Source of the DNA: Pomphorhynchus laevis
Taxonomy: Eukaryota; Acanthocephala; Palaeacanthocephala; Echinorhynchida; Pomphorhynchidae
Direction: 5' to 3'
Assembly: GCA_012934845.2 (NCBI GenBank)
Contig: WNNJ02000272.1
Coordinates: forward strand, 118,623 to 182,622
DNA: 64,000 nt
Every line of letters begins with the position of its first letter. Positions within the stretch are counted from its first letter, which is position 1. Made by a program: the position numbers and the translations under genes. The notes beneath the pieces are model-generated. The model was not told the origin of the DNA, ran no database searches, and saw only the letters and a program-made list of their open reading frames with translations. Shown one piece after another: positions 1 through 64,000 of this stretch.

Positions 1-588
1 CGTTTTATTTATGTGTTCACTTTGTTTACAATGCTCAGATGTTTTTCCATTGTGATGTTCATATATGTGTTTGTGTTTAGCTGCCTCTAACCTTCAGTTA
101 AATAGTCTTTTTTATCCCATATGACAGTTTTACCTCCTTTATCGGCTTTTTGTAAGACTATATCAGTCATGTTGCTGAGATCGTGAATAGATTTCATTTC
201 ACTATTGCTTAAATTTGGTTTGTAGTTCGTGTCTGGTGGCATGCCGATATATCGTTGTATTTCATCAGTTTTAACTACTTTACTTTTAATAATTTGTCTT
301 TTATTTGAATTTGCAATGTTTTCAAATGTCCAATTAGTCATACTTCTGAGGTTCATTGTTAAATTCACGTTGCACGGAAACAAAATTTAATCCAAGAGAC
401 AGTGCCTCACGGTGTTCATCTGATATTATTTTATTTGTTAAATTAACAATTGTGTCACTTTTATATTTTATTGGCTTGCGTTGAAACCTTTTAAATCTTC
501 GATTTGTATGACAATGTGTTTCCAGTTCAGTTTGTGTTACAGGTCTGTGTAACCATCGTGATAATTTACGACATTTTTGTTTCATTAA
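1..588 (-). pseudogene. Penelope-like element, N-terminal/RT-proximal part, broken
   Basis: Read on the minus strand, this encodes the region just upstream of a Penelope-type reverse transcriptase. One frame (585-334) contains NLTNKIISDEHREALSLGL and a second (383-87) contains LQKADKGGKTVIWDKKDY; the ADKGG motif is typical of Penelope proteins. The two frames are out of register near position 350, so one frameshift is present. An in-frame TAG follows LTEG at about 87, after which coding-like sequence continues towards position 1. The copy runs off the left edge of the window. Its own N-terminus lies at 4531-4793, on the far side of an LTR retrotransposon inserted at 588/589. It is dead as it stands. 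Family assignment is by motif recognition only. Confidence 0.7.
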
Positions 589-686
589 TGTGGTATCACA
601 TTTAATTACTTTATCATTTATATTTAACTTTACCTACTATTTGTAGATTCGTGAATAAAAGCCATTTATTCTCTCTGGTTAACACA
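589..686 (+). repeat. 5' LTR of element A (98 bp)
   Basis: Starts TGTGGTATCACATTT and ends GGTTAACACA. It matches 4433-4530 except for A/T at 682/4526. It contains an AATAAA polyadenylation-type signal at 654-659. The segment 647-660 (ATTCGTGAATAAAA) is complementary to the primer-binding site at 688-701, which suggests that the transcript begins near 647 and that this segment forms its 5' end. Confidence 0.93.
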
Positions 687-687
687 A

Positions 688-701
688 TTTTATCCACGAA
701 T
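688..701 (+). promoter_or_regulatory. Putative self-priming primer-binding site, element A
   Basis: One base after the 5' LTR lies TTTTATCCACGAAT. It is complementary to LTR bases 647-660 at 13 of 14 positions (one A.C mismatch). It does not begin with the TGG expected for tRNA priming. Element B has the same spacing and an unrelated sequence that is also complementary to its own LTR, so the pairing itself appears conserved. The mechanism known from Tf1 of fission yeast, self-priming by the 5' end of the transcript, is the inferred function. Confidence 0.65.
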
Positions 702-708
702 TGTCTTG

Positions 709-2721
709 ATGGATACTCTGTTCAAGCCGGATACACTCAAACTAACGACAGACTGTCCTGAAGCAGAACGCGAATGGCGTCACTGGCGATATCGCTTCGA
801 AACATTTATCAAACGCATCAAAATGGATTCACAAGATGACAAACTTTATCTCCTGAAAATCTCAATTTCCGCTCAATTATTCGACAAGATTGACGAGTGC
901 CTGGATTATGATTTAGCAATGGATGTCCTCGACAAAGCATTCATAAAATCTACAAATTCGGTTTACAAACGACACCTACTGTGTTCTGCACGACAAACTC
1001 TCGATGAATCGATATCTAACTATGTGGATCGTCTTGAAACACTTGCGCGACAATGCACCTTCAAAGATGTGAAAGCTAAGGAGCTGCGCGATATTCTTAT
1101 TTGCGATTCATTTATTACGGGTTTACAATCGAACGAGATTCGTCAACGCATACTCGAGACTAATGATATCGACAAAGAGAAAGCTTACCAAGTCGCTCGA
1201 ACGATTGAAGCAGCTCAAACTCAATCAAACGAATATCGACACACATCCGAATTCACAGTAAATGCCTTAAGGGAAACCAAAGGTTTAAAAGGAAATACTG
1301 ATATTTCTGAAAGTGAAGAATCTATTGCCGTAGCTCAAAAGATCAACAAGAAAAGGTGCTACTTTTGTGGTGGAGTTATGCATACACGAAATCGTTGTCC
1401 AGCCCGGGATGCTGAATGTTCATTCTGCTTAAAACGTGGACACTACGAAAAAGTTTGTCGAACTAAGTTGCTTCGATCTCGACGAAAATACAATCGTAGT
1501 ACTCGACCATACGCGTCCGACTGTGAATCACTTAATATCATATCCTGTCAAAATGCAAATGGTGATGCATCTAAACTTGACGACATGACGGTACAAGTTC
1601 GCGTTGGAACACAACAGCTGGATGCTCTTATCGATACAGGGAGCTCTTCCAACTTTGTCGATTCATTAGTTATTCGAAAACTAGGTATTCCTACAGAATC
1701 TTGTTGTGTTAGGATTTCCATGGCTAATTCATCATTTACATCCGTATGCAATGAACGATGCGTATTACCGATATCTTACTGTGACCGAAACTATACTGAC
1801 ATTCAATGCTTCGTCATGCCTCATCTTTGTCGTGATCTCATACTTGGTCATCCATTTCTGCGCTTGCATTCAAGTGTTTCCATTCGACTTCGAGGAAATG
1901 CTAAGCAAGAAACATTAACCATTGGGCAACTATCGAGCATGGAAATCGATATACCGTCGTTATTTTCAGACGATTTTAAAAACTGGAAACCTGCAGCAAT
2001 TCCGTCCCGGCGCCGTAATATCGAAGATCGCCGCTTTATTGCTTCGGAAGTAAAACGGATGTTGTCCGAAGGCATCATCGAGCGCAGTCGCTCACCGTGG
2101 CGTACGCAAGTTCATATTGTAAACAGAGAAGGACGTCGTCGCCTAGTAGTAGATTACTCGCAGACCGTAAATAGATTCACGGTCCTCGACGCTTATCCCA
2201 TGCCCCGAATTGACGACCTGATCGACACCATATCGTCCAATGACGTGTTTAGCACCCTCGATTTAAAAAGTGCTTACCATCAAGTTCCATTGCGAGCAAA
2301 CGAAATATTCTTGACCGCATTCGAGGCAGATGGTAAACTCTATCAATTTCAGCGTATGCCTTTTGGACTCACGAATGCTGTAGCCGCCTTCCAGCGAATA
2401 ATCAACGAGATCATAGAGAAAGAAAACTTAACCGGCACCTATTCATACCTCGACGATATCATTGTGTGCGGCAAAACACAGCAAGAACATGATACAAATC
2501 TGGCCAAGTTTCGTGAAGTTGCTTCTAGGTACCGAATAACACTAAATGAATCGAAATGTATGATTAATAAAACGATGATCAATATTCTGGGATATCAAGT
2601 TGGTAGTGGTATTAAACGGCCTGATCCTAATCGTGTCTCACCTTTGCGAGAACTGCAGGTACCTCAAAATAAACGTCAACTGCGAAGAATTGTCGGCCTT
2701 TTCTCACATTATTCCAAATGA
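709..2721 (+). CDS. Gag-protease-RT half of gag-pol, element A
   Basis: Start chosen at the ATG at 709, giving MDTLFKPDTL, which parallels MDKILKPNIL of element B. Gag carries two CCHC zinc knuckles at residues 217-230 and 237-250 (CYFCGGVMHTRNRC, CSFCLKRGHYEKVC). The aspartic protease active site is DTGSS at residue 309. The reverse transcriptase has LDLKSAYHQVPL, FGLTNAVAAFQR and the catalytic YLDD with aspartates 582-583. The frame ends at TGA 2719-2721, where element B has a Trp in YSSWIKDF. The frame continues unchanged after it, so this is one nonsense codon in a protein of about 1240 residues. It could be a recent mutation or, less likely, a readthrough site. Confidence 0.92.
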   Translation: MDTLFKPDTLKLTTDCPEAEREWRHWRYRFETFIKRIKMDSQDDKLYLLKISISAQLFDKIDECLDYDLAMDVLDKAFIKSTNSVYKRHLLCSARQTLDESISNYVDRLETLARQCTFKDVKAKELRDILICDSFITGLQSNEIRQRILETNDIDKEKAYQVARTIEAAQTQSNEYRHTSEFTVNALRETKGLKGNTDISESEESIAVAQKINKKRCYFCGGVMHTRNRCPARDAECSFCLKRGHYEKVCRTKLLRSRRKYNRSTRPYASDCESLNIISCQNANGDASKLDDMTVQVRVGTQQLDALIDTGSSSNFVDSLVIRKLGIPTESCCVRISMANSSFTSVCNERCVLPISYCDRNYTDIQCFVMPHLCRDLILGHPFLRLHSSVSIRLRGNAKQETLTIGQLSSMEIDIPSLFSDDFKNWKPAAIPSRRRNIEDRRFIASEVKRMLSEGIIERSRSPWRTQVHIVNREGRRRLVVDYSQTVNRFTVLDAYPMPRIDDLIDTISSNDVFSTLDLKSAYHQVPLRANEIFLTAFEADGKLYQFQRMPFGLTNAVAAFQRIINEIIEKENLTGTYSYLDDIIVCGKTQQEHDTNLAKFREVASRYRITLNESKCMINKTMINILGYQVGSGIKRPDPNRVSPLRELQVPQNKRQLRRIVGLFSHYSK

Positions 2722-4431
2722 ATTCAAAATGTTTCGTCGCAGATTCGTCCGTTAGCTGAAACCACGATATTTCCTATTACACCTGCAGAAAAGCGTTCAT
2801 TTGAGATAATTCGTGATTGTATTATTTCAGCTACTCTAACACCCATTGATTTCAATAAGACATTTACAGTAGAGACTGACGCATCCCTTTATGCTATCGG
2901 TGCTGTATTAACGCAGGATAACAAACCCGTCGCATTTTATTCGCATACACTTAGTAAGAGTGTCGTTGGACATTCCGCTATTGAGAAACAGGCCCTTGCC
3001 ATCGTTGAAGCATTGCGATACTGGAGGCACTATTTGTCTGGACGAACTTTCAATGTTCTAACGGATCAAAGGTCAGTTTCATTCATATTTAACAGGAATC
3101 ATAAGAGTAAAATTAAAAATGAAAAAGTGCAAAGATGGCGTCTCGATCTATCTGAGTTCAAATATTGTATACTTTACCGGCCTGGAAAGTTGAATTATGC
3201 GGCCGACTCAATGTCTAGGGATATTTGTGCTTCAAGTTGCGGTTACTTTAACAAACAGAAAGATCTCAAGCTTCTTTATGAACTTCACGCTACGCTTTGC
3301 CACCCAGGAGTCAATCGTTTGTATCACTTCGTTCAATCGAATCAACTTCCATATAGCACTGAAGACGTTCGTTATGTTGTATCTCATTGCGTTACCTGTT
3401 CGTTGTTGAAACCAAACTTCTTCAAGCCTCCAAAAACTGCCCTCATCAGAGCGACACGACCTTTCGAAAGAATTTCACTTGACTTCAAAGGTCCTTTGCC
3501 CAGTTCATCAGGCAAGAAATATTTGCTTACAGCCGTCGATGAATATTCTCGTTATCCCTTTGGATTTGCATGCCGTGATATGTCCGCTCAAACAGTGATA
3601 AATTGCCTGCGTGGTATAGTGACAATATTTGGTCCACCTGAATTTGTACATTCCGATCGCGGGTCATCCTTCATGTCGAAAGAATTCTCTGATTATCTGG
3701 AGAGTATTGGCACGGTAGCAAGTCACTCTTCTCCGTACAATCCGTTAGGCAACGGACAGATCGAACGCTATAACGGTATATTATGGAGCGCTGTACTTTT
3801 GCGGCTTAGAGACTACAATCGTCCGGTTGCTGCTTGGGAAACGGTCCTCGCTGAAAGCCTTCAATCTATTCGAGGACTATTATGCACCTCAACTGGCTCG
3901 ACACCTCATGATCGAATCTTCAACTTCTCTAGACGCCCATTAATTAAATTCAATTTACCAGAATGGCTCCGTCGTCCCGGATCTGTATTCGTAAGAAACT
4001 TCTACAAACACGACAAATACGACGATAAATTGCTCAAAGCTAAACTGATAAACGCGAATCCAAACACGGCTCATATCGAACTTCCATCTGGGAAAGAAGC
4101 AAATATTTCAACTCGACACCTATCTCGTTATCCTTCAGAAACCTCCATTTACAAGGATCCAGACAGTTCGGATATTCGTAGTTCGGGATTGTCAAGGGAC
4201 GGGGATGACGACTGTCAAGATAGCTTCGATAGGAACCAGCCAGACTATGAAGATGATAACAATAACGGAAAGCAATATGATGCCACTGACAATATCGATA
4301 TGAACTTGAGTTCAAAGAGGACATCAATTCCTGAGGCAAACCATCATCCCGTGACAACTAGAGAATTCTACCGACGAAGTACAAGAAGTCGAAGAAGTCC
4401 TGCATACTTCCAAAACTATCACATGGGATGA
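2722..4431 (+). CDS. RNase H-integrase half of gag-pol, element A
   Basis: Same frame as the preceding segment, after the TGA. RNase H is recognised by TVETDASLYAIGAVL and the tract IEKQALAIVEALRYWRHYL. The integrase has an HHCC zinc-binding region (LCHPGVNRLYHFV ... CVTCSLLKP) and a DD(35)E catalytic triad: D in SLDFKGPLP (about residue 925), D in HSDRGSSF (983) and E in GNGQIERYN (1019). The C-terminal tail is acidic, then basic (RRSTRSRRSPAYFQNYHMG). The stop codon ends two bases before the 3' LTR, overlapping the purine-rich GGGATGAA that should serve as polypurine tract. An internal ATG at 3013 is not a likely start. Confidence 0.9.
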   Translation: MQNVSSQIRPLAETTIFPITPAEKRSFEIIRDCIISATLTPIDFNKTFTVETDASLYAIGAVLTQDNKPVAFYSHTLSKSVVGHSAIEKQALAIVEALRYWRHYLSGRTFNVLTDQRSVSFIFNRNHKSKIKNEKVQRWRLDLSEFKYCILYRPGKLNYAADSMSRDICASSCGYFNKQKDLKLLYELHATLCHPGVNRLYHFVQSNQLPYSTEDVRYVVSHCVTCSLLKPNFFKPPKTALIRATRPFERISLDFKGPLPSSSGKKYLLTAVDEYSRYPFGFACRDMSAQTVINCLRGIVTIFGPPEFVHSDRGSSFMSKEFSDYLESIGTVASHSSPYNPLGNGQIERYNGILWSAVLLRLRDYNRPVAAWETVLAESLQSIRGLLCTSTGSTPHDRIFNFSRRPLIKFNLPEWLRRPGSVFVRNFYKHDKYDDKLLKAKLINANPNTAHIELPSGKEANISTRHLSRYPSETSIYKDPDSSDIRSSGLSRDGDDDCQDSFDRNQPDYEDDNNNGKQYDATDNIDMNLSSKRTSIPEANHHPVTTREFYRRSTRSRRSPAYFQNYHMG

Positions 4432-4432
4432 A

Positions 4433-4530
4433 TGTGGTATCACATTTAATTACTTTATCATTTATATTTAACTTTACCTACTATTTGTAGATTCGTGAAT
4501 AAAAGCCATTTATTCTCTCTGGTTATCACA
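4433..4530 (+). repeat. 3' LTR of element A
   Basis: 98 bp, one substitution from the 5' LTR (T at 4526). It is preceded by the purine tract GGGATGAA and followed by the second copy of the ATTAA target duplication. Confidence 0.93.
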
Positions 4531-4793
4531 ATTAATCGATCGTATAGTTCTTGATTTAACTTGCCTGATTGGGTACTTATTACCATCCCATAGAAATCGA
4601 ATAATATTTTCATTATGGACATTTCGGTTTGTTTAATAATTGTATTCCATCTATCTGTAAGGTTTATGCTTATTTCTTCTTTTACCATATTCATATTGAT
4701 CTGCATTTCCTTCCGAATTTTCAGTCCATGTGGTGCAATCCCTTTTATCAAACAGAATTTTAGAAATCGCCTATGTGCTTGTGCCTTAGCCAT
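4531..4793 (-). pseudogene. Penelope-like element, N-terminus (other side of insertion)
   Basis: Minus-strand frame opening with an ATG at 4793 and the start MAKAQAHRRFLKFCLIKGI, followed by PHGLKIRKEMQ. This is the usual start of Penelope proteins, a basic helical N-terminal region ahead of the RT. The frame is cut at 4530/4531 by LTR element A; reading beyond 4531 into the LTR is fortuitous. Together with 1-588 it forms one PLE copy in which element A is nested. Bases 4794-5047 upstream are probably its leader; I see no other gene there. Confidence 0.65.
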
Positions 4794-5047
4794 TACATTA
4801 AATACCGGGAGTGCTCGTATAGCAATACCTGTATATGTACAGGCATAATACTTGTATAATAATGTAAATATACGTGTAATTTTCTAAGTCACACAGAAGT
4901 GAAAACTACTGGTGACGTTACATTAATAAGAAAGACTTTCAATACAACTTTTTAATTAAGACGAACAGGAAAGTATAAACCTGCATGCTTTTTTACAACC
5001 TTCGTCGGAAAGCTTAATCCGGAACGCGCCTACAACAGAAGCAATTG

Positions 5048-5126
5048 AACAAAGAGTTCAGTTGGACAAAGAGTTCAATTGGACAAAAAGTTCAGGCATG
5101 ACAAAGAGTTCAGGCATGACAAAGAA
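5048..5126. repeat. Minisatellite, ~17-18 bp unit
   Basis: About 4.5 imperfect copies of a unit like ACAAAGAGTTCARTTGG / ACAAAGAGTTCAGGCATG. The short reading frame across it is repeat-derived and not a gene. Confidence 0.8.
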
Positions 5127-5172
5127 AAATTTTCAGAAATTTTTTTTCTTAATAATACCAAATTAATAAAAT

Positions 5173-5310
5173 TTTTCCTGTCAGTTCCAGAGTTTTCCTG
5201 TCAGTTCCATATTTTTCCTGTCAGTTCCATATTTTTCCTGTCAGTTCCAGAGTTTTCCTGTCAGTTCCATATTTTTCCTGTCAGTTCCAGATTTTTTCTG
5301 TCAGTTCCGC
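5173..5310. repeat. Minisatellite, 20 bp unit
   Basis: About seven copies of TTTTCCTGTCAGTTCCATAT, alternating between endings AT and AG. The peptide frame running through it (repeats of SCQFHIFP) is a by-product of the repeat. Bases 5311-5708 hold nothing I can identify. Confidence 0.9.
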
Positions 5311-5708
5311 TCGCTACACTCGCGGATTGAGCTTAATATCTCGATAAAAAGTTATAAGTGTTCAGTATAATTACATTCCTTAATTTGAAGAACGAATATT
5401 TCTTGTATTTTGAATGTTTCATCCGTGGACCGGACAAGATTATCTGTCGCTTTTCTGTTGATTAACTAATTACAAAGAACTACATTGAACAGATACATAA
5501 TAATAGTATAATAGTTGAGGAACCAAAAGCATACACTATATCTCACACGATCAAAACAAAACACTTCATGATACGAAAAACATTTAAGTCGAAAGCTAAG
5601 AAGTCCACTGTAAACATCATCTCTCTAAACGTGAGCTTAATTGATGAGTGTACATCTGTGCAAGTCCAGTGTTCAAACGATTTGTGTTATACTTGAACCA
5701 CTATTTGT

Positions 5709-5920
5709 ATGATCAAGTTAAAAAACAATTCCGATGATGCTTATTTATGTGGCTTTTGTACTGTGAAGGAGCTCAATGTTTTAAGAAGACGTTTGGTCGA
5801 ATTTGAAGACGCACATAATCAATCGCTCAAGCGAACCTTTCTCATGGACGATAAAATATCACATTCAAAGCTCAACACCCTCTTAAAAATATAGTTACTG
5901 GGGATGCGCAGGTTGGGGAT
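5709..5920 (+). pseudogene. ORF1 fragment of a CR1/jockey-like element, 5' piece
   Basis: Frame opening at 5709 with DDAYLCGFCTVKELNVLRRR. This resembles the AQDYLCGFYAAKAIYETR segment of the ORF1 region on the minus strand near 13050, so I call it ORF1 of a related non-LTR element (an N-terminal region followed by a helical, possibly coiled-coil part). The frame stops at 5892-5894, but another frame (NIVTGDAQVGD) stays open to 5920, so a frameshift is likely. LTR element B is inserted at 5920/5921, and the same frame resumes at 9876 with DDTTACVVSLDEN. Function of the fragment: none expected. Confidence 0.5.
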
Positions 5921-6004
5921 TGTAATGATACTTACCTTTTGACTTGTTATTCTAGATGTATTAGAATAAAGCCTATTCTTCTCTGCTTGAATTTACTCGG
6001 TACA
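5921..6004 (+). repeat. 5' LTR of element B (84 bp)
   Basis: Begins TGTAATGATACTTACC and ends CTCGGTACA. It contains AATAAA at 5965-5970. Segment 5957-5970 (TGTATTAGAATAAA) is a perfect reverse complement of 6006-6019. Confidence 0.93.
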
Positions 6005-6005
6005 A

Positions 6006-6019
6006 TTTATTCTAATACA
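6006..6019 (+). promoter_or_regulatory. Putative self-priming primer-binding site, element B
   Basis: TTTATTCTAATACA, one base after the 5' LTR, complementary at 14 of 14 positions to LTR bases 5957-5970. The offset from the LTR is the same as in element A. This predicts a transcript start near 5957 and self-priming of minus-strand DNA, with no tRNA needed. Confidence 0.7.
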
Positions 6020-6027
6020 CTGTTACC

Positions 6028-9000
6028 ATGGACAAGATCTTGAAGCCAAACATCTTGTAATTGCATCCTGATGACACGAATGCCGAGCGCACCTGGAGAC
6101 ATTGGCTCATACGTTTCAAGACATTCATTTCGTCCTTGGAGTCACCGTCCGATAGTGACAAATTTCACATTTTAACGAACCTGGTTTCAGCGGAGGTTTA
6201 CGACCTTTTTCGAGAAACGGAAACTTACGAAGACGCGTTATCGACGTTATCTACTACGTACGTCAAATCGAAAACGGATTTGTTTCTGCGACATCAATTG
6301 CGTAATCAGCGCCAATCGTCCAACCAAACAATCGATCAATTCATGAGGCATATCGAATCTCTGGGTCGTGAATGTCCATTCGAGGCTGTAACAGCTCAAA
6401 ATCATCGAGATTTATTTTTACGCGACACGTTCGTCGCAGGAATCAACTCACCGATAATTCGGCAACGCCTGCTTGAAGCTGCGGTACACAATAAAGCCAA
6501 GGCGTACGAGCTTGCACGAACTTTGGAAGACGCGCATACTCAAGCAAGCCATTTCACAGAACAATCAAACTTAAATATGGGTTGTGAATCGATGACCATA
6601 AATGAACTACATGAAAATATACAAGAAGAACTTCCTTGTCAAATACAATGTAACTCGGTAGAACGTCGCAAATGCTACTTTTGTGGAGATACAATTCACA
6701 AACGAGATCGATGTCCTGCTAAGAATATCACTTGTCGTACTTGCGGGAAGTTGGGTCATTTCGCACGGGTGTGTAAATCCAAACGACAAATTTCAACAGG
6801 TGTCCATTCCGTGCTAGGTAGCACTTCTTTCTTTCAAGATTCTGCCGCGACGTTACCAACAATTCAAATTTGTATAAAAGGGGTTTCGTTAAATGTGTTG
6901 ATTGATACAGGTAGTGCACTCAATTTGATAAGACCTGATATTTCCACTTTGTGCAAACTGACATCGAACCCCTCAACTATACGTGTGTCTATGGCGAACA
7001 CCGCATTCTCGACTAAATTACGACAATTCGTGGTAGCGGATATATCAGCTGATGGCAGACCTTACAAGAATATAAAATTCCATATTTTGTCGTCTTTATG
7101 TTCGGATGTTATACTTGGCCAGCCATTCCTTTCAAGACACACTTCGTTACTTATGAAATTCAACGGTTCCGAGCCTTGTTTTACAATTGGAGCTGCAGAA
7201 GCTTTGACAGTTGAATCTCCTCAGCTATTCAAATTTCTGGACGAATCCATCCATCCTATCGCAACAAAATCTCGTAGAAGAAATCCGTACGATGAAAAGT
7301 TCATTGACAGCCAAATCAAACAACTATTATCCGACGAAATTATCGAACCAAGTCAATCGCCCTGGCGCGCTCAAGTACTCATTGTCAATCAGAACCAAAA
7401 GAGACGGATGGTTGTTGACTATTCGGAAACTGTCAATAAATTTACTCAGCTCGACGCCTTCCCACTTCCACGAATTGATGATTTTATCAACAAATTAGCT
7501 CCATATTCCTTTTACAGTTGTCTCGATCTTAAATCAGCTTACCATCAGATTTTGCTGCGCAGTGACGAGCGTCATTATACTGCTTTCGAGGCGAATGGAT
7601 CCTTATATCACTTCAATCGTCTACCATTCGGTCTCACAAACGCCGTTCCTGCTTTTCAACGAGTTATCAATGGGATAATTAATAGAGAGAAGTTGACAGA
7701 CACCTACGCTTATCTGGATGATGTCGTGATCGGCGGAAGAAGTAAAGAGCAACATGACAGTAACCTGAAGCGTTTTTTAAACGTAGCCACAAAATACAAT
7801 ATAACCTTGAACAATTCAAAGTGTGTGTTCGCATCTTCGTGTATACGAATACTTGGTTACCAAATTTCTAAAGGAAAAATGTCCCCTGACCCCAATCGAG
7901 TGATTTCAGTTACTTCCCTTGAGGAACCCAAGAACGCAGCATCCTTAAAGCGTATTGTTGGTTTGTTCGCCTACTACAGTTCCTGGATTAAAGATTTCTC
8001 AAAGTTGATTCGTCCTCTAATTGATTCTCAGTCTTTCCCATTATCTCATTCTGCACTGAAAGCTTTCCATACTTTGAAGGAACGTATAGCTGAAGCCACT
8101 TTGTCAACCATCGACTTTGAATTGCCATTCACGATAGAGACAGACGCAAGTGAGCGATCGATTGGAGCTTGTTTGTCTCAAAATAGTAAGCCTGTCGCCT
8201 TCTTTTCAAGATCCCTCGACAAAAACGCGAAACGATTCACCGCCATTGAAAAGGAAGCGCTGGCTATTGTTGAAGCGTTAAGATACTGGAGACACTATTT
8301 GTACATCCAACCATTCAAGATTATTACGGATCAGCGTTCTGTTTCATACATGTTCAGTGCTCACAACAACAAAATAAAGAACGACAAGATATTAAGATGG
8401 CGTTTGGAGTTGTCCCAATTTAAATTTGATATCCAGTACCGAGCTGGGAAGCTCAATCATGCCGCTGACGCTCTTTCTCGCGACGCGTTCTGCAACTCTG
8501 TCTCATTCACCAATCATGATCTTCAGCATCTTCGTAAAGTCCATAGTCAATTATGCCACCCGGGAATTACTCGCCTTTGGCATTTCGTGCAAAAACGGAA
8601 CCTCCCATTTTCCCTCTCGGATGTTAGGAATATTTCAAGCGAGTGCAAAAGCTGCGCTATATTGAAACCAAGATTTTTTCGTCCACCTGAGGCTAAACTC
8701 AAAAAATCAAGTATGCCATTTGAACTTTTGTCTATGGATTTTAAGGGTCCAATTCCTACAAAGAACAATAAAAGGTATTTGTTAACCGTCATTGACGAGT
8801 ATAGCAGATTCCCCTTTGCCTTTCCATGTTCTGATATGACTACACACACTGTCATAGACTGTTTAACCCAGATCTTTTCAATTTTCGGTTCACCGGCTTC
8901 AATCCATTCTGATCAAGGTACGGCTTTTACCTCTAAGGAAATCCAGTCATTCCTCTCTCATCACGGGGTGGCGATTACTCATTCAAGTTCATACAACCCT

Positions 9001-9795
9001 GCTGGCAATGGTCAAGTCGAGCGCCTTAATGGTGTACTATGGAAGGCAATATCATTGCGTTTACATGACCTCGGAAAGAAAACAGATGAGTGGCAAAGTG
9101 TATTACCACAATGTCTCAACGCTATTCGATCACTTCTGTGTACTGCCACGAACCACACACCACATGAACGACTCTTTACATTCAGCCGACGCTCTATAAA
9201 TGGTCATGATCTTCCGTCTTGGTTATCAAACCCTGGCCCAGTCTTAATAAGACGCTTTAATAAAACGAACAAATACGAGAACCCTGTGGAAAAAGCTGAA
9301 ATTGTGTACGCCAATCCCAATTTTGCTCTCGTGAAGTTACAAAACGGGAGGGAGATATATATATCAACTCGACATTTATCCCCGTATCCCAGAGTCGACG
9401 AAAACCTCAATATCAACTCGTCCGATGGAGACATTCCCTTTGACCTTGAAACTTTGAATTTATACGATGGCGATAAAATGTGTGATCAGGCATCAATAAA
9501 TGACCATTCAACAGTAAATAGCAATTCTCATTCACGTTCAGATAAGCGTTCTGATGAAATCACTGTCAACCCTGAAAACTTGGATGCAACGAAGTATATC
9601 GATGAGACGGTCAATCACAACGAGGAAAACGAACTATCCAGACAGGATGAATCATTTCTCTTAAATACTGATAATACGTGCCAGAGCAACTACCCTACGA
9701 GATACTTCAATCGTTCTGAAAATGGGGAACTACGACCTCAAAGAAATCGAAGAAGTCCTGCGTACTTAAATGATTATGTCTTGGGGAGAATGTAA
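6028..9795 (+). CDS. Gag-pol polyprotein, element B (one early stop)
   Basis: The natural start is probably the ATG at 6028 (MDKILKPNIL), but codon 11 is TAA (6058-6060); the frame is then open from 6061 to 9795. Residues are counted from 6028, about 1255 in all. Two CCHC knuckles begin at 216 (CYFCGDTIHKRDRC, CRTCGKLGHFARVC). Protease DTGSA is at 293. The RT has LDLKSAYHQILL and YLDDVVIGG with aspartates 564-565. RNase H has TIETDASERSIGACLSQ, and the integrase has an HHCC region followed by D, D and E in SMDFKGPIP, HSDQGTAF and GNGQVERLN. The C-terminus RRSPAYLNDYVLGRM overlaps the purine tract GGGGAGAA, and its TAA stop lies inside the 3' LTR. The one nonsense codon would stop Gag synthesis unless bypassed. 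Confidence 0.93.
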
Positions 9796-9873
9796 TGATC
9801 TTATCTTTTGACTTGTTATTCTAGATGTATTAGAATAAAGCCTATTCTTCTCTACTTGAATTTACTCGGTACA
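9791..9873 (+). repeat. 3' LTR of element B
   Basis: 83 bp. It matches the 5' LTR except for a one-base deletion near the start and two substitutions. It is preceded by the polypurine tract TTGGGGAGAA. Confidence 0.93.
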
Positions 9874-10187
9874 GAGATGATACGACTGCCTGTGTTGTTT
9901 CTCTTGATGAGAATACAAACGATTGTAAATTGCAACAAACTTCTGAAAATACAGTCCTTAAAGTTTCATAGACCACGAACGATAGGACTACCTGCGTTGC
10001 CGTTGATCATCCTTCTCCTAATCTTTCTTTACATATTGACAACCAAACTCGAACAGCTGGCTCTCACGTCGGCAGTGAATCAATTAAGAGCTCGTTGAAC
10101 AACATCATAGATGGAAATGAAAATATATGTGTTGAGTCGAATGAACGCATATTTACACCGTTGGATTTCTACAATACAGTAATTTAA
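9874..10187 (+). pseudogene. ORF1 fragment of a non-LTR element, 3' piece
   Basis: Continuation, after LTR element B, of the frame left at 5920: DDTTACVVSLDENTND, an in-frame TAG, then a further coding-like stretch (TTNDRTTCVAVDHPSPN ...) to a TAA at 10185-10187. Removing the insertion plus one copy of the 5-bp duplication keeps the frame. That is good evidence that both pieces were one ORF. From 10188 to about 10980 I see no gene or repeat. Confidence 0.45.
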
Positions 10188-10984
10188 TAGAAACTGAGTT
10201 TGATGATTTTCCCTAATTTCTAGGTTAGTAACGTGATTGTTTAAATATTGGCATCGTTTTATGTCGAAGTAGCACAAGGAATTCGTGGAGAACATTTCGA
10301 ACTAAAATCAGCAGTTTTTCTGCAAATGCTCGCTCCAATGATACCAGGCTCGTAAAGTAGCATTGATACGATACTCGAAAGACAACTACTACTCGGAATC
10401 AAAATAGGTTTACTGAATTGTTTGATAAAGTACTATATCTTCATAGGAGTGAATACTTTCGGTGTGGCCATTCGAATTCAAGAAATTGAAAACGTACACA
10501 TAAAGGGTTGATTTTAAAAGAAAAAATAATTTCAGGGACAGCAATTCTTTAGAAAACTAATAGGTTAGGTGTTCCCTAGATCAAATAATTAATGAGAAAT
10601 CAGTCAAAGACATCCTTCAATATTTTCATTCCCTTACAAGCGAAAGTGCCTAGATGTATTGCTAAATCAGCGATTTTCTTAAACGTCTTTGCACCATCCA
10701 TTGTGATTTGTACACATAAACGAAGAAGACATCATTCGCGCATGCAAGCGAACTAAAAGAAGTACCGGTCCTTCGCTTCTCAACTCAATTATTTGGCGTT
10801 GTCTACTTACAAATTATGCTTATAGTTCACGAGTTCTTGCAAGTCCATCGCAGACATAGCTATATATCTGTTTACCGATTGAATTCCACTGGGTCTCTGG
10901 ACGCTTTCGTTGCTTGCCGACAAATCCCTTAAAATTTAACGATGGTGTACGACTAATTGGTTTGTAACAAGACATTTGCATATG

Positions 10985-11060
10985 TTGCAAGACGTATAGT
11001 CTTGCATTAGACTATACGTATAGTCTTGCGTTTCAAGACGTATAGTCTTGAAATTAGGTA
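10985..11060. repeat. Cluster of short palindromes
   Basis: CAAGACGTATAGTCTTG occurs twice, with TAGACTATACGTATAGTC between, so the same near-palindromic core (AGAC-TATA-GTCT) appears three times in about 75 bp. It sits where the coding part of the minus-strand non-LTR element ends, so it may mark a rearrangement breakpoint. Confidence 0.6.
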
Positions 11061-12345
11061 ATCGGAGAATTGAGAAGGATCAAGAGTGGAGGTGACAGAG
11101 GAACGAGAAAGTAGAGAATTAAGAGTTTTCCATTTAGTTCGAGAGTCATTAGCGGAAGCCAGTTTGCTTCGCCAAAAACTATGTGCCTTAGAACGCAGAA
11201 GTTGCCTATGCGAACGACGAAGAGCAAAGAATTGGTTACGATAAAAGGATGAATCAAGTTCTGAAGATAGTCTGAGATAACGATGATAAGTTCTGAAAGA
11301 ACGACGCATGAGGCGTTTTGAAGTCACACACTCAGAGTCGAACTATGTTGCAAGATTTTGCCGTGATTGAACAAAAGTTTTAAGAGGAAGAATTTCATCG
11401 AGGATAGAGCAAAATACATTGTCAAAGAGGGTACATAAGTAATTAGGGGATTGGTAGATAGAAGAAGGATACATTAACGGAGAGCGGTTAATATGAGAGC
11501 GAAGAAGGGAAAAGTCGAGAAATTTCCAAGAACGACACGAGATAATTTTCGCATGAACATTGATTTTTAACAAAGGGATAGAACATGTAACAGGGAAGTG
11601 GTCGGATAGAGCAGGATTAGATATGCACAATGAAGAAGACAAGGCAAGACGCGTAGGTAGGGCAACAATATCTAGGGTACCGCCAAGAATATGGGTAGCA
11701 GAAGAATAATGAGGAGACATGATTTGAAAATCATGATCGTTAAATGTAGAAATCGTCTTTAGGGTATTGGAATCACGAGGACGGTCTAAGCGAACATTTA
11801 TATCACCTAGTACAACGCAAGGTAAACCGGAGAGGAAGATGAAAGAAAGTAAGTTTGACAGTTCACAGAAAAAAGAGTCAGACGGATGACATGATCCAGG
11901 CCGATAGAATAAATAGATATTGAGAAACAACGAGCCGGTTTTTACGCGGAACTTAAGTAGTTCGAAAGTGAGAGAAACAAATGGCAACGGTAATGATTGC
12001 AATGGAGACCAATGGTGAGAGAAAGCTATAAGACCACCGTGGTTAATTGATCGATTTGAACTAATAGGTCGTTGACGAGCCTTATCGATCACAGAGAGAT
12101 TTAAAGAGCGGAGGCGTTTAAGAGTGTAATCATTCTGACCAACGTTCCAAGATTCGGTAAAACACAAAACATCCAAAGATTTATGAAGGAAAAGATCATA
12201 TACTGAATCAACCTTGTTACTAAGAGAGCGGAAATTTAAAACGGCTAATTTCCAGGATGATTCGGGGAGCAGTGGAGTAGAATCAATTAGAGGATACCCC
12301 GGATGATTTACTTGAAGTTTTGCTGGATGATTTACCTTTTAATCA
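11045..12345 (-). pseudogene. ORF2 5' part (AP endonuclease) of CR1/jockey-like element
   Basis: The minus strand from about 12345 encodes VNHPGYPLIDS, NFRSLSNKVDSVYDLF, DVLCFTESW, GGLIAFSHHWSP, CVVLGDINVRLD, GTLDIVALP and ALSDHFPVTC. These are the successive motifs of an apurinic/apyrimidinic-type endonuclease that nicks target DNA for non-LTR retrotransposition; the catalytic E (TESW), D/N (GDIN) and the terminal SDH are present. The frame is open 12176-11343. After a frame change it continues as the linker to RT (SFWRSKLASANDSRTKWKTL, then FSDYL) to about 11050, where the element stops before its RT domain. RT of a similar element is at 55.0-56.0 kb. Confidence 0.8.
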
Positions 12346-12359
12346 TTTTCAATCGTTGG

Positions 12360-13090
12360 TCATATATTGGCTGGGTTAGAAAGATTGTTGTTGCCTGTAG
12401 ACGAAACTTCGCCGAGTACTGGTAAGCTCACATTTACTGCGTGGGCTTCCCTACTTGATGAAACCACTATCTTATGTCCTCTAATAAAATATCGCTTACT
12501 TGGGTCTGACTTTTTTCGTTCGGATAATTCTTTCCGTAGTATCTTAAGTTCCTCTTGTTCAAGTTTCGACAAATCAGGGCACAAGTACACCGTATGAAAG
12601 AGAGATGAATTCTTAAGCTTAAACGAAGATTTTAAAGATGATTCCACATGGCTGACGCTAGTTTTTACCTTAAACCACGGAGGGGAGTTAGTATGAAGTG
12701 CAGGGAGTTGAAGAAAGTCTAGTTTTTGTCCGACCAAAGGACAACCGATTTCCTCAAAGAGATTTAATATAACTTGTTACTCGCTTTCAGAAACGGGTAA
12801 ATTATGAACTATCAGATGTGAGGCCCTAGCGCTTTCCCTATCAAGAGAGTTTGCTAATTTAGAATAAGATTTATCTACCTCTGGTGTGCGTTGAAAAGAA
12901 CAAACAGCATGAGATACCTGCTTATTGATGCAACGGTTGAGGGAGGAGTTGATAGACTCATTTACTATTCTATGTATACGCTATTTGTTTGTCCAGCAAC
13001 TATTTGAATCATCTGATATTAACTGGCTTTTAAGTTTAGTTATTTCGATTCGGGTTTCGTATATTGCTTTGGCTGCATAAAATCCACAGA
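12360..13090 (-). pseudogene. ORF1 of CR1/jockey-like element
   Basis: Minus-strand ORF1 directly ahead of ORF2. The upstream part (13090-12750) reads AQDYLCGFYAAKAIYETR, then KLANSLDRESARASHLIVHN, an RRM-like start, with two internal stops. The downstream part is open from 12737 to 12360 and includes VYLCPDLSKLEQEELKILRK and KRYFIRGHKIVVSS, the conserved block seen in ORF1 proteins of such elements (RNA-binding, chaperone-like). ORF1 ends near 12360 and ORF2 coding begins about 15 bases later, as is usual for a bicistronic transcript. Two stops and frame changes make it non-functional. Confidence 0.7.
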
Positions 13091-13184
13091 GGTAATCTTG
13101 GGCCAGTAAATCTCTAGAAAGCCTTCTCGGAAGGATTACCGTTGAGTACAGGTGAAAAAAATCGATGCTACTAAACGATTAACT

Positions 13185-13255
13185 TTTTTATCTGTTTCGC
13201 TTTTGTGGGCTTGTAAGCACACAGTCTGTGTGCATTTGCCACATTAAAAAACTTT
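13185..13255 (+). repeat. 3' tail hairpin of a CR1/jockey-like element (plus strand)
   Basis: TTGTAAGCACACAGTCTGTGTGCATTTGCCACATTAAA (13202-13239, described in parts): a perfect 8-bp stem GCACACAG/CTGTGTGC, followed by CATTTGCCACATTAAA. The same tail closes the minus-strand element at 54.96 kb and the truncated copy at 58.87 kb, with different stem bases. It is the 3' end of a plus-strand copy whose body I cannot trace. Bases 13256-14505 hold nothing recognisable. Confidence 0.6.
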
Positions 13256-14514
13256 CAACTTATAGTATTTAAGACACTTTTGTATTCAAGACACAATCCG
13301 AGTTTATGTCTAATTGCGGAACTACTGCTATCTCAATGTTGCAAAGGAGCTCTTCCAGTTATTCTGATGATATTTTGAAGATAAAGAGAATGATTTCCTT
13401 TGCACTCGTATGTGCGTCAGCGGCTTGTATGCAACGCCAAGATCAATCAGAATACGGCCTGATTTAAAAGACACTGGTGTTGAAGCCTTGCAAGAGCGGT
13501 CTCCTTGCGCATTCAAATTTTAAATCAATTAAATTAAATTTATTCGCCAAAATAACTCACTGCACACTATGTTCATTCCAATCCTATTTGTGATACAATT
13601 ATTATAACAGTTTAATATTAATTAAATTCAAGGCTTATTCGGGGGAACCTTTTATATTGTGTATTTTAATCAATTGTTCAGCTATAAAAAATGCATATGC
13701 GTAATGATGCATAGATAATTCATATAATATTTATACGTAATGTATTCGAAATAAAATGTTTGAAAGATGCTGAGCGTTTGTTTAATATTTGCATAACTTT
13801 ATTTATTCCATCGACTGTACCTTCAACAAGTGGTTTAGGTAAAGAGGAAACGTGCGTTCTTAATTTTCTATATAATATACAAGCAAACAAAACTAGATTA
13901 GCTTAAGCAGACTATATCAATGCTTTGAATGAAACTTAGTATTATTGCAATCAGAGCTAATTCACAATGTTTTGAATCAATCGAAGCAGATTTGAGAAAA
14001 AGTGGAGATTGGGTGAAAGTTGAACGAAAATAATAATAGTTAACTGTGCTTATTATTATGCTATATTTTGTAAAAATAAATTCTTTTTGAAAAAACTCAA
14101 ATACGTAATAATTATTACACATATTACCATCAGCTGTATTCAAGTGCCGCATTTGCAATGGTGCCGCAGTAGCATGTAAAGGTTGAAAATGTGCAAGGAG
14201 CAACATTATATGTCTGAACTGTTAAGCTCCAAACTTTTCGAACAAAGCTACTCCGTGATAAAATGTTTATCCACTTGTCAAGAGTCAAAAGATTAGAACA
14301 ATGATTTATTTACAAAACATGCTCCTTCGCCTCTAAGAAATCATGCTTTGACAACTGATCAATCCAGACGAACGAGTTAAGCTTGTGTTTCCTTCACATT
14401 TGATTGTTAATTTGTTTAGCATAATGATAATATTTTCTTAATAAAATAAATAACATTGATAAATTTCAATTGTCAAATAAAGACAAAAAACGTCAGAAGT
14501 TTCTTCTTGTCTTC

Positions 14515-14780
14515 TTCTTTTGAAGTCTTCTGTCTTCATAGCCTCAGATCCAGTGGGATCTGATCCCTCTAGCCTATCCAACACGCCGTCTTCCGACTAA
14601 ACCACCCGGGGTATTTAACCCCCCAAAAGAGTCCAGTCGGTGCGGACTATGCTGGGTAAACACGAGACGAGGAGCTTGAGAAACCTTAGTCTTTGTTCTG
14701 GGGGACGTCCTCGTGAGAAGAAGACTAAGAGCTGAGAAGACGATTATGGTCTAAGAGCTGTGTTTTTTATTTCGTTTCGT
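14515..14780 (-). mobile_element. tRNA-type SINE copy
   Basis: On the minus strand: GGACGTCCCCCAGA, AAAGACTAAGG, CAGCATAGTC, then TGGTTTAGTCGGAAGA, which resembles a pol III box A (TRGYNNARNNGG). The same block order occurs at 54770-54955 (minus) and 63205-63310 (plus). Three dispersed copies sharing a tRNA-like segment suggest a SINE family. The ends are not sharply defined. Confidence 0.55.
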
Positions 14781-14989
14781 GCTACTCCTGACACTAATAC
14801 CGTCTAATCTGTATGGCATCATTCGTTATACTTCTTTGTAGTTTTTTGTATAATAATACAAATATGAAAGATATTCAAATTCAGATATGCTAGAAGACAA
14901 TGTATCTTCTAGCATAACAAGACATCAAATCAGCTTTGCTAAGTAAAATGATTATATTCTCTACAGCAACGAATTACTATTAATGAATA

Positions 14990-15235
14990 TAAATTTGTAA
15001 TTTTGATATTTTATTGAAATTTATATATACTATATTATATATTATTATATTATAATATAATATATAATATTATATATAATATAAAATATATAATATATTA
15101 TAATATGTAATATATAATATATTATATAAATAATTATATAATTAATTATATAATTAAATATATTATATAATTAATTATTATATTTTATTATATTTATATT
15201 TATTTATATTTTATTTATAAATTATTGACAAACCT
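14990..15235. repeat. AT-only low-complexity tract
   Basis: Nearly pure A/T made of TATAATA and TTATATAA runs, with no coding potential. Confidence 0.9.
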
Positions 15236-15331
15236 TAAATTATTGATAGATAAAATGCATTAAAATTTTTTTTATTTCGATTGCCGTTTGTTTATTAAAT
15301 CGAATAAAGCACACAAAAAACAAAAGCTTAC

Positions 15332-15577
15332 TTTCATTATTTATAACTGACTTCTGTATTGTTCCATCTATCACTACACTATTAACTTCCGAGTTGTTCA
15401 AAACTCCAAACTCTGGTGGCCATGGGATATTAGTTGTTTCGTTGGATCCCAACTTATTAACAATAGCATCATTGTGGTGGTCACTTTGCTGACCAAAATC
15501 ATCTACCAGGAGATTTTCTCTTGAAATAACCACAGCTGTGTCAATGCACCGCAGATCGTAAATATACTCTGCAGTTG
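15332..15577 (-). CDS. Candidate internal exon of an unknown host gene
   Basis: A 246-bp minus-strand open segment bounded by a splice-acceptor-like TTTCCAG (entering at 15577) and a strong donor GTAAGC (15331-15326). It is phase 1 at both ends. The peptide (ATAEYIYDLRCIDTAVVISR ... SVINNE) has normal amino acid composition, unlike the surrounding AT-rich DNA, and no resemblance to the transposon proteins here. I do not recognise the protein. The frame remains open a little past the donor, so an open frame alone does not prove the exon. This is the best candidate for a host coding exon in the window. Confidence 0.35.
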
Positions 15578-15599
15578 CTGGAAATGAGACAGAAGCAAA

Positions 15600-18500
15600 T
15601 GCATTATATATCTTAAGTTGATATACCTATGCAGTTATTTTTACCATTGAAATTTTGATAACTATTTTATTCTGCACGCCACTTTAATCTTAGATATATA
15701 TATACCAACAGCAGTATGCTACATTTCAATATTGGTGGACCTCATCAGCTACTAATCCAATACCTACTTTTCATGTTTCCGTCCTTTTAATGTTGGCTGA
15801 CGATCACTCGACTCGTTTGCTTTTATTGCCAATTAGATTTAATGAAAGACTTTCGCATTACATTTTGCAAATTTTATTGAAATCATTTATGATTTCAAAT
15901 TAAATCAGCGTTGGTAGGAGAAGGTGCAACCTTCAATTTGAAAACCTACCTATTTTTCATTAAAGATCATCGAAAAATAACTACAGTAATTACACAAGTA
16001 CGATTTAAATGCAGTGAACTATATTATTCCAACATATGATTTTCAAGAGTTCCACTTTCATGCGTGTAAGTTTTATCATCAACTTACCCAAAAATATTTT
16101 GCTTCACAATTTACTTTAAATGACTGACTTGCATCTAAAATAGTTCGATTCGAGTATGATTCCTTGATGCAATTGATCACATTTTAAGCGTCATTTTAAT
16201 GCGGTTGATCACTTTTTAAGATTTATAAACGTTTGAAAGATAAATTTTAATATTTCTCAGTGTGAGCGAGAAACTCTACTAGAGCGATTTAGCCCATGTC
16301 TGTACTACTGAAGTTTGTGTGATTTTGAAGTACGCAGTGAATCTCTTGAAAAGTACAAAAGCACAAGAATTGAGAATACTTGAATTTCGTTTGCTTATAT
16401 TTGTAGATAGGCATACTGTATTTTGAGTAATTAAATAAAAATTTTAAAAATTAAATTTAGATATTGTTTAGTCAATTTGTTTCTTAATTACTAAACTAAA
16501 AATAAGGAATATATTTCTTAATTTGAAATTGTAAAAAATGACTAATTTAAAAAAAAACTTAAAAATTTCATTTAATTATAAAGATTTCAAACACGAATAT
16601 GGTTTTACAGGCACGAATAAATTAGTTTTATTCCATAATTTGTGGAAAAACCAATTTCTTCGTCGTTCCCATAAATTTATAAAGCTATAAGAAATATATA
16701 GATATTCTGATTACAAATATTTTTCTTTTAAATTCTAGTACAAGACCACACGAATTGAAAATATTTGAGTCTTTTAAGCTTTATTTAAATTAACGGTGTA
16801 GCCGTTTAGCGTACCGTTGTATTGCATAGTAATATGAATAAAGTACATTATGAATAATGAACTAAGTACATGCTCGGCTTATGTAAGATACTATAATACC
16901 GTGTGTTTTGATAGCGATATTTTTATCATTATGAGTTGGATTGATAATCCGCTATTGCTAATACAAAGATTATATAGAAACTCAGATAATTTTCATTTGA
17001 ATTTCAGAATAAAAAATTAAATTTTAATCTTTTATAGCACATAATCAGTGATAACCACTTAATATGTAACATATCTGTGCAACGAAAGGGGATGAATAGC
17101 ATTTCTCTACTCCTATATTTTTAAGCAGAATTCGTCAAGGTAAAAATCTGAAATACAATCACGAATATAATCTTGAATTTATCTATAAATTTTTCTTTTA
17201 AATTCAAGTCAATTGTCATAACTTAATTTCTTTGATATAGCAATAATTGTAGTGTTTATTAATTCTAAATTAGAATATTTAAAATGTATACATAATAAAA
17301 AAGCTACGTAAGGGAGAATTATCTTTGCAGCTTCATATTGACTTTTATTTGATCATTTGATTCTCAGTTATAAATGATGTATGGTTGATCCATAACCACT
17401 GTAACCGGTAAAGCCAATAACAAAGTACTTCAGTTATATGTCTAGATGAACAAAGCAATCCGGAAAGATGTAAATTTCTTCTGTTATTTTATCATGAAGA
17501 TCCATAGATGGAAAACGAAATACGTCGTTTTATGTAATTCTTTGTTTTTCTTTAAATCTCATAATATAGTTTGTTTTATTGCTAAACGTCTTTTGAACCT
17601 ATGCAACAAAGTTAAAGTGCTACGTAAACTGATTGTTTTATTTATTATTAAAATATCGATAGCTGCAATTAGTATTTCGCTGGTATATTATAATATCATT
17701 ATATTGACACCTAATAGCAATCAATCGAGAAATCCGTTACATAATTCAATACAATTATGGATGATATATATGCAGTAGAAAAAATTTCAGATAAAAATCT
17801 ATGAAAAATAATAGTTGTCTTTAAAAGAATGATGACAACTGTACACATATCCAGCTTTATGAAATTTATCATCTTCAACCTTTTACAATTATATTCATGC
17901 AAAGTAAGATGATTTAGAATCTGCACAGGTAAATTTACGTATAAAAGGCATGTAGGTTATTATTAATTAATTTTGAGATTACATCGAAAACGTTAACACT
18001 TAATCTTTGCAATGCATTACTAGTAAAATATGTTGTACACGCGTTATAATCGTTAACAGATATTTACAAAAACCAAATTTCGTCAAAACTAAATCAGTAA
18101 AAGGAAAATCAGTACAATAAAGCGAACAAAAAATACTCCTCATTTAATCGATAAAGTAGCGACGGTATTATAATACTACAACTATTGGTAAAAAGCTGGT
18201 TGGACTTAAAAGCATCTATAACATCGATAGGTTGTTATATATATGTAAACGATTAAAAACAACCTTGGTTGATATGATGTAAGTATTTTTTGAAAATATA
18301 AATGTCTGCAAATAAAAATAAACGTACGTTATAAATAACTTGTCATCGACAATTACGAAATCTAGTAGATCTTTATATTAACTTTGTTTTTGTAATTTTA
18401 CAATACATGTTTGCTAAAGTATACATTTAAGTGGTTTGCACTTTAAGTGTTGTTGATCAGTATGACTACTGATCTAACGATATATATATACTATGCAAAT

Positions 18501-20930
18501 GCACTACATTTTATTATTTCGATCATATCAACTACATAATTTTTTTACATTGAATACGAAAATTGATGAATACCAATCATCTAACGTTATCTTTATTTAC
18601 TAGATACCTTTACTACTTGAGTTTAACTGTTTTGTGCAGCAGCTCTAAAGCTCGGCAGGTCTGTAGTAGTATGTATAAAAATCAAAAATTACTCATTTAT
18701 TGTATGCATGTTCTTCAAATATTTAATGGTAAGCATTTAATGGCAAACAAATTTAATGTAAGTACAACTATATTTGTATAGTTAAGAGATTACACTTTCT
18801 TTTACTCTATAAATCAACTTTTACGGGTACAAATTTTTAATGATCAAAAATGTTTTTCATTACGGATATAGCATCACCAAGCAATTCAAAATTAACGGTA
18901 TATTAATTATGCATGTTCAACGATTTATTTATTCATCGATATGTACTCACCACATCAGTTCCCAATAGAACACTGAATTCCGTCGTTAATCAAATATCTA
19001 TACTTGCCAGTTAATATGTTGCAAACTCGTTTTCTCGATTTTATGGAACGATTTAAAATTAAATACGACAATTATAAAAAAAACCCAGCAAATGTGTATC
19101 AGTTGTTTATAATTACTTGAAAAAGTCATTGTTTTACAATGGTTTAGAGTACTATGATCTAGAATTTATTTTTAACTAATTTATTTTTTTTAACTTGTTA
19201 TTTATTAAATGTTGAAAAAGTTAACAACTAGTTCATAAAATTGTAGACATAAGTAGATTTTTTAGATTAGCAAAGCGAATAATTAAAAAATGATTTAACG
19301 TAAGAGCACCGCATTCTGAATAGTGATAAAGCTGGAAAACTAAAATGCGCTCGTTCTACTATAATCATCGATCATAAAATGTTTATATTGTAATAAATAG
19401 AATATGGAGTATTGTGTAACCTATACTCCATTAAGATAAAAACGGCAATGCATTTTAGTTGCAAAACTCATATTGGAATTAAATCTACATTAACGATAAA
19501 AGTCGGTGATTGTTATATACAACAAATAAGTAATGTAATGATTACAATTTGATTATATATTTATTTAATATTTACATATTATATATATTCAGGTCCTTCG
19601 AGGATCTCAGTTTGCCTTCTTTCAAAAAACTAATTATCATCTTCGATTTCAAGCGTTTGCCTTCTTCAGCAAAACTAATTGTCTAGTTTGTATGTACTTA
19701 CATTTTTAAACCAAGAATAGACAGAGTATTTATATCCTTTGCTTAAAAAGCATAATTACTTACAATATAAGACAATTTATTTTTGTTGAAGGGAAACGTG
19801 TGAAACAGTGAAGCGAGACGTTCATATAAAAATTTCCTTTTAAATTACCTTGCTATACTGCCTATCATTTATTTAAATTGAAATATATATAAATGAGCCC
19901 AGAGAGAATCCCGGCAAGCTGTCGTAATTCTAACAATATATAAATAAAACTAAAAATATTTTATGCCGGCATAGCGATAGTACTCGAAAAATCTCAAGAA
20001 TTGATAAGATTATACTACGAAGCATTTTAAAAGTTTTCATTATCTTAAAACATGCTCATAAAACGAAGTCCATTGCTTCAATATACATAAGAATTAAAAC
20101 ACCCGATCGGTGAACATATACACCATTGTTGTTGATATATTAAATTGATATCTAATCGAAATATAAAAGTTGACGTTTGCATTGTCATTGATGCAGTTAT
20201 AGTTTAGTCAGTGTTACAAGTAAAATAGTCAATCGTGCAATTAAAGCATGTATCATTTAAATTAAAATAGACGATTTTACACTTACTATAGTCGGTGTTT
20301 CAATTTATACTTTACAACATTCAACATATTCATCACATTGCCAACATCATGACCAACACGTGTCGTAATTTAAAAATTATATGGATCATTAAACAATGCT
20401 TCGATTGACATTTGTGATTTTAATTTTGCAGAATAATTATGGCATAACAAGAACCGTGCAGACAAGCCATATGTAAGCCACAGAAGTACAAGATGCATCA
20501 TAAATGATACCATTAGAATTAATTAATAGCAAAGTATAGCTTGGTCAGAATTTAAAGTAAATGGTAACCTTCTGATCTTCTTAGTGTATTCAGGTTCAAT
20601 CTGTATGCCCAACAGGTGATAAAACTGTGCTACTATGCAAATAACTATGCTAATGAGCGGCAGTAATTAATCTACTTACATTTAATTTAGTGAACTTACA
20701 AAACCACAAACCACAATAATTATTGAATAAATATGATTCGAGCATTAATTTGGTTTGCTACAAAGAAAATTAATCACAGTTTTCTAAAAACATACTCAAT
20801 ACTTGATATAAGCATGATTATTTCATGAACAATAATTTATTAAATTTATACATCCATTAAAATCAAAATATTTATTGCTTGTATAATAGAAATATACTTT
20901 ATGAAACAAATAAAACATTTTATTCAAAAC
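15600..20930. other. Anonymous AT-rich DNA
   Basis: No gene, RNA or recognisable repeat, apart from short AT runs (for example 18479-18492) and the hammerhead-like remnant at 19645-19670. An open frame at 17446-17778 has the composition of random AT-rich sequence. It could be intron of the gene suggested by 15332-15577, but nothing shows it. Confidence 0.5.
19645..19670 (-). ncRNA. Minimal PLE-type hammerhead remnant
   Basis: On the minus strand: CTGAAGA, AGGC, loop AAAC, GCTT, GAAA, TCG. This is the standard order of core strand, short stem II and GAAA, with position 7 (variable in hammerheads) as A. A second, degenerate copy lies about 43 bp further on (AAAGAAGGCAAAC ... near 19610-19630). 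No clear stem I or cleavage triplet can be assigned. Such small hammerheads are known from Penelope-like elements. Confidence 0.4.
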
Positions 20931-20939
20931 ACGTATTTC

Positions 20940-21015
20940 AGAAGAAACTGCTATGCTATCATGTTTCGATCCCTATTCCCCGACCAAACATAGCAGCGGA
21001 GCCAAATACATGCTA
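20940..21015 (-). ncRNA. PLE 3' structured RNA (family-A hammerhead strands), truncated
   Basis: Minus strand: CTGCTATG, TTTGGTC, GGGGAATAGGGATC, GAAA, CATGATAG, CATAGCAG, TTTCTTCTG. The long helix CTGCTATG/CATAGCAG and the GTC and GAAA strands are present. The copy is cut inside the CUGAUGA strand. It follows the decayed PLE RT at 21276-21785, which places the structure downstream of the PLE RT. Confidence 0.5.
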
Positions 21016-21275
21016 ATGAGGTATTTCGTTTGATAAAATTTGATTATCTAGTATCTTATTCTAATACAAAGTACATTAACATTTACTGTTTATGTAAAAT
21101 TTACTCTTGATGATGATAGCAGTAGGCGATTAAAAATTCGATTAAATAAATATTTTCTTCACTCTCTCCACTAATAAATAAAACAAAGTATATTATTTAT
21201 TATCAATCCATAAAAATTTTCTGCAAATAATTATAAATTTATTTTTAATATTATTGTGTTGCTTTATATATTTTA

Positions 21276-21785
21276 CTATTTCTGTTTGATGGTATTTTTA
21301 TAGTAACTTAGTTTAAAATATGTATCTATTAAATTATTTAAATGATTTTGAAAAAAGCCAATATCGTTACAAATTGTTGAGATTCTATAAATTTCATTAT
21401 TTAATGTATTATATTTTATATTATATGGTATGCATGAATGCTCATGCAAAAATATGTTTCTTGTAAATTTAAATATGTCATCTTTACGATATAAATTAAT
21501 AGTAGTTTTAATTAATGTTAATTTAATGTTCATATCAAGATACATACTTTCTTTATCATTAATATTGGTTTTATTAAGAAAAAAGCTACTTGGGTAAATT
21601 TCTTCGCTTATTGAATAAAAATTATTGGAGTTAAATACACATATATCATCAATGTATTGAAACATATATATTTTATATCTTTATATAATTTAGATTTAGT
21701 TTTTACACAGTTATAAACAAATTCATATTCTATAAAACTTAAAAACAAGTCAGCTATATTTAGGCTACTATTACCTTCCATTGGA
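21276..21785 (-). pseudogene. Penelope-like RT fragment (minus copy of inverted pair)
   Basis: Minus-strand RT palm of a Penelope-like element: PMEGNSSLNIADLFLSFIEYEF across frame breaks (21785-21700), then FQYIDDICVFNSNNFYS (the catalytic YIDD), DMNIKLTLIKTTINLYRKD, HEHSCIPYNIKYNTLN and DIGFFQNHLNNLIDTYFKL. The catalytic motif is intact, but frameshifts and stops separate it from the upstream RT half. It faces a second copy at 22560-23658 in inverted orientation. Confidence 0.7.
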
Positions 21786-22149
21786 ACACATTTTATTTAT
21801 GTAAATATAGATATCCGTACTTTTAAATAATTTTGATTTATCAAAATATTTAATTCAATACATCTATAAATTCAATGTATATGCATGTATATATTTTCAG
21901 AATATAAGATAAATTAATTTTTTTACGCTTCTTCAATATCTGCTAAATTTAGATTTGTATAAAGAGTACTTAAATTGTACGTATTTATATTCTGAAAATT
22001 TATTCCTTTTGTGGGTTCTAAAAATTATTTTGTAGAATTAATACTAAAATAGTGTTTTATAACAGTATTAATTCAGATTACCCTACAATATTTCAAAAAA
22101 TTTAACAAATTTTCTGAATTTACTGAAAATTTAAAAAATATATTATCTA

Positions 22150-22299
22150 ATTATTGGAGCTGGATTAAAGGAAAGAAATTATTTTTGATATTTCGCTAAC
22201 TTTTGTTAGCATCTTTAGAAAATTTTCTGAAGATGCTAACATTAGTTAGCGAAATATCAAAAATAATTTCTTCTTTCCTTTGATTCAGCTCTAATAATT
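22150..22299. repeat. Inverted repeat joining two PLE copies
   Basis: Arms of about 55-57 bp (left begins near AATTATTGGAGCTGG; right ends CAGCTCTAATAATT) flank a 40-bp centre. Each arm carries, towards the centre, a hammerhead-like core read outward: TCTGAAGA, TGCTAAC, ATT, AGTTAGC, GAAATATC on plus, and a CTAAAGA version on minus. The arms are the mirror-image 5' ends of the two PLE copies. Confidence 0.7.
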
Positions 22300-22559
22300 A
22301 TTTATCAATAATGAATGACTTTCAACTATTTAAAATATATTATCTAAGAGTTTTGGTGCAAATTTAGTAAATTATAGAATCTTTTGTATTTATGGACTTG
22401 CTTAACACCCTATGCTAGAATGAAATAAAAAAATCGTAAGAATCCGGTTATTCATCCGACACTTATCATCTAACAATTCGTTTTATAATGATTTAAATGC
22501 TTACTTAGGTAAGCAATTATAATAGGAAAGATCAAATTGATAAATATATGTATGCAGAA

Positions 22560-23658
22560 CTTACCTAATTAAAGCATAACTATAAAATAAAAACTATTGA
22601 TAATGCTAGAAATAACTTTGTATTCATATGCAAAAAGCTTTATATGCTATACTAATGAAAGGTGTTAATTCTAATGATTTAAATGTAAATCCAACATATG
22701 AACGTAGTGATTTCAGTTTAGAAATAATTATTATAAGTCACTGTTCAATAATGTATAAAATGGGTATAAGGGTTGAATCAGATAATAAAACTATATCTAT
22801 ATTATATAAGAATCTAAAATTACATAAAAATCCAATAAAACCTAAGTTTATATGAAGTGCTTTTAAGATTACATTAAAATCACTTTCTATTTATATGAAA
22901 TAAATACTTAAAGTAATTAAAGCACACTAAAAATTCGGTAGGGTAATCGAAATTAATACTGGTATAAAACACTATTTCAGTATTAATTCTACAAAAAAAT
23001 TTTAAAACACACGAAAGGAATGAAATTTCAGAATATAAATACGTACGATTTTAGTACGCTTTATACAAATCTAGATTTAGTAGATATTAAAGAAGCGTTA
23101 GTAAAATTAATTAATCTTATATTCGGAAAAAGATATACATATATATGTTATAATAATTATAACGCCTATCTAACAAAAATTAAACCATCAAATAAATATA
23201 AATATATGGATAAAATTGAATTAATAGAATCCTTAAATATTTTGATAAATCAAAATTATTTAAAAGTAGGGACATCTATATTTAGACAAATAAAAGGTGT
23301 TCCAATGGTAGTTAATAGTAGACAAATTCTGGCTCACTTATTTTTAAACTTTATAGAATATAAATTTGTTCATAACTTTGTAAAAAATAAATCTAAGTTA
23401 TATAAAGATATAAAATATATGTTTCAATGGATTTATGATATATGTGTATTTAACTCCAGTAAGTTTTATTCAATAAACGAAGAAATTTATCCAAGTAGCT
23501 TTATTCTGAATAAAACCAATATTAGTGATAAAGAAGGTGTATATCTAGATATGAACATTAAATTAACATCAATTAATACTACTTTTAATTTATATCGTAA
23601 AGATAATATATTTAAATTTATAGAAGCATATATTTGCACGTTGGAACGTACTGAATGA
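22560..23658 (+). pseudogene. Penelope-like RT, plus copy of inverted pair
   Basis: A PLE coding region broken by stops. 22628-22855 carries YKNLKLHKNPIKPKFI, the Penelope motif that opens the RT. 23020-23658 carries NINTYDFSTLYTNLDLVDI (first catalytic Asp region), RQIKGVPM, and WIYDICVFNSSKFYS, where the catalytic YIDD has become WIYD. DMNIKLTSINTTFNLYRKDN follows. The GVPMGGNS-type motif has decayed to GVPMVVNS. Catalytic residues are lost, so this is a fossil. It stops near 23640 with foreign sequence, lacking the C-terminal part seen in other copies. Confidence 0.7.
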
Positions 23659-23757
23659 GTTGGTGCAGTTAAGCACTGTGCAGAGAAAAACCAAAGTGCC
23701 TGTATCTTGAAGTACAAAATATTAGAAAAAGGTAAAAATAGTACGTACGAGAGGAAT

Positions 23758-23925
23758 ATATTATGTATATATTATTACATAATATATATTACATATTATA
23801 TATTATATATTATTATATATATTATATATTACATAATATATATACATATTATGTAATACATATTACATATATATGTAATATATATTACATATATACATGC
23901 TGTGCTATATATAATGTATTGGTTG
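23758..23925. repeat. AT microsatellite-like tract
   Basis: Runs of TATATTATATA and TTACATATTA over about 170 bp. Confidence 0.85.
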
Positions 23926-23984
23926 TGCTAAAAATCGCTTGAAACTGTGGTCCAGGAGCCAAAACTGGCTACGATTGATTTTAA

Positions 23985-24135
23985 ATCCATATGTGCTGCT
24001 AAATAACTGGACTTCGATCATTAGCTCCATCAGTCTAATGTATCACTCCGAGACGCTCCTAACCACCCAGCAGCCATCGTCAGTCGGATGAGGTCGTTAG
24101 GATGCGTTTCGACTGCTTTTGTGATAACTGTAAAG
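23985..24135 (-). ncRNA. Family-B hammerhead repeat, copy 1
   Basis: Minus strand, in order: AGCAG-TC-GAAA (24110-24107), stem III strand CGCATCCTAAC, TCATCCGA, CTGACGA (24083-24077; position 7 is variable in hammerheads), GGCTGCT, GTTAGGAGCGTC, then TCGGAGTGA. By-eye pairings: AGCAG/CTGCT, TCCTAAC/GTTAGGA plus CGC/GCG, TCGG/CCGA. The sequences differ from the other copies but the pairs are kept. Predicted cleavage lies between 24052 and 24051. A box-B-like ATCGAAGTCC follows. Confidence 0.6.
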
Positions 24136-24238
24136 ACACCAGCAATTCCTCACGATGAATAACGAAGCTCAGGTGCATAAAGCGTTTTTACTGGCTTGTT
24201 GCTTGTGTGGACCTTCTATATATAACAAGGAGGCATAT

Positions 24239-24345
24239 ACATCAGGCAGCATTCTGTATATCTTAATCATACCAAGAAATAGAACAAACTTTTTCTCGCA
24301 ATATTCAAAATCGCTACGTATGCCCAGTCATCCTATGTGTGACGA
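24239..24345 (+). repeat. Direct repeat, first copy (second at 24691-24812)
   Basis: Shares AGGCAGSATTCTRTATATCT, CAATATTCAAARTC and CCTATGTGTGA with 24691-24812, about 455 bp apart. It borders hammerhead-bearing repeats and is probably part of the same SINE-like or PLE-derived unit. Bases 24426-24690 between the copies show nothing identifiable. Confidence 0.6.
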
Positions 24346-24425
24346 CAAACTTTAACAACGTTTGAAGCGTTTCGCTCTTACGGAGCTCATCAGTACCATG
24401 ATTTAAATAATCATCCATAGGCACC
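24330..24425 (-). ncRNA. Hammerhead ribozyme candidate, standard order
   Basis: Minus strand: GGTA, CTGATGA, GCTC, loop CGTAA, GAGC, GAAA, CG, CTT, CAAAC ... GTTTG, T, CG, TC. The core, a 4-bp stem II and a stem III (ACG/CGT plus CAAAC/GTTTG) are all in standard hammerhead order, ending in a GTC cleavage triplet. Stem I is weak next to the core; a distal CCTATG/CATAGG pair exists on the two sides. The surrounding sequence (24239-24345) is repeated at 24691-24812, so this is part of a repeat. Confidence 0.5.
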
Positions 24426-24799
24426 TTAGCACACGCTTGAACAGTGTTCAAAGCTCGAAAAGCAGAACTACCCTTTATCTTAATCATCAGTGAGAATTTA
24501 GCTTAATCTCTATGCATGGCAGTGTGTATTGTAGTTTAACCATTTATTAGGCACTAAATTCCCTTTTAATAGAAATGCTGTTTAATAGAGTCACTTAAAA
24601 GTGTACAATTTTAGAAAATAAAATTTGTTGTTACACCTGCCCTGGTACACCCAACAGTGTACTCATAATTCAATCACTTTGTTTTTTATAAAGAGACATA
24701 AACACCAGGCAGGATTCTATATATCTTTATCAGATCAAGAAATAGAACCGAATTATTCTTGCAATATTCAAAGTCACTACGTATACACAGTCAGCCTAT

Positions 24800-25020
24800 G
24801 TGTGACTGAATGCATGCTAAATGATCAGTTGGTACTTGATTCTATTGATGAGTCTTGACGATTACTCCATCATTTCGATGCCAAAGTGTTCGTCTAGAAG
24901 TGACATGGTGACTGAAAGTCGTGAATTAAAGTCCTGTCTAACAAGCAACACCATTTTGTATAAATGCCGTATTTCGTAAGAAAACCTGGACCGTTGTTAC
25001 TCAGCACATCTGTGCACACC
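24800..25020 (+). repeat. Family-B SINE-like unit, degenerate core plus unit start
   Basis: TTGATGA (C3 of the hammerhead core changed to T) at 24845-24851, then TTCGATG and TGTTCGTC. TAGAAGTGACATGG begins at 24895, exactly after the GTC. It continues with GTGAATTAAAGTCC and AACACCATTTTGTATAAATGC, matching the unit at 37072. The GAAA strand is not recognisable here. Confidence 0.55.
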
Positions 25021-25084
25021 ATTATATATTTATTATATATTTATATATAATCAAGAATTTTGCTAATAATCGGAGTTCGATTAC

Positions 25085-25330
25085 ATGCACAGCAGACTTC
25101 GTAATCACTCTTAGACGAGCTTATGGTAGCCGGCATCACTCATCAGTAGGTTAAACTACCATCACTCGTTTCGGCTGCCTTGTGATATATTTAAAAGGCA
25201 TCCACGAAAATTTGCTTATTTGTCAGCATGGGTATTGCCTCTTTATACTAACCGAGTGCCATAGCACCTATTTTGTTTAAAAAGGCTATAAAATAGAGGC
25301 TACAGTAGTTGTGTTGTGATGAGACAATAT
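25085..25330 (-). repeat. Family-B hammerhead repeat, copy 2
   Basis: Minus strand: GGCAGCC-GAAA (25172-25169), CGAGTGATGGTAG, CTGATGA (25146-25140), GATGCC, CTACCATAAGCTCGTC, TAAGAGTGA. Core nucleotides are intact. Stem III is mostly kept, stem II has one mismatch and stem I is poor, so this copy is decaying. Predicted cleavage lies at 25114/25113. Confidence 0.55.
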
Positions 25331-25379
25331 AAAGAATTATGTCTATGTCACAGTAAACTATTATAAAGAAAAACGGGGT

Positions 25380-25945
25380 CTCATAAAACAACAAATCGTT
25401 CATTTGCTGCTATCACATTTCATCCCGCACTGATTAAATTTCAAAAAGATTTAAATATCGTCATCCAAAATATTTTAAAACAACTTCAGTATAACATAAT
25501 TGATCCATGCATTACATCGCGCAGGAAAATCAATCAACGATATGATAAAATATAGATCACGTAGAGTAGGTAACTAAAGTGGTCCATGTGGTAGGGCAAG
25601 ATGTAAACGTGGCAAACAAATGAGCAATAAGTCGACGTTCACTAATATCATAACTCACTCAGCATATAAAGTCAAAGAAATGTTAAATTGCAAAACCAAA
25701 GGATTAATATACTTATATGAATGTCAATTGTGAAGCATAATACGTGGGCAAACCGGATCAACTTTTAATATACGTGCTAATAATAAGCGAGCTGATATAG
25801 CTGCTAAAAGGCTAAACAATGATGGATCCATAAGACATATGATTCAAAATCAAGATCATGTAATGAATATCACACTAATTGCACAAATCACAAACGATAT
25901 TACTCACAAAAACACAGAGAACTATTGGCAGATCTCAGCTTAAAT
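25380..25945 (+). pseudogene. Penelope-like element C-terminus with GIY-YIG endonuclease
   Basis: Across several stops and frame changes the plus strand encodes SYHPALIKFQKDLN, then a cysteine cluster (CGRARCKRG in one frame), TFTNIITHSAYKVKEMLNCK, GLIYLYECQL, the GQTG portion of the GIY-YIG active region, and NNKRADIAAKRLNNDGSIRH. This is the layout of the PLE endonuclease that nicks target DNA. The YVG part is split by frame changes, so it is inactive. Minimal hammerhead-like motifs follow at 26133 and 26355. Confidence 0.65.
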
Positions 25946-26132
25946 ACTGAGCACAAATTTAAACTATAGGCATGTTCATGGTATAAAGAGGAACCGAAAA
26001 ACTAACCATCAATAATGGAGAAATATCTTGCTTGGTTACTTCCGTATCTTAAAAAATTCCAGAATGTTCTATCATTATTACAAATTCATGCAGTTTTTGT
26101 AGTGTGTTTGGTTTGAGTGTTTTATATTTGCA

Positions 26133-26170
26133 AATTATTGAAGAAGGCTCACGCCGAAAGCTTTACGAAA
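26133..26170 (+). ncRNA. Minimal PLE hammerhead, copy 1
   Basis: TTGAAGA, AGGC, TCAC, GCC, GAAA, GC: core strand (C3 changed to T), short stem II and GAAA in standard order, as in hammerheads of Penelope-like elements. It lies downstream of a GIY-YIG remnant. Confidence 0.45.
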
Positions 26171-26354
26171 TATTTTGTCATTTGTTAGTGAATTTGGCTC
26201 GGTTAGTTTATCTGTACATATATATAATGTTATTATTTTAAATATTGAAAACATTTATAGGTGGGATGTGGAAATAACAGAACAGAACATTACAACTGAA
26301 TTACCATTATTATTTTTATTTTATATTTTCATAATATATATGTGCTCTTTGTTG

Positions 26355-26395
26355 TTGATTGAGGAAGCTCACTAGCGAAACGTATTAATAAATTA
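26355..26395 (+). ncRNA. Minimal PLE hammerhead, copy 2
   Basis: TTGAGGA, AGCT, CAC, TAGC, GAAA, CG. Second copy about 220 bp after the first, which would fit repeated pseudo-LTR segments of a Penelope-like element. Confidence 0.4.
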
Positions 26396-26529
26396 TTTGC
26401 TTCAAGCAGGAATCCTTATTATATTAATAGTTTACCTCATATTGATCAATCAACTTATATATACTCATATATAATTTAATCGCAGAATGTAATAATTTAA
26501 TCGCAGAATGAGAAAGTAAGCAGCGACAT

Positions 26530-27150
26530 CAATTAAAATTCCTGCTGAATAAAATTAGGATGGTCCGGAAAGCACGTTGTTAGTTTAAAGAGGCTATATA
26601 CCCATGCTACTACGTTAGCAAATTTTCGGAAATGCCTATTTAATATATCACAAGGCAGCCGAAACGACTAATGGTAGTTCACCTTACTGATAAGTGCTGC
26701 CGGCTACAATCAGCTCGTCTAAGAGTGATAAAGAAGTCTGCTCTGCATGTAATCGAACTCCAGTTTTTGGCAAAATCTACGATTATGAATCTGAAGCTTT
26801 TTAGCTCCCGGAGCACAGTTTTACACATTCTGCGATTAAATTATAAAAACGTATCCGATTAATTGATCCTGTGAGAAAGCAAGCAGCGACAGCAATTAAA
26901 ATTCCTGCCGAATAAAATTAGGATGATCCGGAAAGCACGTTGTTAGTTTAAAGAGGCTATGCCCATGCTGCTACTTAGCAAATTCTCGGAGATGCCTTTT
27001 AAATATTTCACAAGGCAGCCGAAACGACTGATGGTAGTTCACCCTACTGATGAGTGCTGCCGGCTACCATCAGCTCGTCTAGGAGTGATAAGGAAGTCTG
27101 CTCTGCATGTAATCGAACTCCGGTTTTTGACAACATCTACGATTATATAT
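26530..27150 (+). repeat. Family-B hammerhead SINE-like tandem pair (360 bp period)
   Basis: Two head-to-tail copies. Shared blocks: CAGCGACA, AAATTCCTGC, TTAGGATG, TCCGGAAAGC, CACAAGGCAGCCGAAACGAC, GTGCTGCCGGCTAC and the box-B-like ATCGAACTCC. GAAA is at 26661 and 27021; predicted cleavage follows 26719 and 27079. Copy 2 keeps all core bases: GAAA, CTGATGA (27047-27053) and GTC. Copy 1 has CTGATAA (G8 to A), expected to be inactive. Pairings in copy 2: GGCAGC/GCTGCC, ACGA/TCGT plus CTGATGGTAG/CTACCATCAG, TAGG(a)GTGA/TCACCCTA. Copy 1 stem I is TAAG/CTTA, a compensated change. Confidence 0.7.
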
Positions 27151-28300
27151 AATAGTATATATATTGAGTGAATATATATTCACTCAATCTCGGTTTCTTA
27201 CAGTCAAACATCCGAAAGTTTGATCCTCTAGTTGATAATGACGTTCTGCATTGCAAATTGTAGAATTTAAGAAGTAAAGCCACCTACAATTTCAGCTAAA
27301 TGTCGAAATGCATTATAATTATATAATTATATATATAATTTTAACATGTCAGATGCTACAATGGTAAAAATGATTAAAAATTAGAATAGACAGCATCTGT
27401 ATTATACATGCAATTATAAAAGTATAAAATAGACTCATATTTCTAGTACCATTTGAGTAGTCCCACATGTGTGCTGAATTTGTTAAGCTAGTATTTTGAA
27501 TAAACATTTTGAAAATAGTATGTATACACATTTGAAACTAATATGTCCCTAAAATCGGTAAATAATGCTTAAAATGCAGTAAAAACAAATCAGCTGAATG
27601 CTCGATAACTTAAAACTTAATCGGATATCGACTCGTTACATGAAAACATAATGAAAATGATAAATACACATAAAGAGTAAATATGCATTAAACAGTGGAA
27701 TTAGAATTTTATTTATTGATTATTTCCTTTATTGAGTATTAGCTTATTTAACATATTATTTGCTAATAATCTTTATATAAATGCTTCGGGTATGCAAATA
27801 ATTAAAACAGTCCTCGTTTAATAAAAAGGATAGAGGCCAGCTGTTTTTGTAAATAATGTTAAGGTTAAAAGGCTTTTCTAGCAAATAATATCTACACAAG
27901 TGTATAGATTGTGACATATCATACATTTTCCAAACTTGTAGAAAGCTTCAAACCATGATAAAGAACATCATAAGGTGTTGCCCTTTACAAGGAAATCTTT
28001 ATAATCTCAACAATAATAATTGTTATGCAACTACCAAATTGAGGAATGTGCCGAAAATATTTTAAAAAATCCGATTAAAAACGAAACTGGTAAAATCTAA
28101 AGCTATTTTAACTAATGTACTTCAAAAATGGTAATGCTGTGAATTAGAAATATCGGATGATTAGTTATGCTCAAGTTGATAACTAAAATAAACTTATATT
28201 GTTAGAGTGCATTGGTTATAGTGCAACTTTATGATGAATTCAAGCTTAGTTTAAACAATTTATAACTTCAGTGGCATTGGACAATATCATATAGAGTAGC
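27150..28300. other. No gene seen
   Basis: AT-rich, with a short TATATAAT run near 27320. Nothing supported. Confidence 0.5.
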
Positions 28301-28317
28301 ACAAAAGTTATTTGGCG

Positions 28318-28400
28318 TACTAGTTCAGACTTATATGTAACTGGAATGATATTGAAAATCTTAAATATACAAATGCATATAGAAAGACATCACATTTAAA
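28318..28400 (+). repeat. Direct repeat flanking the 28.4 kb element (second copy 29158-29235)
   Basis: CAGACTTATATGTAACTG ... CTTAAATATACAAATGCATA recurs at 29158-29235 in the same orientation. It is an older duplication on both sides of the inverted-repeat element, much longer than that element's own target duplication. Confidence 0.7.
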
Positions 28401-28406
28401 AAAGCG

Positions 28407-29138
28407 TTGGTGGAAATTTCCGCCTTATTTTTTTTGATTTTAAAAAGACCCTTAGGCATGAAGGAGTAGAACAATATAATCTGGATACAATCTTCAAAGA
28501 ACAAGAGGAATTGTATCTATAATGGCTATAAATATTGCACAAATATGATTAAAACGTAAATGATTGATGGGTAGAATATTAAAAAATAAAACGATGAATA
28601 TATCAAATTATTATATATCGGGAAGGGGGAATAAAGTGTTAGTAAAAGCTGTAATACATATTGTAGTTTATAATATTAATTTGAGTGAAAATTTTTAAAT
28701 ATGTGGTAGTATATTCTAAGAAAAACCTTTAAATACTGCGAATATTTGTTTACCGGGGAGGGGGGTAAAAGGGGTAAGTAGGGAATGTATTGTTGTTCAT
28801 AATAAATTTAGCAACATTGATTCGACTAGGACAATGTTTAAATATGGAAAAATTTAAATGATTGATGGGTAAAACATAAATAAAAACTGATTATATCGAA
28901 TTATTATATATCGGTGAAGGTTCAATATGGAGTTAGTACAAGCTGTAATACATAATGTAGTTCATAATATAAATTTAGGTGAAAAATTTTAAATGTGTAA
29001 TATATCTTATTTAACCTAATCGCAAGAAGATATAATTGACGTCTTAATTAAAATTTTTGTTTATCTATATACACGTTATTTTTTTTTCTATTTATTTTAT
29101 TTTGAAATCAAAAACGATTAAGGCGGAAATTTCCACTG
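28407..29138. mobile_element. DNA transposon-like element with palindromic terminal inverted repeats
   Basis: Left end TTGGTGGAAATTTCCGCCTT, then a T-rich run and GATTTTAAAA. The right end, reverse-complemented, is CAGTGGAAATTTCCGCCTT, then GATTTCAAAA. The inverted repeats are about 40 bp and each contains the perfect palindrome GGAAATTTCC. A 5-bp AAGCG flanks both ends (28402-28406, 29139-29143). Inside, two related segments of about 150 bp (28555-28700 and 28855-29010, both with AAATGATTGATGGGTA) are tandem copies. No transposase frame is visible, so it is a non-autonomous element. Confidence 0.65.
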
Positions 29139-30116
29139 AAGCGGAAATTTTCGGAAGCCCAGACTCATATGTAACTGCGATGATATTGGAAATCTTAAAT
29201 ATACAAATGCATATAGAATGACATCATATTTAAAAGGATATCAATGCATACTTGAGAAGAAATTTTTTTGTAATTAATTTAAAATATCAACAATTGACCA
29301 AATACTTTAAAGGTACTGTTTATCATGTCAGTATATTATATATTTAAAAAATCATAATCATATACGTGTAATATGGCGCAGCTCAACTTAAACACAAGTT
29401 TTTTTTATTCAAAATCAATGCTTTTATTATTTTTATTTTTCCTATTCAATTCTAGACTGTGGGAAATTTTCTATATAATATATAAACTTTCAAAATCATA
29501 TCATCAATTTAACTGTTCTTTGTCTTTTATGAATATTTAAAGCTATTCATTGAACTGCATTGTTAATTTTAGTTAGTTAAATTTTAACTATTTTTATATT
29601 TCATGATAAATACAACGTTAAATATTTAACTAGATATATAATATATTTAATTATATTGACTAACATATGTATATATTAAGTTATACAAGTATCGACCTGT
29701 ATATCAAATATTAGCTATATACTTATATATAAGAAAGTTATATTTAACATGAATCAATTTAAATAAATTTAACTTTATTACATATTTTTATGTCATAATA
29801 AAGATTGCATTGTGTTTTTATGTTATCTGGAGACATCCATGTGAACACAGCAGATCTTCCTAAAACCTTTAATTTTATTCTAATCTATAATCTTTATTCT
29901 GAAACATCGTTTGTTATTTATTAGTCTCACGGACATTGATTTTTATTTTCAATTTTTAATTTAATATAAATTATATAAAATTCTATATAATAATTATGTA
30001 TTATTTATAATTATTTTATTTATTTATTATTTAATTATTTAAATCTTCATTTGTATCAAGCGTACTAAAATCAAAAGTATTTCTTTTTTGAAAATGTATT
30101 CCTTTTAGATGTCATC

Positions 30117-30230
30117 AGCAGGAACTTCTATTTTATCAGATTTTAGCCCCTATTCCTCGACCCAGCATAGCAACAGGGGCAAATACATGCTAATGACGTA
30201 TTTCCTCTGATGAAATTTTATTATCAATTA
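30117..30230 (-). ncRNA. PLE 3' structured RNA, degenerate copy
   Basis: Minus strand: TTGCTATGCTGGGTC, GAGGAATAGGGGCT, AAAA in place of GAAA, TCTGATAAAATAG, TTCCTG, CTGATGA. It is homologous to the family-A structure, but the long helix and GAAA are damaged. Confidence 0.5.
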
Positions 30231-30311
30231 TCTTATTCTAATACAAAACATATTATTTATTATTCATAAAAATTTCCTTTTTAAGATTTTAAATTTACCT
30301 TTTATAATATT

Positions 30312-30590
30312 TTATTTACTGATATATCTTATTATCTTATGCTTGATTTTATTTTTATAGTAGCCTAGTTTAAAATATGCATCTATTAAATTATTTAAAT
30401 GATTTTGAAGAAAGCCAATATCGTTACATATTATTGCGATTCTTAAAATTTTATTATGTAATGTATAATATTTTATATTATATGGTATACATGAATGCTC
30501 ATGCAAAAATATGTTTCTTGTAAATTTAAATATGCAATCTTTACGATATAAGTTGATAATTGTTTTAATGGATGTTAATTTAATAAAGAA
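30312..30590 (-). pseudogene. Penelope-like RT C-terminal fragment
   Basis: Minus strand: INLYRKDC, HEHSCIPYNIKYYTLHNKIL, NDIGFLQNHLNNLIDAYFKL, YYKNKIKHK. This is the RT thumb region, seen in many copies in this window. It is cut at about 30590, where unrelated sequence begins; the same junction occurs at 40140. Confidence 0.65.
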
Positions 30591-30702
30591 TATTCAATGT
30601 GTTGGATTGAGAAAATAGTTTATCTATTAGTAATGCTATTTTACAGAAAATACAGCATTCGTGTGTTTATGGCCTAGATGTTCTTTAGGTCGAGACGGGT
30701 AC
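30590..30702. repeat. Sequence fused to PLE at a shared junction (also 40143-40262)
   Basis: AAAGAATATTCAATGTGTTG ... GGCCTAGATGTTCTTTAGGT follows a truncated PLE at both loci with the same joint. The fusion therefore happened once and was copied. Its last 20 bases are the left arm of the perfect hairpin at 30683-30730. Confidence 0.65.
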
Positions 30703-30730
30703 TTAGTAAAGTACCCGTCTCGACCTAAAG
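30683..30730. repeat. Perfect 22-bp inverted repeat (hairpin)
   Basis: Arms 30683-30704 and 30709-30730 are exact reverse complements (outer ends CTTTAGGTCGAG and CTCGACCTAAAG) with loop AGTA. It is GC-richer than its surroundings. Only one arm exists in the related copy at 40,24x, so the second arm was added here, most likely by snap-back copying. Confidence 0.85.
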
Positions 30731-31139
30731 TAACATTTCTATTTCGCAACTAAACTCTCCCTGTAATACAACATTATCTTCATATATTCAGCTTTGATTC
30801 CAGTATATTGGCATTCGTCATTATTTTAATCTTGAACATTGTTCACTGTTTTTTATTATTTATCGTTATTTATTATTTATCTTTATTTTTAATTTTTATA
30901 TAGTGTAAAATACGTAGCCTCAGTTAGCTGATCTGATTTGTTTATACGACATTATTATTTTCTGCTTATTTTTAAGCAAGCTTAATAAATTTTATTTCTA
31001 TATCTTATAATGGAGAATTATAAATCAACAAAATATTATTAAAAATAAATTTAAACAATTAAGTTGGAAATTTTTATGGATGGATAATAAACAATATGCT
31101 TTGTATTAGAATTCGGTACAGTAAATATTAAAATTTCAT

Positions 31140-31960
31140 CAGAGGAATTACGCTATTAGCGCGTATTCGGCCCTGGTGCCATGTTGATTCGATAAATAGT
31201 GGCCAAAACCTGATAGCATAGCAATTCCTCCTTGATGACTTCTGATCTTTATTCTGATATATCGTCTGTTATTTATTAGTCAATTCATAAAGATTAATTT
31301 TTATTTTAAATTTTAACTTGATATAAATATAAATTGTATAAAATCTTATATAATTATTTATTATTTAACTTTAATATAGTATAGAATACGTAGACTAAGT
31401 TAGCTAACCTGATTTGATTCATTCGTTCGACCCAAGATAACGGTCTTTATCACTGCCATCTACTGAATTATGGTCAAAGACTCGTATTATAGGATATCAA
31501 AGCGATTGTTTTTACTGATCTGGCCGAATGTACAACATCTAATTAGTTATGATATTTAGTAGTCAATTCATAAAAATGACGTTTATTTTAAATTTCAATG
31601 TTTTATTTTAACTTGATTTAAATTATAGAAAATCTAAAAACAATTATTAATTTTATTATTTAATTATTAAATTTTGATTTAGCATTATTATGTTTTGTTT
31701 ATTTTATAATTATATTAAATACGTAGACTCAGTTAGCTGATTTGATTTATTTCAAATTTCAATTTTAAATTTTAACTTGCTATAAATAAAAATTGTATAT
31801 TTTTAATATACAATTTATAATAAATATATTATTAATATTATTAAATATTTATTAATAATAAATATATTATTTTTAATAATATATTTATTATTTATCCTTA
31901 TTTTTATATATTGTACAATAATACGTAGACTCAGTAATCTGATTAATCAGTCTATATATA
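31140..31960 (+). repeat. Tandem PLE 3' ends
   Basis: 31150-31240 holds a degenerate family-A structure (GGCCAAAACCTGATAGCATAG ... TTGATGA). Terminal motifs of the type TACGTAGACTCAGTTAGCTGA occur at about 31385, 31718 and 31920, with an earlier one at 30910. Several truncated PLE 3' ends of the same orientation are stacked here. No coding sequence remains. Confidence 0.6.
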
Positions 31961-32099
31961 CTTTATTATATATTTATATAAATATACTAATAAATATATT
32001 AATAAATATACTATATTAGTATACTTTTACATAATGACGACGATACCTGGTTTCTAAAATTCAGGTCAGTAATATCGAGCAAAATTACTTAACAATACA

Positions 32100-35000
32100 A
32101 AAATAAGTGATATATGTGTAATTGAAATTACACAAAGTCTTCTTCGTTGCCCATCATAATTTTTCACTCTTTAATATAATAGAAATATACAACTGTCTAT
32201 ACTGTAACTTCATGCAAAGTAAACTTTCTCATTCCGATATCGATAATGATAATAAAACAAGCTTAAATATTCTCGTTTCCTTTCCCTTGTGTTAGGTGAT
32301 TTTTGTTTTGACTCGCAATCTGTCACATTATTGCATTTTACAGTATTTCCGAGTATCCACTGTAAAGTATTGTATAATTATCGTGGTTATTATAATAATA
32401 CGCATGTAGTACGTGATAGGTCCACCAACCAATTACCATAATTATTGCAGCCGATACTTTTCCGTCGGTACCACTGTCTAACCGAAATTAAAATAATAAA
32501 TGATGGGAAGCAGAACTTGCCAACCATTTTGGGACACCGCCAGTAAATCTCTGTGAATTTATTCAGTATTCAAACAATATACTTATTCCACAATTCTCAG
32601 AGGCTGGAAAGAGTGAAAGTATAGTTGTCGTAAGAAGTAATCACCAGTAATTCATACAAGCGGAAATGCATTTTAATAATTGTCTTTATATATCCTATAT
32701 ATAGACAGTATAAATTGTGTTTACTTCAAAAACCACAAGTTTTTCGTTCCGGTTTTGGTATTTCTGCAGCACAGCTTCTATTTTTTTCTGCTTCAACCTC
32801 GAGCAGTTTCGTGCTTGTAAAACAATAAATTGTGTACGAGGAGGTGGCCGAGAGTTGCGACTATATATTTTCCGCTTGACTATTATCATTTCATTAGGCT
32901 TTTAATAAAAACGGTTAACGAGATAGTAGATAAATGAGAACAACATAAATGTGGTCTGACGAGAAGAATCGGAAAAACGAAGACTTGTCACTAGGACAAT
33001 TAGTGATGCCATCTGATGGCATCAATTTGCTCTCATCATCAGCCTCTTCTCTTTATTTCTAGCCCTCTTTTACTTTCTCGTCGCTGTTTATGCATGTGCT
33101 GAATTTGAGATAAAAATGAAAATGGAAACAGAAAACAGTAAAGAAAATAGATATAATATATATGAAGACTCATCATCATAAGTTCCCAACCCACCGCCAC
33201 CACCACAAACTGTAATGCTGCTAACGGTAGTACCAGCAACCTATAATTGTTGATTAAAAACACAGACACCACCAGAACTTAAACTGGTTTTCTAATGCAT
33301 TTAAGTTTTTTCCGCTATTTGTATGTTCTATTTTGCGGCGTATGCTGGTATTGATGTACCCGATACTTCTGCATGTAATAATGTTTAATTGCTTATAAAT
33401 GCAGCGGATCCACCTTTGCAATCACAATCTACCACCACTAATATGCTAGAATCACAGCTTAAAATAATAAAAAAAGCTTTCGCTTCGATACTTTTTTTCT
33501 GATTTATAAAACAGTTATAGCGGCACATTATTCATCTATTATATCAGAACGTCAGTGATGCTGTTCAGCGTTTCGCTATTTCTTTCTTAAGTAGTACCAA
33601 CAATAAGGTAACAACTGGCTTTTACTGGTATCATTCAATTGATTATTTAGTTTATCTTATATATGTTGTAAAAATATACATACTGATATATAATATATCA
33701 ATATATATGTAAATATATATTGATATTCTAGTTATTATTTGTTAAGTTATTGATAAGTGCTCAAATTTATTGAATTATTAAATATTGAAAACTATTATTA
33801 AATTATTAAATATTGAATTGATATATGTTAAATCAATGTTAAATTATTGTATTTTATGACGAATTGTCATTTAAGATCCACCATCATGAAACCGTAATTT
33901 GACAAGTAAATAATTAGCAAGTTCTGATAAAACAAATTAGCTATAAACTATTTAAAATATATCTTTCTTAAATATTCATTGTTATAGCGTCTGTCATATT
34001 ATGTATTATGACGCTAGTAAAGCATTTTGATTTATTAGGTAAGTATTCGATGCCGATATTAAAACCTTATTGTTTTCATATTGTTTTCAATCTTAATGTA
34101 ATGTGAAGGCACTTTCTGTATGTATTTATCAAAGGTTAGAAAATGTGTACTATTGTAGCATATCTCTCTCTTGTTCTGCATTGAACATGTATAAATTTAT
34201 AAATGCTAAGTGTCAGTTTGCCATTTTCGTGTGATATAGTCGTTTATTCAAAAAATGACAACTAACTTGCCTTTGAATCATGCTGTTAGGCTAATATTTA
34301 TTTAAACTGATAACTCTAACGGCATAGTCAAGGATTTTCAAAATGTGCAACCAAATCGAGAATAAACTAATATAGCTTAATAGATAAAGTAGTGAAATGT
34401 ACAATTCATATATCATATTTCAGTGATAAATGAGAAAAACCTATATCACTCGAAGATGGTCATGATATTTGACAGCTAAACTTTTCGAAATGAGCAAAGG
34501 CATTCCAGCAGTAAAAAATAATTTCATCGGGCACAATAAATTACAAAACATCGATATCATGTTTTGACGCACTTTATGATCTATTGTTTAAAAACATGCT
34601 TACTGAACGAATCAGGCGATATGCGCTATTGGATACCCAAGCATTTCGCTAAACTGGAAATATTCTCCAAGTAATATATTTTAGTGATTATTACGCAGTA
34701 AACGCTTGAAAATGAGCTGCCTTTGTGATAAAAAATATATATAAACGTCTAGCTGCTATTTTTAGAACAAATTAACAACGTCCCTTAAAAAATGGAAATC
34801 AATGTTTTTAGCATTACAAGTAAAGAAGCCAATATACGGTGACAAATTAATGTGACTATATAACAAGCTAACATAAGCGAATTAATATGATATTTATTTG
34901 AAGAAAGAAACGTTGCAGTAATTGCAGTAAATTTTTGCATTAAACAAATCTAATAATAAATCAATAATCTAAAAACAATACAAATCAGATAGGTTTAGGT

Positions 35001-35200
35001 TTTTAATATGCTGTTAATGTGTATTTTGTTTAACTAAACATACACTGCAAATAATTAAAAATAAATGTGTAATTCTAATTGTTTTTTACAGTTATAAAAT
35101 AAAATATGAAATTCAATATATTTATATATTTACTTTGTATTTTAAAAAAGGAATTTATAATGTGATGAATGATAACTAGTAAATATTCAAATTTCAGCGT
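32100..35200. other. Long stretch without a supported gene
   Basis: Small overlapping open frames at 32695-32905 and 33039-33272 lie on both strands and show no family features. I see no repeats of note beyond AT runs near 33700. Confidence 0.5.
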
Positions 35201-35267
35201 TTTAATCAAGTACAACTATCTTTTAGCTGTATTTTCTGAACTGGTAGAGGTTGGCCGTATTACTGGC

Positions 35268-35425
35268 TAGACGAGCAATCTATCGTATTTTCCATTGATT
35301 GCTGTTATCAACTGTTCCAGGTGTTTAAACTGATAATTCAGTCCACGTATTTTTAGTGGTTCATTGATTAAATATTTACCAAACTTGTACTGATCGTCCT
35401 CGATGTCTAACTGTTGACTGCAGTT
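35268..35425 (-). CDS. Open segment of unknown origin (possible terminal exon)
   Basis: Minus strand, after acceptor-like AACTGCAG and CAACAG: LDIEDDQYKFGKYLINEPLK, then IRGLNYQFKHLEQLITAING, ending KYDRLLV and a TAG. The composition is protein-like and differs from nearby AT-rich DNA. It could equally belong to the RTE-like remnant just upstream. I do not recognise it. Confidence 0.25.
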
Positions 35426-35439
35426 CACTGTTAGACACT

Positions 35440-35610
35440 GTAGTCCAGTGTCGGATCATTCGCAATATTTGCCCACCTATTCACGTGGCATTTGATGGAA
35501 CCGAACCACCTGAGTGTGCTCCGCTCCAATACATGTCGGGTATCAATGATCCGTATTTGGTTAAAAATATTATCATTGTTAATACGGTCCTTCAAGAAGA
35601 TTCTGCAAAA
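35440..35610 (-). pseudogene. RTE-like RT C-terminal remnant
   Basis: Minus strand: DRINNDNIFNQIRIIDTR, then HVLERSTLRWFGSIKCHVNR. The LRWFG block after an asparagine-rich helix matches the C-terminus of RTE-type reverse transcriptases, as at 47.1-47.3 kb. It is short and isolated. Confidence 0.45.
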
Positions 35611-35799
35611 TAGACTTTACATCCTCAGATGCTAGGCTTCTTGCATACAACAAAATATTCCAATGTTTGTTTAAACTTAGTGTGCGTTTGCTAAAGTTAT
35701 ATTTATTGTTAATGTATCAATGTAGATTATCATATATGTAGATTAACACAGGCTAATGATACATTTATATCATGTAATTTGATTATCTGGCATAATTTC

Positions 35800-36600
35800 T
35801 TATTTTAATATTGAGTATGTTATGTTATAAATTTCATTATTGTATGTACTATATTTAATACTATATGGTATGCATGAATGTTCATGCAAAAATATGTTTC
35901 CTGTGAATTTAAACACATCATATTTACGATATAAGTTGATAATAGAATTAATTGATGTTAATTTAATGTTCATATCTAGATATATGCCTTTTTGATCATC
36001 AATATTGGTTTTGAAGATATTTAAGTTATCCATTTCCTCGGATTTAGGATATGTTAATTTATAGGAACAAAGGAAATCAAATATCAAATGAATAATTCAA
36101 TATTTCAATGCCAACTGTCATCATTATCAGTAAAAATAAAATTGTTACAGTAATTGGAAACTGTAACATTTTTTTCTCATGATTATGGCAGTTGATATTG
36201 AAATATTGAATAATTCCTTTGATCTTTGATTTGTTTTTCATTTGTTCCTATAAATTAACAGATATTGATTTTATTAAGAATAAGCTACCTGGATAAATTT
36301 GTTCGCTTATTGAATAAAAATTGTTGGAGTTAAATACAATATATCATCAATATATCGAAACATATATGTCATATCTTTATATAATTTAGATTTAGTTTTT
36401 ACACAGTTAAGAACAAATTCATATTCTATAAAGCTTAAAAACAAGTCAGCTATAATTGGGCTACTATTACCACTCATTGGAACGCCTTTTACTTGCCTAA
36501 ATATAGATGTCTCTATCTTTAAATAATTTGATTTATTAAAATACTTAAGGATTCTAATAATTCAATTTTATCCATATATTTATATTTACTTGATTGCTTA
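35800..36600 (-). pseudogene. Penelope-like RT fragment split by a MITE
   Basis: Minus strand. 36600-36270 encodes the region around MSGNSSPIIADLFLSFIEYE, and the YIDDI motif across a frame break. 36010-35800 encodes DMNIKLTSINSIINLYRKYD and HEHSCIPYSIKYSTYNNEIY. Between them lies an insertion (about 36014-36266) with a 209-bp inverted-repeat element inside it. The flanks ATATTGGTTTT and ATATTGATTTT look like an 11-bp duplication from the outer insertion. Confidence 0.6.
36052..36260. mobile_element. MITE with ~80-bp terminal inverted repeats
   Basis: Ends TGTTAATTTATAGGAACAAA and its reverse complement. The inverted repeats extend about 80 bp with small indels (shared ATTCAATATTTCAAT), leaving about 45 bp in the centre. 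GATA flanks both sides (36048-36051, 36261-36264). It is non-coding and sits within a PLE RT fragment. Confidence 0.65.
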
Positions 36601-36609
36601 CTTTTTGTA

Positions 36610-36647
36610 GGCTCCGTAGCTCAATTGGTTAGATCATCGTACTTATA
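36610..36647 (+). tRNA. 5' half of a tRNA-Ile(UAU)-like sequence, fused to PLE
   Basis: GGCTCCG acceptor strand, TA, D-arm GCTCAATTGGTTAGATC, then an anticodon arm reaching CTTATA with anticodon TAT. The sequence ends there; the 3' half is missing. The next base starts GAGGAAT, the first base after the predicted cleavage site in the PLE hammerhead-like structure. It is not a functional tRNA gene, and probably arose by template switching or ligation. Confidence 0.6.
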
Positions 36648-36930
36648 GAGGAATTATGGGCTGAAATCTGATAGCATAGCAGTTTCTCCTGATGACCTCT
36701 CTAATTCTTATTCTGATACAACGTCTGTTATTTATTAGTCAATTCATAAAATTTGACTTTTATTTTAAATTTCAATTTTTTTATTTTAACTTTTTACAAA
36801 TTATAAAAAATCTTATAGCAATTATTTATTTTACTATTTAATTATTAAATTTTGATTTAGCATTATGATTATGTTTTGTTTATTTTATAATTATATTAAA
36901 TACGTAGACTCAGTTAGCTGATTTGATATA
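36648..36930 (+). repeat. PLE 3' end beginning at the predicted ribozyme cleavage site
   Basis: GAGGAATTATGGGCT, GAAA, TCTGATAG, CATAGCAG, TTTCTC, CTGATGA, CTCTCTAATTC, then the usual tail to TACGTAGACTCAGTTAGCTG. Pairings GAGGAA/TTTCTC and GAATTA/TAATTC plus GGG/CTC are visible. The strand that would precede GAGGAAT (CTGCTATG...GTC) is absent and replaced by the tRNA half. Confidence 0.6.
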
Positions 36931-37056
36931 TTTCATGTCCTCATATATTTTAGATTTATTTTTTACACATTTATTAACAAATTCATATTCTATAAAGCTT
37001 AAAAATAAGTCAGCTATAAATGAGCTACTATTATCTCCCATTTGACTATTTAATAT
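36931..37056 (-). pseudogene. Penelope-like RT scrap
   Basis: Minus strand: MGDNSSSFIADLFLSFIEYE, then FVNKCVKNKSKIYEDMKY. It is the RT segment before the YIDD motif, fused to the PLE 3' end in opposite orientation. Confidence 0.55.
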
Positions 37057-37071
37057 ATATATATATATGTC

Positions 37072-37451
37072 TAGAAGTGACATGGTGACTGAAAGTCGTG
37101 AATCGAAGTCCAGTCTATCAAGCAACACCATTTAGTATAAATGCCGTATTTCGTAAGAAATCCTGGACCGTTGTCTACTCAGCACATTCGTGCATTACTA
37201 TTATACCTGCCGTATCCATTTAGGATCCAACGAGTGCAGCGACAATTCAGCAACAACCTCTGCCTAGTGTTTAAGGATGGTCCGCACAGCAATTCGATCT
37301 GGTTAAGAGCGAAAGCCTCAGACAATTAAGCAAGGTGTCGGAAACGCCTTTATTCACAATGTCACACAGGCAACCGAAACGACCAGTGTGTACCTCATTC
37401 TACTGATGAGTGTTGCCGGGTACTCATCATTTCGATGCTGAAGTGGTCGTC
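37072..37451 (+). mobile_element. Family-B hammerhead SINE-like unit (380 bp, cleavage site to cleavage site)
   Basis: Starts TAGAAGTGACATGG immediately after a GTC and ends at the next GTC (37449-37451), which is again followed by TAGAAGTGACATGG. Near the start is a box-B-like AATCGAAGTCC (37101-37111), as in pol III genes. The 3' part carries GGCAACC-GAAA (37376-37379), CGACCA, TCATTCTA, CTGATGA (37403-37409), GTTGCC and TGGTCGTC. Pairings: GGCAAC/GTTGCC, ACGACCA/TGGTCGT, TAGAA/TTCTA then TGA/TCA. The core is complete. The next unit stops in a TA microsatellite after 65 bp. Confidence 0.7.
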
Positions 37452-37514
37452 TAGAAGTGACATGGTGACTGAAAGTCGTGAATCGAAGTCCAGTCTATCA
37501 AGCAACACCATTTA

Positions 37515-37515
<1 letters not shown>

Positions 37516-37582
<67 letters not shown>
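37516..37582. repeat. (TA)n microsatellite
   Basis: About 33 uninterrupted TA units, directly after the partial second family-B unit, where the first unit has TATAAATGC. The expansion replaced the rest of the unit. Confidence 0.95.
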
Positions 37583-37585
<3 letters not shown>

Positions 37586-37739
37586 TAATGTACAGTGCAT
37601 GTATCAGACTGAATATGCATATCACATGCAAATTTTAACGCATTGAATTGTATATTATCACTACATAGTTTCTACCGTGAAATACTACATTTTTATTATT
37701 CATGTACTTTGCATATACAGTACATGCATTATATATGAT

Positions 37740-38368
37740 GTTAAATAATTGGATTTAATAATGTTTTGCTATAACGTCTACTACAAACTAATCTAATTAT
37801 CATAGAAGGAATGCTCATATCTAGATATATACATTTTTTATCATCAATATTAGTTTTATTAAGAATAAGGCTACCCAGATAAATTTGTTCGTTTATCGAA
37901 TATAAATTAATAGAGTTAATACAAATATATAGAAACATTTTGAATCTTTATATAGTTTATATTTATATTTTAAACAAATTTGAACAAATATATGTATATC
38001 TATTTTTTAATATAAAATATAATTAATTTTTCTAACGCTTCCTTAATATCTACTAAATCTACATTTGTATAAAGCGTACTAAAAGCGTATTTATTTTTTG
38101 AAAATTTATTCCTTTTAGATGTCATCAGCAGGAACTTCTATTTTATCAGGTTTAGTCCTTATTCCTCAATACAAAACATTTTATTTACTATTCATAAAAA
38201 TTTCCCTTTTAAGATTTTAAATTTACCTTTTATAATATTTTATTAACTGATATATCTTATTATTTTATGCTTGATTTTATTTTTATAGTAGCCTAGTTTA
38301 AAATATGCATCTATTAAATTATTTAAACGATTTTGAAGAAAACCAATATTATTATACATTCAACAACA
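37740..38368 (-). pseudogene. Penelope-like fragments, heavily decayed
   Basis: Minus strand: SINEQIYLGSLILNKTNIDD at 37940-37800; at 38040-38160 the start of the RT region joined to a family-A structure remnant (TTCCTG, CTGATGA near 38100-38160); at 38200-38368 the thumb region (QNRLNNLIDAYFKLGYY). The last piece is interrupted at about 38368 by the CR1-like element and resumes at 39947. Confidence 0.55.
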
Positions 38369-38369
38369 T

Positions 38370-39953
38370 ACAAGCATTAGCTCAAATAGCTGGCTCACAA
38401 TAAGTTCGTAAATAAATTAATTAGTTATTAAAATAAGGAAATGCAACACGAAACATTGATTGATCCATTCGTAGTCTTCTTTTAAAAGTATTAAGTGAAC
38501 TGCATCCAACGGTGTCTGCATCAAGGTTGTTCCAAAGCTCAACAATTCTATCAAATTGCATCGCGCCCAATTTCTGTACTCTGTTTCTTCGAATAGTTAA
38601 AGAATGACCGCGAAGAACATTTGAACCACGTAGTTGAACCCTACTCCGAAGAGGGTGATGAGGACGTTGGAATAAATGCCAAACAAGGCACATATCCATG
38701 TACCGACGGGTCCATGTGACGGTCTCAAGTCCTAATGATCTCAGTCTGTCTTCATAAGGCAGCGACGCCAACGTTGGTGCTAGCTTTGTTGCCCTGCGAA
38801 GTACCCTCTCTGATTTCTTATGTTCATGCACAGTACGTAGGTATACAACCGGAGCTGCATATAAAAGTCTACTCAATACATGTGCCAAAATCAGAGGCCG
38901 AAGAGCAGTCGGATTAACGCGAACAAACGCGCGTCGAATCATACCTATCATTTTATTGGAGTTGGCACAAGCTTGATCAGTGTGCTTTTTAGTTGATAAA
39001 TTAGAGGTAACCCATACTCCTAAATCTTTGTAACTATCGACACTTTCCACAATACAGCCCTTATATGTGTAACAAGCTGATGTTAGTTGCTTGCGAGCAT
39101 TACCAATAATACGCATGTGTTTGCATTTCGAAACATTTATCACAAGCTTGTTTGACGCCGCCCACAACTCCACATTATCTATGTCAGTTTGCAAATTATC
39201 AACATCCTCACATGAATGAATGGGCCGCCATATTTTTAAGTCATCTGCATACAAACATGATCGAGAGCGAATGCACCCAGGCAAATCGTTAACATAAATG
39301 CTGAATAAAAGCGGACCCAAAACTGAACCTTGAGGTACTCCAATATGACATTCTCTAGACACAGACAATGACCAATCGACAAGTACTCGAAAGCAACGAT
39401 CACGAAGAAATTCTCTAATCCAATCAACTATTATGTTTGGGAGTCCAGTATTGACAAGTTTCTGAAGAAGTAGACCATGATCTACTCTATCAAAAGCTTT
39501 AGAAAAGTCGAAGAATATAATGTCTGTATCGATATAGTGTGCCTTATTCGCTGTCCAATCAAGATGAGCATCAAGCAAATTTGAAACAGTTGAATAACCC
39601 TCCCGAAATCCGTGCTGATTAGGAACTAAAATTTTTCCTACACGAAAAAACTCAATCATGTAGCGATGCACAAACCTCTCCAACACTCTACAGCAAATGC
39701 AGGTAATGCTCACCGGCCTATAATTCTCGACGGAAGAGCGATCTCCCTTCTTGAAGTAGGGAAGAACAATTGACTGCTTCCACACATTAGGAAGAGATCT
39801 TTCTAAGATTGACTGGCGAAAAATTGCACAGAGAGGAACGCAAATTGAGCCTGCTAATCTGCGCAGATAAACAGAAGGTAGCAAGTCACAACCTCTTGAA
39901 TTATTTGCTTTTAGACGGCGTAATTCGGAATAGACTTTAGCTGGCGTTATCAA
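38370..39953 (-). mobile_element. CR1-like non-LTR element, 5'-truncated
   Basis: Body of the minus-strand RT ORF below plus about 50 bp of 3' UTR. It is inserted in a PLE thumb region. The flanks read AATATTATTATACAT (left) and AATATCATTACATATT (right), consistent with a target duplication of about 13-14 bp that has diverged. The left-hand end is the 3' end of the element. Confidence 0.7.
38421..39953 (-). CDS. Reverse transcriptase of CR1-like element (open, 510 aa)
   Basis: Open minus-strand frame of 510 codons without a stop, the best preserved RT in the window. Motifs in order: KANNSRGCDLLPSVYLRRL, VLPYFKKGDRSSVENYRPVS (RT motif 1), NQHGFREGYSTVSNLLDAH, IIFFDFSKAFDRVDH (catalytic Asp), GVPQGSVLGPLLFSIYVNDL, CLYADDLKIW (catalytic YADD), NKLVINVSKCKHMRI, YKDLGVWVTSNLSTKKH, then the C-terminal RRATKL, LPYEDRLRSLGLETV and NRVQKLGAMQFDRIVELWNN. 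The endonuclease and ORF1 are missing through 5' truncation. It uses more GC-rich codons than its surroundings. A truncated relative is at 59.8-60.4 kb. Confidence 0.92.
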   Translation of the reverse strand: MITPAKVYSELRRLKANNSRGCDLLPSVYLRRLAGSICVPLCAIFRQSILERSLPNVWKQSIVLPYFKKGDRSSVENYRPVSITCICCRVLERFVHRYMIEFFRVGKILVPNQHGFREGYSTVSNLLDAHLDWTANKAHYIDTDIIFFDFSKAFDRVDHGLLLQKLVNTGLPNIIVDWIREFLRDRCFRVLVDWSLSVSRECHIGVPQGSVLGPLLFSIYVNDLPGCIRSRSCLYADDLKIWRPIHSCEDVDNLQTDIDNVELWAASNKLVINVSKCKHMRIIGNARKQLTSACYTYKGCIVESVDSYKDLGVWVTSNLSTKKHTDQACANSNKMIGMIRRAFVRVNPTALRPLILAHVLSRLLYAAPVVYLRTVHEHKKSERVLRRATKLAPTLASLPYEDRLRSLGLETVTWTRRYMDMCLVWHLFQRPHHPLRSRVQLRGSNVLRGHSLTIRRNRVQKLGAMQFDRIVELWNNLDADTVGCSSLNTFKRRLRMDQSMFRVAFPYFNN

Positions 39954-40141
39954 ATATCATTACATATTGTTGCAATTCTTAAAATTTCATTATTTAATGT
40001 ATTATATTTTATATTATATGGTATGCATGAATGCTCATGCAAAAATATGTTTCTTGTAAATTTAAATATGTCATCTTTACGATATAAATTAATAGTAGTT
40101 TTAATGGATGTTAATTTAATGTTCATATCAAATATGAACAT
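39947..40141 (-). pseudogene. Penelope-like RT fragment, continuing after CR1 insertion
   Basis: Minus strand: FDMNIKLTSIKTTINLYRKD, HEHSCIPYNIKYNTLNNEIL, ATICND. It ends at 40141 in a short inverted repeat (TGTTCATAT/ATATGAACA) and joins the sequence also found at 30590. Confidence 0.6.
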
Positions 40142-40142
40142 T

Positions 40143-40262
40143 AAAGAATATTCAATGTGTTGGATTGAGAAAATAGTTTATCTATTGGTAATGCTATTTC
40201 ACAGAAAATACAGCATTCGTGTGTTTATGGCCTAGATGTTCTTTAGGTCTAGACGGATACTA
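40143..40262. repeat. Second copy of the PLE-fused sequence
   Basis: AAAGAATATTCAATGTGTTG ... TTCTTTAGGTCTAGACGG, homologous to 30590-30702. Bases 40263-41540 have no recognisable feature. Confidence 0.65.
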
Positions 40263-41539
40263 GACAATTAAACATGAGAAATTGATGAGGGGCATTCTCT
40301 CATCAATTTCAGCTTCAATAAGCTGAGCTCTGTATTGGAAGACTTTATTGGAATTACAATGTTTCTTTGGGCAACGTCTTTGTGGAGTTTACGAAAAAAG
40401 GAGAAACGAAATAATGACATTAAATAAAGTATAGTATTTCAATCAAAATGCTAGTATCGCAAAAAATGCCATTTGCGCGAATCAATTTTTTGAAAGTTGT
40501 GGGTTGATAGATCTACCAATGTGACAGGAAGAGCGAATATTATAAATGTCTCCAGCATTATTTTAAAGAAATGTTAAGTGGCTCTTTGTCAACAAAAATT
40601 TACGAGCTTATAAATATCATCGTTAATGTGTATTATTTCATGTTTTAAATTGTATAAATGTACGATATATAACCATCGCCGATTTCGTGGGTAATCGAAT
40701 TTGGGTATGGTCAATTAGTAAAAATCAAACTGGGAAATATTTTTAGTCAAGGTTTTTCACTAAATCATATATACTTCTAAACTAAACAGCTCATTCGCGA
40801 ATAATTATTTCCCATCAGATAAAGATACCAGATGATTAACCTATTGTCGGAAAAATATCAATTAAATGTGGTTATGTGATACATTCGGCTTATGGTAATT
40901 ACTTGAATGACCTCACATAGGTAAAAAGCCTCTGATTACTAGTTTAACATTTCAATACAATTTCAATTTTACGTTATTCGATAGAAGCAATAATGAACAG
41001 TTATAGCAACAGATGTACATACTATATAATGAATGCAATAGTATCCAGTGTAGTTACTTAAATCAGACATATAATGGTAGACGATGCAACGTGGCTCAGC
41101 AAAGAACCAGAAAAATTACATGTCAACGTAGCTGGACTCTAATCGAAAATGAGTGAATTTAATTGAATGACATAGAAACCATACTACTATTTTATATCAT
41201 CAGGCAGATGTACTGACTCGTTTAGCTTTCTGGAAAAAGAAGCTGTAGCAGCTTTTTATTAAAATCTCAGTTTTGCCAGAGTTGCACAAATAACATGATT
41301 TTTGAGTGAAATGGATGCCAAGCAATTGATCTCGCTTTCGTTTATTTTCATATAGTACGTGACGTTGAGACAGTATGGCCGAGAGGGTTCTAAATATAAC
41401 TTGTTTTTAAGTAAAATCATGTTTAACAGTTGTAAATAGCAAAGCAGGGCGTTTTGTATTTGGTAATATCTCAATAGTGAGAATGTTTTCTCGAAACTGA
41501 GGGAAATAAAATTAATCTCGAAATGTTATCCTTCGTAGT

Positions 41540-41800
41540 ATTCTGTCTGGAAATGACGAAGTGCAAGTTTCCGAACTCCTCCGCGACTTATCACTTGGTG
41601 GAGAAGTATATAAACGTCAAATTCATTCGACTTATCGCCAGAAACGAATTTACGCCTCTATATACGCATCACCGTTAACCCATCTCTTGCTCAAAATGGC
41701 ATTATTTTTTGCGACACTAAGCAAGAAATACGCGATTAGACAAGGACGCATAGTATCCTTTCCCATTTCCAAGACAAGTTTATCTTTGGAATGACTAAAG
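41540..41800 (+). other. Coding-like segment of unknown nature
   Basis: Open from about 41555: NDEVQVSELLRDLSLGGEVY, KRQIHSTYRQKRIYASIYA, SPLTHLLLKMALFF. The composition is protein-like. It may be an upstream part of the non-LTR element whose RT starts near 42084, but no motif shows it. Confidence 0.3.
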
Positions 41801-42083
41801 TCTAACATAATGTACCATCACCATTCTTCGATAAAATACCAGCTACGTAACATTATGCAATGATTTGGCATCATCATGCTCAAAAACATACCGACATAAG
41901 AAACATAATATCATCAAGATTATTTCGCCATCCACGTGTTTCTTAATTACGATATATTTTAAGATCAACTCATTCGTACGCCAACTTAATACCTAAAGGA
42001 TATCATATGTACATTCGATGGAAACAAATGTACATCAATTTAGTGAAGCAGCTCTATCAAGAAACGCAAATACATAATGAGAT

Positions 42084-42565
42084 TTGACAACTAAGAGAAG
42101 TGAACAGTTCCCGTTGAAACTTAACTCCACTCGAAACGGTTACGTATGCACTAATAATCCAATTGGTGCATGGGAGGCGCACTTCAAAGCGTTATATGGT
42201 CTGTTTGACAGTTTGAATAGTAATAACCATTTTGACTTAAGCTCTATTCTTGTTCCTAATACACTTCGGCGTTTTCTAGCGACTGATCTTAGCAACTCCC
42301 TAAACCAACCATTTTATGTCAATGAACTCCGAAATGCTCTAGCATATCTCAATAATCACAAAGCCACCGGTACTAACAGTATTGCGAATGAACATATTAT
42401 AGATATATTTGATATACTAGGTAAATATTGGACTAACCTGTTTAACAAAGTTTTTATTGGATACTTGCTTCAGAAGTCCTGACAAGAATCAATAGTTAAA
42501 GAACTAAATAAAAATTCTGTCGACTCTTCACATCCAAATGCATATCGCGGCATTTCAACACTTAT
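42084..42565 (+). pseudogene. Non-LTR reverse transcriptase, 5' half
   Basis: Open 42084-42482: GAWEAHFKALYGLFDSLNS, FYVNELRNALAYLNNHKAT, GTNSIANEHIIDIF, the region leading into the RT palm. After a stop the sequence SHPNAYRGIST (RT motif 1, NYRPIS-like) is reached at about 42560, where a Penelope piece intervenes. Confidence 0.6.
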
Positions 42566-42572
42566 ATTTCAT

Positions 42573-43115
42573 TACAATATGTAATGATATTGGCTTTCTT
42601 CAAAATCATTTAAATAATTTAATAGATACATATTTTAAACTAGGTTACTATAAAAATAACATCAAGCAGAAAATAGTAAAATATATAAATCAACACAATA
42701 ATATAAAGAATAAATTTTAACTCTTAAGTGGCAAATTTTTATGGATGGATAATAAATAATATACTTTGCATTAGAATAAGATACTAGATATTTATTTCAG
42801 ATGAAATACATCAGTAGCATGTATTTGGCTCCGCTGCTATGTTGGGTAGAGGAGTTAGGGACCGAAACCTGATAGCATAGCAGTTCCTCCTGATGACCTC
42901 TAATTCTTATTCTGATACAACGTCTGTTATTTATTAGTCAATTCATAAAAATGACGTTTATTTTAAAATTTCAATTTTTTATTTTAACTTGATTTAAATT
43001 ATAGAAAATCTAAAACAATTATTAATTTTATTATTTAATTATTAAATTTTGATTTAGCATTATTATGTTTTGTTTATTTTATAATTATATTAAATACGTA
43101 GACTCAGTTAGCTGA
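42573..43115 (+). mobile_element. PLE 3' fragment nested in the non-LTR element
   Basis: Contains PLE thumb coding (DIGFLQNHLNNLIDTYFKL, YYKNNIKQKIVKY; 42585-42718). Then comes the family-A structure at 42825-42900 (CTGCTATG, GGGTA, GAGGA, GTTAGGG, GAAA, CATAGCAG, TCCTC, CTGATGA, CTCTAATTC) and the terminal motif TACGTAGACTCAGTTAGCTGA (43097-43117). It lies between two halves of an RT, so it inserted after that element. Confidence 0.65.
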
Positions 43116-43124
43116 TTTGATTTA

Positions 43125-44490
43125 TCATTCTTTCAAATTATCATCCTGGCTTTCACGTCGCCTTTTTACTTATTCTAAGCAACTCCTGCCTCCCCCGAAC
43201 GACATGGATTTCGAAATAGAAATTTCATCAGCGCGACGCTAACTGAATCTCGACATGCTATTTCACAACGATATCGTGCAGTTGTCGCGCATACGTAGTT
43301 TACGTCGACTTTATGAAAGCTTTCGATTATATCAACTGTTAACTTTTCATTGACGGGCTTAATTTTTTAATATCACATACGAGGGGCCTTCCTCGGCACA
43401 TTACATCATATGTTGTTACCGAATGAAGTGTACATTTTTGATAGCGTTTCTTTCTCCGCTCCAATCACTCAACACAAAGAAATCTTGCAAGGTGACCCAC
43501 TAAGTCCGCTCCTTTGCTCACTCTTTGTTGAAGATTTACCAGCTTACTTGAAAGCGACACCATCTCACTCCAAAATCATTATTTTTGCCGACGACTTGCT
43601 TATAAAATCCTACTCTATTCAAATCTTACAATCCCCAATTAACCTACTCAACCTATTATGCATTGAAAACGATCTTACTGTTAACATTATGAAGACCAAA
43701 GCCATCAAATTCCGCCGTGGAGGGCTCTTTGCTCATACCGATAAACTTTCGATGGACTGTCGACCCAACGAATTCTTCAACTGCTATAAATATCTAAGTG
43801 ACCATCTAACTTCCACATGGTCATTTCGTCTCGACTTTGAACAAAAATCATGTAAATTATTATCGGACACATACGCATATCGAAAACTTTTAAGTTTATC
43901 CTTACATGGTGCCCTTCGCTTCTTTAAGGTTATGCTAGAGCCTTTGTAACTCACGTACTACCTGTAATATGGTCCGACCTTTCAAGTATTAAATTTAAGT
44001 AATTAAATGCATGTAAATTGCGCTTTATCAAAAAAGTACTTGGCCTATCACCCAAAATCCATTCCACCCCTATCGCAGCAATCACATTGATTAAACCCTA
44101 TCAGTAGATTATCAACAAAATTTTCGTCTCCCTGAAACATACACAATCAAACAACACTGAACCATTTACTTATAAGCTCAATTCAATCTACCCTGAAATA
44201 TCCTCGGCCTCAAATACCTTAAAATCAATACGGGAAAAACATTACGCAAAGAAAAGACCACTTATTGTCCGCGCCCATATACACGGAAATCACGATTAGC
44301 TTTGAATAATCCGTATCCCATGCCACGATCGTTCGAATTATTACCGCTGCAAATTTCGTCACATTCCATGTCCACCCATTTCTCATGTTTCATTGTCTGT
44401 CCTTTCCAAATTGTCACTCAAGCAAATCGATTCGCTAACTAATGACCTTACCGACACCCTTTATCCAAACCAACTAATCTTAATGTAATT
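43125..44490 (+). pseudogene. Non-LTR reverse transcriptase, 3' half
   Basis: After frame-broken remains of GFR and a VDFMKAFDYIN-like motif (43200-43340), an open frame at 43410-43949 has EILQGDPLSPLLCSLFVEDL and the catalytic FADDLLI, then NDLTVNIMKTKAIKFRRGG and FFNCYKYLSDHLT. Further stops follow, and LPVIWSDLSSIKFK, KLRFIKKVLGLSPKI continue to about 44490. The order is that of a jockey/RTE-like RT with its C-terminal domain. It is multiply broken. Confidence 0.65.
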
Positions 44491-45099
44491 GTTAAACCAG
44501 GCATTCGAGCAAGTGACCGACAATTCAAATCATAGCAAATGACTGTTGATTTCATGAATGCTTTCGTTTTGTATTTTATTATTATATTTACATTTTTTGT
44601 TTACTGCCTAATGCCTAAAGTCTACAATTGCATAATAAATATTCTCAGAATAATGTTATTGGACGAGTTTCTTGTTATCAGAAAATAAATTCACATCGCG
44701 ACCTATCAATATGTATCAATTATTACAGCATTATTGCATCAGGCTCAAATATATGGTTGCATACCCTCTCACAAGGGAGCATGATCATTGAATGCAAATG
44801 CTACGATATCAAACAAATATCTGCTCTAGCCAATTGTGGTGACCAAGTAGAAACTGTATTTGGCTAAAAATCAGTGAATATTTGTGGTAAAAGTCGTAGT
44901 CGTCATCCGTGGTATAAACTAGGATGACGTTGTTAATAATATAAAATGTCATCCATATTTCAGTTATGGATAGTAAATATGCTGCTATTAATTACGGTTT
45001 CGAGATTGGTGAGATAGTTTAGTATAACTTTAGTTTATATAAAGTTATTTAACTCACGATAGTTTTTCATACATGTATTAAGTTCGTTGTAATTAAAAT

Positions 45100-45366
45100 T
45101 TGAATAAAAGAGAAATTATTTCTTTACTATCTGACGGAATTGTGGAAAAGCAAATTATATTGGAAGACATAATATCTGCAACATGCTTTTGGACTAAGAA
45201 AAAACTTGAATTTATAGCTTGTTGTGGATTAGAATCGCATGATGACAATTATGACGACAACAGAAGAAACACCGAAAAGCAATCGAGGATCAATCCAGAC
45301 GTTTGGCCAGAATAAAAAAACCTCAATATTTGGATGATTATGTAACTTGAGATCAAAGTGGAATAT
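45100..45366 (+). pseudogene. LTR-retrotransposon Pol C-terminus remnant
   Basis: An open frame (45100-45315) changes at its end to a frame reading RRLARIKKPQYLDDYVT and stop. That resembles the C-terminal tails of the two intact Gypsy elements here (RRSPAYLNDYV). AAGTGGAATAT and then TGTGGTATTTTTT follow at about 45367, which could be a polypurine tract and LTR start like those of element A. The rest of the element is not recognisable. Confidence 0.4.
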
Positions 45367-46470
45367 TGTGGTATTTTTTATCTAATTTAAGCCCATTCAA
45401 CTATTCACATTGCTATTTGTAATATCCTATAGTTTAATCCCCCTTTTCACACAAGTATCCGGGACACATCACTGCAAAAATCAGATTATACTATTATAAA
45501 ATACTAAGCAAGATGGACTTATGGATGCTGGCTTTTTCTAAATCGCCATCGCTCACTCCCTTCGAAATTACTAATATTATTACCAATATGATAGCAATAT
45601 TATCTACTGATAGCAATGCTATTTTAAGTTTATATTGAGTGCGTTTGCGCAAATAAGCGTTAGTCCCCCGTATCCGTTGACTAATAGTTTAAGAAACTTA
45701 ATGGAGTAAACTACTCAACCATGAATGACAACGGAAAGTTTTTGCTTATCCCTAATCCTATTTACCGTAGCTTACATGTGGCTTACTTTACTATCATATA
45801 GAGTTTGATTTCCGGAACCAGACTAAGTTTCGAGGATGGAACGCGCATTCTTGCAAATATCTGGTATAACATTTGTTCTCTAATTTGGTTCCGGTAAACC
45901 AAGTTCTTAAGTAAACAGGCATTAACAAGTTTATTGGCATGATCTTTTTCAAAATGAATATATAATCTTTATTATCAATATATCTAAATAACCAAACGTC
46001 GTATACCAATATAATTGGCATTAAAATATGTTTTTATTATATTAAGATTCCGGTGAATGATAAACAATTTTTAATTATAGTTTTTTTCAAAGAAGAAAAC
46101 AGGTAAATTGTATACACCCAAACATGTACATCACCTGTGTATACATTTAATATTTTAAGCATGTGTCTACTATACAAGGTAAGCGTTTGTTGTATTTTGT
46201 TGCTATTATACTAATTGAGAAAGTATCGCTTATGCAATGCTGGTGAAACAGTTGGCGTTTGCATGCCAATCATAGTCTAATAATTCACTCGATGAAATAA
46301 AAAGTTACTAAATGCATTATTTTCCATTCCAAATGTATGTATAAATATTTCTACTGATAATAATTTAATTAGATGAACCAGATTTCTGATTTGTTCGATT
46401 ATGCTATTTTATCAAGTTTAAGGTTTTCTAACATAAATGACAGTAAAGTCAATTGGTCCTTTTTAGCAAC

Positions 46471-46600
46471 ATCCAAGTAAACCCTTTAACTACATGCATT
46501 GTATGTAATATTACGGTAATATTACTTCATCAAGTAAACCCTTTAACTACATGCATTATATGTAGTATTACGTTAATAACAGTAAGATCGAGTTAACTAT
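46471..46600. repeat. Tandem duplication, ~57 bp unit
   Basis: AAGTAAACCCTTTAACTACA plus TGCATTRTATGTARTATTACG occurs twice head to tail (46477-46516 and 46535-46573). Confidence 0.75.
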
Positions 46601-46984
46601 TTTAATTACATCCACTGCAAGTCGATATCACGATACCGAAAATAGATTTTACCGAAGGATTGTAATGTGCACCGCGAAATGTAAAATTTTTAATTCAAAG
46701 TACTTCAAAGCATACCAATTGTATCTCACAGTTTCTTAAGATATATTATGACGAGATTGAGTAATTCTCTTAAGCTTAATTTTAGCTTTGAACAAAACGG
46801 ATAAGATAAAACTTTACCATATTTGATACTGAATAAAAACTCGAGTTTAAAACTGAGTTTACAGATATCCAATATATATAATATGTTATTTGGATGTAAA
46901 AGGATAATTTTCTAATTGAAAAATGTCGATTTAAATTATAATCAGATCAGCTAAATGAGACTTCTTTTTTGCCGTTAATCCCAT

Positions 46985-47465
46985 ATAAAAGCGGAGTCGG
47001 TTCTTAATATATGCTTAATCCATTTCGCAACGTTGTGAGCCTGATCCGGGTAAATCGAACAGATTGTAAATCCTTGTGTAGTGTGTCCGATCCATTAAAG
47101 ACAGGATTCTCGCATTTTTTCTATGATTGGCGCAACACCGTTTTGCTGTCGGATCTCGTCGTTGCGCACATGGTCAAGGTGAGTTACACCACTCATCAAT
47201 CTCAACATCTTAGTCTCCATGACTAAGTTACGATTTTCGGATCTCTTCGTAATTGGCCAGCACTCGGCACCATATAAGGCCACAGGACGGATCATTTTTT
47301 GATATATTTTTGATTTAATACGATCTTTTATACGTCGGTGGCACACCAGTATTCGCACGCCACTTGGTTCATGCATCATTGATTCGCATTTATTTCAGCT
47401 CTAAGGGAACCATCAGCCGAGAGTATCGATCCGAGATATGTAACGTTTTCGGTTTGAATCAGGTT
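46985..47465 (-). pseudogene. RTE-like reverse transcriptase C-terminus
   Basis: Minus strand in three frames: ENVTYLGSILSADGSLRAEI, IKSKIYQKMIRPVALYGAEC, WPITKRSENRNLVMETKMLR, THLDHVRNDEIRQQNGVAPI, then PDQAHNVAKWIKH near the end. These blocks in this order mark the C-terminal third of RTE-clade non-LTR retrotransposons. The frames are disrupted. A PLE tail (minus, 47485-47520) abuts upstream. Confidence 0.75.
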
Positions 47466-47639
47466 TGATCATCAAACCAGATTGATCTTATTGTTAAGAT
47501 CAGCTAACTGAGTCTACGTAATATATATTATTTATAAATAAAAAGTGATGTTAAATAAAATTCAAAAAATTAAATAAATAATTATTAATAATTATTAACT
47601 GTTAAATTGAATGATTTTTTTAATAAATAAGGTTATTAG

Positions 47640-48294
47640 TTTAAATTTACCAGTGTCTCTGTCCGTCGTCCCAAGCATAGAAACTGCGTTATCCGTTTGC
47701 ACGGCTAGGCTGATCCTCTGGAGTAAAAACGTCTTTGCGCGAGGCTCGTCGCAGTGACGGCGGAGACGCTTACCGAAGCTCGTCAAAGAAAACGGTAGCC
47801 CCTCTACCCAAGGCGCCAAGAGTTTCAATACCTATCGGTATGAAATCCATGCCACTGAATGTAATGATCTCGTACTTTTTCTTCTTTCTTTCCTCAGCTT
47901 CTGTGGCTACGGCACCTGATCCTGACAACGCCGTAGATAAATGACTTAAAGACATTGGATTTACAGATGTCACGTCCAGGCATGCAAAGCGCCCACCTTT
48001 CCACTGGGTCACCGTGCCGCCATCCGGTCGTTTTCCGTCGGAGCGAGTTAAACCTGGAGGTTCAAGGCGGCTCTGTACGTGAGCTTTTCTTAGCGCATCT
48101 TGAACTATGCTGTTCAGCATTGAATTACGGGCAAAACGGCCAGCGGAACGTGAACAACTCAAGCCATGCGTTCCTAGTCTGTCAACGACTGCACCGCAAC
48201 GGCACGTGTGGGGTTGGCATATTTGCGCTCCTAATCGTAAGGCGATTGCCACTCTTAAGGTTTCGTCTGTGAGCAAAGTTCTAGTCGTGAACAT
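47640..48294 (-). pseudogene. RLE-type non-LTR element: zinc finger and restriction-like endonuclease
   Basis: Minus strand 48294-47770, open: TDETLRVAIALRLGAQIC, HTCRCGAVVDRLGTHGLSC (a CCHC zinc-binding motif), SRLEPPGLTRSDGKRPDG, FACLDVTSV and EERKKKKYE. RPD-X(~14)-D with a following K..KY is the PD-(D/E)XK layout of the restriction-like endonuclease of R2-type elements. In another frame (47780-47650) follow FGKRLRRHCDEPRAKTFLLQ and RISLAVQTDNAVSMLGTTD, the usual C-terminal tail of this family. One frameshift separates the two. The clade within RLE elements is not assigned. Confidence 0.75.
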
Positions 48295-49350
48295 TAGAAC
48301 TGCCTGTATGAATGCTCTAGCAGCGGGTGCCTAACGCTGATTAGGCGGGCTGTAGTAATTGCATTGGTAGAACTTGCCACGAGCTCGAGCGCACTCACCT
48401 CGGATAGAGGGATGCTACATTTTTTGGGTTCCCAAAGTAGGCAAATGCTCGGCGTCTGTGGTGTTAATTGAATAGAACCAATCATTTGGTTGTTCTCACC
48501 GGAAGCCAGAGCTGTATTTTACTAATTAAGTGCCAATGTTTAAGGTTGTCGTGAAAATCTTTCGTTCCAAACAGCAATGAGTCTTGAAGTTTTGTAGGGA
48601 GAAGATCAAGGACGACCGATAGCGATGTCAGGTAAGACGATAAGTAAGCTGGTGTGGCAGTGAGTGTTACGCTTAAAATGCCTAAATCCATGTGAGTTAT
48701 CGTCAAGGTGGCTTGTTACCAGCTAGATGATGATAATTTCACGTTAAGTACTTTCTCAAGTTGATCCCTCAGAGCAGATCATAATTCTGGAGAACACTAC
48801 TTTGGTAGCATGACGTGGATCTGAGTGTGTACAGCAGTTTTGAGGCGCTGAGAAAATTCTGGAGCAGGAGAAATGCAAGGTGTGTGTTGAGTCCAGCCAA
48901 GCGGCTACCCATCAATTTCAGTTGCGATATATTGCACATGTAGTACCTTATCAGCGGCTTCTGAGCTGGCTAGGGCGGCTCCCCAGTAGAGTGGCATCAG
49001 CCGGCTCAACGTGCTTTATACCTGGGAGAATTGTGCGAATCCTTGAAAGCGCGGTTGGTGAGTGTGATACGAAATCGCATTTCGTTTCGTTTAGATATAG
49101 CCCGAATTCAGGGCCAAATTGGGTTAGTAGTTCGATTTCGTGGCATATGTCTTCCGTGCGGCCTCCTATAACGCCGTCGTCGAGATACCACACATTAAAC
49201 TGAATGCGAGTATTTTGAGCAGTGGATAGATGACTAGGCAGAATAATAGCGAGCCGAGAGGATCGCCTTGTTGAACTTCTTCTCGTGATTCGATCGTGTG
49301 ATCGCCGTATTGCAGGAGACTTACGCCGAAGTAGCATCAATGTACGAAGC
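48295..49350 (-). pseudogene. RLE-type element: RT catalytic and thumb region
   Basis: Minus strand: VQQGDPLGSLLFCLVIYP, FNVWYLDDGVIGGRTEDI (catalytic YLDD), LYLNETKCDFVSHSP, then AFLLLQNFLSASKLLYTLRS, a degenerate GRLG-like DLGILSVTLTATPAYLSSY (48700-48640), leading into the endonuclease. Several stops and frameshifts occur (for example between 48960 and 48720). Confidence 0.7.
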
Positions 49351-50700
49351 GAGATAACGCGGGAAAGTGCTTTGTCGTTTCTGTCAGCACAGTTGTATGA
49401 CTAGCATTGTTGAAGGCATTAGTAAAATCTATATTTAACAAGCTTTCCCCGCACGTCATTCCCTCATAGAGGAACAAGCGTGTAGCGTGCACTGCCGCTT
49501 CACAACCTGATTTTACTCCTACACCGATCTGATAGGGCTTCAGAAATGTGGAAGCTTCATTGCGAATAAGTCTTTACCATTAACCGACGGAGTGTATTGC
49601 CAATTGCGATGGGACGAAGCCCTCCATCTTTCTTGTTGAAACTCAGTAGAGTGGCACCAAAGAAATACGACTGAACTATTTTTGGTACATTTCTTTTGAG
49701 GACGATATTGATGAAATTTGTCAACTGTTTGACCAGTCCTGTGTTTCTCCAAGTGTCTCTTATGCCGACTATGTCTTCGAGGTGACGTGGGTGAAGTCCG
49801 TCAAAACCTCCCGCCGTTCCCTTAGGAAATGAGCGCATCGCCGCAATAACGTCATCTGGACTTGCTATGATCGCCTCTGGGAAATCTGTTGAGTATATAC
49901 CGGATTGAATGTGAGTGTTCCTCGGTGGATGTTAAAGGCACATCATCTGAGCATTTTCGTGGGATAAAAGGGCGAGCTTTTCGTCACTTGAAGCAATTCT
50001 AATAGTCCATATGATGTCCCCGTCTTCGACCTTCCTTGTTATCATCTTCGCTACCTCCTCGATGGATATTGACCATGTTCCCACGATACTCGAGACATTG
50101 TTATTCCTAGTGTTCTGTTTATGTTACTCGTTTCCCGGTGATGGTTTGATGACAGAGAACGACTGTGTATCTTGCTTGATATTTGCAGTCAGGCTCGTAC
50201 CGTCGTCTTCCCTTGATCCTATGCTGCTAACAATAAAGCAAGCCTTTGCAAAGTAAAAGATGGCTACCCAGTTTGATTCAGCTGTGAGGTCGGTATTCAC
50301 ATGCACAAGAGCCGTTTCGAGTGTCTGCGCACTGAAGCTCGAGAACCCTACGGGATACGTAGGATCACAGAGCAGTGGCGCTCCAAAACGGGCGTAAAAC
50401 GATCGGTGAATGACAACTGGATTGAACCAATTGAGTCGATGTCGGCCTGGTTAATGTCGTTGTTCACGTAAGCCGTTGATGTATCATGTTCACCGCAAAT
50501 TAAATGTGGTGGTCAGCTGGATCCGGCACAGCTACGGTGTTTGCCGTGTTTAAACAGCAGTCCTGAACCCGTAAGACGAAACCGTAAATGACATACTGTG
50601 CATGTGCCTGTTGCCAGTTTATTGTAAAATAAATCCAGTGATTGTGATTTAGACCTTGTTGGTCTGATCCAAAAGCAGGACGGTTTGAAAAGCAGCACGA
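49351..50700 (-). pseudogene. RLE-type element: N-terminal zinc finger to RT palm
   Basis: Minus strand from 50700: CTVCHLRFRLTGSG, KHGKHRSCAGSS (C-X2-C ... H-X5-C, a probable DNA-binding finger at the N-terminus), then WVAIFYFAKACFIV, SIEEVAKMITRKVEDGD, RIASSDEKLALLSHEN, SFPKGTAGGFDGLHPRHL, KDGGLRPIAIGNTLRRL, KSGCEAAVHATRLFLYEG and NIDFTNAFNNASH (catalytic Asp). With the two following entries this is a nearly full-length element of about 3 kb on the minus strand, broken by several frameshifts. A second, shorter copy is at 57908-58880. Confidence 0.7.
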
Positions 50701-50761
50701 TTTTATGTTAGTTATTGTTTTAATTTGATAATATCAAGAAAATTGTTTTAACCTGTGCTAG

Positions 50762-51590
50762 AATATCTCAAAACGAGAATGATACCAATCCGCGTGAATT
50801 TTGTCAGCCATTTTAGCCAGACGCGGAAGAACAACGAAAAACATTGCTAGATGCCGTTTCGTCATCACTATGACTCTCCAGTGTCAATTTCCTCCCACTG
50901 CTGGTTGCAAAGGAGGACTAGCAGACGGCTCTATCAAAGAATCATGTGAATGATGCACTAGAAAACCTCTAAGACATCATCATTGAGTGCTGAACCAGCA
51001 CTACCGCTTTCCCAAATAAGATCATTAGCGCAAAGGTACTGGCAAACGCCAGCGAAAGGTATCTTTGTATCGGCTAACTTGATTTATAAATATCTAAAAA
51101 CGAGAGTGATACCAATCCGCGTAAATTTTGTTAGTCATTTTAACCAGACGAGGAAGAACAACGAAAAACACTGCTAGATGCCGTTTCGTCATCACTATGA
51201 CTCTTCAGTGCCAGTTCCCTCCCACTGCTGTGCTGGATGCAGAGGAGGACTAACAAACGGCTCTATCAAAGAATCATGTGAATGATGCACTAGAAAACCT
51301 TAAAGACATAATCATTGAGTGCTGAAGCAGCACTACCGCTTCACCAAATAGGATCATTAGCGCAAAGGTACTGGCAAATGCCAGCGAAACGTATCTTGTG
51401 TATCGGCTAACTTATTTTATGAATATCTCAAAACGAGGGTGATACCAATCTGCGTGAATTTCATTTTAGCCAGACGCGGAAGAAAACAAAAAATACTGAT
51501 ACATGCCGTTTCGTCATCACTATGACTCTTCAGTGCCTGTTCCCTCCCACTGCTGGATGCAGAGGAGGACTAGCAGACGGCTCTTTAAAT
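50762..51590. repeat. Satellite, ~330 bp unit, about 2.5 copies
   Basis: Each unit begins AATATCTMAAAACGAGRRTG (50763, 51089, 51423) and contains GATGCCGTTTCGTCATCACT and TGGCAAAYGCCAGCGAAA. On the minus strand each unit has CTGRAGA, GTCAT, AGTG, ATGAC, GAAA, CGGC: a hammerhead core strand, a 5-bp stem II and GAAA in standard order (units 2 and 3 with CTGAAGA, unit 1 with CTGGAGA). Stems I and III are uncertain. Confidence 0.75.
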
Positions 51591-51689
51591 GTCAAATTAG
51601 ATGTTGTATAATTTATATTAAGTAAAAAAATTAAAATTTAAAACTAAAATCAATTTTTATGAATTGACTAATAAAGAATATGCGATGTA

Positions 51690-51860
51690 TCCGAATAAGA
51701 ACTAGAGGTCATCAGGAGGAACTGCTATGCTATCAGGTCATAGTCCCTATTCTTCAACCCAATATAGCAGTGGGGCAAAATAAATGCTAAATACCTATTT
51801 TCTCTGATGAAGTTTGATTGTTTAGTGTATCTTATTCTAATACAAAACATGGTTTATCAT
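51690..51860 (-). repeat. PLE 3' structured region (minus)
   Basis: Minus strand: CTGCTATATTGGGTT, GAAGAATAGGGACT, ATGA in place of GAAA, CCTGATAG, CATAGCAG, TTCCTC, CTGATGA. The family-A helix is partly kept, but GAAA and the GTC triplet are lost. Confidence 0.5.
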
Positions 51861-51954
51861 CCATCCGTAAAACGTTTTCGCTTAAGAGTTTAAATTAATT
51901 TTTAATAGTTTGTAGATTTTTATATTGTACGATCGTCTGTTTGATTTTATTTTA

Positions 51955-52640
51955 AACCATTAAATAAATATAAATATATGGATAAAATTGAATTAATAGA
52001 TTCCTCTAATATTTTGATAAATTAAAATTATTAAAAAGTAGGGACATCTATATTTAGACAAGTAAAAGGTGTTCCAACGGGAGGTAATAGTAGCCCAATT
52101 ATAGCTTACTTATTTTTAAGCTTTATAGAATATGAATTTGCTCATAATTGTGTAAAAAATAAATCTAAATTATATTAATCAGATCATATAACTAAGTCTA
52201 CGTATGCTATACTTTATTTAATTAAAAATAAAGGTAAATAATAAATAATTATATACAATTTTATACAATTTTATACAGAAAGTAATTAAATATATAAATC
52301 AACATAATATCATTAAAAATAAATTTAAACTCTTAAGAGAAAATTATTTATGTACGGATAGTAAATAATATCCTCTGTGCTAGAATAATATATTACACTA
52401 GATAAACAAATTACATAAGAGGAAATACATCATTAGTGTGGATTTAACCCTGCTGTTGTGTTAGGTCGAGTAATGAATTGATCGAAACGTTATAGCATAT
52501 CAGTTACTCCTGATGACCTCTTAGTTCATGAAAATACTTGGTTATAAAAAATCTTGAGTTTTAAGAAATCTGAGTTATTTAAATTTTACTATCTAAATTT
52601 ATATATAATATATAGAATATGTAGACTCGTTTGACTGATC
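51955..52640 (+). pseudogene. Penelope-like RT scrap and PLE 3' end
   Basis: 51955-52175 encodes YKYMDKIELIDS, RQVKGVPTGGNSSPIIAYLF and CVKNKSKLY. A PLE terminal motif in the opposite orientation lies at 52185-52205. 52240-52640 is another plus-strand 3' end. Its family-A structure at 52448-52530 has GGTC, GAGTAA, ATGAATTGA, GAAA, TTACTC, CTGATGA and TTAGTTCAT, with two stems compensated relative to other copies. Confidence 0.6.
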
Positions 52641-53551
52641 TGATTAGTGCTATAATGCTAATTATTGATTGTTATATTTATTAGTGAATTATATACTTAA
52701 TGATTATTATGTCTCGTTAATATGTAAGTTAAAAGATTTGCTACATAAACATTTATTTATTTTTGTAATATTTAAAAGACCGCGTTATTACCCTATTTTC
52801 AAATGCGAATTAATTTACAATTTAACTAAAAATAGAGAAAAAAGTCTATTGGATTAGGCAATAAGCAAAATGTATTTTGGAGTAGACATTTCAATATTAG
52901 CTCATCAAATATTCAACTGAATTCCAGGCGCATTTTGTTTTTTCAATGGTAGCGGCTTTGCTTAGTTTTAACAATATTTGTTAACTTGATGAAAAAAGGC
53001 TAAGAAATATTTTTATTATTTAGATATCATTTAATACGGTTCACTTTAATACGTTTGGATGTCTTCTATGTGATGGCAACTACACTATTTAGGCAATTTA
53101 ATGTATTGCAGCATATAAGGTTTTAATGTACTATTTGTCGAGTTAAATTATTGCTCATTCAGAGATATTGTTTTCTCTTCACAGCCGTGTATTAAATATT
53201 AGCTACTCTACTGTCATCATAACATCGAAATAATTAAATCATAAAAAATTTAGCAGGTTATCATTTATATCGCAGTTTATGGCATTGGACAGGGTCATTG
53301 TGCACTCGTCAAACTGTTATAATCATATATCGACGAAAAATGTATTATAACATGTGGATGTTCAGGATTATTTTCTTAATTATGTGATTACATCAATTAT
53401 CTGCACAGATTTGAATGAATAATGCATCTATCTCATACAGGTATATTAACGATAATTCATTTTGTATTTTTATGATATTTATTATTAAAAAGACTATCAA
53501 ACAAATTTTAAATATATTAACTTTAAGTCTCTGCCAACTAATTGCTTTTGG

Positions 53552-53604
53552 AATTTATAAAATGAGCTCATCCATAACATGGATGAGCTTTTATAAAGCT
53601 CATC
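53552..53604. repeat. Inverted repeat (hairpin)
   Basis: Arms with TTTATAAAA and GCTCATCCAT on the left, ATGGATGAGC and TTTTATAAA on the right, loop AAC. A 3-base indel interrupts otherwise perfect pairing of about 20 bp. The open frame 53415-53687 running through it is AT-rich and unsupported. Confidence 0.65.
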
Positions 53605-54769
53605 TTTTATTATACTTTTATTTAATTGACAGGATTTTAGTTGTCACGCTGATCATAACTTTTCCAATAGTAAATTTTATCCTATGAGTAAATCTTAATC
53701 CAATGACCCAATTACATCGCATTTTAACTGCAATTTTAAATTAAAATTTTTCTTTTTGAAAGTAAGTGACAAAAGTCTGTTTAAAATAACGCTCAATTTA
53801 TATTGTGTCTTGATATAAGACGCTTGTATTGTTCTTTCTCTGTGCTTTGATCGATAATTTTCAAATGTTCTCGATTATAATTTTTCAAGTTCCTATATCG
53901 GTCCGCCTTTATATGTAGTTTTTTAAAACTCAATTTTTCATGATTTTGTGTTTTGAATAAAAAGAGTCAGATACGTTTCTACGGATAAACTAATCACTAA
54001 GCTTGTATCGTGACTAACCAAACTACTGATTGCGTATCGATTCGGATTACCAGGTTCAGTTAACCTGATCGGTGACAGTACATTAGTGTGTTTGTTGAAG
54101 AAAGCTAAACGTCTCGAATATTTGCAGACAACAATGCGTACGAAAAATTTATTACTGTGTCGTATATTTGCTTATTTTCGATAAAGATGTCGTCGCTTTC
54201 AACATTCTTCTTAGTTTTTTCGTTCAAATATTAAAAATATATACTTAAAATGTTCATCCTCGTCATTTTTGTTATCTAACTATATTAAAATGGTGAGTTG
54301 CCTCCTAATGGCTAATGTTAGTAAATTATGTATCAACTGGTATTGTTGATATTATACTTACAATTTGTATATCATACGTCCTATGTAAAATTCATATCGA
54401 ATGACTCTTTCACATATAAAATAACTCTATTTTACAGATCCAGTAACATATATTAAACATTGTCTATTATTTTTATGGTGTATGATATATGTCGTTTATA
54501 TCATGCATATTTGCTTTCAAGCCCAATGTAACTAATTGACTACATTCTGTCGTTTATATGTCGTCCATTTGTAATTTATATTTAAACATGGAAACTGCCA
54601 TAATTCTGTCGTTACGTTAGCGAAATAACTTAGTTCGTAATGTTAGCTATCCTTAATAGTAAGGATTCCTTTACCACGAGAAAAAAAGCATGCACCTAAT
54701 ATGAAAATATACAGGATAAGAAACAAAACGTCCGGACACAATCATAACCTCAATCAAAAACCAAAATCT

Positions 54770-54955
54770 TTATTAAAACTAACCCGGGGATCAGCGTCCT
54801 CCATAATACACCAACGCGCTGCCCTCCGGCTGAACCACTCATGGTCGCACACACCTGAGGGTCAAGTCAAGGCGGACAATGAAAGGTAATCTCGAGATAA
54901 GCATGAGAAACCTTAGTCTTTGCTCCTAGTGACGTCCTTTAGAAAATAATACTAT
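54770..54955 (-). mobile_element. tRNA-type SINE copy
   Basis: On the minus strand: GGACGTCACTAGGAGC, AAAGACTAAGG, TTTCTCATGC, then GAGTGGTTCAGCCGGAGG, box-A-like as in a tRNA, and GCGCGTTGG. Same block order as 14515-14780. Confidence 0.55.
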
Positions 54956-54956
54956 A

Positions 54957-55985
54957 TCCTTAATAGTAAAATATTTTTATTTAACGTGGCAAATGTGTGC
55001 CAGCTGCACGCTTACATGTCACTAACAAAAATGAAAAGTCAAGCAGATAAATTGTTTAAGTAAGATCGGAATAGGCTTTCAAAATACGGCTGGGAGGTTG
55101 ATTGGCGTATATGAATGGATAGGTGATTCCACGAGAGAGGAGCATCCACAAGGAAGGAATGGAAACCAAAGGAGGTAGAATAGTTAGGGACATGTAAAAA
55201 AAGGAAATTACATGACCGCAAGGAACAGTAAACAACGAGAATTATCAAGAAAAGGAAGGTTGATAATGGAAGAGGGATTAGAGGTTATGAGGCGGAATCT
55301 ATGAGAAAAAGACTAATTTGAACACGACAGTAAATGATAGGCAAATCGAGAGAAACAAGACGGTAGGATGGATGATCAAAATGACGAATACAGAGAGGAG
55401 TTCGGAAGGCTGGGTTGATGATGCGTTGTAGGGGAATAAGAGTGGATTTAGCTGAGTTGGAAAAATATACTAAGAGAGTAATAAGTCTTGAGAAAATGAG
55501 AGAAGATATGGAAGTCATACAAGAAGGGAAATCGATCAATTTACGAATTTGACGGAGGTTGCGGAGATTAAGGTAGATGAGCATACTTTATCTCTAACGA
55601 AATGTTGAATTGAAAGTCTGTTGTCGAAATGGAAGCATAAATACTAGATTATCTACGATAAGAAGAATTGTAGAATTTAATGATACGGAAGGAGAATCTA
55701 AACCGAGGCGTCGAGGTAGGATCCACATAATTTTGGGTTTACCAGGGTTCAGAGAAAGGCGAAAGGAAAAAAGGTGATTGAAAATTGAGATAAAACAGTT
55801 GGAAGCAGAAACACTAAGATCGTGAATACGATAAGCAGATGCATGAGCATAGATGAAAATGTCATCAACATATTGCATAAAATGGAAGTTAAATGTATGT
55901 GAAATCGAAGGCAAATCACCGAGAAGAGAGAAAAACAAAGGATCTAATACGGAGCCTTGTGGAACACATGACGGTATGGAAGATC
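54957..55985 (-). pseudogene. CR1/jockey-like element: RT 3' part and tail
   Basis: Minus strand: SCVPQGSVLDPLFFSLLGDL, FMQYVDDIFIYAHASAYRIH (catalytic YVDD), RLSLNPGKPKIMW, then in other frames IPLQRIINPAFRTPLC and APLSWNHLSIHIRQSTSQPY, FESLFRSYLNNLSA, stop near 55039. The 3' UTR holds the conserved tail ATGTAAGCGTGC, AGCTG, GCACACATTTGCCACGTTAA and ATAAAA (55012-54957). It is 5'-truncated at about 55985 and has frameshifts. It may be the RT part of the same family as the 11-13 kb element. Confidence 0.7.
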
Positions 55986-56024
55986 CGTATCTTCCATGAT
56001 CAAGATTCTTATCGTGATTACTCG

Positions 56025-56190
56025 ACTAATCAAGATCCTTATTGACTAATCAAGATTATTACATCGACTAATCCTTACATCGACTAATATTTACATCGAC
56101 TAATCTTTATATAGACTAATCTTTACATCGACTAATCCTTACGTTAACTAATATTTACATCGAATAATTAAGATCCTTATCTTGATTAGT
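56025..56190. repeat. Minisatellite, 16 bp unit
   Basis: About nine copies of ATCGACTAATMYTTAC, ending with an inverted segment (TTGATTAGTCGATGTAAA at 56174-56191). It begins at the 5' truncation point of the non-LTR element at 54957-55985. Confidence 0.8.
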
Positions 56191-57849
56191 CGATGTAAAA
56201 CACTTTTAAAGTGATTTGTTAGCTCTTTCTTAAATATTTGCCAATCGTTAACTTGATCACAGTTTAATCCACGTAATCCCATACTATGAAGATACTCGTT
56301 CTAAACTGTTAACATATTCACAATTTCGATGCCCTCAGTTCTCTCATTTTTATTGTCGTGTGACTGTGTAAGTACTCATTACCAAAATATTGCAACATAC
56401 CCTGCCTGAAATTACCGTAACTTAGTAGTGTTAACAGTTATAATGAAGGATATTATGAAAATGTTTTTCATACTGATCAGGCAGGTCTCATTGAAACAGC
56501 CTTCACTTCTCGTTAAGAGTTTCTTTTCTTAGAATAAGAGTGTTCCACTGAATTTCGGTCGTATATGCCTTTAATACATCAGGTGGACTTATCCAACTAA
56601 GCCACATTCTATGCGATGATCGCTTGTCGCTACGAACCTGTATCATAATTAAATATTGATTGATCGTAGATTAGTATACAAGTAATTTATAAGCATGAGT
56701 TATAACCTGATTCACTTACACTTAAGTTTTGCAAGGATGCTGCTAGGCTGTCAATATTACCATCAAATTACTATACTAATGCAGGAAGTACAGGTACAAA
56801 AACGATAACATTGTTGTTTATTGAGCAAGATACTAGCTCTTGATAAAAGGTGAATGCTTCCAAATAGGACTGAAATATATTCATATATGTGTGTGTGGAA
56901 AATGCATTTTCGTTAAAGCTGATTATAACGGGTATTCTAATCATATTCTTGTTACAGTTTCTATTTCTGCACACCAGGGAATTTTGAAACATCCTGGTTT
57001 GTTGATATTGGATGACAACTATCCAAAAATATGGATTTCAGTAAGCACATGCCATATTGCTTTTTGATTTGAATAAATTTACATCTGTGTAATATGAAAT
57101 TTTTAATACGGTTGGTGGTATTTATCATTCATACCGGGGAAATTTTTCTGTGTGGGTAATAAATGCCAACCATATCTCACATATTCAAACTACATTTACG
57201 ATCACAATTCCATTTGTCACGCTTATCTGCGTAAATTATTTAAATTTTCGTTTAAAACTTGACAGCATATTTTAAGTCTAGCATTCTTCCTAATAATGAC
57301 GTTTTTGTGTAATTCCAATGTCGATTTTTTACTGATGAATTAAAAATTCAGCGATTATACCACGAAAGAGTCAATTCAGTTAAGTCAGTTTGATTATTTG
57401 AAAATAGATTTTAATTTGGCCAGTCGTGGACATTTAGGTCAGAGTACTTTGTGGATTGATATTTTGCAATGTGTTGCTTGCAGATACAATATTGCTATTA
57501 GCGAATATTTTAATTTTATATACTTTGCTTTTCAATGATATGTTATATGTAAATATATTATTATCGTTTCTTCATAGCAGTTCTTCCTGATGACCTCTGA
57601 TCTTAATTCTAATACACGGTGTATCATCTATTAATCGCTTCATAGAATTCAGAGTTAAAGATTCTTAACTTAAAAAATCTGAATTTTAGAGGAATAGAGT
57701 CATAAACTTGATAACATCAGTTTCTCATGATTACCTTTAATGTGCAATGATACGTTCGATTTGCTCTTCAATTGTTCAATGCGTTTAAACTTCGAGATGA
57801 AAAAAAGAAGAAATTTATCGTTCACAAATTTTCGATAATTGAAATAGTC

Positions 57850-57890
57850 ATTATCAAGTGTTATGTTTTTAAAACATAACACTTGATAAT
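57850..57890. repeat. Perfect 41-nt palindrome
   Basis: Arms 57850-57869 (ATTATCAAGTGTTATGTTTT) and 57871-57890 are exact reverse complements around a single T. It lies just before the truncated start of the RLE element copy at 57908. Confidence 0.9.
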
Positions 57891-57907
57891 CGTGTTTCCT
57901 CAGTAGT

Positions 57908-58880
57908 AACCTCGCCAACTTCGACCTGAAGGTTCGATCCATTTTGTCTAGAGCGCTTAACCTTTGGTTCTCTGATGATGCGTGGCAGCAAGCTTCACTT
58001 CAAGTGAATTTGGGTAGACTGGGGATGTATCAAGCGAACGATATAGCGGCGGCAGCCTTCGGGTTCGCTTTTATGCTTACTAACGCTCTTGTGGCGTCTA
58101 TTATTCGGCCTAATCGTGCCGTTCATACTGGCGAACTTAATCCAGATTATGTTCGTGCTATCGATATGTGGACTTCAAAATTAGGGGGCTCGATTCCTTC
58201 GGATCTTATATCCAAAAAAACTATGGACTCTCCCGTTTTATGTGGCCACTTTCTCAAAGCTGCTTGACGCTGCACCCATCCAACAAGATATAATGAGATT
58301 ACTCGGAGCTGCGTTGAACGAAACTGATACTCTCATCCATGCCTTGCCAATCATTTTTTAGTCATACGCCTAGATGACGAATCGCTGAGCCTCGCAAACA
58401 GTCTCCGCCTCATGATTGAAACGTCGACAACTGTCAAATACACATGTGGACAAATTACAGATGAATCGGGTAGGCACGGACTGGATTACAGTAAAGTAAA
58501 CGCCTGTTCCAGCAGGCACGCTAGTGTAAACTGCTTCATCCGCATGGCCCTGGCTGCTGCTGGCTTTCCGTCGCATCAAGCCAACAGGTCTGTTCCGATC
58601 CGATGAAAAGCAGCCCGACGGCGCCACGTTGGCCCTTGGCAGGATGGCAAACTGTTCGTGCAAGACTTCACTTTCTCCTAGCTACGGGAAGTCGCCCGAA
58701 CACACTTTCTCCTAGCTAGGTAGCCATGGCCGTCAATGGTTGCGGATCAGTTACTAACAACGCCGAACAGGCCAAGCGAGCTAAATATAGCCTCATCGAC
58801 CAACACGATTATTATTTTGTGCCTATCTCTAGTTACACATTGGGCTCGTTCGGTTGGGATACTAAAAAGATTTATTTTAA
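57908..58880 (+). pseudogene. RLE-type non-LTR element, second copy (3' part)
   Basis: Plus strand: LANFDLKVRSILSRALNLWF, DDAWQQASLQVNLGRLGMYQ, then in shifted frames DAAPIQQDIMRLLGAALNET, IHALPIIF, CGQITDESGRHGLDYS (decayed zinc finger), KPTGLFRSDEKQPDGATLAL (the endonuclease PD motif) and EQAKRAKYSLIDQHDYYFVP. These match block by block the copy at 47640-48900. At least four frame changes and stops are present. It is diverged from the first copy, so the family is old here. Confidence 0.65.
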
Positions 58881-59030
58881 CGTGGCAAATGCGTGCCAGC
58901 GCACGCTTACATGACCACAACAAAAGAAAAATGTAAATCATGTGTGGAGAAGGTGTGAACGGAGGAGGTGTTTGAATGTGATAAAGGAGGGAGCGCGGCG
59001 GACGTCGAGAGGGAGTTGAAAAAGGTTTTT
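58870..59030 (-). repeat. CR1/jockey-like 3' tail, truncated copy
   Basis: Minus strand ends ATGTAAGCGTGC, GCTG, GCACGCATTTGCCACGTTAA and AATAAA: a perfect 6-bp stem GCGTGC/GCACGC followed by the conserved CATTTGCCACGTTAAA. Same tail as at 54957 and 13200. It abuts the 3' end of the RLE copy. Confidence 0.6.
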
Positions 59031-59844
59031 CTTCCAACAACTAGGCACATTAATTATACGTACCACCCGGGAGCCCCAAGCGATCAGGTTTTTAATACAT
59101 CTCCTAAGTGTCGCCGCTCAATGAGGAAATGCTGCGTGCATGCTCGAGGCAGCACGTGACAATCACCTTACTGTTTTTTATATTGTATTTTTCTCTTATC
59201 TTTTGTTAATTGTAAGGACTTAAAAAATATATTTTTCTCTTTAACCAATTTATAAAAATTTGATTCTTTAAATATTCTTACCTAAGTAAACACCTTCGAT
59301 AAGTTTAACTAATGTAATAATGCCCAATAACAACGAAGATTAATATGTAAATTTGTTATGTGTACGGAGTAATATGTCCGTTGATTCGGTGTACTGCTGC
59401 CACTCATTTGTCACATCATACACTGGTATACTGTTGACTTGTTATGTAAAAATCAGTGAAGATAATTTTAAAATTTGTCCATAAATCAGATAGCATATAC
59501 CTAAATCGAATAGTATATATGTACTAGTATGATTCGTGAATATACTGAAACATGGAAAACTTGACCTAACTTCGATTGGATAAGAATGCACATCATTTAA
59601 AAACGCTGTTCAAAAAATATTACTAGTAATGTTTCGTATCAACAGTAAAACGCAACAAAACATCTTGTTTTATGCTGAGCACATTGTTGATACATTATAG
59701 CATAATGAGTATAATATATTGGGGGCTCAGATCCCCCTGGACCTGAGGCCACGATATAAGTTTGGAAGACCGAGTTTTTCTACTACCGATTATAGTCGAA
59801 AATTGATCTGGTGGCTGACTCTTGACTGACCTTTTGGTGTATTT

Positions 59845-60440
59845 AAAAAAATTCTTTATTATTATAAAGAATTATTACAAAGAATATTTTAGTGTGTTGA
59901 GTCCAGTTTCATTTAGAGCACTCGCCAACGCATTTGTGATCAGTCATCTTACCTATGCATCACAATGTTCGTTCCCAAGAACAGTATACGAGAAAAGTAG
60001 AATTGAAAATGTGCTGCGCCGGGCAACAAAGCTCGTAAATTCAGTTAAAGCCTTACCTTATAATGAAAGGCTAAAAAAACTTGGTATGGTTTCTATAAGC
60101 GACCTTCGGTTTCGGCGAGATATGTGTTCAACATGGGAAGCTTTACACAAGGGAAATTACGTCTTAAGAGAATTGATGACTGTTCGGAAAAGTCGGGCTT
60201 TGCGTGGACACAATTTTACTTTAGCCCATCGCCGAGTTATACGCTCTAAAACTGTACAATTTGGACACCGAATCGTAGGTAAGTGGAACCGATTAAGTGA
60301 AGAAATTGTCAACTCAAGATCGGTTTCAGCATTCAAACATAAACTTTTGTGACTTTTGTTTGTGAGTCTTTTTTTTCTTTACTTTTCCTTTTCTTTTTTT
60401 AACAGTGCAACTGTGAGCTTTGCTCGTCTGTTTGTCGAAA
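59845..60440 (+). pseudogene. CR1-like RT C-terminus, truncated
   Basis: Plus strand, open to 60352: YFSVLSPVSFRALANAFVIS, HLTYASQCSFPRTVYEKSRI, NVLRRATKLVNSVKALPYNE, RLKKLGMVSISDLRFRRDMC, RALRGHNFTLAHRRVIRSKT, VQFGHRIVGKWNRLSEEIVN. It lines up with the C-terminal third of the RT at 38421-39953. The RT catalytic part is missing through 5' truncation. The 3' UTR ends in an (AAT)n run at 60439-60457. A palindrome AATTCTTTAT/ATAAAGAATT lies just upstream (59848-59871). Confidence 0.75.
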
Positions 60441-60459
60441 TAATAATAATAATAATTAG

Positions 60460-61235
60460 TATAACACACTGACTATTTTTTTGCCGAGCTTACAGTACAC
60501 CTTAATTTTAATTATTTTCTTTTTACATGATTAATTTCTGTTTAATAAGGATAAGTTATGCATATAGATTGAAACAACTAGGTTACGGTATTTTTGTAGA
60601 AATATTGTCGTTTTAATGACTTTAGAATATGCTATATAAATGTTTTGACCTGTTAAGAAATGTAATTGATTATTTACAAAATAGAATAATCGTGAATTTT
60701 CATAGGATTTCGTAATTCTGGTAAAATCACCCTGTTTAATTAGGACACATCTATAATATTTAAAATAAATTTTCGAAGACTGCGATACAATGAGTCACTT
60801 CAATTCTTGGACCCAAATGCTGTTTGATAGGTTGTATAAATTAATTGCAATTTTTCATGTTTTGTTATTATCATAGCATTGATATCAGTTAGCAATGCCG
60901 AAACCATGATAAAATATCGTGGAGTTTACAAATTTTAACTGCCTATCATTTAAAAATTTGAAATTCATTTTGATCTCCGTTGCTATAGTCGCTGATACGA
61001 TGCATACACAATGTATGAGATTAAATGTGTCTAATAGATAAAAAGATTTTGTAAATTACACTGTATTTGATCGTAACTTTGAAATGCTTTATGCGTTCTT
61101 TTATGTAGCGAGCTGTTATTTTATTTCAGAAACTTTCGTCTAAGCACACGAGTTTCATCGTTGTTTTATTGATTACTAATTGATAATTTAGCATCTCGAC
61201 CTTTATTGTAGTAGTTAACTACAACAAAAATATTC
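60460..61235. other. No gene seen
   Basis: AT-rich sequence with no recognisable feature. Confidence 0.5.
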
Positions 61236-61420
61236 AGTGGTAATTCAGCTGTCTTCTAGATTGCTTTTTCGACTTTGCTCCAAAAAAGATATATTTTTTG
61301 AACTCGATCCAATCAGGTATGTACGGATGTGTTTAAGCGTTATGTGAAAACGTTTAATAATTACTAGTAGATGTTTAAATTGTTTATTTTTCTGTACATT
61401 TAGTAAAAGTGTACAGAAAA

Positions 61421-62412
61421 CTTGTCCGGGCAGATAGCTTGCAAGTGCAGATAGCTTGTCCGTGCAGATAACTTGTCCGTGCAGACAGCTTGTCCGTGCA
61501 GATAGCTTGTCCGTGCAGATAGCTTGCTGTGCAGATAGCTTGACCATGCATGTAGCTTGACAAGGCATATAGCTTGACCATTCATATAGCTTGACCGTGC
61601 ATATTGCTTGACCGTGCATATAGCTTGCCCGTGCAGATAGCTTGCTCGTGCAGATAGCTTGCCTGTACAGATAGCTTGCCCGTGCAGATAGCTTGACCAT
61701 GCATATAGCTTGACAAGGCATATAGCTTGGCTATGCATATAGCTTGACCGTGCAAATAGCTTGACCGTGCATATAGCTTGCCCGTGCAGATAGCTTGGCC
61801 ATGCATATAGCTTGACCGTGCATGTAGCTTGTCCGTTCAGATAGCTTGCCCGGGCAGATAGCTTTCCCGTGCAGATAGCTTTCCCGTGCAGATAGCTTGA
61901 TAGTGCAGATAGCTTGATAGTGCAGATAGTTTGCCCGTGCAGATAGCTTGCCTGTGCAGATAGCTTGCCCGTGCATATAGCTTGCCCGTGCAGATAGCTT
62001 GTCCGTGCAGATAGCTTGACTATGCATATAGCTTGACCGTGCAAATAGCTTGACCGTGCATATAGCTTGCCCGTGCAGATAGCTTGGCCATGCATATAGC
62101 TTGACCGTGCATATAGCTTGGCCGTGCAGATAGCTTGCCCATGCAGATAGCTTGCCCGTGCAGATAGCTTGTTTAATCAGATAGCCCGCTCGTGCAGATA
62201 GCTTGCTCGTGCAGATAGCTTGGCCATGCATATATCTTGACCGTGCATATAACTTGCTCGTGCAGATAGCTTGCTCGTGCAGATAGCTTGCTCGTGCAGA
62301 TAGCTTGCTCGTGCAGATAGCTTGCTCGTGCAGATAGCTTGCTCGGACAGATAGCTTGCTCGGACAGATAGCTTGCTCGGACAGATAGCTTGCCCGTGCT
62401 GATAGCTTGCCC
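61421..62412. repeat. 17-bp minisatellite, ~58 copies
   Basis: Unit CGTGCAGATAGCTTGCC with variants (GTGCATATAGCTTGACC and others), 17 bp throughout. Neither the unit nor most variants contain stop codons on the minus strand, so three overlapping minus-strand frames of up to 264 codons run through it. All encode the same 17-residue cycle (for example GQAICTGKLSARASYLH). They are best read as by-products of the repeat. An 8-bp palindrome TCTGTACA/TGTACAGA precedes the array. Confidence 0.95.
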
Positions 62413-62429
62413 TTATTAAGCAAATGCCT

Positions 62430-62754
62430 TTTATGGAACAAATATTTTGACGAACTTATGCTAACCTTCATCTCCAGATACAAAAACAGAGTTATACTTA
62501 ACCCCACTAGTCTAGCCAGTATCAATTACCGTATTTCATTCATGACATTCGACCTCGCCAATGAATACATAAAGTTCGCTAAGGACAATCTGGCTCATAA
62601 AGCCACAGTTACCTATATGCCAATCCTGGCAACAATTAAAATCACGAATATCACGCCCGAGGTAGACACGGGCGATATTATGGCACTGGAGAAAATGTAC
62701 AGTATCTACAACCTCATATTCATCAAGTGTAAAGGGAGCATCCCATACCCATAG
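62430..62754 (+). other. Coding-like segment, possibly ORF1 of a transposon
   Basis: Frame to 62754: DELMLTFISRYKNRVILNPT, SINYRISFMTFDLANEYIKF, ATIKITNITPEVDTGDIMAL, ending CKGSIPYP. The codon composition is protein-like and the end is a clear stop. The ITNITPEVDTGDI stretch resembles the RNA-binding part of Gag/ORF1 proteins of jockey-type elements, but the likeness is weak. The ATG at 62407 lies inside the minisatellite edge and is unlikely to be the real start. Confidence 0.3.
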
Positions 62755-63165
62755 CATTCGATCCTAAAACAGAAGAGAATTGCCTCCTTTTTCGAAATCG
62801 GCTTTCAACCCCCCCCCCTTTTTGAGGTATAATCTGAAACTATAGTACATAGAATCTAACAATTTGACTTACCCCCATTGCATAAGTGTCATGCACGAGG
62901 GCACTGGAACTCTTCATGTCGCAATGATAAGTGTCGTGGGCTCTGCGCATAAAAGGAATACGAACATTCTCTGGCATGCAATGCTATAGCTTGTTGCGCT
63001 AACTATGGTATACAGCTTTTGCATAGCCAAAAATGCACGTAGTTTAAAACTTACCAGAAGCAGTACCAGATATCTTCCGGTAAGCAAATGGTCAAGCTGA
63101 CTGTGAAAATAAAAAGACATCATAAGTAAACAAATAATAAGAATGAGCATCTGTCCTTGAATGGG

Positions 63166-63194
63166 AAAACCCAAGTGCGCCTTTGGGGCACTTG
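63166..63194. repeat. GC-rich hairpin
   Basis: CCCAAGTGC and GCACTTGGG are perfect complements around a 9-base loop, at the start of the SINE copy. It is not followed by a T run, so I do not call it a terminator. Confidence 0.65.
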
Positions 63195-63204
63195 GGCTAT
63201 ATCG

Positions 63205-63310
63205 GTATTAGTCTTCTTTTCTAGAGGACGTCCCCCAGAGCAAAGCCTTAGGCTTCTTAAGCTCCTTGTTTCTCGTTTACCCAGCATAGTCTGCCTCGAT
63301 TATACAATCC
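63205..63310 (+). mobile_element. tRNA-type SINE copy, partial
   Basis: TTAGTCTTCTTTTCTAGAGG, ACGTCCCCCAGAGCAAAG, TTAAGCTCCTTGTTTCTCG, TTTACCCAGCATAGTCTGCC: the same blocks as the SINE at 14515-14780, here on the plus strand. It is cut before the box-A-like part. Bases 63311-64000 show no supported gene. Confidence 0.6.
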
Positions 63311-64000
63311 AAAGCAAGACATCTTGGTCTAATGTTATATCCATCAAAAACAAAATATATCACCTTTAACATGAAAAAAAATACACAAGTTTTGTAATGA
63401 CTTACTGGGAAAAGAGAAAAAAGTATATGAGAATACTTAGTAGTTATTTTACAAACAAACTCGCATATAAGAAAGACCTGGCTTTAGCGAAGAAACTTTT
63501 CCAAAAGGATTCTGTTATTCTAAAAGGGCTTATAAATTAAATGCCTCTCATGATGAATGTATCAATATTTAAGACATTTTGTGGACCAGCGTTAACGTTT
63601 TATGCGAGAAATCGTCCACCTGAACAAAGGCAATTCTTCACAATACAGCTATTTAAACACATCTTTAAATACATAAATTTAGATTTTAAAGTGGCGTTAT
63701 GTTGGGAAATGTTGCTAATGTACAAAAGTATGATCAGAAATTTATTGGAAAGAAAAGTAATGATGAAACTTTAAAATAAAAAGATCAGAAAGATATTTTT
63801 GGAAGCTCATAATTCGTTGGACCCTAATATTAATTGTAATTTTTCATTGCCGCTTCCAGAGACGATATGACAGATAGTTTGTTACAAATTATCGGAATGA
63901 AGGACGATTCTTCTATGAGTTTTACAAGGCTGGTTAATGGGAATATTTTGGAAAACCCCTCAAACAAGTGAAATGTCTTTTGGAAAGTACAAGCATCCGA

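Follow-up and report, generated by a model that had tools for sequence, protein, structure and literature searches.

A tandem repeat in the genome of the acanthocephalan Pomphorhynchus laevis probably encodes a self-cleaving, non-circularly permuted hammerhead ribozyme with its strands in the order G-C-S, and belongs to a retrozyme-like repeat family. The strands are present in this order, four helices are conserved and covary, the units form tandem arrays, and the family has been amplified recently. The hammerhead core, the G-C-S cycle, the three pairings and the additional long helix had been proposed in an initial annotation of the same DNA, and they are borne out by the sequence, by a structural descriptor and by covariation.

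Anatomy of the B1 element and related copies

The window, i.e. the whole 64-kb stretch of DNA that was analysed, contains six related copies of the element according to a covariance model built from the collected copies. Two of these, the B1 copies at 26652-26733 and 27012-27093, lie in tandem with a spacing of 360 nt, and a sequence check located all the strands listed in the initial annotation at the positions given there. The core of the copy at 27012-27093 is intact, whereas that of the copy at 26652 reads CTGATAA in place of CTGATGA, so that the latter is probably a dead ribozyme. Stem I of this copy retains a compensatory change (TAAG with CTTA). The features of the window that are relevant to the element are the following.

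27012..27093, + strand: B1 type-GCS hammerhead, copy c2, core intact (descriptor 27.2; covariance model 89.5 bits)
27014..27020, + strand: stem II 5' strand GGCAGCC, partner 27054-27061 (pairing, covariation counts)
27021..27024, + strand: block G core GAAA (sequence; kept in the alignment)
27024..27027, + strand: stem III 5' strand ACGA, partner 27075-27078 (pairing, covariation counts)
27028..27037, + strand: helix IV 5' strand CTGATGGTAG, the putative clamp of stems I and II, partner 27064-27073 (pairing, covariation, subfamily comparison)
27039..27046, + strand: stem I 5' strand TCACCCTA, partner 27080-27088 (pairing, covariation counts)
27047..27053, + strand: block C core CTGATGA (sequence)
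27054..27061, + strand: stem II 3' strand G(T)GCTGCC with a 1-nt U bulge (pairing, covariation counts)
27062..27063, + strand: GG linker, identical across the four subfamily sequences (subfamily comparison)
27064..27073, + strand: helix IV 3' strand CTACCATCAG (pairing, covariation counts)
27075..27079, + strand: stem III 3' strand and site TCGTC, with GUC at 27077-27079 and the predicted cut at 27079/27080 (sequence; general hammerhead rule; PMC10085705)
27080..27088, + strand: stem I 3' strand TAGGAGTGA with a 1-nt bulge (pairing, covariation counts)
26652..26733, + strand: B1 copy c1, mutated core CTGATAA, predicted cut at 26719/26720 (sequence; covariance model)
26720..27079, + strand: full tandem unit of 360 nt, from predicted cut to predicted cut (self-comparison, unit analysis)
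26509..27146, + strand: entire two-copy B1 repeat
25100..25181, - strand: B1 copy c3 (covariance model)
24038..24119, - strand: subfamily C type-GCS hammerhead, core intact (descriptor and covariance model)
37367..37465, + strand: subfamily B2 type-GCS hammerhead, core intact, with a 16-nt insert between helix IV and stem III (descriptor and covariance model)
37072..37522, + strand: B2 insert consisting of a 380-nt unit and a 71-nt tail, its 5' end at most 3 nt from the predicted cut
24809..24908, + strand: B2-like copy, decayed (covariance model, 50.8 bits)
27178..27314, + strand: remnant of a subfamily F unit without ribozyme (88% identity to locus L040)

A descriptor comprising stems I, II and III and the core bases was scanned over the window in all six block orders. 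It gave three GCS matches (27009 on the plus strand, score 27.2; 24122 on the minus strand, 22.9; 37364 on the plus strand, 20.4) and one match of the standard type-III order SCG (51270 on the minus strand, score 20.3). Sixty simulated windows yielded 7 matches, 3 of them GCS, with a top score of 16.0. The other three of the six window copies (26652 +, 25100 - and 24809 +) fail the descriptor, being too decayed. A search with Rfam (4227 models, release 15) assigned no family to the copies at 26000-27700 and none at the gathering threshold in the window, as is to be expected from the permuted block order.

Several other elements were observed in the window. At 50800-51600 on the minus strand there are three tandem copies, about 320-330 nt apart, of a type III-like hammerhead in standard order that differs from the GCS repeat (CTGAAGA in two copies and CTGGAGA in the third; GAAACGGC; GCCGTC or GCCGTT). 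One of them passes the descriptor with a score of 20.3, and Rfam gave no hammerhead match for this repeat. The sequence CTGATGAGCTCCGTAAGAGCGAAACGC at 24370-24400 on the minus strand corresponds to one half of a hammerhead in standard C-then-G order, stem II included, near which neither inspection by eye nor the descriptor found a matching cleavage site. A LINE-type reverse transcriptase is encoded by an open reading frame of 510 aa at 38421-39953 on the minus strand (RVT_1, E 5.7e-32). Two fragments on the plus strand, 22987-23658 and 25578-25950, we take by eye to resemble a Penelope-type reverse transcriptase and a GIY-YIG region; a Pfam search of these two fragments gave 0 matches. Fragments such as these may supply the enzyme for mobilisation of the repeats. 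Lastly, overlapping open reading frames at 61245-62525 on the minus strand encode the repeated peptide ASYLHGQAICT and variants of it, and are probably a translated tandem repeat.

Subfamilies and covariation of the helices

The tandem repeat comprises at least four subfamilies, B1, B2, C and F, all with the GCS design. They are represented by 27012-27093 for B1, 37367-37465 for B2, 24038-24119 on the minus strand plus tandem copies elsewhere for C, and locus L040 for F, the intact ribozymes of which are located outside the window, where only the remnant listed above is found. The family is wider than the 'family B' of the initial annotation, as it includes subfamilies C, B2 and F. The strands of all four follow each other as stem II, GAAA, stem III, helix IV, stem I and CTGAnGA in the first half, and as stem II, GG, helix IV, stem III with GTC, and stem I in the second half. 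Stem III has 4 bp in B1, C and F, followed by a 1-nt bulge and a helix IV of 10 positions. The bulge is on the 3' strand in B1 and F and on the 5' strand in C, where the bulge-adjacent pair is replaced by a mismatch in 13 of the 22 distinct sequences. In subfamily B2, stem III can be up to 7 bp long, helix IV comprises 8 positions with a U-U mismatch, and 16 additional nucleotides separate the two.

The 10-bp pairing of CTGATGGTAG with CTACCATCAG had initially been assigned to stem III. It does pair and covary, but the sequences favour its interpretation as a distinct helix, helix IV, connecting stems I and II at their distal ends. The distinction from stem III is based on the 1-nt bulge between the two helices and on the 16-nt insert in B2, and the joining of the distal ends is based on the linkers at the distal end of helix IV (1 nt before stem I and GG after stem II), which are of equal length in the four subfamilies. 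A single 14-bp stem III was rejected as the sole reading, because B2 splits stem III from helix IV. By its predicted position, helix IV occupies the place of the loop-loop contact in known hammerheads, and as an interaction linking stems I and II it covaries at the level of secondary structure.

The motifs CTGAnGA, GAAA and GTC and the GG linker are identical in the B1, F, B2 and C sequences, and the same is true for all hammerhead core bases (CUGAnGA, GAAA, the A-U beside the site, and H17). Among the distinct sequences the core is intact in 13 of 16 for B1, 19 of 22 for C and 27 of 31 for B2, which amounts to 59 of 69. B1 units align with those of B2 and C over long stretches at about 60-65% identity, B2 and C units are alignable in parts only (61-65% identity), and F shows 75% identity to B2 over 157 nt. 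We take this as one old family in which the stems were exchanged and the core was retained. Two further relatives were noted. A decayed one at locus L018:2396-2530 on the plus strand (subfamily G) has lost the G of GAAA, and its stem I, TAGTATG/CATACTA, appears by eye to be another compensated stem. At locus L008:891-972 on the plus strand there is a B2 variant without the 16-nt insert (descriptor 21.5), in which, by eye, stem III is longer and continuous and helix IV is small.

For the covariation analysis, full-length copies were gathered by sequence similarity and not by pairing, which yielded 401 matches representing 69 distinct sequences; the 401 include overlapping loci, and only distinct counts were therefore used. 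The pairings examined in the full-length copies and in the subfamily comparisons were assigned manually for B1, B2, C and F. Sixty-four of the 69 distinct sequences were aligned, 5 sequences with more than 3 gaps having been dropped beforehand. Two pairs whose columns shift between subfamilies, pair 1 of stem II and pair 5 of stem I, were left out of the pair counts, and helix IV was counted in its column-consistent part only (7 column pairs, with the B1 letters at both columns for 4 of them).

Over the 24 pairs of the four crossing helices, 95.9% of 1493 cells are standard pairs in the 64 sequences, compared to a mean of 83.9% upon shuffling, and 0 of 500 shuffles reach the observed value. 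Cells with changes on both sides number 210, as opposed to 68.9 in the shuffles, and when the partner is displaced by one to three columns, 23-43% remain paired. Such changes on both sides are found for 3 of 6 pairs in stem II, 1 of 4 in stem III, 4 of 7 in helix IV and 4 of 7 in stem I. The number of further pair types was not above that in the shuffles (23 versus 22.2, with 160 of 500 shuffles reaching 23), and one helix IV column pair, the U-U of B2, is unpaired in 28 of 50 cells.

It should be noted that related sequences can beat shuffles. Since kinship can inflate the shuffle result in this way, one-to-one comparisons of the subfamilies were added. Between B1 and C, 13 of 29 pairs are changed on both sides, 1 on one side and 15 are unchanged. 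The respective numbers are 7, 1 and 19 of 27 pairs for B1 and B2, and 10, 1 and 16 of 27 pairs for B2 and C. Null draws reached the observed pairing 0 times for B1/C, once for B1/B2 and 0 times for B2/C, each in 200,000. B1 and F differ on both sides at 6 pairs and on one side at 1, with 22 of 29 unchanged. When B1, F, B2 and C are combined, 15 of the 29 pairs show a change on both sides somewhere. The covariation over many copies by which the initial annotation had suggested to check its proposal was thus found, with pair counts and subfamily comparisons in place of R-scape.

Abundance, insertion ends and a proposed life cycle

Patterns were searched in the entire 249-Mb own genome, each alongside a control. 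A 35-mer of F occurs in 808 exact copies genome-wide, with 0 matches for the reversed control. GAAACG followed by CTGAnGA was found genome-wide 2,567 times at a spacing of 20 (control 5) and 4,120 times at a spacing of 21 (control 11), i.e. 6,687 G-then-C cores versus 16 control matches for both spacings together, where these patterns probe the G-then-C part only. The pattern search of viral_contigs gave 0 matches. DNA searches of the own genome returned 948 first-look candidates for C, 1221 for B1, 1174 for B2 and 547 for F, of which 37-40 were scored per subfamily search. The ribozyme alone was a poor query in the own genome, with 2 matches only for B1 and 0 for B2 despite the presence of the query, presumably due to the skipping of common words.

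Tandem copies are spaced by 389-394 nt in C, about 361 nt in B1, 380 nt in B2 and 357 nt in F, the latter being near 353 nt in one long array. The units thus measure about 350-394 nt, with a GC content of 0.41-0.45 in B1, B2 and C, and the insertions have fixed 3' ends, as described below. These properties suit retrozyme-like repeats better than the label 'SINE-like' that had been given to the element. Animal non-LTR retrozymes are described as tandem repeats of about 150-450 bp with a GC content below 50% and a hammerhead in each unit (Cervera and de la Pena 2020, PMC7229834), which resembles the unit size and GC content found here. However, they carry standard type I hammerheads according to the same source, so that the GCS order marks the present repeat as one with a retrozyme layout and not as a type I member. 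Among the matches listed, 108 F units agree with the query at every one of 301 nt, and arrays of F contain up to 12 consecutive listed units, each with 100% identity over 301 nt. Together with the 808 exact 35-mers, these identical array units indicate from the sequences that F was amplified recently.

Junctions less than 25 nt from a locus edge were excluded from the counts of insertion ends. Fixed 3' ends were found at unit positions 126 (14 of 33 distinct junctions) and 67 (4) for B1, 71 (12 of 39) and 134 (10) for B2, and 139 (14 of 34) for C. The sampled fixed 3' ends finish in TATA or TAT and mostly adjoin TA-rich DNA, which makes their exact last base uncertain. The 5' ends are variable, and a number of inserts are inverted head-to-head. 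Head-to-head inverted unit pairs, each of a single subfamily, were seen at L037, L040, L041, L046, L059, L091 and other loci, and their 5' ends are often at unrelated unit positions. Penelope-like elements also show inverted arrangements, as does the repeat studied here. They furthermore share with it a ribozyme within a retroelement and a defined insertion 'tail' (PMC11167929), but their hammerheads are described as standard minimal type I variants (PMC7229834) and therefore differ in order.

We propose that multimeric transcripts of the arrays would be cleaved 3' of every GUC, releasing units of about 350-394 nt, that these units may circularise by analogy with animal retrozymes, and that a reverse transcriptase provided in trans would return them to the genome as DNA copies. 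If a cut RNA were copied to its end, the 5' ends of insertions would be expected to gather at the cut. For B2, 6 of 46 distinct junctions are at -2..0 relative to the predicted cut, as compared to 0.36 expected; they are located 1-3 nt upstream of the cut, and 3 of them are in inverted arrangements. This interval was picked after inspection of the data, and the 3 clean B2 ends alone give a P of 0.006. In B1 and C, 0 of 36 and 1 of 32 junctions, respectively, have a 5' end at -2..0. The B2 ends also cluster more broadly over -7..+13 (13 of 46). Insertions starting exactly at the cut were rejected as a description of these data, because B2 ends are found at -7..0 and beyond, and B1 and C ends hardly at all. 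The insertion 5' ends therefore hint weakly at cleavage.

Mode of folding and relation to known hammerheads

Non-circular permutations of the hammerhead were described and assayed by Eckert, Friedrich, Weinberg and Weinberg in 2023, who defined the blocks G, C and S (PMC10085705). The view of the initial annotation that no hammerhead of this type had been described was thus mistaken, as the types SGC and CSG and one GCS candidate were published in that year. The paper reports 583 predicted sequences of type SGC, the first from metatranscriptomes, two of type CSG from metagenomes, and one bacterial sequence of type GCS, GCS-1 of Caballeronia peredens, which comes without covariation and with the authors' advice for more scepticism. 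GCS-1 cleaved in vitro at 0.014 per min, its biological significance being unclear according to the authors. In a search of the mainly open-access literature we found no other report of permuted or rearranged hammerheads; the two works citing the 2023 paper that we found are, by title, structure-comparison tools.

GCS-1 has the same G-C-S order and is reported to possess all expected features. For GCS RNAs, the authors consider that stem III itself may draw stems I and II together (PMC10085705), and stem III plus helix IV may act alike here. While GCS-1 is a single bacterial sequence, the P. laevis family comprises thousands of copies, its subfamilies, at least four in number, covary, and it differs from GCS-1 as described in having a defined helix IV and in being carried by a mobile repeat. 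The SGC RNAs (HRIMA-1 and variants) and CSG RNAs share the reversed cycle, a helix connecting stems I and II at their distal ends, and two core pseudoknots. They start at another block, being circular permutations of GCS. The GCS order further requires helix IV to lead back into stem III on its 3' strand.

In the fold that we propose, stems I, II and III would surround the catalytic core in a pseudoknotted arrangement, and the distal parts of stems I and II would be clamped by helix IV, with linkers of 1 nt and GG, as a substitute for the loop-loop contact. The crossing of the pairings had led to the initial statement that one copy cannot fold them together. This was overstated, since published RNAs of the same reversed cycle fold with crossing helices and cleave (PMC10085705), and since a coarse model allows folding in cis at the cost of opening no more than one or two pairs. 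In this bead model, which uses ideal helices, omits stem I and was run in six settings, B2 and the majority form of C adopt the fold as drawn in 6 of 6 settings. We think, with a small preference, that the fold works mainly in cis, assembly with a neighbouring unit within the transcript being nearly as likely. Both modes keep the claim of a functional G-C-S hammerhead.

A real possibility, albeit not the one we favour, is that the ribozyme is active only between copies, which would be an alternative mode of the same ribozyme. The hairpin of stem III and helix IV in each unit would expose the CUGAnGA loop, which would dock on the IIa and Ib flanks elsewhere, usually in the next tandem unit, thereby restoring the standard hammerhead connectivity. 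Consistent with this, the minimum free energy structure of a single copy holds the hairpin of stem III and helix IV in B1 (z -2.26 relative to shuffles) and C (z -2.78), and stem III and most of helix IV in B2, although the B2 structure is no better than shuffles (z +0.75). Furthermore, stem III and helix IV of B1 and F are continuous save for one bulged nucleotide, and with all pairs closed their cis model is strained (residual 31, about 4 A too far); by reasoning, a tandem or trans complex would be free of this strain. The units do occur in tandem, and axolotl retrozyme hammerheads are reported to cleave far better as dimers (PMC7229834). On the other hand, the 16-nt insert of B2 and the mismatch of C (13 of 22 distinct sequences) ease the cis strain, opening one pair in 3 of 6 settings or two pairs in 6 of 6 is enough for B1 and F to fit, and the published RNAs of the same cyclic order were interpreted as cis-acting (PMC10085705). 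That the permuted order is itself an adaptation to tandem transcripts, with cleavage exclusively by docking of the loop on a neighbour unit, we consider somewhat unlikely.

It is improbable that the hammerhead core is a relic and that the structure is kept because it serves in a different process, for instance in packaging or protecting the repeat RNA or in its recognition by reverse transcriptase. The ribozyme indeed terminates near the unit positions at which the 3' ends of insertions are fixed (67-71 and 126-139), and the heap of B2 5' ends over -7..+13 could reflect stalling of reverse transcription at the structure. However, identical CUGAnGA, GAAA and GUC motifs in four subfamilies, while 15 of 29 pairs were exchanged, would hardly be expected of a relic, and the core is intact in the recently spread F and B2. 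Very improbable is an ordinary type I, II or III hammerhead read across the repeat boundary, i.e. a simple circular permutation. Tandem repeats would permit this, and in a dimer CUGAnGA of the first copy with GAAA and GUC of the second has standard connectivity, but the cycle of the unit or of a unit circle is G-C-S, no rotation of which gives C-G-S. Moreover, the six-order scan of the window copies gave GCS only, and 32 loci gave 64 GCS matches (19 distinct) as compared to 2 SGC matches (1 distinct, overlapping a GCS copy). Chance complementarity multiplied by the abundance of the repeat has a negligible probability: copies within a subfamily are nearly identical, so that copy number alone is no proof, but any two subfamilies are separated by changes on both sides of 6 to 13 pairs, with at most 1 unpaired position each, the sixty simulated windows fall short of the scores in the window, and the shuffle and null-draw results on covariation contradict it.

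For the preferred reading of a functional G-C-S hammerhead, the four subfamilies and thousands of copies supply the covariation for the sixth permutation, GCS, that was missing in the 2023 paper. Since the Rfam models did not detect the family here, repeats of this kind may have escaped notice elsewhere. For bench work, the family offers several sequences that spread recently and are nearly identical. A functional element would also raise the question of whether the fold is kept for the stability of monomers or for multimer-dependent cutting. Should cleavage occur by docking only, cuts would be confined to multimers, released monomers or circles would be stable, and the hammerhead would in effect count its own copies. 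If functional, the element would place a pseudoknotted, non-circular permutation of the hammerhead in an abundant mobile repeat of a eukaryote.
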